Source: Syntrophobacterales bacterium (GTDB lineage: Bacteria; Desulfobacterota; Syntrophorhabdia; Syntrophorhabdales; Syntrophorhabdaceae). From it: a stretch of DNA of 35,699 bases. Position numbers and translations under genes: made by a program. Where the stretch lies: NCBI GenBank assembly GCA_031274925.1, contig JAISPL010000037.1, positions 65,231-100,929 on the forward strand, given 5' to 3'. Below, piece after piece: positions 1 to 35,699 of this stretch; within the stretch, counting starts at the first letter, position 1; each line of letters starts with the position of its first letter. The notes beneath the pieces were generated by a model that did not search any database, was not told where the DNA came from, and saw only the letters and a program-made list of their open reading frames with translations.

Positions 1-877
1 TACCCTGATAATAGTACGCATTGGCAAGTTCATCCACCGTCCGTTCCGCGTGAGGGTGGTCATCTCTTAGCAGCTTATCCTGCGTGTCTAGCGCCCGTTC
101 GAGGTATGGTTCAGCTCTGTCGTATTTGCCTCTCGCGCTTAAGACCCGGCCCAAATCATAGCGTGATTCAGCCGTCAGGAGATGATTTGAACCGAAGACT
201 TTCTTTCTGACCTCGAAGCTATTCTTGTAAAATCCATGGGCGGCCTCATGCCAGTTCTGCATGAAATAGACACCGGCCAGCCCCTTCAATACCGCCGATA
301 CAACACCATGGTTCGTACTCCCGGCCTTTTTTGCCATTTCTAAAGACCTTTTGAGAATTATCTCCGCCTCCGAATATCTTCCTTGAAATGTTACGGCAAC
401 TCCGAGCCTCTCGAGGGATGATGCCACAATGAGACCTTCCGCCCCAAAGCCGGTTTCTGCAGACCGGAGGGCTTTTAAAAAGAGCTCTTCCGCTTCTCCG
501 TATTTCCCCTGCTCAAGGCAGGCAGATCCCATATGGCACAATACTGGCGCTATACCGCCATGACCGGGACCGAGCTCCCTTTCAAGTATATCTAACGAAC
601 GCGCATAAAATTTCTCAGCCTCAGGATATCTGCCATCCTTCATATAGAGTTGAGCAAGCTCATTTATGGGCACAAGGAGTTCATGGTCGTAAATGTCCCT
701 CCCATCCTCCATCTTCCTGAGAGATTCTTCAGCCTTCTTTATCGATTCCGCATCGTAATACATCTTATCGTTGGATCCCGCCGACCCGCCATAGTGAGAC
801 GTTCTCCCTAAGATATAATCCATATAGAGAGGTATATTAAGGATGACTCTGAGCGCCGATTGAGCAATCTTTTTCAT
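1..877 (-). CDS. Tetratricopeptide-repeat protein, C-terminus beyond window edge
   Basis: The minus-strand frame is open from an ATG at 877 to the left edge, about 292 codons, so the C-terminus is missing. The protein begins MKKIAQSALRVILNIPLYMD, a basic then hydrophobic start without a clear cleavage site. After about residue 60 it is built of repeating 42-residue units of the kinesin-light-chain TPR type: leucine/alanine helices with the pattern 'G.y.eAe.l..rAL', and His-Pro or Asn-His turns such as 'LRDDHPHAE' and 'FGSNHLLTA'. At least five units are visible. An in-frame TAA lies 18 nt upstream of the ATG with no other start between, which fixes the start. TPR arrays are protein-interaction scaffolds; the partner cannot be told. 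Fused catalytic domains may lie beyond the edge. Confidence 0.8.
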   Translation of the reverse strand, partial: MKKIAQSALRVILNIPLYMDYILGRTSHYGGSAGSNDKMYYDAESIKKAEESLRKMEDGRDIYDHELLVPINELAQLYMKDGRYPEAEKFYARSLDILERELGPGHGGIAPVLCHMGSACLEQGKYGEAEELFLKALRSAETGFGAEGLIVASSLERLGVAVTFQGRYSEAEIILKRSLEMAKKAGSTNHGVVSAVLKGLAGVYFMQNWHEAAHGFYKNSFEVRKKVFGSNHLLTAESRYDLGRVLSARGKYDRAEPYLERALDTQDKLLRDDHPHAERTVDELANAYYYQG

Positions 878-1113
878 CCGCTTGCCTTTACCTTATTCTT
901 TCCTGTTCCGGCCTGTCTTAGGCGCACAGTGATCCTCCATACCCTGGTACTGGAAACGCATTCTATCACAATCTTTCTTCATTGCGTCGTGCGCCGGGAA
1001 GTTGAATCTATTGATGCCGCAGGAGACAGCATAGGCTATCCCGGAGCGCTCCCTATCTCAGGCAGATTTACATTTCTCGCCGGCATCCGCCTGCGCTCAT
1101 TAGGCCATACTTG

Positions 1114-1848
1114 CTAATATATTATTTCCTTCAGAAACAGCCCTTTAGCAGGAGCAGTTGAGCCTGCCTTCCGTCTGTCGCCCGATTCCATAATATCCCG
1201 GAACCCTTCTGCGGTCAGTCGCCCAAAACCGGCAAGCACGAGCGTTCCCACAATATTCCTCACCATGTAGCGAAGGAACCCTGTGGCCTCAAGCACCACA
1301 TAAACAAATTCGTTTCTCTTTCCAACCCCCGCCCTAAGAACCTCACGTTCCGTGCTCCGGTACGTCTCGTCCTGTTTCTTGAATGCGGAAAAATCGTGAA
1401 CCCCCTTCACATTTCGTATAACAGTGCCCATATTCGAAATATCAAGGCTATGCCGGATATGCCACGCATATCGTCCATAAAACGGAGAGTTGTGGGGCGT
1501 ATTAAGGATACAATAAATGTAAGTCTTACTTTTCGCGGAGTATCTCGAATGAAAATCCTCCGGCATCTCGTCCGCCTTCTTAATCTTGACGTCAGAGGGC
1601 AGAAGGCTATTAATCCCCTTTTCCAGACTCTTAAGATCAATCAATGTGTCGGAGTGAAAGTTAACCACCTGGCCTTGGGCGTGGACTCCGGTATCGGTCC
1701 TCGCGCCGCCATATAGTTTTACCGGACGGTTGATAATCCTCTCGACCGTCTTCTGAAGGGTCTCCTGTACGGTAATAACATTGGGCTGATATTGCCACCC
1801 ATGATACGCTGTCCCGTCATAAGAGACAGAGAGAGAAATGTTTCTCAT
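1114..1848 (-). CDS. truA: tRNA pseudouridine synthase A (TruA)
   Basis: TruA converts uridines 38-40 in the anticodon arm of tRNAs to pseudouridine in the cytoplasm. The 244-aa length is normal for the family. The N-terminal strand 'SVSYDGTAYHGWQYQPN' and the signature 'GGARTDTGVHAQGQV' are present, with the catalytic aspartate at residue 52. The later motifs 'DFHSRYSAKSKTYIY' and 'GFLRYMVRNIVGTLV' are also intact. Its start overlaps the stop of the upstream lipoprotein gene by ATGA (1845-1848), so the two are probably translationally coupled on one minus-strand transcript. Nothing in the sequence suggests loss of function. Confidence 0.96.
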   Translation of the reverse strand: MRNISLSVSYDGTAYHGWQYQPNVITVQETLQKTVERIINRPVKLYGGARTDTGVHAQGQVVNFHSDTLIDLKSLEKGINSLLPSDVKIKKADEMPEDFHSRYSAKSKTYIYCILNTPHNSPFYGRYAWHIRHSLDISNMGTVIRNVKGVHDFSAFKKQDETYRSTEREVLRAGVGKRNEFVYVVLEATGFLRYMVRNIVGTLVLAGFGRLTAEGFRDIMESGDRRKAGSTAPAKGLFLKEIIY

Positions 1849-2180
1849 AGATGTTTTTTGTCATCGCCGCTCCTGACTTTATTATGGCCATTCTTGATCT
1901 TCAAGTCCGGTCGTGCGGCCGGTTTTGCTTCCGCTCTTGATTTCCCAGAGTCGATGAGCTCATGTTTCATTTTTGAGTCCACGCCCGCCTTCTCTTTCTC
2001 TTCCAGTTTGTTGTATACCTCATCAAGCTCCCTCTTCAGGACGATATTTTCAGCCTTGAGAAAACCGTTCTCTTCTTTGAGAATTTTTATCTCTTCTTCT
2101 AGGCCTTTCACCTCCTTGCCACAGGACGCAGACCCGATCAGGATCGTAAGAGAAAGAAAAATGAACGGGACGAATCTCAT
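1845..2180 (-). CDS. Small coiled-coil lipoprotein
   Basis: This 111-aa protein has a lipoprotein signal peptide: a basic start, a hydrophobic core (FVPFIFLSLTILIG) and the lipobox 'SASC' with Cys20 as the predicted acylated residue. Mature residues 21-60 form a charged heptad-rich coiled coil (KEVKGLEEEIKILKEEN and onward), and the C-terminus is basic and low in complexity. It should sit on the periplasmic face of a membrane. It is the first gene of a two-gene unit with truA and overlaps it by four bases. I recognise no named family. Its function is unknown, and pairing with truA does not by itself imply a role in tRNA modification. Confidence 0.75.
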   Translation of the reverse strand: MRFVPFIFLSLTILIGSASCGKEVKGLEEEIKILKEENGFLKAENIVLKRELDEVYNKLEEKEKAGVDSKMKHELIDSGKSRAEAKPAARPDLKIKNGHNKVRSGDDKKHL

Positions 2181-2210
2181 AAGTATTTATTCTCTCCCAT
2201 GCCTTCCCAA

Positions 2211-2240
2211 TTGTCAACAGGTTAATATTTGTGGTAGACT
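2211..2240 (+). promoter_or_regulatory. Candidate sigma-70 promoter for gyrA
   Basis: TTGTCA (2211-2216) and TAGACT (2235-2240) are separated by 18 bp in the divergent gap between the lipoprotein gene and gyrA. This would give a leader of about 145 nt before the gyrA ATG. The match is 5/6 and 4/6 to consensus. No mapping data, so moderate to low confidence. Confidence 0.4.
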
Positions 2241-2393
2241 ATGAAACTTAAGAACACTTCGGTTGCCGGATCTTAAAGTGCGCAATGAAGGGGGAAATCT
2301 GTTACGGACTCAAATATTTGCCCTTCATATTGCCTAAATCCGGCGGTCGTGAATGACCCGTTACAATAAAACTCATGCATAGGGAGGGCGTGG

Positions 2394-4868
2394 ATGCACA
2401 CCTCGGTTGTTACTGTACCCATAGAAGAAGAAATGAAGCGATCATACATGGATTATGCCATGAGCATAATCATCGGGAGGGCACTGCCGGACGTGAGAGA
2501 CGGCCTCAAACCGGTCCACCGGAGAATTCTTTATGCCATGTATGAGCTGGGTAATACCCACGACAAGCCGTATAAGAAATCAGCCAGAGTGGTGGGGGAT
2601 GTGATAGGTAAGTTTCACCCTCATGGCGACCAAGCTGTTTATGACGCCATCGCCCGTATGGTGCAAGATTTCTCCATGAGGTATCCCTTAGTCGACGGCC
2701 AGGGCAACTTCGGCTCTATTGATGGGGACGCCCCGGCAGCCATGAGGTATACCGAGGTAAGACTCTCAAGGATCGCGGAAGAAATACTCAAGGATATCGA
2801 AAAAGAAACAGTCGGGTTTAGGCCGAATTATGACGAGTCTCTTGTCGAACCGGTCGTTATGCCCACCAGGATTCCCAACCTCCTCGTAAACGGTTCTTCA
2901 GGTATCGCCGTAGGTATGGCAACCAATATCCCCCCTCACAACCTGACGGAAGTGGTGAACGGCATCGTTGCATATATAGACAATCCAGAGATTACCCTTG
3001 ATGAGCTTCTGACTTATGTCACGGGTCCGGATTTCCCAACCCAGGCCATTATTTACGGCAGGCAGGGCATAAGAGAGGCATACGAGACAGGAAGAGGACA
3101 TATCACTCTCAGGGCCCGGGCATCAATCGAAAAGAAGAAGGACGGAAGGGAAATGATAGTCGTTTCTGAGATTCCTTATCAAGTCAACAAGCTGCGACTC
3201 ATTGAGACAATCGCTGATCTTGTAAATACGAAAAAAATTGAAGGTGTATCAAATCTGAAAGACGAGTCAAACAGGGAAGGGATACGGCTCGTTATCGAGT
3301 TGAAACGGGGTGAGATGGGACCGCCCATTCTCAATCAGCTGTATAAACATACCCAGCTGCAAACCACCTTCGGAATCATATTCCTCACCATCGTAAACAA
3401 CGAGCCAAAAGTACTCAGTTTGAAAGAATTGATCACGGAATTCATCCTCTTCAGGAAAGAGGTAGTGACAAAAAGGTCGACCTTCGAGCTCAATAAAGCC
3501 TTGGGCAGGCTCCATATCCTAGAAGGTCTGAAGATAGCTCTTGAGCATATCGACGAAGTAATCGCCCTTATTAAACAGTCGAAAAACACCCAGGAAGCCA
3601 GGGTCTCCCTGATTGACCGCTTCGGCCTGTCAGAAAAGCAAGCTACGAGCATTCTCGAAATGCGCCTCCAAAGGCTTACAAATCTCGAACAGACGAAAAT
3701 CCTCGAAGATTACGAAAATACCTCCAAAGAGATTGCGCGGCTAAGAGAAATACTTGCCAACGAGAAGCTTCTCCTTGATATCGTGAAGGCAGAGCTTATT
3801 GAAGTCAAAGATCGATACGGAGACAAACGGCAAACCGAGATCGTGGATCAGGTGCCGGATATCACTATTGAGGACATGATCAAAGACGAGGAGGTCGTGG
3901 TTACTATTACCCACAGGGGCTATATCAAGAGAACGGCCCTTGACCAGTACAGAGCCCAGCTTCGCGGAGGAAAAGGGAAAATAGGAATCGTGGTGAGGGA
4001 CGAGGACTTCGTTGACCAGATCTATACAGCCTACACCCACGACCACTTCATATTTTTTACAAATGCGGGGAAGGCTTATACCATCAAAGTCCATGAGATT
4101 CCAGAAGCTCCAATGACGTCCAAGGGAAAACCCCTGATCAATCTCATCAACGCGGAGAAAAATGAGAGGATAACGGCCATAGCCCACACGCGGGAGTTTG
4201 AAGAGGACAAGTATCTCCTTCTCGTAACCAAGAAGGGGCAGGTGAAAAAGATAAGCCTGAGCGCCCTCAGCCGCATGAGATCCACTGGCCTCATAGTAAT
4301 GAAGCTTCCGGAAGATGACAACCTCATGGGCACCCTCCAGACGGACGGAAACAATGAGGTTATGGTGGCCACAAAGAAGGGCAAATCAATAAGGTTCCAC
4401 GAGAGCGATGTGAGACCCATGGGAAGGGTTGCTTACGGAATAAGAGGGATCAGGCTCAGGAAGAATGACGAGGTCGTCTCGGTCGAGATAGTCGACCGGG
4501 ATTGCAATGTTTTTACTGTTACAGAAAAGGGCTACGGAAAAGTCTCACCCTGTTCCGAATACAGAAACCAGACCAGAGGCGGCACCGGCATCATAAATGT
4601 GCGTTGCGGCGCCAAGAACGGCGATGTGGTCGGTTTAAAAAAGGTGACTGAAGCAAGTGAGATCATCCTCGTTACCGACACGGGGAGGACCATAAGGTTC
4701 AACGCAAAAGACATGCCCGTCCAGAAAAGGGGCGGCCTCGGCGTAAAACTGATGGATCTTGCAGGGGACAAGACGATAAGCTCTGTAGCCATTGCAGGAG
4801 AGGAAGGCCCTCAGGCCCGGGACGAAACTCCCGTAAAAGATAACGGACCTGAGACCACCGCTGAGTGA
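2394..4868 (+). CDS. gyrA: DNA gyrase subunit A
   Basis: GyrA is the breakage-reunion subunit of the type II topoisomerase that introduces negative supercoils, acting with GyrB as A2B2. At 824 aa it is of normal length. The active-site tyrosine is Tyr119 in '[10 protein letters not shown]', and the DNA-binding helix '[12 protein letters not shown]' is present. The GyrA box needed for DNA wrapping reads QLRGGKG (residues 522-528), one residue off the usual QRRGGKG, which identifies gyrase rather than ParC. Six beta-pinwheel repeats follow, then an acidic tail. The ATG is preceded by GGGAGG at 2382-2387 with good spacing. Residue 80, equivalent to E. coli Ser83 in the quinolone pocket, is glutamine, while the Asp87 equivalent (Asp84) is kept. 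gpsA follows 93 bp downstream. Confidence 0.97.
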
Positions 4869-4961
4869 TGCCGGTCTCGTTACCCAGGAAACCCCGTAGG
4901 GGGCCCATTGGAATGAGCGAATTCAACAGCCCGAAATATCAAGGAGCCAGATAGCGGTGAC

Positions 4962-5969
4962 ATGAACGCACCCCGATATGATATAGGAATGATCGGCGCG
5001 GGCGCTTGGGGCACGGCCGTTGCCATACACTTGGCGAAAAAAGGACTCACCGTCCTTCTCTGGGTATACGAAAAGGAACTGTACGAAACACTCAGGGCAA
5101 GTCGAAAAAATAATCTCTACCTGCCCTCCTTCCGACTTCCCGGCTCAATAGAATTCACAGATTGCCTTGAAATGCTTTCCGGCTCAACGGAGGACATCAT
5201 AATCGCCACACCGTCCTTCGCCACGAGAGCCACCATAGCTCCCGTGTCGGAAATTTTGAAGGGCAAGAACATCCTGATCCTCACAAAGGGATTCGAAATC
5301 AATACCTTATTGAGAATGAGCGAAGTAGTTGCGGAGACCGTGGGGGGAGACTCACGGATCGCCACCCTCTCCGGTCCCTCCTTTGCACAAGAAGTAGCCG
5401 AGGGGGCTTTCACGTCGGTCGTAGTCTCGTCCGAAGACAACGACTTTTCCTATTATCTTCAGACAAAAATCCACAGCGACAATTTCAGGGTCTATACATC
5501 CAGAGACATAATAGGTGTGGAGTTGGGAGGGGCCATGAAGAACGTGATGGCCATAGGAGCCGGGATCATAGAAGGCTTGGGGCTTGGCTCCAATGCCAGA
5601 GCAGCCTTTATCACCAGGGCGCTGGCGGAAATTAAACGCCTTGGAAAAGCCCTTGGGGCGAAAGAAACAACATTCATGGGGCTTTCCGGCATAGGGGATC
5701 TCATACTTACCGCCTACGGAAATCTAAGCAGAAACAGGGCCTTCGGCATTGAGCTGGCCAACGGAAAAAGGCCGGAAGACGTAATAAGAGCCCGAAAATT
5801 CGTTGTAGAAGGGTACTATACCATTAAAGCCGCATACACCCTCGCCCTGAATTCTGGAATAGAAATGCCCATCACTCGCGAGCTATACCGTATCTCGTAT
5901 GAAGGTAAGGATCTCACGGCGTCAATTGCTGAAATCAAAACAAGGGTTCTCAAGGAAGAAGACGAGTAG
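4962..5969 (+). CDS. gpsA: Glycerol-3-phosphate dehydrogenase [NAD(P)+]
   Basis: GpsA reduces dihydroxyacetone phosphate to sn-glycerol-3-phosphate with NAD(P)H, supplying the backbone for phospholipids in the cytosol. The 335-aa protein opens with the nucleotide-binding loop 'MIGAGAWGTAVA'. It carries 'TLSGPSFAQEVAEG' and the family signature 'GVELGGAMKNVMAIGAGI', with the catalytic lysine at about residue 193. The substrate-binding region 'SNARAAFITRALAEIKRLG' is also intact. It lies 93 bp after gyrA in the same orientation and may share its transcript. The best purine-rich match, AAGGAG, lies 17 nt upstream of the ATG, so the start is slightly less certain than the identity. Confidence 0.95.
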   Translation: MNAPRYDIGMIGAGAWGTAVAIHLAKKGLTVLLWVYEKELYETLRASRKNNLYLPSFRLPGSIEFTDCLEMLSGSTEDIIIATPSFATRATIAPVSEILKGKNILILTKGFEINTLLRMSEVVAETVGGDSRIATLSGPSFAQEVAEGAFTSVVVSSEDNDFSYYLQTKIHSDNFRVYTSRDIIGVELGGAMKNVMAIGAGIIEGLGLGSNARAAFITRALAEIKRLGKALGAKETTFMGLSGIGDLILTAYGNLSRNRAFGIELANGKRPEDVIRARKFVVEGYYTIKAAYTLALNSGIEMPITRELYRISYEGKDLTASIAEIKTRVLKEEDE

Positions 5970-6241
5970 ATGCTCGTTGACGCTCCACGCGACCACGCAG
6001 ATAACCAGGTCCGCATGTGTTTTATTTCCCAATAAATACTTATTCGTTGAATGTTTAATTATCATCTATGAGGCAAGCCGGCACCACACAAATCCAGAGA
6101 AATAAATGTGGGGGGAGGCAGGTTGATACAGGATTATATCTGTAATCCGCACTTCAATGTAAATAAACAAAATCCACGATCCGCCCACAACCAGGCGGGG
6201 GACACCCCAGGAGTTCGTAAGTCATATAGGACGGACATACC

Positions 6242-6394
6242 GTGGCTATAAAGCAAAAGCTGGTGAAGGCAATCGGGCTCGCCAATTTAGATTATGCCAA
6301 CGAAGAGTTTGAAATAGTGTCTCGAGAGGAAATATTCAGCAGAACTCTTTTAGCGGCTAGCAGCCTGGATGACCAATATGTGCACCCGCACTGA
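6242..6394 (+). pseudogene. Short N-terminal gene remnant, unrecognised
   Basis: A GTG-started frame of 50 codons begins MAIKQKLVKAIGLANLDYAN and ends at TGA. Residue composition (acidic and basic mixed, 'REEIFSRTLLAASSLDDQ') looks protein-like rather than random. No Shine-Dalgarno is obvious; the nearest purine stretch is weak. It is probably the start of a larger gene that has since decayed, or a chance frame. No family recognised. Confidence 0.25.
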
Positions 6395-6565
6395 CCCAGG
6401 ACATGGCGATCATCTCACGCCCAGCATGCAGGGACGGCAGAATGAAGATTAAGAGTCACCTTTGAAGCCGTACTACGGATACGGTTATTATCCGCCGTAC
6501 GGCGCCCATTCCACGTCACACTACTCCTTTTATATATGATACGACTACGAGTCTCCCCTCACCCT

Positions 6566-6619
6566 GTACAAAAAGTCGCGAAGGGCGATACGTTGTTCAA
6601 GGAGCATCTCAACGAATAA
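6566..6619 (+). pseudogene. LysM-like fragment in decayed gene
   Basis: The frame reads 'VQKVAKGDTLFKEHLNE' then stop. 'V.KGDTLF.' is the typical opening of a LysM peptidoglycan-binding repeat. The preceding frame (YDYESPLTLYKK) joins it only with a one-base shift, and a later scrap in another frame reads 'EIKANNVLGYAPGLN', compatible with the second half of a LysM repeat. I infer a broken cell-wall-binding protein gene. The evidence is short and tentative. Confidence 0.25.
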
Positions 6620-7072
6620 GTATTCTCTATGTCTCCTCTCATGAGACATACCTCCACAAAATCGGGGAGCAGCAATAGTAGAGATCAAAGCCAACAACGT
6701 TCTTGGTTACGCTCCGGGACTGAACAGAAAATAGGCAGAATAACGGTATGGACAATAAACGCTGGAAGGTTCACAAAAAACGGCGATATACTTTTTACGT
6801 GAACAGATATTTTCATGCGGGAAACTACCTGGATGCGTCAGGTTGAAACAATCCAAGAATTCTAAGTCCCGCAAGAGAAAAGAACCCTCCAGGCGCCCAT
6901 ACTCTCAAGGGAAACTGATGGACAGGAACAGAATAATGATGCGTCAAGCCTCAGGGTTTGACATGAATCTGACTTAAAACCGGTGACGTCAAAATAGGAG
7001 AATAATTACTCCATGTCCGTTCATTGGTCTCTCTTAATCGCTGCCAGTTCCCCGAACAGTGTCCGGCTAAAT

Positions 7073-8698
7073 TCATGATTCATCTGTCTGCCAGAAATTT
7101 TTCCACTGATCGGGTTGTCGGGGAGAGAATATCTTCAGATTTTGCCCTGTCGGCAAAAGGAGTTCGCTTGGTCGGCAGCCCAAGACTGCGGCGGCAAGAT
7201 GAAGTCCCGACAAACTCGCACCCGACACTCCGTGAAGGATACTGGCCCCGCAGAGGCAGAGATTCTCTATCTCCGAAAACTGTTTGAAGCAGAAAGGGCC
7301 TATTTGTCCAAAGCTCTTCTCGGTTCCGTAGCAACTCCCCCTGGTCGAGCGCACGTAATGGTCAAATGTAAGAGGGGTTCCCAGCTCGCTGAAGAGTATG
7401 TGATCGCCTATTCCTGGAATAACACGTCCGAGAGATTTCAACATGGCCCCGGCCACCTTACTCTTGAGGTTTAAGTACTCTTTTTTGGACCGCCTTCCAT
7501 TGGCCGACCCCGCGAAGGAAGCGAAAGCCTCATAGGCCAGGAAACGCACCGCCTCAATGGTATGATGTCCGGTAAAGCCACTAGGATCCTTGAGGGTTGT
7601 AATCCCGAAAAAAATACCGGGAAGAGGGTCATTCACTGTATCTGGATGCAGGGCGCTCTTGAAAAAAGACTCCAAATCACGGTGGGGGATATACCAGTAG
7701 TTTCCTGAATCCATACCCATGGATTCAAGGTCGAGATCTGTGGCGAGAAAAAGTATTGCCGCTGCAATCGAATACCTTGTGCGGCACAATTTCTTTCGAA
7801 GGCCGGAGCTTATGTGCTCATAGCCCACAAGACGATTATACGTAATCTCAGGGCTGGCGTTGGAGACCACACGGCCAGCTCGAAGCTCGGAGCCATCTTC
7901 AAGGCGAACCCCGATGGCACACCGCCGGCTGCTTCTTTTCTCAATGAGTACTCTCTCGACAGGCGTTGATAATAGGATCTCTCCTTTTTCTTTCGCGAAG
8001 CCCCTGATCAGGGCTTTCGGGATAGAATCCGCACCGCCTGACGGGTAATACGCACCATTAAAATAGTGCCCCGCAACCGGGGCGTGCATGGCGAAGGGCA
8101 CCCTTGAAGGAGGCAACCCGTGATCACCGCAAGGGATAGAAAGGAACGCACGGGCCAACGGGTCGGATATCCATCGTCGGAGGATGTGTTCGAGGCTGAA
8201 GAGTCCATAGCGGCCCATATTCCAGGTTCGGAAAGGAACGGTCAAAAAATCGATAAGGCTTTTTGTTTCGGGAATGCACCTCATTTCTTCGCAGATTGTA
8301 TAGAGAAGAGAAAAATAGCGGTCAATCCCGTTGGCTGCACCAGGAAATCGAGTTTTAAACGCCTCGACCATGATATCCTTTCCTGCTGGAATGTCAAAAA
8401 CTTCTTCGCCGATTCGGATATGCTCGAAACCTTGAGGGTTCATCTCAAAAAAGGCCATATCATCCGCTACGCCGAGACCTTCGTACACTTCCCTCAAAGC
8501 GCCGCCCGGACCTAGTTCTCCTATATAGTGTACACCCGGACTGAAACGGTAGCCCCCTCTGTGGAAGCTGTGACACAGCCCTCCGGGACGGGAATGCTGC
8601 TCAAGTACAAGCACTCGCTCACCCGCCCTGGCCAAACTTAAGGCTGCGGTAAGCCCTCCGGCGCCTGATCCGATAACTATCGTATCCGCGTCACGCAT
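7073..8698 (-). CDS. FAD-dependent phytoene-desaturase/retinol-saturase-like oxidoreductase
   Basis: The 541-aa protein starts with a classical FAD-binding Rossmann fold: 'DTIVIGSGAGGLTAALSLARAGERVLVLEQH' is the dinucleotide-binding motif through to the ribose-binding acidic residue (residues 5-35, quoted in part: GSGAGGLTAALSLARAG). It is followed by 'RPGGLCHSF' and the substrate-domain motif 'GVHYIGELGPGG'. The length and layout match the CrtI/CrtISO/retinol 13,14-reductase superfamily. The closing FAD motif 'LCGASILHGVSGASLSGLHLAA' lies near the C-terminus. Members oxidise, saturate or isomerise polyenes. The substrate here cannot be read, and there are no carotenoid genes beside it. It is a single gene with AT-rich DNA upstream and convergent with gpsA. 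It is the only intact gene between 5970 and 10220. Confidence 0.85.
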   Translation of the reverse strand: MRDADTIVIGSGAGGLTAALSLARAGERVLVLEQHSRPGGLCHSFHRGGYRFSPGVHYIGELGPGGALREVYEGLGVADDMAFFEMNPQGFEHIRIGEEVFDIPAGKDIMVEAFKTRFPGAANGIDRYFSLLYTICEEMRCIPETKSLIDFLTVPFRTWNMGRYGLFSLEHILRRWISDPLARAFLSIPCGDHGLPPSRVPFAMHAPVAGHYFNGAYYPSGGADSIPKALIRGFAKEKGEILLSTPVERVLIEKRSSRRCAIGVRLEDGSELRAGRVVSNASPEITYNRLVGYEHISSGLRKKLCRTRYSIAAAILFLATDLDLESMGMDSGNYWYIPHRDLESFFKSALHPDTVNDPLPGIFFGITTLKDPSGFTGHHTIEAVRFLAYEAFASFAGSANGRRSKKEYLNLKSKVAGAMLKSLGRVIPGIGDHILFSELGTPLTFDHYVRSTRGSCYGTEKSFGQIGPFCFKQFSEIENLCLCGASILHGVSGASLSGLHLAAAVLGCRPSELLLPTGQNLKIFSPRQPDQWKNFWQTDES

Positions 8699-9008
8699 AA
8701 CGGTTCTTCAGGTACAAGTCCACTGGTTTGCCCGGCTTTCGCTTCCATTCATATCGCCTCCCCCACCTTTGGTTCAATTTTCTTCGGACTTATGCAAAAA
8801 CATCGCTTCCGCCTTCTCATGACAGCTCCACAAGAAGAAAACCAAAGTATTAACTTAAAAATTACAGTTTGTTAAGAGGAACAATTCATGTAATTTATAT
8901 TATATGCAACTTATCTAATTTTATTAATATCAACACAACATGTGGCTGCCAACACTAATTTGCCGTAAGGTCCCAGTCGGTTCGCCTTCCGTCGTGCAAT
9001 CATTGAGT
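8699..9008. other. AT-rich intergenic DNA upstream of the flavoprotein gene
   Basis: No gene is visible. The stretch around 8860-8940 is strongly AT-rich and presumably contains the minus-strand promoter of the flavoprotein gene. Several TATAAT-like hexamers occur on both strands, but I could not pair one with a well-spaced -35 element. Confidence 0.4.
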
Positions 9009-9522
9009 TCACATAAAACCAGCGATCCCGCTCATTAAAAACGCAGAAGCAGGCCACGTCACATCCGAAACTACCCGATTTTCATTCCAATGCATACAAT
9101 CTTCAAGAACATCGCTTGTCCAAAGGTAAACATTACGTTCAGGTAAATAATGAAACAAAGTTAAGCTTGTCAAGATTATTTCAGTTTTGACAAGCTTAAC
9201 TGCACCACTATTGGTCAAAGGCAAACCGCATCACCGCAGAACCAAATAAAAAACCCTGGCCGTTTTCACTCGACGACCTGCATAAGGATAGAACTTCTTT
9301 TAGTGGTGCCATTCCATTATCCAGCTGACCGCCATTATTCCATCCCCAGGCCCACACTGTGCCGTCGCTTTTCATGGCAAAAGAGTGATTCTCTCCCGTG
9401 GTCAGCACGGGTGCTGCGGTAAAATCCTACCAGATGCTGGAGGCGCCATCATGAGGATACTGGTCAGTATAAGCATTGCTGAAATAAGTATAGATATAAA
9501 ATACATTTTTTCTGATTTTCAT
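9009..9522 (-). pseudogene. Frameshifted secreted RCC1-repeat protein remnant
   Basis: On the minus strand an ATG at 9522 has a good AAGGAG 9-10 nt upstream. Its frame (MKIRKNVFYI) stops early, but a neighbouring frame continues as a signal peptide (ISILISAMLILTSILMMAPPASG). A second shift near 9430 leads into 'VLTTGENHSFAMKSDGTVWAWGWNNGGQL', the hallmark of an RCC1/BNR beta-propeller repeat. Only one repeat survives; intact relatives usually have many. The frame then runs into unrelated-looking sequence and a stop at 9208, and a further frame continues to 9009. Two indels plus truncation make this a pseudogene. It was probably an exported propeller protein of the host. Confidence 0.6.
9159..9201. 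repeat. Perfect 15-bp inverted repeat
   Basis: AGTTAAGCTTGTCAA (9159-9173) and its exact complement TTGACAAGCTTAACT (9187-9201) flank a 13-nt loop. On the minus strand it is followed by a T-rich tract (TTTGTTTCATTATTT), so it could act as a weak Rho-independent terminator. Its low G+C and its place inside a broken gene equally suit the remains of a small inserted element. Confidence 0.6.
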
Positions 9523-9838
9523 CTGAAAGTGCTCCTTTTCCGGGAAATTAACCCTTCATATCCCGTGTTCACCTTTTAGACGTATAGTCGTCATTATATC
9601 ACATAAGTCAAACGCCTTTAAACCGTGAAGGGGGGCGGTATATTGTAACTACCGGAATCGATATAACTATGTTTCTGATTAATCTTACAGGTATCTGTCT
9701 TTCAGAATTTCGCGTGAAAATCAAATGATATTTGACTGAAATTTGTAATCAGAATTTCTGCAAGCAATGAAGTAATAACCAGGTCATAAATGTCTTTCTG
9801 GGGGGGGCAGTGTGGCTCTATGAGGATGCTCAAAAGAT
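9523..9838. other. Non-coding AT-rich stretch
   Basis: No credible gene on either strand. It contains a run of eight G near 9800 and several short AT-rich tracts. The only long frames here are shadows of the RCC1 remnant's signal-peptide region. Confidence 0.4.
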
Positions 9839-9840
9839 GT

Positions 9841-10190
9841 AAGGAAGTTACATAAGGGTTGAGGGGTTTAAGATTTTAGCGGGATCATCCGGAAAGAACC
9901 GGGATTTAAAGGATAGCGCATGCATAAGGCATGATAGATTTGCAATTATTCAAAGGTATATTTTGGGGTTGTTGCGCGGAGAATTGCAAAAGGATGATAG
10001 AAATATTTCAGACGGCATCACCCTCCGTAAACGTTTGTTTCATGAGACTTATCAACGTCTGCGTTAGAATAGAAATGTCGAGGCGCTTTCGGGGAAATTT
10101 TCCGATTTTGACGTTCAGAACATCATCATCGGGGAGGAGAAAATACCCTTCACCGCCGACCATATAGACGATATTGCCTCAGATCTCCCT
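9841..10190 (+). pseudogene. Decayed host frame at the phage boundary
   Basis: A plus-strand frame from about 9841 stays open for some 75 codons (for example 'LLRGELQKDDRNISDGITLR'). It meets a TAG near 10066 and continues in the same frame ('NVEALSGKFSDFDVQNIIIG') until it runs into the 3' end of the phage repressor gene. There is no start codon with a ribosome site. It reads like a real but inactivated gene of unknown family that is also cut by the phage's left end. Confidence is low because no family was recognised. Confidence 0.35.
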
Positions 10191-10219
10191 CACACAAGCC
10201 CTCCACGAGTCAGGGTAGA

Positions 10220-10831
10220 TTACCCTTCCTCTACATCGGTACCGGGGTCGTAGGGATGGAGCGCGGCCTTCAACACTCGGTTATCATTTTCCAGCTCGGA
10301 AACTTTTTTACCCGCTCGGATCGCATTTCGAAACGCTATCAGATTTCCTTTAATTGCCTCTTTAGTAATCTCGTCGTCCGACACCATAATTTCCACCAAG
10401 GCATCAACAAGATCTCTGAGTTCACCTTTTTCAGATCCATAAACATGGGGCGGCTTTTCGCCTACGCCTTCAGCGGAGCGGGTTGTACCATACTCGTGAG
10501 ACGTCTCGGTGTCCTTGTTTATAATCTCTCTCTTTAATTTTGCGTATCCGGTGTCTTTTATATATAATCCCGGCCCAGATGAGCTTATTAAACCGATCGG
10601 CTTGCCCTCTTCCTCGCCGCGTTCCGCCGTGATTATTCCGGTAAGCAGAAAGATCAGGTCCAGATTATTATTGACGCAATAGCGCAGCAATACGTCATAT
10701 GGAATTGTTTGACGCGCTCGCCAAGTAGATACCACACTGTGTCGCACGCCCAGAAACTTCGCAAGGGCACTGTGATTCTTTAATCCATGCCGCTCTATAA
10801 TCCCATCAAGAATCTCATCAATAGTTCGCAT
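10220..10831 (-). CDS. CI-type phage repressor (HTH)
   Basis: Residues 4-66 match the bacteriophage CI repressor helix-turn-helix family: 'IDEILDGIIERHGLKNHSAL' then 'AKFLGVRHSVVSTWRARQTIPYDVLLRYCVNNNLDLIFLLTG' (the latter at about residues 24-65). The rest of the 203-aa protein is a linker plus a helical, charged C-terminus ending 'KKVSELENDNRVLKAALHP', a short coiled coil likely used for oligomerisation. There is no S24 self-cleaving peptidase domain, so RecA-stimulated autocleavage is not expected. It should keep the prophage silent by binding the 56-bp divergent region. An AAGGA sits 6-8 nt before its ATG. It is the left-most phage gene. Confidence 0.85.
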   Translation of the reverse strand: MRTIDEILDGIIERHGLKNHSALAKFLGVRHSVVSTWRARQTIPYDVLLRYCVNNNLDLIFLLTGIITAERGEEEGKPIGLISSSGPGLYIKDTGYAKLKREIINKDTETSHEYGTTRSAEGVGEKPPHVYGSEKGELRDLVDALVEIMVSDDEITKEAIKGNLIAFRNAIRAGKKVSELENDNRVLKAALHPYDPGTDVEEG

Positions 10832-10847
10832 ATACGTCCTTTTTTAC

Positions 10848-10878
10848 TTGACATATATGTCGCAAATGTGAATATAAT
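10848..10878 (+). promoter_or_regulatory. Early promoter overlapping a 12-bp palindromic operator
   Basis: TTGACA (10848-10853) and TATAAT (10873-10878) are both perfect consensus hexamers, although the spacer is long at 19 bp. The perfect palindrome GACATATATGTC (10850-10861) overlaps the -35 element and is a natural binding site for the CI-type repressor or Ner-like protein. The -10 ends only 9 bp before the ATG of the next gene, so transcripts would start at about 10885 with a leader of 0-3 nt. Confidence 0.6.
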
Positions 10879-10887
10879 CTATTTAAC

Positions 10888-11106
10888 ATGGCAACAATGA
10901 TCGGCAAAACAATAAGAAAGCTGATGATCGACAAGGATGTTACTGCGGCGGCTGTTGCGAGAGAAGCAAAATGCACCCGACAGAACGTTACATACGTAAT
11001 AGATGGGAGAATCAAGGATACGCCCGTTAAGGGGATCCTTGCCCGGCACTTAGGAAAACCCGTGGACGAATTGTGGCCTCCTAATGAGGCCAGACATAGA
11101 AAATAG
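10888..11106 (+). CDS. Ner/Cro-like small DNA-binding regulator
   Basis: The 72-aa protein carries one helix-turn-helix: 'DVTAAAVAREAKCTRQNVTYVIDGR' lies at about residues 17-41, followed by 'LARHLGKPVDELWPP', which resembles the C-terminal helix of Ner/XRE-type phage regulators. In Mu, Ner is the first early gene and turns down both the repressor and early promoters; position and size agree with that role here. It has no Shine-Dalgarno, and its ATG falls 9 bp after a TATAAT, so translation from a leaderless message is likely. It is divergent from the repressor gene. Confidence 0.75.
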   Translation: MATMIGKTIRKLMIDKDVTAAAVAREAKCTRQNVTYVIDGRIKDTPVKGILARHLGKPVDELWPPNEARHRK

Positions 11107-11152
11107 GATTGGGACAATCGCTCAACTCTCATTTGATTTTGATTTTATCAAA

Positions 11153-11165
11153 TCCTCCTGGAGGA
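11153..11165 (+). promoter_or_regulatory. Palindromic ribosome binding site
   Basis: TCCTCCTGGAGGA is a 13-bp palindrome whose right half (GGAGGA) is the Shine-Dalgarno of the gene starting at 11170. The left half can pair with it through a TCCT/AGGA stem, so the site may be partly hidden in mRNA. An upstream TTTGAT/ATCAAA pair (11133-11151) may add structure. Confidence 0.35.
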
Positions 11166-11169
11166 TGCA

Positions 11170-11616
11170 ATGTCAAACAGCAAAAAACAATCTACCAAGG
11201 TACTGTCAGGACAGGGATCGCTCTTTGATACCGAGATATCAGAGGGCGCCCTGGACGTGTCCATGGCCTTTAGGGATGCGTTATCTAAGGCCTTAACCAG
11301 TTGTAAAGATTCTAGGTATCAGGTCGCCGCAAAAATCTCCGAACTCACCAAGCGCAATATCTCGAAAGATATGCTCGACAAATATACATCTTCCAATCTG
11401 GACTATGGTTTCAGGGCCGAGGACCTCGCCGCCTTTTGCGCGGTCACTGGCTCACTGGAACCCTTCCGGGTCCTTCTCTCTCCGCTTCGGTGCGATGTGG
11501 TTGACCCCCATGACTCTGAATATGTGCGCCTCGCCAAGCTCAATCAAGAAAAGACTCGCCTACTGAACGAAATTGCCCAGGTCGAATTTAAGCTCGGCCT
11601 CAAAGGAGGAAAATAA
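11170..11616 (+). CDS. Early phage protein, possibly DNA-binding, unknown function
   Basis: This 148-aa protein has no assigned function. Residues 35-90 are helical and contain 'SRYQVAAKISELTKRNISKDMLDKYTSS' (part shown), which resembles a regulator-type helix-turn-helix followed by 'EDLAAFCAVTGSLEPFRVLL'. The last 35 residues form a short coiled coil. Proteins of this type occur between Ner and the transposase in Mu-like phages of delta- and other proteobacteria. The ATG follows GGAGGA, and the stop abuts the next gene's ATG (11616/11617). A role in early regulation or replication is inferred only from position. Confidence 0.55.
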   Translation: MSNSKKQSTKVLSGQGSLFDTEISEGALDVSMAFRDALSKALTSCKDSRYQVAAKISELTKRNISKDMLDKYTSSNLDYGFRAEDLAAFCAVTGSLEPFRVLLSPLRCDVVDPHDSEYVRLAKLNQEKTRLLNEIAQVEFKLGLKGGK

Positions 11617-11916
11617 ATGCCCGAGGAGAACCGCTACAGAATAGATGCAGTCTGGACCGCCGCGCAGATACTCAGAGAGGTCGCAAACTCCCCGGAGCCG
11701 ATGGGGATGAAGGAAGTAGCAGCTATACTCGGCATATCGGAGAACACCGCCTACCGTCAGTGCGAAACGCTTGCTGAAGCTGGACTCCTTGAGCGGGTAG
11801 GCGCACACTACGGGCTTGGCACGCTCTGCATGCTCTTCTGGGCAAAATCGGTGGCAAGGCTCGAATCACAGCGTGAACAGATCAGCAGGCTGCTCACAGC
11901 GGTGAGAAAACCATAA
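11617..11916 (+). CDS. IclR-type winged-helix DNA-binding protein
   Basis: The 99-aa protein is essentially one winged helix: 'AAQILREVANSPEPMGMKEV' then 'AAILGISENTAYRQCETLAEAGLLERVGAHYGLG' (about residues 34-67). This matches the N-terminal domain of IclR-family regulators and lacks their effector domain. It begins immediately after the preceding stop, with GGAGG in the end of that gene. In Mu-like phages such a protein sits just before the transposase genes and may act in early regulation or end recognition. The exact role is unknown. Confidence 0.65.
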   Translation: MPEENRYRIDAVWTAAQILREVANSPEPMGMKEVAAILGISENTAYRQCETLAEAGLLERVGAHYGLGTLCMLFWAKSVARLESQREQISRLLTAVRKP

Positions 11917-11938
11917 AAAGCGACAGGAGGCGCAACCC

Positions 11939-12829
11939 ATGCAAAAGGTTACAGAGGAACAATTTAAGGTGGCAAACGAGATTTACGAGGCAGGCAAAAG
12001 CGTCACGGAGAACAGGATAGTAGAATTGCAGCAGGAACTTGAAGTTAACGGGGATGAGCGCGAGGCCATTGGGATACTCAAAAAAATATCCTTAGACCGG
12101 GCGCACGGTGACATGGTGGAGGCAATGATCCTCTACAAAGTAAAGGAAGACAAATCTTACAGAAAAGCGGGTCTCACTTGGGCCGGATTCTGCGAAGCGA
12201 CGGGCAGGGAAGTGAGAACGGTCGACCGGCAACTCGCCGACCTCAAACCGGTCTTCCATGCATATTCGGAACAACTGTCCTATTTGGTAAAATTTCCCCC
12301 TACGAAAATAAGGGCTTTAGGAAGAGGCCTTTCAGACCAACCGTCCGATTTTGAGGGAAAGACCATCGAAGACGCTCTCGCCGAAGTCGAAACCCTCAAG
12401 AAAGCCCGTAAAGAACAGGACGAGGAACTCGCCGCCCAGAAAAAAGCCCACGAGCGCGTCCAGGAGGATACCCACAAGACTATCACGAAACTCGAAAAGG
12501 AACTTGCCCGCCATGAAAAAGCCGCCGAGTCCCGCGGACTCACCTCCGAAGAAGACGCATTCTTGAAGCAGATGGAGTTCCTTCGCGCTGGCTTTGACGG
12601 TTACATGCTTAGGGTCGATCCGGAGACCATAAATGACCTCCGCACCGATGAGGAAGAAGCAGAGCCTACGGCCCGCATGATCGCCGCCTACCTTACAACC
12701 ATTGACTATATGCGTAAGCAAATCCTCACCGCCTTTGACGCGGCGGTGACTCTATACGGTGACCCTGTCATGTGTCCAGAATCAGCCTGGCACCCAGGCA
12801 TGGGCGGCATCATCGAAAAGGAGAACTAA
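11939..12829 (+). CDS. Early phage coiled-coil protein, unknown function
   Basis: This 296-aa protein has an N-terminal helical part (1-120) with 'KAGLTWAGFCEATGREVRTVDRQL' (part), which resembles a helix-turn-helix. A long charged coiled coil spans about 140-205 ('EVETLKKARKEQDEELAAQK'), and a helical C-terminal segment ends with 'YMRKQILTAFDAAVTLYG'. It follows a clear AGGAGG and lies 6 bp before the transposase gene, so it belongs to the same early operon. I do not recognise a family. The combination of a DNA-binding-like head and coiled coil would suit a partner of the transposition complex, but that is inference. Confidence 0.55.
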   Translation: MQKVTEEQFKVANEIYEAGKSVTENRIVELQQELEVNGDEREAIGILKKISLDRAHGDMVEAMILYKVKEDKSYRKAGLTWAGFCEATGREVRTVDRQLADLKPVFHAYSEQLSYLVKFPPTKIRALGRGLSDQPSDFEGKTIEDALAEVETLKKARKEQDEELAAQKKAHERVQEDTHKTITKLEKELARHEKAAESRGLTSEEDAFLKQMEFLRAGFDGYMLRVDPETINDLRTDEEEAEPTARMIAAYLTTIDYMRKQILTAFDAAVTLYGDPVMCPESAWHPGMGGIIEKEN

Positions 12830-12835
12830 TCACAT

Positions 12836-14512
12836 GTGGCAAGAGGACCTGGCCACGAACTGAACCGAGCCTCCTCCCGCGACCGTAGCGCAATCCTCGC
12901 GCATTACGAGACGCAGACAGGATACAGGAGGCAACGTCTCTACACCATCGCCGCCCAGTATGGCTTTGTCTCGGCCAGGTCCACGCGCTCAGACAAGGGT
13001 TGTCTCAAGACGGGCCTCACAACGGAACAGATTGAAGGAATCGCGTCACTTATCCATGTAACCCGCCGAGAGGTAAAGGGAGCCATCATGCCCACCGAAC
13101 GGGCAATGCAGATCGCCGAGGATAACGGGTGGATCAAACCAGGCCAAGCCTCGCCCTCCGTCATGAACCGTCTCCTCCGGGAGCGACAACTCTCTAAAAC
13201 ACATCAGAAAGCCCCTGCGCCCCACACGGAGATGCGTTCTCTTCACCCAAATCACGTCCATGAGGTCGATGTATCAGTCTGCATTCAGTACTACCTCAAA
13301 GGCGGCCGTCTTGGGATTCTTGATGAGCGCGACTTCTACAAGAACAAACCCCACAATTTTGCGAAAGTAAAGACGAGGCTGCTCCGCTATGTCCTTGTGG
13401 ACCATTTTTCCGGATCGTTCTGGCTTAAATACTATGATACCACGGGCGAGACTCAGAAGAATATGTACGACTTCCTCCGAGAGGCGTGGGGCCGAAAAGA
13501 CGAAGAGGAGAAGCTGCCTTTCAGAGGCGTCCCCTTCGTGATGCTCTGGGATGCAGGTTCTGCTAACGTCTCAAAAACCATGGTCTCATTCTTCGACAGC
13601 TTAGGCGTCTCAGTCCCAAAGGGCCGCCCCAGGAACCCCCGCAGAAACGGCGCCGTGGAAGTCACCCACAACATCATTGAACCCTGGTTTGAATCCGGCC
13701 TACGAATACAACCAGCAACGTCCGTTGATGAACTAAACCAATGGGCGCACGACTTCTCCATATGGTTTCAAGCTGACCGCAAACATACCCGGCACGGTAT
13801 GCCCCGCACGACCTGCTGGCTCCTCATAAAAGAAGAACAGCTCCGCGAACTCCCATCAGAAGACATCCTTCGGGACCTCTTTGTCAGTCCGAAAGAAGAG
13901 CGTACGGTGAGCGGCGCATACACGATCAGTTATCGGGGAAACGAGTACAGCCTAAAGCATATTGAGGGTCTCTTTAGGGGAGCAAAAGTATGGGCGATAC
14001 TAAAACCCTATAAATGGCCTGCGATTGAGGTCGCCTATCGGGAAGCGGTCTACGAGGCCGCGCCAGTTGAGAAACTTCCCGCTATTGAGGGCGGATTCTC
14101 CAGGAACGCCGCCATCATAAATGAGCAGTATCGGTCTCAACCGGAGACAGAGACAGAGTGCGCGATTAAGCGCATGGAGAACATGGCCTACGGCGAAAAC
14201 CACAGTAAAGGCGTAGTACCTTTTGAGGGACTCCGGGTCTACGGCCACCATGCCGACAAGGTGGACGCCACTCTGATGCCGCGGCGCGGCACCCCCATGG
14301 AGATCGACCGCGGCATCACAGAAACCCTGATCAGCATGACCGAGTTTTTAAAACGTCTGGTCGGCAGGGTCGGTTCCATATCACGGGAGATGAACACCCG
14401 GTTGCGGGAGGAGTATGGGGAATCCATTGAAACAACCAAAGCGGAAGAGATTATCCGCTCCATAGAGGACGAAAACTGGCCCGTCATACGGGCCGCTGAA
14501 GACAGGAGGTGA
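12836..14512 (+). CDS. DDE transposase (Mu A / TnsB-like, rve integrase core)
   Basis: This 558-aa protein is the phage transposase that cuts and joins the phage ends during lysogenic insertion and replicative transposition. The retroviral-integrase-type core holds Asp145 ('HEVDVSVC'), Asp239 ('VMLWDAGSANV') and Glu275 ('RRNGAVEVTHNIIE'). The second-to-third spacing of 35 residues is closer to TnsB and Tn552-type enzymes than to Mu A, whose spacing is 55. An N-terminal helix-turn-helix region (about 60-120) should bind the ends, and a beta-barrel-like segment follows the core. The frame begins with GTG at 12836; an ATG two bases earlier is out of frame and stops after nine codons. The AAA partner follows 4 bp downstream. 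Confidence 0.9.
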   Translation: MARGPGHELNRASSRDRSAILAHYETQTGYRRQRLYTIAAQYGFVSARSTRSDKGCLKTGLTTEQIEGIASLIHVTRREVKGAIMPTERAMQIAEDNGWIKPGQASPSVMNRLLRERQLSKTHQKAPAPHTEMRSLHPNHVHEVDVSVCIQYYLKGGRLGILDERDFYKNKPHNFAKVKTRLLRYVLVDHFSGSFWLKYYDTTGETQKNMYDFLREAWGRKDEEEKLPFRGVPFVMLWDAGSANVSKTMVSFFDSLGVSVPKGRPRNPRRNGAVEVTHNIIEPWFESGLRIQPATSVDELNQWAHDFSIWFQADRKHTRHGMPRTTCWLLIKEEQLRELPSEDILRDLFVSPKEERTVSGAYTISYRGNEYSLKHIEGLFRGAKVWAILKPYKWPAIEVAYREAVYEAAPVEKLPAIEGGFSRNAAIINEQYRSQPETETECAIKRMENMAYGENHSKGVVPFEGLRVYGHHADKVDATLMPRRGTPMEIDRGITETLISMTEFLKRLVGRVGSISREMNTRLREEYGESIETTKAEEIIRSIEDENWPVIRAAEDRR

Positions 14513-14516
14513 TTGA

Positions 14517-15767
14517 ATGGCAAATAACATGGTCAACAAAGTATACTCGGCGCCCGTCGAGCCAATCATTCTCAAACAACTCCTCTCGGACTGCGCTATT
14601 AATCAGCGGGTGATAGGGGATTTGACGGGTCTTGCCCGGACGACCATCAACATTACGGTCAATCGGGGCTACATACCGAGCAGGACGCCGGAGTTCAAAA
14701 AAACGGTGGAGAAGTTCGTAGCGGATAATACTCAAGCTGCCTGCTGGCTCGCAACCCAGGGGTTTTCAGTGGCAGATATCTGGAAACCTTTAGGAAAGCT
14801 CAATTACCGGGTTCACCCGTCTGATACGACGGATAAGATACGGGCCGGAATAAAAAGGGCCACAGCGGCACTCAAGCCAGGCGATCCGGAGCAGATCACA
14901 ATTCAATGGGAGGTGGAAATGCTGGATCAGGAAACGATGCGATGCTTCAAAATCTTCAGAAATCCCTTTATAGACGACATTCTAAAGGACGGCGATATCT
15001 ACATGAGTGAGGAACACCGTTACATTGAGGCGGCGATGCTAGACGCTGCCCACCATAGCGGGTTTCTGGCCGTCATTGGCGAGGTGGGATCAGGTAAGTC
15101 CGTCATACGCCGGAAAGTAGTAGGGCAGTTGCGAAAAGACGGCAACACCCTCGTCATCTACCCGCAGATAATCGACAAGACCCGGCTCACGGCGGCGAGC
15201 ATCTGCGACGCAATCATCATGGATATATCGGAACAGAAGCCGAAGGTGAAGCTGGAACAAAAGACGCGTCAGGTTCAGGACCTTCTTCTTGAACGCTCCA
15301 AGCAGAACTTCAGATCAGTTCTCATTGTTGAAGAAGCTCACGATCTTAGTCCTGCGACGCTCAAGTATCTGAAAAGGTTCTACGAGCTTGAGGACGGGTA
15401 CAGAAAGCTCTTGGGTATTATACTCGTCGGTCAGGTAGAGCTGAAAAAATACTTCAACGAGTCGACCCATGTCGACATGCGCGAGGTGATTAGGAGAATA
15501 CAGACCGCCGAGGTCCGCGGCTTAAACGGCAACATAGGCGACTACTTAAATCTCAAGTTCCGACGCATCGGCGCGAAGCTCGACGACATCTTTGAGCCTG
15601 ACGCAATAACAGCCCTGTCCCGGCGTCTCACGGTAAGCGATCAGGGAAACAAGAAAATCAGTCACGCTTACCCTCTGGTCGTAAATAACTACGCGGCCAA
15701 GGCGATGAACGCGGCCTGCGAGATGGGCGAGGAGAAAGTCACTGCAGCGGTGGTGGAGGCAATATGA
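14517..15767 (+). CDS. AAA+ transposition ATPase (Mu B / TniB / ExeA-like)
   Basis: Mu B-type ATPases coat target DNA, deliver it to the transposase and enforce target immunity. The 416-aa protein has an N-terminal helix-turn-helix ('RVIGDLTGLARTTINITVNRG', part), as Mu B does. A P-loop 'GEVGSGKS' lies at residues 188-195, Walker B 'LIVEEAH' at 269-275, and the sensor-like 'LGIILVGQ' near 300. An unusually strong AGGAGGTGATTG precedes the ATG. It starts 4 bp after the transposase gene and overlaps the next small gene by ATGA, so it is part of a tightly coupled early operon. Confidence 0.88.
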   Translation: MANNMVNKVYSAPVEPIILKQLLSDCAINQRVIGDLTGLARTTINITVNRGYIPSRTPEFKKTVEKFVADNTQAACWLATQGFSVADIWKPLGKLNYRVHPSDTTDKIRAGIKRATAALKPGDPEQITIQWEVEMLDQETMRCFKIFRNPFIDDILKDGDIYMSEEHRYIEAAMLDAAHHSGFLAVIGEVGSGKSVIRRKVVGQLRKDGNTLVIYPQIIDKTRLTAASICDAIIMDISEQKPKVKLEQKTRQVQDLLLERSKQNFRSVLIVEEAHDLSPATLKYLKRFYELEDGYRKLLGIILVGQVELKKYFNESTHVDMREVIRRIQTAEVRGLNGNIGDYLNLKFRRIGAKLDDIFEPDAITALSRRLTVSDQGNKKISHAYPLVVNNYAAKAMNAACEMGEEKVTAAVVEAI

Positions 15768-15946
15768 AGAAGAGAAGAGTGTTAGCGTTTGAAATATGCG
15801 ATATGTGTGACTTTGCTGCATACCATATAGATGATTATTTGTGGTGCTCATATAACGATGAGGACAAAAAGATAGAAAGTCCAGAAGACGGAATCCCTGA
15901 ATGGTGCCAAAGCCCTTTCCTGATAGAAATCACGGAGGAAGAATGA
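15764..15946 (+). CDS. Small cysteine-containing early protein
   Basis: The 60-aa protein overlaps the end of the ATPase gene by ATGA and the next gene by ATGA, so it is probably translated by reinitiation. It has four cysteines (12, 15, 28, 48), the first two as 'CDMC', which could bind a metal, and an acidic C-terminus ('IEITEEE'). No family recognised. The tight overlaps on both sides argue that it is a real gene. Confidence 0.55.
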   Translation: MKKRRVLAFEICDMCDFAAYHIDDYLWCSYNDEDKKIESPEDGIPEWCQSPFLIEITEEE

Positions 15947-16104
15947 ACATACAAATAAAGGTCCAAGCGCCGGATCTCCTTGCAGTGACTGACGTAATTG
16001 ATGTTATGTCTTTTATTCGTGATAAGGGGTGGATCCTAAAGGAGGCAGACATATCCATGGAGGCAGAGGAGGAGGAGGAGGAGGAAGAAGAAGAAGAAGA
16101 ATGA
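15943..16104 (+). CDS. Small acidic protein with a 12-residue glutamate tail
   Basis: This 53-aa protein starts at the ATG of an ATGA overlap (15943), preceded by the strong GGAGGAAGA. A longer upstream frame exists but lacks a ribosome site. Residues 1-38 look like a small alpha/beta fold ('VQAPDLLAVTDVIDVMSFIRDKG', part). The C-terminus is GAGGCA followed by twelve Glu codons (six GAG then six GAA). Its stop overlaps the next gene's start by ATGA. Such a dense negative tail is typical of DNA mimics and basic-protein chaperones; the position near Gam would suit an anti-defence role, but this is inference. Confidence 0.55.
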   Translation: MNIQIKVQAPDLLAVTDVIDVMSFIRDKGWILKEADISMEAEEEEEEEEEEEE

Positions 16105-16310
16105 AAGCGAGGGTGTATGCCGACACGATCAAAGGATCAATGCCTTCGGATTCAGAGGCTAAAGCAGGGATCAGACCACGCAACGGCATCGCCTACCCCA
16201 ACGGCGATCTCCATTGCCGCGTCAGAAACGGTCGGATCAGCAGATCAGCCTGTGTGGTCCAGGCATACCGGCAGCCGGAACACTGCAGTGGTTGTCCGGC
16301 AAACCTGTAG
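16101..16310 (+). CDS. Small early protein, possible metal-binding
   Basis: The 69-aa frame starts at an ATG inside an ATGA overlap with the poly-Glu gene. An upstream extension in the same frame would run backwards through the GAG/GAA tract as poly-Gly/Arg and is rejected. Cysteines occur as 'LHCRV', 'SACVV' and 'HCSGC' near the end, so a small zinc-binding fold is possible. It ends 11 bp before the next gene. Function unknown. Confidence 0.45.
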   Translation: MKARVYADTIKGSMPSDSEAKAGIRPRNGIAYPNGDLHCRVRNGRISRSACVVQAYRQPEHCSGCPANL

Positions 16311-16321
16311 GGAGGTTATAC

Positions 16322-16492
16322 ATGCAAAAAAGGATGGCGACAGAAGTGAAGCGGACAATCTACCCCATAAATATTTACGCTTGGGGCGATCCACAGGAAA
16401 CAGATGCAAAGAAGTGGACTGCAAGGGCAAAGCTTGTGGCCGCCGCGATCTTGGGGATCGCTGGAGGATACCTATGGGCGGTGTTTCAGTGA
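16322..16492 (+). CDS. Small single-span membrane protein
   Basis: The 56-aa protein begins at an ATG with AGGGAGGT in front. A longer frame upstream has no ribosome site. The N-terminal 35 residues are polar and basic. The last 20 ('LVAAAILGIAGGYLWAVFQ') form one transmembrane helix at the very C-terminus, a tail-anchored arrangement. It sits in the early operon rather than the lysis cluster. A superinfection-exclusion or membrane-targeting role can be imagined but is not supported by homology. Confidence 0.5.
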   Translation: MQKRMATEVKRTIYPINIYAWGDPQETDAKKWTARAKLVAAAILGIAGGYLWAVFQ

Positions 16493-16665
16493 CGATAGAA
16501 GTAGAAGTGTATAAAAACTGCACCATGATTTATCTGAGAGATGATAATGGACATCTCATTGAGTGCTACGAGACGAGAGACATCACCATCAGGGATTATA
16601 GGCGCTTCAAAAAGATCGGTACAAAGACAACCCGCGGGACTCTGAAAGCCGTGCGGGGCAATTAG
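16474..16665 (+). CDS. Small early protein, unknown function
   Basis: The start was set at the ATG at 16474 because TGGAGGA lies 7 nt before it; a GTG at 16489 forming a GTGA overlap with the preceding stop is the alternative. The 63-aa product is beta-rich at first ('VSVTIEVEVYKNCTMIYL') and basic at the end. It ends 8 bp before gam. No family recognised. Confidence 0.5.
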   Translation: MGGVSVTIEVEVYKNCTMIYLRDDNGHLIECYETRDITIRDYRRFKKIGTKTTRGTLKAVRGN

Positions 16666-16673
16666 GGGGATTT

Positions 16674-17171
16674 ATGACAACAAAAAAGCAGTTGATAGGT
16701 GATTGCGCTGATTGGCAGGAAGTAGACCAGGCCCTCCGCCGCATGGGAGAGATTGACATCAGTCTCAGCAAACTGGAAGGTGAGATGACACTCAGGGTTA
16801 ACGAGATCAAGGCGGACTACGACATAAAGGCCGAAGGTCTCATTGCCGAGCGGAATAATCTTGAAGGAAACATCACGCTCTACGCTGAATCTCACAAAGA
16901 TGAGTTTACCAAGGTCCGCTCGAAAGACCTCACTTTTGGGGTTGTAGCATACCGGGTCGTCCACAAGGTAGTTATCAAATCGAAAAAAGCCACTGTCGCC
17001 GCCCTGGAGGCCTTGGGTCTGGACGGATACCTCCGGATCTCGAAAGAACCGGACAAGGAGACAATGAAGCTCCTTGATGCCGGTACTCTTGCGAAAGTAG
17101 GTGCGAGGGTTAAAACGGATGATAAGATCAGCGTCGAACCGAACATTGAGAGTATCAGGGGTAAAGAATGA
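16674..17171 (+). CDS. gam: Mu Gam-like host-nuclease inhibitor
   Basis: Mu Gam binds free double-stranded DNA ends and shields them from RecBCD and other exonucleases. It is a Ku-like dimer. This 165-aa protein matches the Gam family in length and layout: an N-terminal helical coiled coil ('DISLSKLEGEMTLRVNEIKA'), then 'RNNLEGNITLYAESHKDEFT' and the beta-strand core 'SKDLTFGVVAYRVVHKVVIK'. It follows GGGGGA at a short distance and its stop overlaps the next gene by ATGA. It marks this as the Mu semi-essential early region. Confidence 0.88.
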   Translation: MTTKKQLIGDCADWQEVDQALRRMGEIDISLSKLEGEMTLRVNEIKADYDIKAEGLIAERNNLEGNITLYAESHKDEFTKVRSKDLTFGVVAYRVVHKVVIKSKKATVAALEALGLDGYLRISKEPDKETMKLLDAGTLAKVGARVKTDDKISVEPNIESIRGKE

Positions 17172-17356
17172 AGCTGAAAGAAGCCCACGAAAAGAGCAAA
17201 CCTTTAGAAAGACTAAAGCACGTCAGCGGCCTTACCATACCCCGGCAGGAAACCCTGTTTAAGACAATCTGTCAGATGAGCAGGCGCAAGTACGCCGAAA
17301 CGAACGATGACGGCTGGGCCATCGCCCAGCCCGCGAAATCGCCAGGGCGTGGATAA
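17168..17356 (+). CDS. Small early protein, unknown function
   Basis: A 62-aa basic protein is coupled to gam by an ATGA overlap and to the next gene by a TAATG overlap. It contains 'LTIPRQETLFKTICQMSRRK', which looks helical. No family recognised. The two overlaps are the main support. Confidence 0.45.
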   Translation: MKLKEAHEKSKPLERLKHVSGLTIPRQETLFKTICQMSRRKYAETNDDGWAIAQPAKSPGRG

Positions 17357-17538
17357 TGGATAACCCCATCTGCTGGAACTGTCCACCGGAGAGCGGCAAC
17401 GTAATGAAGCGGATCGGCGCGACCTCGGCCCATTATCATTATCAGTGTCAGGTCTGCGGTGTGGAGAGAATGGAGCTAAGGGAGGACCGGCCGCCCCTTG
17501 AAGAAAAGTATCGGTATCTCTTGATACGGGAAGAATGA
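17356..17538 (+). CDS. Small zinc-ribbon protein
   Basis: The 60-aa protein has 'CWNC' at residues 6-9 and 'CQVC' at about 31-34, separated by beta-strand-like sequence, so it probably folds as a zinc ribbon. It could be a nucleic-acid-binding or transcription-associated protein. The start is in a TAATG overlap with the preceding gene, and the stop lies 1 bp before the GemA gene. In Mu the position before gp16 also holds small regulatory genes. Confidence 0.6.
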   Translation: MDNPICWNCPPESGNVMKRIGATSAHYHYQCQVCGVERMELREDRPPLEEKYRYLLIREE

Positions 17539-17539
17539 T

Positions 17540-17989
17540 ATGACTAACGCCCCCATCAACAAAGGCCAGATCAAGCTTATAAAGATGCTGCAGAAAGAAC
17601 GCGATCTCTCCGATGACGCATACCGGCAGCTCCTCGCCGATCATTTCGGCGTTATGTCCTGCACGAAACTCACCATGCGTCAGGCTCGGAACTTCATTGA
17701 TTTACTTTCCGGCAAGCGCTGCTGGACCTGTGCGCCACGACCGAAGCGGGAGAAGATCTCCGCGAACGTGACATTACTCGCTTCCCCCGACCAGCTCCAC
17801 ATGATTGAGGACTTGCGCCATGCCCATAGCTGGGCATTTAACTCCATCCGCTATAACGCATGGCTAAAGAAACGAATGAAATTTGACAAAGTCGTGACAT
17901 CTATTCAGGCCACCTTGGTCATAGAAGGATTAAAGGCAATGATCAAAGCCGAGAAGCACTGCGTCTGTCGTTATAATCAGGAGGCCTAA
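17540..17989 (+). CDS. gemA: GemA/gp16-like phage regulatory protein (DUF1018)
   Basis: The 149-aa protein opens 'MTNAPINKGQIKLIKMLQKE', followed by 'LSDDAYRQLLADHFGVMSC' and 'KLTMRQARNFIDLLSGK'. This is the signature of the DUF1018/Mu gp16 family, annotated as the regulatory protein GemA. In Mu the gemA region modulates host gene expression and is transcribed just before mor. The C-terminal half ('DQLHMIEDLRHAHSW', 'NAWLKKRMKFD') is also family-typical. The Mor gene begins 3 bp after its stop. Confidence 0.85.
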   Translation: MTNAPINKGQIKLIKMLQKERDLSDDAYRQLLADHFGVMSCTKLTMRQARNFIDLLSGKRCWTCAPRPKREKISANVTLLASPDQLHMIEDLRHAHSWAFNSIRYNAWLKKRMKFDKVVTSIQATLVIEGLKAMIKAEKHCVCRYNQEA

Positions 17990-17991
17990 TA

Positions 17992-18297
17992 ATGGACCAG
18001 TGGATTCAGACGATCATTCCCCACCTCACCACCGAAGACCTTCCGGAGAGCTACCGGCAGGTAGCGGCGATTATCGGCGTCGAGGCTGCAGTGAGGCTCT
18101 CCGAATATCTGGGCGGTCTCCCGTTTTATTTTCCTCAGCTCGACGGGATCCTCCGCAAGAAGCGCGACCAGGCGATCAAAAAAGAGTTCACGGGAACCAA
18201 TTACCGGGACCTCGCGATAAAATATAGTTTGACAGAACGCTGGGTACGTGAAATATTAAGCACTAATCCCTCGCAGGAACAACCACCCCTTTTCTAA
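17992..18297 (+). CDS. mor: Mor-family middle-operon transcription activator
   Basis: Mor/C proteins are small dimeric activators that bind a dyad next to phage promoters and recruit RNA polymerase. The 101-aa protein has the dimerisation part 'VAAIIGVEAAVRLSEYLGGL' with 'FYFPQLDGIL', and a helix-turn-helix 'GTNYRDLAIKYSLTERWVREIL' (about residues 66-88, part). CAGGAGG precedes the ATG. No second family member (C) follows, so one activator may control all later genes. The next 171 bp are non-coding and hold a palindrome at the right place for its binding. Confidence 0.88.
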   Translation: MDQWIQTIIPHLTTEDLPESYRQVAAIIGVEAAVRLSEYLGGLPFYFPQLDGILRKKRDQAIKKEFTGTNYRDLAIKYSLTERWVREILSTNPSQEQPPLF

Positions 18298-18310
18298 AAG
18301 AAGTAAATTT

Positions 18311-18354
18311 CTGAAGTACTTCAGCGGACGTAATTCGCCCCATATTTTACATTT
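18311..18354 (+). promoter_or_regulatory. Candidate Mor-dependent middle/late promoter
   Basis: The perfect 14-bp palindrome CTGAAGTACTTCAG (18311-18324) lies 14 bp after the mor stop. A -10-like TACATT is at 18348-18353 with no good -35, as expected for an activated promoter. If transcription starts near 18361, the palindrome centre is about 43.5 bp upstream, the geometry known for Mor at Mu Pm. Confidence 0.45.
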
Positions 18355-18403
18355 TACCCATGCAAGGAACACATCTTTTCACCCCCCCCCAGCACCACCA
18401 ACC

Positions 18404-18437
18404 GGAGGGCATAGTGCTGTCAAGGCCTAAGCCCTCC
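18404..18437 (+). terminator. Hairpin in the mor-endolysin gap (terminator or leader structure)
   Basis: GGAGGGC (18404-18410) pairs with GCCCTCC (18431-18437), with TAG/CTA continuing the stem past one mismatch and a 12-nt loop. There is no clean T-run after it, so it may be a leader structure rather than a terminator. A run of nine C (18382-18390) lies just upstream. Confidence 0.35.
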
Positions 18438-18468
18438 CCTGGCTTTAAAAGCTTAAATGGAGGAAACC

Positions 18469-18945
18469 ATGAAAGAAAACTTTGAATCAACAGTACAGTT
18501 CATCATCAAGGAAGAAGGAGGCCAGACGGTAGACCACGCGGGGGCGACCAATATGGGAATCACAATCGGCTTGATGAGGTCGCTCAAGCTTGATTTGAAC
18601 CATGATGGCGTTATCGATGAGAAGGACGTGGCGCTCGTCGATCAGACGGTCGTCAGTAAAGTTATACGGGAACAGTTCTGGAATCTCGTCGGCGGGGATA
18701 ATCTTCCTACGGGGATTGACCTGATCACATGCGACTTTGCGTATAACGCGGGACCGGCAGCGGCAAAGGCAATCCTATCGGCCACCGATCCGGCGAGCTA
18801 TACCCTACGGAGACAGATGTTTTATTGGGATTTACGCTGCAAGAATCCCCAGAAGTACGGTCCCTATTTTGCCGGGTGGATAGGCAGAACAATCCGCGCC
18901 TGGCAGAAAGCCGAAGAACTGAAAAAACAAGGAGGAATAGCGTAA
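18469..18945 (+). CDS. Endolysin (glycosyl hydrolase 108-type lysozyme)
   Basis: Residues 3-30 give 'FESTVQFIIKEEGGQTVDHA' then 'GATNMGIT', the GH108 pattern in which the glutamate of 'EEGG' is catalytic. The C-terminal half ('NAGPAAAKAILSATDP' and 'GPYFAGWIGRTIRAW') matches the peptidoglycan-binding part of the family. The 158-aa enzyme should cleave cell-wall glycan at lysis. An EF-hand-like loop 'DLNHDGVIDEKD' (about residues 43-54) lies where many relatives have an ordinary loop. The ATG at 18469 was chosen because GGAGG lies 6-8 nt before it; an ATG at 18457 would place the ribosome site inside the gene. It has no signal peptide, so a holin is expected. It is the first gene after the Mor promoter. 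Confidence 0.85.
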   Translation: MKENFESTVQFIIKEEGGQTVDHAGATNMGITIGLMRSLKLDLNHDGVIDEKDVALVDQTVVSKVIREQFWNLVGGDNLPTGIDLITCDFAYNAGPAAAKAILSATDPASYTLRRQMFYWDLRCKNPQKYGPYFAGWIGRTIRAWQKAEELKKQGGIA

Positions 18946-19325
18946 TGAAGAAAAACGGACGGTTTATGACGGCAGGTATGGTTTTGCTCGCGGCATCCAT
19001 CCTTTTGACCGCGTGCGGAGGCTCCGGAGGCTCCACGGCGGTAAAGACCGCACAGATCACGAAAGTCACCGCCGAGGCTGCTCTTGCCGAGGCAGTGAAA
19101 CTAAAGGCGTCAGGCGCCATCACAGAGAGTCAGTTCAATGATGTAAAACAGGCCTACGAGACACTCCGGACTGCCCAGGGTACGCTCATAGACGCAAGAG
19201 AAGCCTATCTCAAGTCGCCTACACAGGACACAGAATCGGCTATCGTCGTCGCCGTCCTCACGGTCGCGGCCCGATCCTCAGAATTTGTAGAAATCGCCAA
19301 AAAATACCACTTAGGGGAGGAATAA
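18945..19325 (+). CDS. Phage lipoprotein of the lysis region
   Basis: The 126-aa protein starts in a TAATG overlap with the endolysin gene. Residues 1-24 are a lipoprotein signal ending in lipobox 'LTAC' with Cys24 acylated, followed by a Gly/Ser linker. The mature part is mostly helical ('EAALAEAVKLKASGAITESQ', 'QAYETLRTAQGTLIDAREAY'). A lipoprotein directly after an endolysin is the usual place for an outer-membrane spanin, but this one is larger and less proline-rich than Rz1. A spanin-like or host-surface role is inferred from position. Confidence 0.65.
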   Translation: MKKNGRFMTAGMVLLAASILLTACGGSGGSTAVKTAQITKVTAEAALAEAVKLKASGAITESQFNDVKQAYETLRTAQGTLIDAREAYLKSPTQDTESAIVVAVLTVAARSSEFVEIAKKYHLGEE

Positions 19326-19326
19326 C

Positions 19327-19524
19327 ATGGATATCGTCACAGCGTTAGAGATGTTGCCAGCCGTGCTCAACCTCGCGGTGAGGCTTACCACCATAGTACG
19401 AACCAACACAGCCATGCCCGTAGACGAGGAGATCGCTACTCTGGAGGCCGCCCGCATGAGATCCGCAGACGACATAATAACAGCGGTCGAGGCGGAGATC
19501 GCAAAGGGGAAGACCGCACAGTGA
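19327..19524 (+). CDS. Small helical protein of the lysis region
   Basis: A 65-aa protein follows GGGAGG. It has an amphipathic or weakly membrane-associating N-terminus ('DIVTALEMLPAVLNLAVRLTTIV' region) and a helical acidic C-terminus. The stop is overlapped by the GTG start of the next gene (GTGA). Unrecognised. Confidence 0.5.
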   Translation: MDIVTALEMLPAVLNLAVRLTTIVRTNTAMPVDEEIATLEAARMRSADDIITAVEAEIAKGKTAQ

Positions 19525-19814
19525 CCTGGTCGGAGGTCGCAAAGTCCCTTTGCTTCTGGGGTCCCGGTATGGTGATCGCGTGGTTCACGCTCACCGCCCT
19601 TTATAAGCTCGCCGACAAATATCTGGGCGAGTTCATAAAAGCCCAGCAGGGGCAGGCGACGTCCCTCGCCCAGCTTGCCCAGGGCACGGAGGGACTCAGG
19701 GACTCCGTACAGGCATTTGTGACCAAGGACAACAGCGAACACCGGGAGATCATCATCCTCCTGAAATTCATCGCGGGAAAACTCGAACGCGTGGAGGACC
19801 GTAATGGATGCTAA
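19521..19814 (+). CDS. Membrane-anchored helical protein (DUF2730/Mu gp25 position; holin-like alternative)
   Basis: The 97-aa product begins with GTG in a GTGA overlap. One transmembrane helix spans about residues 9-30 ('FWGPGMVIAWFTLTALYKLA'), followed by a long helical tail with 'AQQGQATSLAQLAQGTEGLR' and a basic-acidic C-terminus. Mu-like phages have a DUF2730 protein of this build directly before gp26, gp27 and gp28, and the order here is the same. A holin or inner-membrane spanin is an alternative. It overlaps the next gene (19804) by 11 bp. Confidence 0.6.
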   Translation: MTWSEVAKSLCFWGPGMVIAWFTLTALYKLADKYLGEFIKAQQGQATSLAQLAQGTEGLRDSVQAFVTKDNSEHREIIILLKFIAGKLERVEDRNGC

Positions 19815-19873
19815 AACGGAACGGTACAAAAGAATAAGAGGCGCAATTCTCAAGCTGCTCGCCCAGGAACACC

Positions 19874-20020
19874 GTTCCGCCAAACTTACACAAACCTACA
19901 AGAATCTGATCGAATCTGACCAGTGACGGGTTTGCTATTGACTTCCTGCTTCCCCGAGGCCGCCTTCACCTTGAGCTTTTGCCCAAGGCCAGCGCCTTCC
20001 TCTCCGCAGGCTGACACGGT
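19874..20020 (-). ncRNA. Predicted omega (reRNA) region at the tnpB 3' end
   Basis: TnpB proteins are guided by an RNA whose scaffold overlaps the tnpB 3' end and whose guide is copied from DNA just outside the element. Here tnpB stops only 12 bp from the element boundary, so the scaffold must overlap the coding sequence. The guide would be the complement of 19858-19873 and would match the uninterrupted phage locus. The 5' limit is a guess, and no transcript evidence exists. Confidence 0.35.
19881..19920. repeat. Tandem 10-bp repeats at the IS607 end
   Basis: CAAACTTACA and CAAACCTACA (9/10 identical) are followed directly by AGAATCTGAT and CGAATCTGAC (8/10 identical). The four units are in exact 10-bp register, that is, on one face of the helix. 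They are 7 bp from the element boundary and overlap the tnpB stop. They are likely TnpA-binding subterminal repeats. Confidence 0.5.
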
Positions 20021-21112
20021 GGAACTCACCGCCATATTCTTCAAATTGATTGCCGCATTTACGTCACGATCATGGACATTACCGCAGACCGGACACGTCC
20101 ACTTACGCACCGACAACGGCAGTTTATCTAATTTGTTCCCACAAGCCGAACACACCTTGCTGCTGGCAAAAAACCTGTCAGCAACAACTACATTTCCGCC
20201 CCGCATCGCGGTCTTATACTCCAGTTGTCTGCGGAACTCGAAGAACCCCATGTCGGCAATGGAACGGGCAAGATGGCGGTTCTTCTCCATGCCCCGCACG
20301 TTCAAGTCCTCAATACCTATGGTATGGAACCGACATGTGAGGTTGGTCGTGAGCTGGTGCAAGGCGTCCTTACGGATATTGGCGATACGGTAATGCAGCC
20401 TTGCCAGCTTCTGTTTGGCCTTACGCCGATTGGCCGATCCCTTCTGTTTGCGGCTCAAGCTGCGGGAAAACCGCCGCAGGCGACCTAATAGCGCCTTATG
20501 AGGTTTGGGGCCAGAGATTGTCTCTCCCGTCGATAGTGTTGCCAAGAATGTTATGCCCAGATCCACACCAACCGCGCCTTGGTTTTCGGTTTTGGGAAGG
20601 TGGATGGAAGTATCAACAGTGATACTGACATACCAGCGGTCAGCTAAACGGGAGATTGTGGCCGACATGATCTTACCTGTAAATCGCAAGCCTTCAAACA
20701 TCCGTACCCAGCCCAAGCGGGGAATATTGAGGCGTGAACCGGCTACCTTGAACTGGTCATTGGTGAGACTGAACCTGTCATGGATACCTTTCTTGCGGAA
20801 CTTGGGATAATGGGCACGCCCTGCAAAGAAGTTCTTGAAAGCGTCGCCCAACTGGATAATCGCCATCTGCGGCGCATTTTTGGTGACTTCCAGCATCCAC
20901 GGAAACTGTTCGCCTTTGATGGCGTTGAGTCGGCGGCGCAGCGCATACTGTGACGGCTTGGGTAATGTGTTGTCGGTTTTCCATGCCTCGTACTGGCGTG
21001 TCCATTCGGTAAGTGCCCAGTTATAGGCAAAGCGAGCCGTACCTGCTGCACGAGACAGGTAGGTGCGCTGCACGTTGTTCGGGTTGAGCGCGATCTTGTG
21101 GGCGGTTAGCAT
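19886..21112 (-). CDS. tnpB: RNA-guided endonuclease TnpB
   Basis: TnpB is the small ancestor-type RNA-guided nuclease of IS200/IS605 and IS607 elements; it cuts vacated target sites and favours retention of the element. The 408-aa protein has an N-terminal helix-turn-helix-like region (1-120) and a split RuvC nuclease with Asp184 ('VGVDLGI'), Glu268 ('IGIEDLNV') and Asp350 ('HDRDVNAA'). A four-cysteine zinc finger (C321, C324, C340, C343) lies between the last two. All catalytic residues are present, so it should be active. It overlaps tnpA by 7 bp. The basic C-terminal 40 residues lie over the predicted guide-RNA scaffold and are likely less constrained as protein. Confidence 0.93.
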   Translation of the reverse strand: MLTAHKIALNPNNVQRTYLSRAAGTARFAYNWALTEWTRQYEAWKTDNTLPKPSQYALRRRLNAIKGEQFPWMLEVTKNAPQMAIIQLGDAFKNFFAGRAHYPKFRKKGIHDRFSLTNDQFKVAGSRLNIPRLGWVRMFEGLRFTGKIMSATISRLADRWYVSITVDTSIHLPKTENQGAVGVDLGITFLATLSTGETISGPKPHKALLGRLRRFSRSLSRKQKGSANRRKAKQKLARLHYRIANIRKDALHQLTTNLTCRFHTIGIEDLNVRGMEKNRHLARSIADMGFFEFRRQLEYKTAMRGGNVVVADRFFASSKVCSACGNKLDKLPLSVRKWTCPVCGNVHDRDVNAAINLKNMAVSSTVSACGEEGAGLGQKLKVKAASGKQEVNSKPVTGQIRSDSCRFV

Positions 21113-21732
21113 TGAGACGCCTCTACGGCTTGGCGCACACCATCAAGCAGTTTCTGGTTTTTACGTGAGCGGCTGCCATATAGCCGGGCCGAGAATACGG
21201 TGATGATCTCCAATACGTCCTTGGCAAGATCTTCTTCAAATGTGGTATCTTCACCTTGATTCAAAATCACCACTTCCACGCCTTTGGCTTCGCAGATGGC
21301 AAATACCAATTCAGCGCCAAAACGCAGCAACCGATCTTTGTGTGTTATGACTAGGCGACCAATATGACCGTCGATGATGGCTTCCAGCAACCGCTTCAAG
21401 CCCTTCTTGTGGTAATTCATCCCAGACCCAAGATCGGATACAACCTCAAATGTCCAGCCCTGACGAGCACAGTAGAGTTCAAGTACTTGCTTTTGACGCC
21501 CAAGATCATCCTTCTGGTCATGGCTGGAAACACGGGCATAGGCGATGGTGCGGCGGTTGGCCTCATTATTCGTGTGAAATAATTCTGGCTTGAGTTTTGC
21601 CAGATCGTAGCGACGGTGACCGCCTGCCGTGTGTTCAGCGGTAAGTCGGCCAGACGCCTCCCAGCGCCGTAACGTGGTGATCGACACGCCAAGCGCCCTG
21701 GCGGCTTCTCCTATACCAACAAATCTCTCCAC
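21106..21732 (-). CDS. tnpA: IS607-type serine recombinase transposase TnpA
   Basis: The 208-aa protein joins an N-terminal MerR-like helix-turn-helix ('GIGEAARALGVSITTLRRWE', residues 6-25) to a small serine-recombinase domain. The nucleophile is Ser69 in 'TIAYARVSSHDQ', with 'GSGMNYHKKGLKRLL' and 'LVITHKDRLLRFG' following as in IS607. This order, DNA-binding first and catalysis second, is the reverse of resolvases and is diagnostic for the family. The frame opens with GTG; an ATG two bases upstream is out of frame. A promoter with 17-bp spacing lies directly before it. Confidence 0.93.
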   Translation of the reverse strand: MERFVGIGEAARALGVSITTLRRWEASGRLTAEHTAGGHRRYDLAKLKPELFHTNNEANRRTIAYARVSSHDQKDDLGRQKQVLELYCARQGWTFEVVSDLGSGMNYHKKGLKRLLEAIIDGHIGRLVITHKDRLLRFGAELVFAICEAKGVEVVILNQGEDTTFEEDLAKDVLEIITVFSARLYGSRSRKNQKLLDGVRQAVEASQC

Positions 21733-21768
21733 ATTGGAGAGTATAGCATAGATTTAGTTATATTACAA
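21725..21768 (-). promoter_or_regulatory. tnpA promoter with inverted repeat over the start codon
   Basis: On the minus strand TTGTAA (21763-21768) and TATACT (21740-21745) have 17-bp spacing. The -10 ends 8 nt before the GTG, so the message would be leaderless or nearly so. CTCTCC/GGAGAG (21725-21730 and 21736-21741) forms an inverted repeat over the start codon, a possible autoregulatory site. Confidence 0.5.
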
Positions 21769-22013
21769 GTGAACTGGTTAAGCCCTGGGCCCATCGACTT
21801 CCTCGTACTCCACCGGCTTTTGGACGATCTCCGCTACACTATGCCTGCGGAGGAATTGGAGAGCCACATCGTCTATCTGGAAAAAAAGGGCTGCGTAAAG
21901 AAGGAGACGAGGGGTGCTAAGGGCTTTGAGATCACCATGATCACCATTACCGCCCAAGGCCTAGACGTAATTGATGGATTTGCGGACACCCGCGGCGTTG
22001 ACGTGGGGTTTTA

Positions 22014-22544
22014 ATGGCGAGGAAGAGCTACATGGCCGAGACCATCGAGGCGGCCTACCAGACATGGAGACGTAGCGGCCAGAACGTGGAAATGACGCTC
22101 CGTGAACTCGCCAAGCAGGGCTACACCATCAGCAAGCCCACGATCTATGAGTGGACGGAGAAGTACGGCTGGAAGGATCGGGCTACACGGGCGGAGATCA
22201 AAGAAAAAGAAATAGCGGATGTAGCCGCTATCGACGCGACCGATCAGCTAATCGCGGATCTCGAGAAACAGAAAGCGAAATATGACCGCTTCTTTGACAC
22301 CCTCGGAGATTGCGGGGTCGATAACCAAGCTACCTACGCTTATACGGCTTTAGTCAAAACCATCTCGGAGGTCAGAAAGAAGGCTTCGGAGAAACCGGAC
22401 CTATACGCCATGACACCGATGGTCATGGACGAGTTTGTAAAATTTATCAAAGCCAAGGCCACGGAGAAGGAGAAGGCCGTTCAGGAAACTGTATTTGACC
22501 TTATTGATCGGTTCTTTGAAGAGGTAAAGCCGGATGGCGTCTAA
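22014..22544 (+). CDS. Putative terminase small subunit (Mu gp27 position)
   Basis: The 176-aa protein has an N-terminal helix-turn-helix ('LRELAKQGYTISKPTIYEWT', about residues 26-45) and a long helical remainder, the usual design of small terminases that recognise phage DNA and load the packaging motor. It starts in a TAATG overlap with the interrupted gp26-position gene and overlaps the large terminase gene by 11 bp. A specific DUF assignment is not certain. Confidence 0.68.
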   Translation: MARKSYMAETIEAAYQTWRRSGQNVEMTLRELAKQGYTISKPTIYEWTEKYGWKDRATRAEIKEKEIADVAAIDATDQLIADLEKQKAKYDRFFDTLGDCGVDNQATYAYTALVKTISEVRKKASEKPDLYAMTPMVMDEFVKFIKAKATEKEKAVQETVFDLIDRFFEEVKPDGV

Positions 22545-24036
22545 AACTGAGATCAAGAGGAAGATTGCGGCGGTAAGGGCGCAAATGCGCACCGAGGCGA
22601 CGCCCTTCGAGGATATATCTCCCGCAGCGCGGGAAGAGCGGATCAGAAAATCCCGGACGGACGACGGCTATTTCGCGCGGACATATCTCCCCCATTATTT
22701 CAACAAACCGTCTCCAGAATTCCACAAGGAAATCTACGAATTAGCAAAAGTGGAGGATGAGCCGGTCTTTATCGCCGCCCCAAGGGAGCATGCGAAGTCG
22801 ACCATCGTCTCCTTCGAGACGCCCATTGAGGACATCTGTCTTGAGCGGAAGCGCTTCATTATCCTTATCTCCGATACAGAGGACCTTGCCGCTGACTTTA
22901 ACGTATTCATCAAACTTGAGCTTGAAGAGAACGAGCGGATCAGGGCGGACTTCGGGAGCCTGAAAGGCCCATCGTGGAGCGACAACGATTTCACAACAAG
23001 AAACGGCATAAGGGTTAAAGCCCGAGGCCGTGGCCAGCGCGTGAGGGGACTTAGGAACAGGCAGTTCCGCCCGGACCGGGTGATTATCGATGACCTTGAG
23101 AATGACAAGAACGTCAGAAACCCTAAGATTGTAAAAGAGGCGGTCAACTGGATTTTGACTGCTGTTATGGGATCTCTCGCGGAAAACTTTTCTATGATGA
23201 TGATCGGCACGATCCTCGCTAAAAACTCCGTACTCTCCTGGTTTATTAACGCCAAGGACGAAGGAGAGAGGCCCCTCTATCTCTCGAAGGTCTATAGGGC
23301 AATCCAGGACGGAACGCCTCTATGGCCTGAGAAGTGGCCCCTTGAGCGATTAGAGAAGAAGCGTCGGCAGATCGGCACGATCAATTTTAACCAGGAGTTT
23401 ATGAACGACCCCAAGGACGAGGACGGCATGTTCCGAGAGGAGTGGATCCGCTATTACCACCCCGAGGAGCTAATCGGCAAAAGACTTAGGTCCTATATCT
23501 ATATCGATCCCTCCATGGAGAATGGTGCGTCTAATGACTATAAGGCAATCATCGTTCTCGGCGTAGATGACGATGGAATCATGTATATCCTCGAATCTTT
23601 CATCCGCCGTTGCTCCATCGACATGATGGCGAGAGTCGGCTACTCCCGCTATGAAGAGTTTAGGCCCATAGGCTTCGGCATGGAAGAAAACGCTTTAGGC
23701 GAATTCGCCCAGAGTCCTTTCAGGCTTGTGGCTAAAGAAAAGAAATATATCCTTCCCATCCGTGGCGTGAAGCATTCCGTGTCGAAAGAATCGAGAGTCT
23801 CACGGCTCTCTGCATTCGTTGAGCGCGGCATTATTCGTTTCCAGAAGGGTCACAGCGACCAGGACCTTCTTGTGGAACAGTTGATCTATTTCCCTTCTAC
23901 CACGATAAACGACGATGGCCCGGACGCCCTGGAGGGCGCAGTCGCCATGGCCGAGGAATATGCGGGATGGAAGATGGAGTTTGCCTCTTCGGGAATAAAA
24001 CGGCAGAGTGAAAAAATAGGGGGGTTTTTCGCATGA
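22534..24036 (+). CDS. Terminase large subunit (Mu gp28-like)
   Basis: The packaging ATPase/nuclease of 500 aa has a Walker A variant 'APREHAKST' (residues 82-90), Walker B 'VIIDDLE' (183-189) and a coupling-type 'GTILAKNS'. In the RuvC-like nuclease half, Asp325 lies in 'YIDPSMENG' and Asp460/461/464 in 'DDGPDALEG'. In Mu-like phages it cuts packaged DNA from host flanks by the headful mechanism. It begins inside the small terminase gene and ends with an ATGA overlap with a tiny frame before the portal gene. Confidence 0.92.
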   Translation: MASKTEIKRKIAAVRAQMRTEATPFEDISPAAREERIRKSRTDDGYFARTYLPHYFNKPSPEFHKEIYELAKVEDEPVFIAAPREHAKSTIVSFETPIEDICLERKRFIILISDTEDLAADFNVFIKLELEENERIRADFGSLKGPSWSDNDFTTRNGIRVKARGRGQRVRGLRNRQFRPDRVIIDDLENDKNVRNPKIVKEAVNWILTAVMGSLAENFSMMMIGTILAKNSVLSWFINAKDEGERPLYLSKVYRAIQDGTPLWPEKWPLERLEKKRRQIGTINFNQEFMNDPKDEDGMFREEWIRYYHPEELIGKRLRSYIYIDPSMENGASNDYKAIIVLGVDDDGIMYILESFIRRCSIDMMARVGYSRYEEFRPIGFGMEENALGEFAQSPFRLVAKEKKYILPIRGVKHSVSKESRVSRLSAFVERGIIRFQKGHSDQDLLVEQLIYFPSTTINDDGPDALEGAVAMAEEYAGWKMEFASSGIKRQSEKIGGFFA

Positions 24037-24140
24037 CAGAGGGCCACATGCCTAAATACACGCCCAAAGTGTTTGACACGTGTTATAACGCGTCAACGGG
24101 GCCTTTCCTTGGCTGTTTACGGGAGGACCGCCATGCCTGA
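24033..24140 (+). CDS. Possible tiny gene between terminase and portal
   Basis: A 35-codon frame starts with an ATGA overlap at the terminase stop and ends 8 bp inside the portal gene. It contains two cysteines ('FDTCYNAS' and 'FLGCLRED'). The gap it fills (97 bp) is unusually long for this operon, where genes otherwise overlap or nearly touch. No family recognised, and the ribosome site is only a G-run. It also contains a TTGACACG/CGCGTCAA near-palindrome (24073-24096), which might instead be a regulatory site. Confidence 0.3.
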   Translation: MTEGHMPKYTPKVFDTCYNASTGPFLGCLREDRHA

Positions 24141-25605
24141 AACCCCTAAACTCACCACCGACGAGATTGCAACAACCGAAAAAGACATTTTTCAGGATTA
24201 TATGGGCAAGGGCCAGATTAATCCGGATAAGGTCCTAAGGCGAGAATCGGGCGGCAGTGGTATAGAGCTATATGAGGATCTGCTCCGTGACGATCAGGTA
24301 GGGTCTAATCTGCAGACTCGCGCCCTTGCCGTGGTTGGCAAAGAATGGGACGTAACGCCAGCCAGCGATAAAAGGATAGACCAAAGAATAGCCGATTATG
24401 TAAAAGAGGTTTTACTCGCATGCAATTACGACGACGCGAGGAAGACCCTTCTCTCCGGTATCGTCCTTGGTTATAAAGTCTCGGAGGTGATGTGGGAGTA
24501 CTCAGAAGGTCAGGTCTGGATTAAAGAGATTATAGGCAAGGCGTCGAGGCGCTTTACGTTTGATCTTGAGCGCAACTTGAGGCTCCTCACAGTCCGGGAC
24601 ATGTTCGAGGGCGAGGCGGTACCGCCCTGTAAATTTATTGTCTATGCCAACGCGTCTGATAACGGCTCGCCCTTCGGTGATGGTCTGGGCAGATCCCTCT
24701 ATTGGCCCGTGTGGTTTAAAAAAAATGGCGTCAAATTTTGGATGACCTTTGCCGATAAATTTGCCAGCCCCACCACCATCGTAAAATACCCGCCCGGCAC
24801 ACCAAAGGAGCAGCAGCATGATCTTCTATGGGCCGCAGACGCCATCCAGCAAGAATCGTCCATCGCGATACCAAATAACGTAGTAATTGAACTCCTTGAG
24901 GCAACACGTTCAGGCACGGTCAACGCCTACGAGAGTCTATGTAATTTTATGAACGCTTCCATCTCCAAGGTCATACTCGGTCAGACATTAACGACCGAGA
25001 TCGGCAGCAAAGGCAGCTACGCAGCCTCTCAAACCCATAATACCGTCCGCGAGGATTACATCAAGGCGGACGCGGACAGCCTGTCAGCGGCCCTTAACAG
25101 TCAGTTGGTGCGCTGGATCGTGGATTATAACTTTTCGGGCGTAACCAAGTACCCCAAAGTATGGATCAGGACCAGCCCGGATAAGGATTTAAAGTTACTC
25201 GCGGAGCGAGACAAGATACTCGCGGACATGTGCGTCCCCATAGGGACTAAGTATTTCTACGACACATATAACATTCCCAAGCCCGATGACGGCGAGGAGC
25301 TGATAAACCCACCCGCTTCGGACAACCCTTCAAAAAACCAGGACGGCTCCTCTTTCTCCGAAGGGTCGGCGTTTGCCGGACTCATCGCCGCGCAAAAGGA
25401 TATAGACGCCCTTGCAGACGACGCCCTTAAAAAAGGCGCCATAGGCTTCGGTTCGCTTCAGGGGATAGTCGATTCCGCAGAGTCCTATGACGATCTGCAG
25501 ACTAAGCTCGGAGAGGCATACGCCGGTATCGATATGGAGCGGTTTCGTGAGGTATTGGCGCAGGCTATTTTTATGGCCGATCTAAAAGGGAGATCTCTCG
25601 AATGA
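24133..25605 (+). CDS. Portal protein (Mu gp29-like, DUF935)
   Basis: The portal forms the dodecameric ring through which DNA enters and leaves the head. The ATG at 24133 follows GGGAGG and gives 490 aa; the longer in-frame start at 24073 lacks a ribosome site. Family-typical stretches include 'YEDLLRDDQVGSNLQTRALA', 'ILLGYKVSEVMWEY'-like 'IVLGYKVSEVMWEYSEG', and 'ILGQTLTTEIGSKGSYAAS'. The stop overlaps the F-like gene by ATGA. No signs of damage. Confidence 0.9.
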   Translation: MPETPKLTTDEIATTEKDIFQDYMGKGQINPDKVLRRESGGSGIELYEDLLRDDQVGSNLQTRALAVVGKEWDVTPASDKRIDQRIADYVKEVLLACNYDDARKTLLSGIVLGYKVSEVMWEYSEGQVWIKEIIGKASRRFTFDLERNLRLLTVRDMFEGEAVPPCKFIVYANASDNGSPFGDGLGRSLYWPVWFKKNGVKFWMTFADKFASPTTIVKYPPGTPKEQQHDLLWAADAIQQESSIAIPNNVVIELLEATRSGTVNAYESLCNFMNASISKVILGQTLTTEIGSKGSYAASQTHNTVREDYIKADADSLSAALNSQLVRWIVDYNFSGVTKYPKVWIRTSPDKDLKLLAERDKILADMCVPIGTKYFYDTYNIPKPDDGEELINPPASDNPSKNQDGSSFSEGSAFAGLIAAQKDIDALADDALKKGAIGFGSLQGIVDSAESYDDLQTKLGEAYAGIDMERFREVLAQAIFMADLKGRSLE

Positions 25606-26732
25606 TTGATTTTACGCTCCTTCCCTTCGACGAGGCAATCAGGTTCTTCCGGGACAAAGTACCCCTCACACCGGATAAGTACAGACAGCTCACCGACGAG
25701 GCAAAAGCTAAAGCGTTTACGGCGGCTGGCGTTGCCCGTATGGACGTGCTCACCGACCTTTATACCGGTATTGATAAGGCCATAGCGGACGGTACGACAT
25801 TCGCGGATTTTAAGAAATCAGTTAAAGAAACCATTGAGAAACGCGGGTGGGGCGGCATGAACCCGCACCGCTTAGACACGATCTATCGGACTAACATTCA
25901 AGGGGCGTATCAGGCGGGTCATTACGCACAGCAGACCGAACTGACCGGCAATCGTCCTTATTGGCAGTACGTGGCCGTAATGGACGGCAGCGTCAGGCCG
26001 CTGCACGCCATAATGCACCGCAGAGTTATGCGCCATGACGATCCCTGGTGGCGTGAGAACTATCCGCCCAACGGCTTTAGGTGCAGGTGCACGGTGAGGA
26101 GCTTATCCCAGAGGGAGCTTGACCGGGAGAAGCTTAATGTTGATAAGAATCCGATCCCTGCCGCGGATCCAGGCTTTAGAACCAACCCAGGAGAAGCTAT
26201 GGGCAAGGCGCTTACCGACGAGCAATTTTTGAGGCTCCAAAGCGATCCAAAACGCTGGACCCCGCTCATCAAAAAAACATTTGAGACCTACGGGCGACCA
26301 AAAGCGCGAGATATTACGGACTATATGGCTACATCCATCCCGCTATGGCCCAGAGGTAAAAAAGCGGCCGAGATGTATAAATCCGGGATGGCCGGGCAAG
26401 CCCTTACGGACCATGTCGGCGATCCGCTTATACTCAACGATGTGTTGATTGATCACCTTAATCTCGATGGAAGGGAACGGTTTTTGCCCTTCATAGCCGA
26501 CGTAGTACAAAACCCCTATGAGATATGGCTGCAAGCCGAAAAAGAAAAGGATACGGGCAGGATAATGCTCAGAAAGCGATATATATCCGTTATTCGTGCA
26601 GGCAAGGACAGACCTGTTCTTCTCGTCGCGGAGAGCTCCCGGGGTCAATGGACAGGCTATACGATGCTGTACACGGATGACGTCGGATATTTGGATCGAA
26701 TCAGAATGGGGATTTTGCTCTATGGCAGGTAA
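25602..26732 (+). CDS. F-like head morphogenesis protein fused to a PBECR-type nuclease domain
   Basis: Residues 1-190 are an SPP1 gp7/Mu F minor head protein: 'TIYRTNIQGAYQAGHYAQQ', 'VMDGSVRPLHAIMHRRV' (from residue 127) and the Cys pair in 'NGFRCRCTVRSLSQRE'. The C-terminal 90 residues ('FLPFIADVVQNPYEIWLQAE', 'RIMLRKRYISVIRAGKDRPV', 'WTGYTMLYTDDVGYL') match the phage Barnase-EndoU-ColicinE5/D-RelE-like nuclease domains (PBECR2) known at the ends of such head proteins. The domain may act on host RNA after injection or in competition between phages. The two halves are joined by a linker around residues 190-280. It is coupled to the portal by ATGA. Confidence 0.82.
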   Translation: MIDFTLLPFDEAIRFFRDKVPLTPDKYRQLTDEAKAKAFTAAGVARMDVLTDLYTGIDKAIADGTTFADFKKSVKETIEKRGWGGMNPHRLDTIYRTNIQGAYQAGHYAQQTELTGNRPYWQYVAVMDGSVRPLHAIMHRRVMRHDDPWWRENYPPNGFRCRCTVRSLSQRELDREKLNVDKNPIPAADPGFRTNPGEAMGKALTDEQFLRLQSDPKRWTPLIKKTFETYGRPKARDITDYMATSIPLWPRGKKAAEMYKSGMAGQALTDHVGDPLILNDVLIDHLNLDGRERFLPFIADVVQNPYEIWLQAEKEKDTGRIMLRKRYISVIRAGKDRPVLLVAESSRGQWTGYTMLYTDDVGYLDRIRMGILLYGR

Positions 26733-26842
26733 TATGGGGTCAAGCGTCCCCCGCGCGGAACGTGGCCGGTCTTTGCCGTATCGGGTGCGCGGCCCACGGC
26801 GCCGACAAGGATTAAGTATACCACAGAATAAGGACGTGTCAA

Positions 26843-28402
26843 GTGGACGATTTTAAGATAACTGTTGATATCCAGGACAAGGAGCTTAAGGATCTCCTTA
26901 CTGCTCTGACCAAAAGGGCAACGGATCTCAAGCCGGCCATGAAGGAAGTAGGCGATATAGTGCGATCCTCCATTATCCGGAACTTTGAGGCAGGCGGCAG
27001 GCCGGAGCGATGGCAGCCGAACGCGCTGTCCACGATCATGGCAGGAAGAGGACGATCCAGGACATACACGCTAAAAGGTATAGTCAGAAAGCCCCAGGAA
27101 CGGAAGCTACAGAAAAGCAAAGTACTGATGCGTACAGCCCGCCTTAGAAACTCCATCAAACATAAGGCCTACAGCGACAGAGTGGAGATTGGCACTAACG
27201 TGATATACGGACGCATCCATCAGCTCGGCGGCAAAGCAGGCAGTGGTCTTAAGGTGACGATCCCCGCAAGGCCGTACCTCATGGTACAGGACGAGGACTG
27301 GCCGGAGATCAGGACCGCCATAGAAAACTATCTCATCGACCAGGAGGACATAATGCAGATCCCAGTATTCCGGACGGGCACACATACCGATTCTAATGGT
27401 AATAAGCGGACATGGACCGAGGCCGATCTCGACCGTATGGTCGCATCCTACGATCCCAAGCGGCACGAAGCGCCTGTTGTCATCGGCCATCCGACCGATA
27501 ACGCGCCAGCGTGGGGATGGGTAGAGGCTCTAAATCGGACGGGAGATACCCTCTATGCTAAGCCTAAAGATCTGGTCCCGGAGTTTGTCGATATGGTCAA
27601 AAAAGGCATGTTCAAGAAGCGCTCTATCAGCCTCTATGGAGACGGAACCCTGCGGCATATAGGTTTTCTGGGGGCGTTGCCCCCGGCGGTAAAGGGCCTG
27701 CCAGACATACAGTTCGGAGAAGGTGAAGCAATAACGATTGAATTTGAAGAACACAAACAACACGAAGGAGGTAGAAAGATGGGAGTAATGAACGCAATTG
27801 ATTGGATTAAGCAACAGGCGGGCAAAATGGGAGTGACCATTGCGGATCCCCCGGAGTCCCCACTTGGAGCGACATTCAGCGAGGCCGAGCTTCAAATCAA
27901 AATTGAGGCCGCAAGGAAGGAGGAGCGGGATAAGGCGGCGCAAGAGTTCTCCGAGGCCGGTAATGCCCGAGAGAAGGATATCAAGGCTCGGGAGGAGAAG
28001 ATCAGACAGCGGGAGATAAAGGCCAAAAAAGATGACATAGCCGCTTTCTGCGAGGCCCTTCAAAAAGAAGGGACGCTAACCCCCGCCATGATGAAAGTAG
28101 GCATGGGCATGACCAATTTCTTAGAGTCGATTGCCGCGATTGAGACCACGATAGAGTTCGGAGAGGGTGACGAGAAGAAGAAACAGGCGCCAATAGAATT
28201 TATGCAGGCATTCCTCCGAGGTTTGCCCAAGGCCATAGAATTTAAGGAAGTGGCTACGGGTGACAAAGATGCGGGCGCAGGCGGAGACGCCGCGAAGCGG
28301 GAGAAACTCATCAGTGATTTTACGGAGAAAAATCCCAAGGCATCGTACAAGGACGCGGTGTTACACGTATCAAAAGAACACCCGGAACTTTTTCGGGACT
28401 AA
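26843..28402 (+). CDS. Fused G-like virion morphogenesis and I-like protease/scaffold protein
   Basis: The frame of 519 codons opens with GTG after AAGGA. Residues 1-170 match the Mu G tail-completion/virion morphogenesis family ('MKEVGDIVRSSIIRNFEAGG', 'LMRTARLRNSIKHKAYSD', 'IPARPYLMVQDEDWPEIR'). Residues 171-519 match Mu I, the head protease with a scaffold C-terminus ('IPVFRTGTHTDSNGNKRTWT', 'APVVIGHPTDNAPAWGWV'). These are separate genes in Mu. The joint reads GAC ATA ATG, so a one-base change would restore the TAATG overlap used elsewhere in this phage. Either a fusion protein is made, or the internal start is used, or both. Confidence 0.8.
   Translation: MDDFKITVDIQDKELKDLLTALTKRATDLKPAMKEVGDIVRSSIIRNFEAGGRPERWQPNALSTIMAGRGRSRTYTLKGIVRKPQERKLQKSKVLMRTARLRNSIKHKAYSDRVEIGTNVIYGRIHQLGGKAGSGLKVTIPARPYLMVQDEDWPEIRTAIENYLIDQEDIMQIPVFRTGTHTDSNGNKRTWTEADLDRMVASYDPKRHEAPVVIGHPTDNAPAWGWVEALNRTGDTLYAKPKDLVPEFVDMVKKGMFKKRSISLYGDGTLRHIGFLGALPPAVKGLPDIQFGEGEAITIEFEEHKQHEGGRKMGVMNAIDWIKQQAGKMGVTIADPPESPLGATFSEAELQIKIEAARKEERDKAAQEFSEAGNAREKDIKAREEKIRQREIKAKKDDIAAFCEALQKEGTLTPAMMKVGMGMTNFLESIAAIETTIEFGEGDEKKKQAPIEFMQAFLRGLPKAIEFKEVATGDKDAGAGGDAAKREKLISDFTEKNPKASYKDAVLHVSKEHPELFRD
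27353..28402 (+). CDS. I-like head protease from an internal start
   Basis: AGGAGG (27342-27347) lies 5 nt before an in-frame ATG at 27353, exactly where the I-like protease begins. The 349-aa product would carry the protease domain (about 1-135) and the scaffold domain. In Mu-type phages the protease cleaves scaffold and itself during head maturation. The strong site inside a continuous frame suggests that this protein is made in its own right as well as, or instead of, the fusion. Confidence 0.65.
   Translation: MQIPVFRTGTHTDSNGNKRTWTEADLDRMVASYDPKRHEAPVVIGHPTDNAPAWGWVEALNRTGDTLYAKPKDLVPEFVDMVKKGMFKKRSISLYGDGTLRHIGFLGALPPAVKGLPDIQFGEGEAITIEFEEHKQHEGGRKMGVMNAIDWIKQQAGKMGVTIADPPESPLGATFSEAELQIKIEAARKEERDKAAQEFSEAGNAREKDIKAREEKIRQREIKAKKDDIAAFCEALQKEGTLTPAMMKVGMGMTNFLESIAAIETTIEFGEGDEKKKQAPIEFMQAFLRGLPKAIEFKEVATGDKDAGAGGDAAKREKLISDFTEKNPKASYKDAVLHVSKEHPELFRD
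27779..28402 (+). CDS. Scaffold protein (Z-like) from a second internal start
   Basis: AAGGAGGT (27765-27772) sits at ideal spacing before an in-frame ATG at 27779. The 207-aa product is the C-terminal part of the I-like protein: 'MGVMNAIDWIKQQAGKMGV', then a charged coiled coil ('AGNAREKDIKAREEKIRQRE') and a helical tail. In Mu the scaffold Z is likewise the separately translated C-terminus of I. It should fill procapsids and be removed by the protease. Confidence 0.7.
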   Translation: MGVMNAIDWIKQQAGKMGVTIADPPESPLGATFSEAELQIKIEAARKEERDKAAQEFSEAGNAREKDIKAREEKIRQREIKAKKDDIAAFCEALQKEGTLTPAMMKVGMGMTNFLESIAAIETTIEFGEGDEKKKQAPIEFMQAFLRGLPKAIEFKEVATGDKDAGAGGDAAKREKLISDFTEKNPKASYKDAVLHVSKEHPELFRD

Positions 28403-28417
28403 CTAAGGAGGCAGACG

Positions 28418-28798
28418 ATGATAGGACAAACATCAGGCATTGAAAAATCGGTTAACGCAGGGGCGGCGATCACCGCCTATACCATCGGTAAATTTGGCGC
28501 AAACGACAATACCATGATCCCCGCTACTTCAAATGCGGACCTCATGTTCGGCGTCTTTCAGCACGACGCGGGGAATGGCTCGGAGGTGCGCGTAATGCTA
28601 ACCGGCATATCTCGACTAAAGATCGGCGCTGGGGGTATTGTCAGGGGATCACCTGTCACGGCGGACGCGTCCGGACAGGGTGTTGCCATAACAGGCGCGG
28701 CTGGTACCAACGTACAAAGTATAGGTATCGCCATGGCGACCGGGAATGCGGGCGACATTGTCCCTGTCCTTATCGCACCGTCGAGACCGCAGCAGTAA
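28418..28798 (+). CDS. Capsid decoration/cement protein (DUF2190-like)
   Basis: The 126-aa beta-rich, Gly/Ala-rich protein has 'ITAYTIGKFGANDNTMIPAT', 'LMFGVFQHDAGNGSEVRVML' and a C-terminal 'GDIVPVLIAPS'. This pattern fits DUF2190-type head decoration proteins, which stabilise the shell by binding its outside. It lies between scaffold and major capsid genes, and AAGGAGG precedes its ATG. Confidence 0.75.
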   Translation: MIGQTSGIEKSVNAGAAITAYTIGKFGANDNTMIPATSNADLMFGVFQHDAGNGSEVRVMLTGISRLKIGAGGIVRGSPVTADASGQGVAITGAAGTNVQSIGIAMATGNAGDIVPVLIAPSRPQQ

Positions 28799-28819
28799 CA
28801 AAAATATAGGAGGTATACC

Positions 28820-29743
28820 ATGCCAGAAGCAAGAACAGTACACGTTGATGCGACTTTAAGCACCCTGTCCGTAAAATACAGGAACGAGGCCATGATTTGG
28901 CCCATGGTGCTGCCCTTGGTTAAGGTGGGGCGGCGATCAGATAAATTTGTCAGATACGTCAAAGAAGACAGTTTTAAACTTGCCGATGACGCGATCGGTC
29001 CAAAATCATTACCAAACGAAGCGGACTGGGGAGTAGTCACTGACAACTACTCCGTCAGGGACCACGCCATGGGTGAGTGGTTGCCGCAGGAAGCCATCGA
29101 CAACGCCGATATCCCGCTCCAGCCCGAGGTCGATACGAACGAGTTTTTGAACCTGCTCTTAGATATTGCTCAAGAAAGACGGGTCGCAAGCCTCGTATTC
29201 AATCCATTAAACTACCCCACGGGCAACAAAGTGACCCTGTCTGGCACATCTCAGTGGGGACAGGCAAGCGCAAGCCCGATAGCCAATATCCTTGCCGCCA
29301 TAGAGGGCTGCTTTATCCGTGCCAACACTGTGATAATGGGCGCAGATACATGGATGGTATTCAGGCGGCTCCCGGAGATACTGACCGCAGTCAAGGGTCA
29401 GAATGGCGGAGGGCTCGCCACACCAGAGGAGTGCGCCGGACTCTTTGAGGTTCAAAACTGGATTGTGGGCCGAGGTCGCTATATCACCTCGGCGGAGGGC
29501 CAGACCCCAACATTCTCGCGCCTCTGGGGCAAGCATGCCGCGGCGCTCTACGTTGAACCCAATCCGGGTATCAAAACCATTACCTTCGGGGTCACCTTCT
29601 CGGAGATGTTCCGTCAGACTCAGAGGGACTTCGACCCTAAGCGTGGAATAAAAGGGGCGCACTACTTCAAGACGGCCTGGAACTCGGACGAGAAGATCAT
29701 AGCGGCGGACCTTGGGTACATGCTTGAGAACGTCGTACCGTAA
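28820..29743 (+). CDS. Major capsid protein
   Basis: The 307-aa protein follows AGGAGGT and is placed directly after protease/scaffold and decoration genes. Its opening ('VDATLSTLSVKYRNEAMIWP', 'VKEDSFKLADDAIGPKSLPN') and the later 'ANTVIMGADTWMVFRRLPEI' and 'GITKTI'-type strands resemble shell proteins of siphoviral Mu-like phages. It should form the HK97-fold icosahedral shell. A stem-loop lies just behind the stop. Confidence 0.83.
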   Translation: MPEARTVHVDATLSTLSVKYRNEAMIWPMVLPLVKVGRRSDKFVRYVKEDSFKLADDAIGPKSLPNEADWGVVTDNYSVRDHAMGEWLPQEAIDNADIPLQPEVDTNEFLNLLLDIAQERRVASLVFNPLNYPTGNKVTLSGTSQWGQASASPIANILAAIEGCFIRANTVIMGADTWMVFRRLPEILTAVKGQNGGGLATPEECAGLFEVQNWIVGRGRYITSAEGQTPTFSRLWGKHAAALYVEPNPGIKTITFGVTFSEMFRQTQRDFDPKRGIKGAHYFKTAWNSDEKIIAADLGYMLENVVP

Positions 29744-29758
29744 ATAAGCTACTTCCAT

Positions 29759-29786
29759 GGCCCTCTCTCTGCAACGGGGGAGGGTC
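29759..29786 (+). terminator. Stem-loop after the major capsid gene
   Basis: GGCCCTCTCTC (29759-29769) and GGGGGAGGGTC (29776-29786) form an 11-bp stem with three G-U pairs and the loop TGCAAC. No T-run follows (AGGAAAAAAGG instead), so it is more likely an RNA stabiliser or partial terminator that lets capsid mRNA exceed downstream mRNA. Confidence 0.5.
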
Positions 29787-29805
29787 AGGAAAAAAGGAGA
29801 CTTAC

Positions 29806-30075
29806 ATGCCAATATACATAGTAAAAGATGGTCACATACTCCATGACGGGACGCTATACGCTCCAGGAGACACTATAAGCCTCAAAGAAGATCAGGCGGA
29901 CGGCCTTTCGGTAGAGATGCTCCAAGACGGGCAGGAGGGGACAACTCTAACTAACAAGGAGATGATTGCGCTTCTTGCGCAACGGGGCGTTGAAATCCCA
30001 CCCAAACCTACCAGGGCGCAGCTCCTTGAACTCCTTGCCGAGTCCGAAAAGACAGATAAAAAGGACGGTCAGTAA
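29806..30075 (+). CDS. Small phage protein with a SAP/HeH-like C-terminus
   Basis: The 89-aa protein begins with a beta-strand-rich part ('IYIVKDGHILHDGTLYAPGD') and ends with 'LTNKEMIALLAQRGVEIPPK', resembling the short helix-extension-helix tails of capsid-adjacent proteins. It lies between the capsid and gp36-like genes, as in other Mu-like phages, and abuts gp36 without a gap. The exact role in the head or connector is unknown. Confidence 0.6.
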   Translation: MPIYIVKDGHILHDGTLYAPGDTISLKEDQADGLSVEMLQDGQEGTTLTNKEMIALLAQRGVEIPPKPTRAQLLELLAESEKTDKKDGQ

Positions 30076-30504
30076 ATGTACTCTACCATTGACGATATCA
30101 AAAAACTGCTCCCCGAGGGCGCGCTTATCCAGCTAACCGATGACGAAGATACCGGAGCGCCGGTAATTGCAAGGATAGACGAGGCAGTAGTGCAGGCCGA
30201 CGCAGAGATCAACGCGTACTGCGCGGGCAGGTACATAGTCCCGTTTGCGACCACACCCGACGTGATCAAAAAATGCTCAGTCGATATCGCGATTTATAAC
30301 CTATACAGCAGACATGTGGAGGAGATTCCGGAGACAAGGGCTGACCGGTATAAAAATGCGATACGTCTCCTTGAGGCCATAGCTAAGGGGACGATTTCTA
30401 TCGGGGCGGCGGAGGAACTGTCTACAAATAACTCCGACAGCGCGGTAAACACAAAAACAAACGATGACCGTACCTTTACAAAAGAAAGTCTGGCGGGGTT
30501 CTAA
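30076..30504 (+). CDS. gp36-like head completion protein (DUF1320)
   Basis: The 142-aa protein opens 'MYSTIDDIKKLLPEGALIQL' and continues 'VIARIDEAVVQADAEINAYC' and 'VDIAIYNLYSRHVEEIPETR', the DUF1320/Mu gp36 pattern. Such proteins sit at the head-tail connection. It abuts its neighbours on both sides (30075/30076 and 30504/30505). Confidence 0.85.
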   Translation: MYSTIDDIKKLLPEGALIQLTDDEDTGAPVIARIDEAVVQADAEINAYCAGRYIVPFATTPDVIKKCSVDIAIYNLYSRHVEEIPETRADRYKNAIRLLEAIAKGTISIGAAEELSTNNSDSAVNTKTNDDRTFTKESLAGF

Positions 30505-30942
30505 ATGGACTTTACGGATATTGAAGACAGGATAAAGACTGCGATCAGGACGGCTATACCCTACGCCAAACTTGTTGAGACCTACGCGGGTCAGCTTGAG
30601 GGCGATATGGAAAAGCTTCCCATGTCGTTCCCTGTAGTCTTCGTGGCTTACGGCGGCTCCGCTCTCGACCTGGTCGATGGTCAGAGCTATAACGACGCCC
30701 CCACATTCTCGATCGTCGTCGCGGCCAAGGACTTGCGAGGAGCGAAGGATCTGCGCGAAGGCGAACATGGCTGCTACCAGATGATAAAGGGTGTGCTCGG
30801 CGCAATAGCGGGACAGACTTTAGGACTCGACATATGGCCTCTTAAACCGGTCCGGGTCAATCTTATCTTTATATCCAGGATCATGGCAGCCTACGGCATA
30901 GATTTCGAAACGAGTTTTGATAGCATCTATCAGGAGGGATAA
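30505..30942 (+). CDS. gp37-like phage protein (DUF1834)
   Basis: The 145-aa protein resembles Mu gp37: 'MDFTDIEDRIKTAIRTAI', 'LPMSFPVVFVAYGGSALDL' and 'TFSIVVAAKDLRGAKDLR'. It is presumed to be a head-tail joining or tail-terminator-type protein. It starts directly after gp36 and overlaps the next small gene by TAATG. In contractile Mu the sheath gene follows close by; here a tail tube follows instead. Confidence 0.82.
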   Translation: MDFTDIEDRIKTAIRTAIPYAKLVETYAGQLEGDMEKLPMSFPVVFVAYGGSALDLVDGQSYNDAPTFSIVVAAKDLRGAKDLREGEHGCYQMIKGVLGAIAGQTLGLDIWPLKPVRVNLIFISRIMAAYGIDFETSFDSIYQEG

Positions 30943-31121
30943 TGGCAAAGATACGAGTAATCGCAAAAGTAGACGGAGTCCACGCAACGAGCGGTATCTA
31001 CCTCGAAAAAGGAAAGCAATACGACGTCGAAGAGGACCTTATCGGCGATGAAGTGTTTGAAAGAGTGAAACCTGATCCGGCAACCAAGACTAAACCGGTT
31101 GCAAATAAAGAGGAGGCTTAA
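30942..31121 (+). CDS. Small phage protein between gp37-like and tail tube
   Basis: A 59-aa frame starts in a TAATG overlap after GGAGGG and ends next to the tail-tube ATG (31121/31122). It reads MAKIRVIAKVDGVHATSGIY then 'LEKGKQYDVEEDLIGDEVFE' and a basic tail. The N-terminal strands and the 'G..L..G..Y.v' pattern recall small beta-rich proteins found here in related phages. Its exact fit into the gap makes it a real gene. Function unknown. Confidence 0.65.
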   Translation: MAKIRVIAKVDGVHATSGIYLEKGKQYDVEEDLIGDEVFERVKPDPATKTKPVANKEEA

Positions 31122-32177
31122 ATGAGCGGAGTAGCAGGAGTCGAGATAAAGGCCGCGTATAAGAGGGCGGCAGTCTGGGGAACGGCAGTGGCCTGCGGAG
31201 CGGGTGACGGGCTTTTGATTATACCATCGACGATCAAGAAAGATGCAACTGTGGACGTGGACGATTCTCTGGGCACTTATTTCTCTAAGGACGGCATCTT
31301 AGGCGCCATAAAAGTCGAAGGAGATCTCAACGCATACATGCGCTATGACGGACTCGACGTGCTGCTGGCTCAAGTCATGGGCATCGCGGGGGCGCCGGTC
31401 AAACAGGGTACAACCGCGGCCTATGCTTATACGTATAAACCCACAACAGATACAGACGGCGAGTTTGGCACGCTGACCAAGAACATGAAGAACTACATCG
31501 AAGAACACACCAGCGCAAAGATAGCAGGGTTTACCATAAAGGGAGAATTCGGCAAAGCGCTTACAATCGGATTTAAGGTAATTTCGATTAACAAGACAGC
31601 AGACTCCACGATCAACACTATAACCACCTTCAATAATGTGACGTTTATGGAGGTGGCAAACCGGATAAAGTTCTCTGAAGGGGTGTTCCGGATGAACGCA
31701 CAATCCGGCGCGGCTCTGAATGTGGGCGATAGAATTTACCCATCATCGTTTGAGCTCTCTTTTCAGAGAAAACTTACCGGAGTGTATGGCCAGTATAAGC
31801 ACACGAGCGGGAGCAACATTCAGGATTTAATCGATGAGCCAACAAACGACGGGCTTCCAGAGATAACGCTTAAACTTGAGTTCCCACGGCACACAGGCAA
31901 CACGTATCTTACGATCTTAGGCAGCGACAGCCGTCAGAAGATGGACATCACATTCACCGGAGCCAATATAGGAGGGACCTACAACCGTCAGTTTGCACTC
32001 CAGTTCCCTCATTTACAATTAGTCAACGATGACCCCGCCGACGCGGCCGGTATCATCAAGGAGCCGCTGGAGTTTAAGGTCTACGGCGCAGGCTCGGCTC
32101 CGGCCGGTATGACGGGTATAACGGATCCATTATGGATTTCTGGGATCAACCAGCGGGCGACAGATCCGCTCGCATAA
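31122..32177 (+). CDS. Tail tube protein
   Basis: The 351-aa protein has features of siphoviral tail-tube/major tail proteins: an N-terminal 'YKRAAVWGTAVACGAGDGLL', 'GDLNAYMRYDGLDVLLAQVM', and beta-rich repeats ('FTIKGEFGKALTIGFKVISI', 'YPSSFELSFQRKLTG'). It lies before the tail-assembly chaperone pair and tape measure, as expected. The lack of a sheath gene next to it supports a flexible non-contractile tail. Confidence 0.75.
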   Translation: MSGVAGVEIKAAYKRAAVWGTAVACGAGDGLLIIPSTIKKDATVDVDDSLGTYFSKDGILGAIKVEGDLNAYMRYDGLDVLLAQVMGIAGAPVKQGTTAAYAYTYKPTTDTDGEFGTLTKNMKNYIEEHTSAKIAGFTIKGEFGKALTIGFKVISINKTADSTINTITTFNNVTFMEVANRIKFSEGVFRMNAQSGAALNVGDRIYPSSFELSFQRKLTGVYGQYKHTSGSNIQDLIDEPTNDGLPEITLKLEFPRHTGNTYLTILGSDSRQKMDITFTGANIGGTYNRQFALQFPHLQLVNDDPADAAGIIKEPLEFKVYGAGSAPAGMTGITDPLWISGINQRATDPLA

Positions 32178-32191
32178 ATAAAGGAGGAGAC

Positions 32192-32563
32192 ATGGATATA
32201 TCAGGATTACAAAGAGAGACCTTCGAGGTGTGGACGCCGTTTTTGGATGGGAAGGTAAAAATAAGGTACGTATCAAGGGCTGAACTGTTTACTATCAACA
32301 GTCAGGCTACACGTAATACATGGGATAAAGGCCATCAGCTGCAAAAGGAACACGATCCGATAAAAGCCGATATCTTTCTGGGCAGGGCCGCGGTCAAAGG
32401 CTGGGAAGGATTTACCATGAACGGCGAGGCCTATCCTTACACAGAACAGAACTGCGACTTTTTGATGGGTAAGTGGGTAGATTTTGCGCGATTCGTCAAC
32501 GAGATCTGTATCGATCTTCAGGCCCTCATGGATGCGGAGGCGGCGGCAGAGGAAAAAAAGTAA
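32192..32563 (+). CDS. Tail assembly chaperone, short form (G-like)
   Basis: The ATG at 32192 follows AAGGAGGAG; an in-frame ATG 20 codons upstream lies inside the tube gene without a site. The 123-aa protein ends 'AEEKK' at TAA (32561-32563). It lies between tube and tape measure, where the G/GT chaperones that coat the tape measure are found. It includes 'IRYVSRAELFTINSQATRNT' and 'WVDFARFVNEICIDL'. The last sense codons form a slippery site. Confidence 0.75.
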   Translation: MDISGLQRETFEVWTPFLDGKVKIRYVSRAELFTINSQATRNTWDKGHQLQKEHDPIKADIFLGRAAVKGWEGFTMNGEAYPYTEQNCDFLMGKWVDFARFVNEICIDLQALMDAEAAAEEKK

Positions 32564-32862
32564 TTGACTACATCAGGGCACGGCTCGACTACCCTGGTGT
32601 GTCTTGCGAGATCTGCGAGGAGGCCCGCGAGATTGACGGTGATATACCGGATTGCGAAACTGCAAAGGGCTGCATTATCCCGCCTCTCACCGATCGGGGG
32701 AAAAGAATAATGGCAATGAGAGAAAAGCTCATAAGACTCAAGGACCTCGTCGATCCCGCCACGATCCTTGCGATGTACGGAGCTACATTGAACGATCTGG
32801 AACTGCTTTCGAAAGTTGAAGAGCTGATTGAATCAGTAAAGGGGACAGATGCCGGACGTTAA
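32192..32862 (+). CDS. Tail assembly chaperone, frameshifted long form (G-T-like)
   Basis: A -1 shift on A AAA AAG (32554-32560) changes the next codon from TAA to GTA and opens a 100-codon extension starting 'VIDYIRARLDYPGVSCEICE' and ending at 32862. The fused product is 223 aa. The extension has no usable start of its own until about 32710. This is the well-known layout of long-tailed phages, in which a minor frameshift product binds the tape measure. The extension contains four cysteines (SCEIC, DCETAKGC). It overlaps the tape measure gene by 14 bp. Confidence 0.8.
32554..32560 (+). promoter_or_regulatory. Programmed -1 frameshift site A_AAA_AAG
   Basis: The heptamer A AAA AAG is in the correct phase for tandem slippage, and it is directly followed by the zero-frame stop TAA. 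It is the same heptamer as in E. coli dnaX. An upstream GAGG-like stretch (32549-32552) is too close to act as the usual stimulator, and a downstream structure was not established. Confidence 0.75.
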
Positions 32863-35575
32863 GATCGTAATAAACGCCGAGGACGATACCCAACGGGCGT
32901 GGAGGGCATTACAGCACGGGGCCAAATCAGCGTTCGACGGCATCGCAACGTCATTGATCGCGGTCACCGCCGCCGTTGCCGGTGCGACCGGCGCGATGAA
33001 AGTCATGATTGATCAGGCAGCCCTTGCCGCCCGTGTAGAGACCTTGGGCGTTGTATTGACAACGGTAGGCAGAAACGCCGGGTACTCCACAGAGCAGATG
33101 CAGGGCTACGCCGATAGTGTCCGGCGTATGGGCATTACCACACAGGAGTCCCTCTCTGCTGTGACCCGTATGACTCAAGCTAACATCGATCTCGGCAAAT
33201 CCTCTCAACTCGCCCGTATCGCCCAGGATGCGGCAGTGATAGGCGATACAAATAGCAGCGAGGCACTCTCCCGTCTCGTCCAAGGTATTCAGTCAGCCCA
33301 GATAGAGGTACTCCGAGGCATCGGGATCAACGTTAACTTTTCTAAGAGTTATGAACAGCTTGCTCAAAAACTCGGCAAAATCGTCGACGCCCTCACCGAA
33401 CAGGAGAAGGTTACTGCACGGACGAACGTTGTCCTTGAGGCCGGAAAAGGTATTGCCGGAACCTATGCCGCCTCCATGGACACTGTAGGTAAACAGGCCG
33501 CGTCACTTACGCGCTACTCGGAGGAGGCAAGGCTCAAACTCGGTGAACTGTTTAAACCCGCCTACGCCGCGGTTATCACCCTATCGACCAATGCGCTTAA
33601 AGGACTAAACGACAGTCTCGCCGAACTTAATAAATCAGGCGCTCTGGCCAAATGGGGAGAGGTGGGCGCAAGCGCCATCAGGCTTTTGGTTGATTCTGCA
33701 TTACCGGCAGCTTTTTTAGGTCTGGGGGTGCTAAGCGGTCATCTGGGCGCCGCGGCCCTAAAGGTCGCTGCTCTCGCAAAAGAATTTACATCACTGGAGG
33801 CGGTAATCAGATCCGTAGCGATCGTCGCGTCCACCCCGTCATTGTTTGCCGTAGGCCCCATGCTTGCGGGTATGGCGATCGCAGGTGCGGCCTACGCAGG
33901 ATATGAGCTGGGGTCAATGTATGACGCATCAAACGTTAGAGAAAGGAATAAAGAGAGAGAAAGTAAGGCATGGATTCAGGAGAACAAGGAGTTCCTTGCC
34001 GAAAGGTGGCGGGTTACACAGAGACAGCTTGACGAGTCCGGTATCAAGGGTATGCTCGGCCCCAAGGCCCTCGCCGACGCAATGCAGGCAGGCGACATAG
34101 TCAAATATCAGGTCAAAGTAGGCGAGACCGTCGATATAGAGACCGGTCAGATAGCCGATATTATAGAGACGCGCTTCAAGAACGTCCGGGACGAGCTTCA
34201 GAAAACTAAAGAGCAGATTGACGCCACCACCAAGGGATTTGCTCATATGAGTACAGTGCTTGATCAGATGGGTGGCATGTCGCTTAAACTCGCAGGCGAT
34301 GACCTTAGGCGGCAGATCGCCGAGGAAGTACTTGACATGAGGGCGCTCTCCGCAGAATATCAGGCCCTCTCCGACACGGTTAAGACGGGACTCCAGATGG
34401 ACCGTCAGGCAGATCAGATGGAGCGGGTGACAAAGCTCTTTGCCGAGTACGGCACGACCATCGACAGTGTCTATACCAATCAAATCGCTTTACAAAAGGA
34501 AGTGCTTGCCGAGGTTACGAACTACGAGACCAAACAGTCCAACATCGCCAAACAGGCAGCATCTGTAACAGAGACGGAGATCAGATACAATGAGGCGAAG
34601 TTAGCCAATTATCGGGCTACGTATGACGAGTTAGCCAGGATGCGCAAAACCTATTATGACGAGACGGTCAAATCTGCAGCCAATCTGGTTAAAATCGAAC
34701 GGGATATAATGGCTGGCAAAAAAGAAGCATCCGACATGATCTATGAGATGTGGAATAAGCGTAACCCCGCGGCAAACGAGATGGAAGAATGGTCCAGAAA
34801 ATGGTCTCGGCTGCAGACGGACGCCGCTTATGCCGCAACCCTCCCTATTGATCAGCAGGCAGAAGCCTATACCCGGCTCGCCAGGTCCTATGCGGATATG
34901 GGTAAGGTAATAACCCAGACTGAGATGGCGAGGCAACTCGTCACCTCCGGTTCCGGATTTAGGACGACCACGGAATTTCAGGACGTGGAAATTACACGAT
35001 ACTACGACACATGGCAGGCGGCTGAATTGGGGATGATGGAGATGCTCCGGGCGTCTCAAACCGTGCGGGAGCAGATGGCCGTCCAGGAGGCGCAAAACCA
35101 CGCAAAAGGAACCGCACGGATCGCTGAGATAACGACCGCCATGGAGGCCCTGAATGTCGCCATCAAGGCCACGGAGGATACGCTCGTGAGTCTTGATAAC
35201 CTCTTGGCCACTCAACGGATGCTCTCCATTGACGTGTCGGGCGCCCTATCAGGACTTAGCATGGTGCGCGACATGGCAATCGACGCCTTCAGGATTCTGG
35301 CCCAGGTGGGTTTTGCGCCGGTATCGCCCAATGGCGGCGCAGGCGTTCTCGGCTCGTATGCCACAGGTACGGATTACGTTCCTCGGACCGGCCCCTACCT
35401 TCTCCATCAGGGCGAGGCGGTGATCAAGGCGTCGCAGAATACCGGCGGACGGTCGATCAATATTACTTTTGGCGATATTGTGGTCTCAGGCGTTGACAAA
35501 GACGCGCGGCAGATCGCAAGAGAGATAGCTCCCGTCATAAGGGACGAAATTAAGAGGCTGGAGGCGCGCTCATAA
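32849..35575 (+). CDS. Tail tape measure protein
   Basis: The 908-aa protein sets tail length and is ejected with the DNA. It begins 'MPDVKIVINAEDDTQRAWRAL' and continues with hydrophobic and helical segments. 'YSTEQMQGYADSVRRMGITT' and 'RIAQDAAVIGDTNSSEALSR' are typical of the N-terminal part of tape measures. Two or three membrane-spanning-like helices lie at about 285-350 ('AAFLGLGVLSGHLGAAALKV', 'VGPMLAGMAIAGAAYAGYEL'), and long coiled coils follow (430-760). At about 1.5 angstrom per residue the tail would be near 135 nm. A conserved end 'YVPRTGPYLLHQGEAVI' is present. Confidence 0.9.
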   Translation: MPDVKIVINAEDDTQRAWRALQHGAKSAFDGIATSLIAVTAAVAGATGAMKVMIDQAALAARVETLGVVLTTVGRNAGYSTEQMQGYADSVRRMGITTQESLSAVTRMTQANIDLGKSSQLARIAQDAAVIGDTNSSEALSRLVQGIQSAQIEVLRGIGINVNFSKSYEQLAQKLGKIVDALTEQEKVTARTNVVLEAGKGIAGTYAASMDTVGKQAASLTRYSEEARLKLGELFKPAYAAVITLSTNALKGLNDSLAELNKSGALAKWGEVGASAIRLLVDSALPAAFLGLGVLSGHLGAAALKVAALAKEFTSLEAVIRSVAIVASTPSLFAVGPMLAGMAIAGAAYAGYELGSMYDASNVRERNKERESKAWIQENKEFLAERWRVTQRQLDESGIKGMLGPKALADAMQAGDIVKYQVKVGETVDIETGQIADIIETRFKNVRDELQKTKEQIDATTKGFAHMSTVLDQMGGMSLKLAGDDLRRQIAEEVLDMRALSAEYQALSDTVKTGLQMDRQADQMERVTKLFAEYGTTIDSVYTNQIALQKEVLAEVTNYETKQSNIAKQAASVTETEIRYNEAKLANYRATYDELARMRKTYYDETVKSAANLVKIERDIMAGKKEASDMIYEMWNKRNPAANEMEEWSRKWSRLQTDAAYAATLPIDQQAEAYTRLARSYADMGKVITQTEMARQLVTSGSGFRTTTEFQDVEITRYYDTWQAAELGMMEMLRASQTVREQMAVQEAQNHAKGTARIAEITTAMEALNVAIKATEDTLVSLDNLLATQRMLSIDVSGALSGLSMVRDMAIDAFRILAQVGFAPVSPNGGAGVLGSYATGTDYVPRTGPYLLHQGEAVIKASQNTGGRSINITFGDIVVSGVDKDARQIAREIAPVIRDEIKRLEARS

Positions 35576-35699
35576 AAACTTTCCCTTCAAACTTCACCGT
35601 CGAAAAGAATAAAAGAACCGGAGCGGCGCCGTTTTGGATTCTGGAATGTCCTTTTCCGACGGGGGCGATATATCTTTCGGACTATCAGGTCACATTTAC
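35572..35699 (+). CDS. Start of next tail gene, 3' end outside window
   Basis: After the tape measure a frame stays open to the edge, reading 'IKTFPSNFTVEKNKRTGAAP' then 'FWILECPFPTGAIYLSDYQV'. The sequence looks like the start of a distal-tail or tail-completion protein. No ATG, GTG or TTG lies between its last upstream stop (35551) and the protein-like start. The best-placed codon is ATA at 35572, overlapping the stop as ATAA, with GGAGG (35560-35564) 7 nt upstream. An ATA start or a sequence error is possible. Confidence 0.5.
   Translation, partial: MKTFPSNFTVEKNKRTGAAPFWILECPFPTGAIYLSDYQVTF

Follow-up and report, generated by a model that had tools for sequence, protein, structure and literature searches.

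Does the tail assembly chaperone gene of this prophage encode one protein, or does a share of its ribosomes shift frame at the last codons and add a second domain? The question arises within a 35,699-nucleotide stretch of a Syntrophobacterales contig (JAISPL010000037.1, positions 65,231 to 100,929), referred to here as the window. The 0-frame of the chaperone gene ends in GAG GAA AAA AAG TAA, so A_AAA_AAG at 32554-32560 lies in the slippery phase. A reading made from the sequence alone had placed this heptamer in the right phase within 32540-32600, followed directly by TAA, with the -1 frame running on for 100 residues, and all of these points hold. The TAA comes straight after the heptamer at 32561-32563, and the -1 frame is open over 32560-32859, begins GTA ATT GAC TAC (VIDY), reads VIDYIRARLDYPG and overlaps the start of the tape-measure gene at 32849. 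The second frame had also been described as having no start of its own, which is nearly right; the exceptions are GTG codons at 32473 (within the chaperone gene) and 32599 and a first ATG at 32710, downstream of all four cysteine codons of the extension.

Table 1. Features of the chaperone locus and its neighbors (window coordinates)
Feature	Position	Strand	Evidence or remark
Mu gp36-like head-tail gene	30076..30504	+	PF07030, E 1.6e-34
Mu gp37-like head-tail gene	30505..30942	+	PF08873, E 3.8e-19
Tail tube (major tail) protein, 351 aa	31122..32177	+	named by position; phrog_290 'minor tail protein', E 1.6e-9
Short tail assembly chaperone (G-like), 0-frame ORF, 123 aa	32192..32563	+	RBS AAGGAGGAG, start ATG 32192
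Predicted frameshift fusion (GT-like), 223 aa	32192..32862	+	inferred from its parts
SD-like GGAGG, candidate stimulator, 13 nt 5' of heptamer	32536..32540	+	family-wide anti-SD signal
Slippery heptamer A_AAA_AAG	32554..32560	+	in phase in the 0-frame; in-phase heptamer there in 28/31 non-redundant relatives
-1 frame extension (T-like domain), 100 codons + stop	32560..32862	+	stop codon 32860-32862
0-frame stop TAA, abutting heptamer	32561..32563	+	
Hairpin, 8 nt 3' of heptamer	32569..32601	+	10-bp stem, 13-nt loop, -13.0 kcal/mol
Tape measure protein, 908 aa	32849..35575	+	phrog_3779, E 1.5e-6

The arrangement very probably reflects -1 programmed ribosomal frameshifting in a tail assembly chaperone, as in lambda G/GT. 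At the TAA at 32561 most ribosomes would terminate and release the 123-aa short form. Some would pause with two lysyl-tRNAs on A_AAA_AAG, between an upstream SD-like contact and the downstream hairpin, and these would slip back one base and read the -1 frame to give the 223-aa fusion. Slippage, and any efficiency assigned to it, is a prediction from the nucleotide sequence. By analogy with lambda gpG/gpGT, the expected binding partner of the N-part is the 908-aa tape measure. At about 0.15 nm per residue, a tape measure of this size would correspond to a flexible tail of about 136 nm. The C-part has a possible metal site of four cysteines and would recruit the tube protein.

The family and position of the gene agree with the G/GT-type frameshifted chaperone that had been proposed, as does the retention of a heptamer in 28 of 31 relatives. 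A search of PHROGs places the 0-frame product with phrog_313, Tail assembly chaperone (E 2.7e-11), and among 19 homologues 16 match phrog_313 and two match phrog_389. The gene (32192) stands between those for the tube (31122) and the tape measure (32849). A Foldseek search of the chaperone against the PDB gave no match at E 0.001. In a second-look fold comparison the best match was YqbN (PDB 3klu), a tail chaperone of the YqbN/XkdN type; the predicted fold of the 0-frame domain resembles it at a middling Z of 5.8 (rmsd 4.4, 86 residues aligned) and an identity of only 9%. No lambda-type chaperone was among the matches listed in that comparison.

The chaperone alone as a query found no match in viral contigs or genome contigs, so relatives were sought with the tube protein and an alignment of it. 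There were 33 viral loci, 29 of which reach the junction (the contigs of L027, L037, L039 and L050 stop short of it). An in-phase heptamer is present in 27 of the 29, or in 24 of 26 after removal of near-duplicates (L023, L035 and L043). The addition of L006, L056, L057 and L060, which have a heptamer, and of L004, which does not, gives the total of 28/31. The heptamers of L042 and L043 were overlooked by the automatic pair finder and read separately, L058 is identical to L025 at the junction, L059 has no chaperone downstream of the tube gene, and L005, a fragment with stops, was excluded from every count. With tblastn against 50,697 phage records, the chaperone matched 99 records, those listed being 25-28% identical and mostly of T5-like size; the extension and the tube protein had no match in these records. 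One of the 99, H2, was rejected as a model, because its second chaperone ORF has a start of its own and lies in the +1 frame.

On its own the heptamer is weak evidence, as it is recreated in 27% of synonymous shuffles of the chaperone gene, the encoded peptide being E-K-K. The 24 plus-strand prophage genes contain 15 in-phase heptamers in 6568 codons, of which only the one at 32554-32560 sits at the stop of its own gene and leads into a -1 frame of such length (100 codons). Of the 31 non-redundant relatives with contigs that extend to the junction, 28 have an in-phase X_XXY_YYZ heptamer there, against an expected share of about 20% from synonymous shuffles. These heptamers are of five sorts (A_AAA_AAC, A_AAA_AAG, G_GGA_AAC, A_AAA_AAT and T_TTT_TTC), and it is therefore the property that is kept, not the sequence. 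Substitutions relative to four relatives cluster at third codon positions, those of the 0-frame before the site and those of the -1 frame after it. As far as comparison of relatives can speak for a predicted frameshift site, this conservation, rather than the heptamer itself, is the strong evidence that settles the matter.

The three relatives without a heptamer (L004, L028 and L048) each have a different junction. In L004, from the same genus, CAA AAATGA replaces the heptamer at 1867-1890, with the ATG serving the -1 frame, and the hairpin is kept; this prophage looks decayed, having a tape-measure ORF of just 197 aa. In L028 both chaperone domains lie in one 265-aa open frame (3697-4494), and no heptamer marks the border between them; this locus is a natural, permanent in-frame fusion. 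In L048 (IMGVR_UViG_3300045286_000168) the junction at 4639-4650 reads TCC TTT CGT TGA and the +1 frame runs on, so the chaperone junction would need a +1 shift. TCC_TTT_CGT is reportedly the influenza +1 site, as named in the title of PMC3498833. No relative was found for the L048 site, which is represented by one contig only; a DNA pattern for it matched one contig, where by eye the gene was nuclease-like and unrelated.

Two further elements flank the heptamer. Upstream, the pairing with the anti-SD over positions -20 to -7 has a mean duplex energy of -7.35 across 29 loci versus -5.59 in synonymous shuffles (p 3e-5); p-values here overstate independence and strength because the loci are related. 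Eight control windows gave no comparable SD-like signal, though one reached p 0.03. The GGAGG of the window is not significant by itself, with 19% of shuffles equally strong. Downstream, the hairpin arms are TACATCAGGG (32569-32578) and CCCTGGTGTG (32592-32601), and the first 50 nt 3' of the heptamer have a z of -2.6 in the window, with 1% of synonymous-codon shuffles as stable. Over the first 60 nt the mean z for 27 loci is -1.29 versus synonymous shuffles, compared with -0.04 to -0.41 at 15 other offsets covered by all 27. The structure is not universal, as z exceeds 0 in 7/27 loci at 50 nt and in 4/27 at 75 nt.

The stem itself was compared across the window and 18 relatives, 19 loci in all, picked for ungapped equal spacing. 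Changes on both sides of a pair number 19, against 9.6 in shuffled alignments (0/500 shuffles as high), and 69.5% of stem cells are paired, against 31.6-46.8% when the stem is slid. Pairs 19-45 and 22-42 switch from A-U to G-C or C-G, and their 3' sides are third codon positions of Gly and Pro codons. In eight loci including the window, chosen as the most alike in the stem, 92.5% of stem cells are paired. The conclusion that the hairpin is under selection, with a stem that covaries across the family, is well supported. A pseudoknot between the loop CTCG and a downstream CGAG was considered and rejected, as by eye it is not kept in L004. Rfam had no match within 32400-32800.

The lambda heptamer is GGGAAAG, and the sequence-only reading had seen a dnaX-type heptamer in its place. 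That observation is borne out, and the likeness to dnaX extends to a candidate SD-like element, a hairpin and a sole tRNA-Lys with anticodon UUU. The shifted product of dnaX is the shorter one, whereas here it is the longer. E. coli dnaX likewise combines A_AAA_AAG with one tRNA-Lys; its SD-like element is spaced at 10 nt versus 13 nt for the candidate here, and its simple downstream stem-loop has 11 bp versus 10 bp (PMC5009743, in part). The same part of that source gives as a condition for dnaX slippage that the sole tRNA-Lys reads both AAA and AAG. The host genome (97% complete) has 44 tRNA matches, and the only lysine tRNA among those found has anticodon UUU; none with CUU was seen. A bolder reading, in which a full dnaX-style cassette would bring the extended form to tens of percent, compared with a few percent in lambda, and the extension would be a metal-binding, tube-recruiting domain, is tentative and rather unlikely. 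If it were true, tail assembly would need a different chaperone ratio.

Could the second frame be expressed in another way? The -1 ORF might be translated separately, by reinitiation after the TAA at 32561 or from a GTG, so that no fusion is made. The ATGA overlap of L004 supplies an ATG for the second frame, and the window has an AGGA 9 nt 5' of an ATT in the -1 frame (by eye) as well as the GTG at 32599. In phage JBD67 (Beetrevirus), gp39 and gp40 overlap by 4 nt at ATGA; it differs from the window in that its chaperone is followed by a 47-aa ORF with this overlap and that the only in-phase chaperone heptamer is CCCTTTC. Against separate translation, the open -1 frame lacks any ATG, GTG or TTG ahead of extension codon 16, the first cysteine, in at least 14 of 29 loci, and possible starts are scattered in position across loci. 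Reinitiation also needs no in-phase heptamer, yet 28/31 relatives keep one, and this explanation is considered quite improbable.

RNA polymerase slippage on the A7 run (32553-32559) would place the shift in the mRNA, where an added base would create a fusion message with no ribosomal slip. The run of seven As is there to support it, and polymerase slippage is said to serve a T6SS gene (PMC4256274). Four relatives (L021, L034, L044 and L045) carry G_GGA_AAC, with three As only, and the selected SD-like element and downstream hairpin fit ribosomes instead; seven As are also short for this process, leaving polymerase slippage highly improbable. The two ORFs could also be what is left of a single gene that an indel split as the prophage decayed, in keeping with the IS607-type element inside this prophage and the decayed appearance of the related L004. 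The relatives already refute a broken gene, barring convergence, given that the two-frame layout recurs in 28/31 of them and that third-position bias is seen in both frames. The preferred reading is a -1 ribosomal frameshift that yields the chaperone and its extended form.

The extension that this frameshift would add has cysteine codons starting at 32605, 32614, 32653 and 32671 (residues 16, 19, 32 and 38 in the window). All four cysteines are kept in 21 of 25 aligned extensions; L051 and L052 retain the third and fourth and have an HxH nearby, and L026 and L049 are without the set. The cysteines form a possible zinc or other metal site. An AlphaFold2 model of the extension is a small helical domain (pLDDT 87), for which Foldseek found no match in the PDB or BFVD at E 0.001. 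At E 0.01 no PHROGs or Pfam entry matched any of the 25 extensions, and the extension profile found nothing among PDB sequences. With no PHROGs or Pfam match, annotation of these tail modules, which occur in many environmental viral contigs, loses about half of one assembly protein.

How much of this is new? The frameshift in the lambda chaperone gpG/gpGT is established (PMC5009743, in part, citing Levin 1993, Xu 2004 and 2013), and the locus described here is like it, as far as that part goes, in that the chaperone gene lies between tube and tape measure, has its -1 shift close to the 3' end and gives a short and an extended product. Unlike lambda, this locus uses A_AAA_AAG, has a hairpin and an SD-like element with signs of selection and encodes a four-cysteine extension. 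PaMx73 and other D3112-like Pseudomonas siphophages share the Mu-like genome and have a tail that is flexible and does not contract, together with T TTT TTC as a putative -1 heptamer in their chaperone ORF (PMC4378225, in part). The combination of a Mu-like siphophage and a chaperone -1 site is therefore not new, because PaMx73, as presented in that part, already offers both. The Mu-like phage KS10 was reported without a recognizable frameshift site (PMC2628397, in part), and PRFect already takes the RBS and 3' structure as features of frameshifts, phage chaperones included (PMC10885494, in part). A literature search by title and abstract start, covering few subscription papers, gave no account of this clade or of a cysteine site in a chaperone extension. 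What is well supported is a real, conserved -1 site predicted to yield a chaperone and an extended form, of a kind already known; the fresh parts are the well-supported hairpin and the unannotated cysteine-rich extension. The relatives also offer a single frameshift site in about 30 natural versions, with five heptamer sorts and differing hairpins, which can be used to ask how phages tune the chaperone ratio.

The frameshift had also been taken as support for a siphovirus tail on a Mu-like genome. The Mu-like genome stands, with a DDE transposase (rve, a match below its curated cut-off), its AAA partner, Mor, GemA, the Mu portal, F, gp36 and gp37. The frameshift does not by itself prove a siphovirus tail, because such shifting is widespread among long-tailed phages and occurs in P2 and Mu, whose tails contract (PMC5009743, in part). 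The tail type is probably right on other evidence drawn from gene content and kinship. The tube gene follows directly after gp37, with no sheath-size gene between them in the window. Phage_sheath_1 (PF04984) was found in 0/16 related records, several of them fragments, and Baseplate_J (PF04865) in 0/16, some of them fragments and with the host contig ending 124 bases past the tape measure. The closest phages by portal are Pseudomonas Mu-like phages, which are described as siphophages (PMC4378225, in part). The order from portal to tape measure is similar to that of JBD67, whose portal is 33.5% identical.

Other features stand elsewhere in the window. A single 519-aa ORF at 26843-28402 joins a Mu gpG-like domain (Phage_tail_S) to an apparent protease/scaffold and contains internal ATGs at 27353 and 27779, both with a good SD sequence; JBD67 has separate genes for the two. 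The Mu F-like head protein (25602-26732) has a C-terminal PBECR2 nuclease-like domain (E 2e-22). The IS607-type element lies on the minus strand at 19886-21732, where it separates the terminase genes from the lysis region, and encodes a TnpB with a Cas12f1-like domain and a MerR-resolvase TnpA. At 16053-16104, GAGGAG-type repeats encode a poly-Glu tail in a small ORF.
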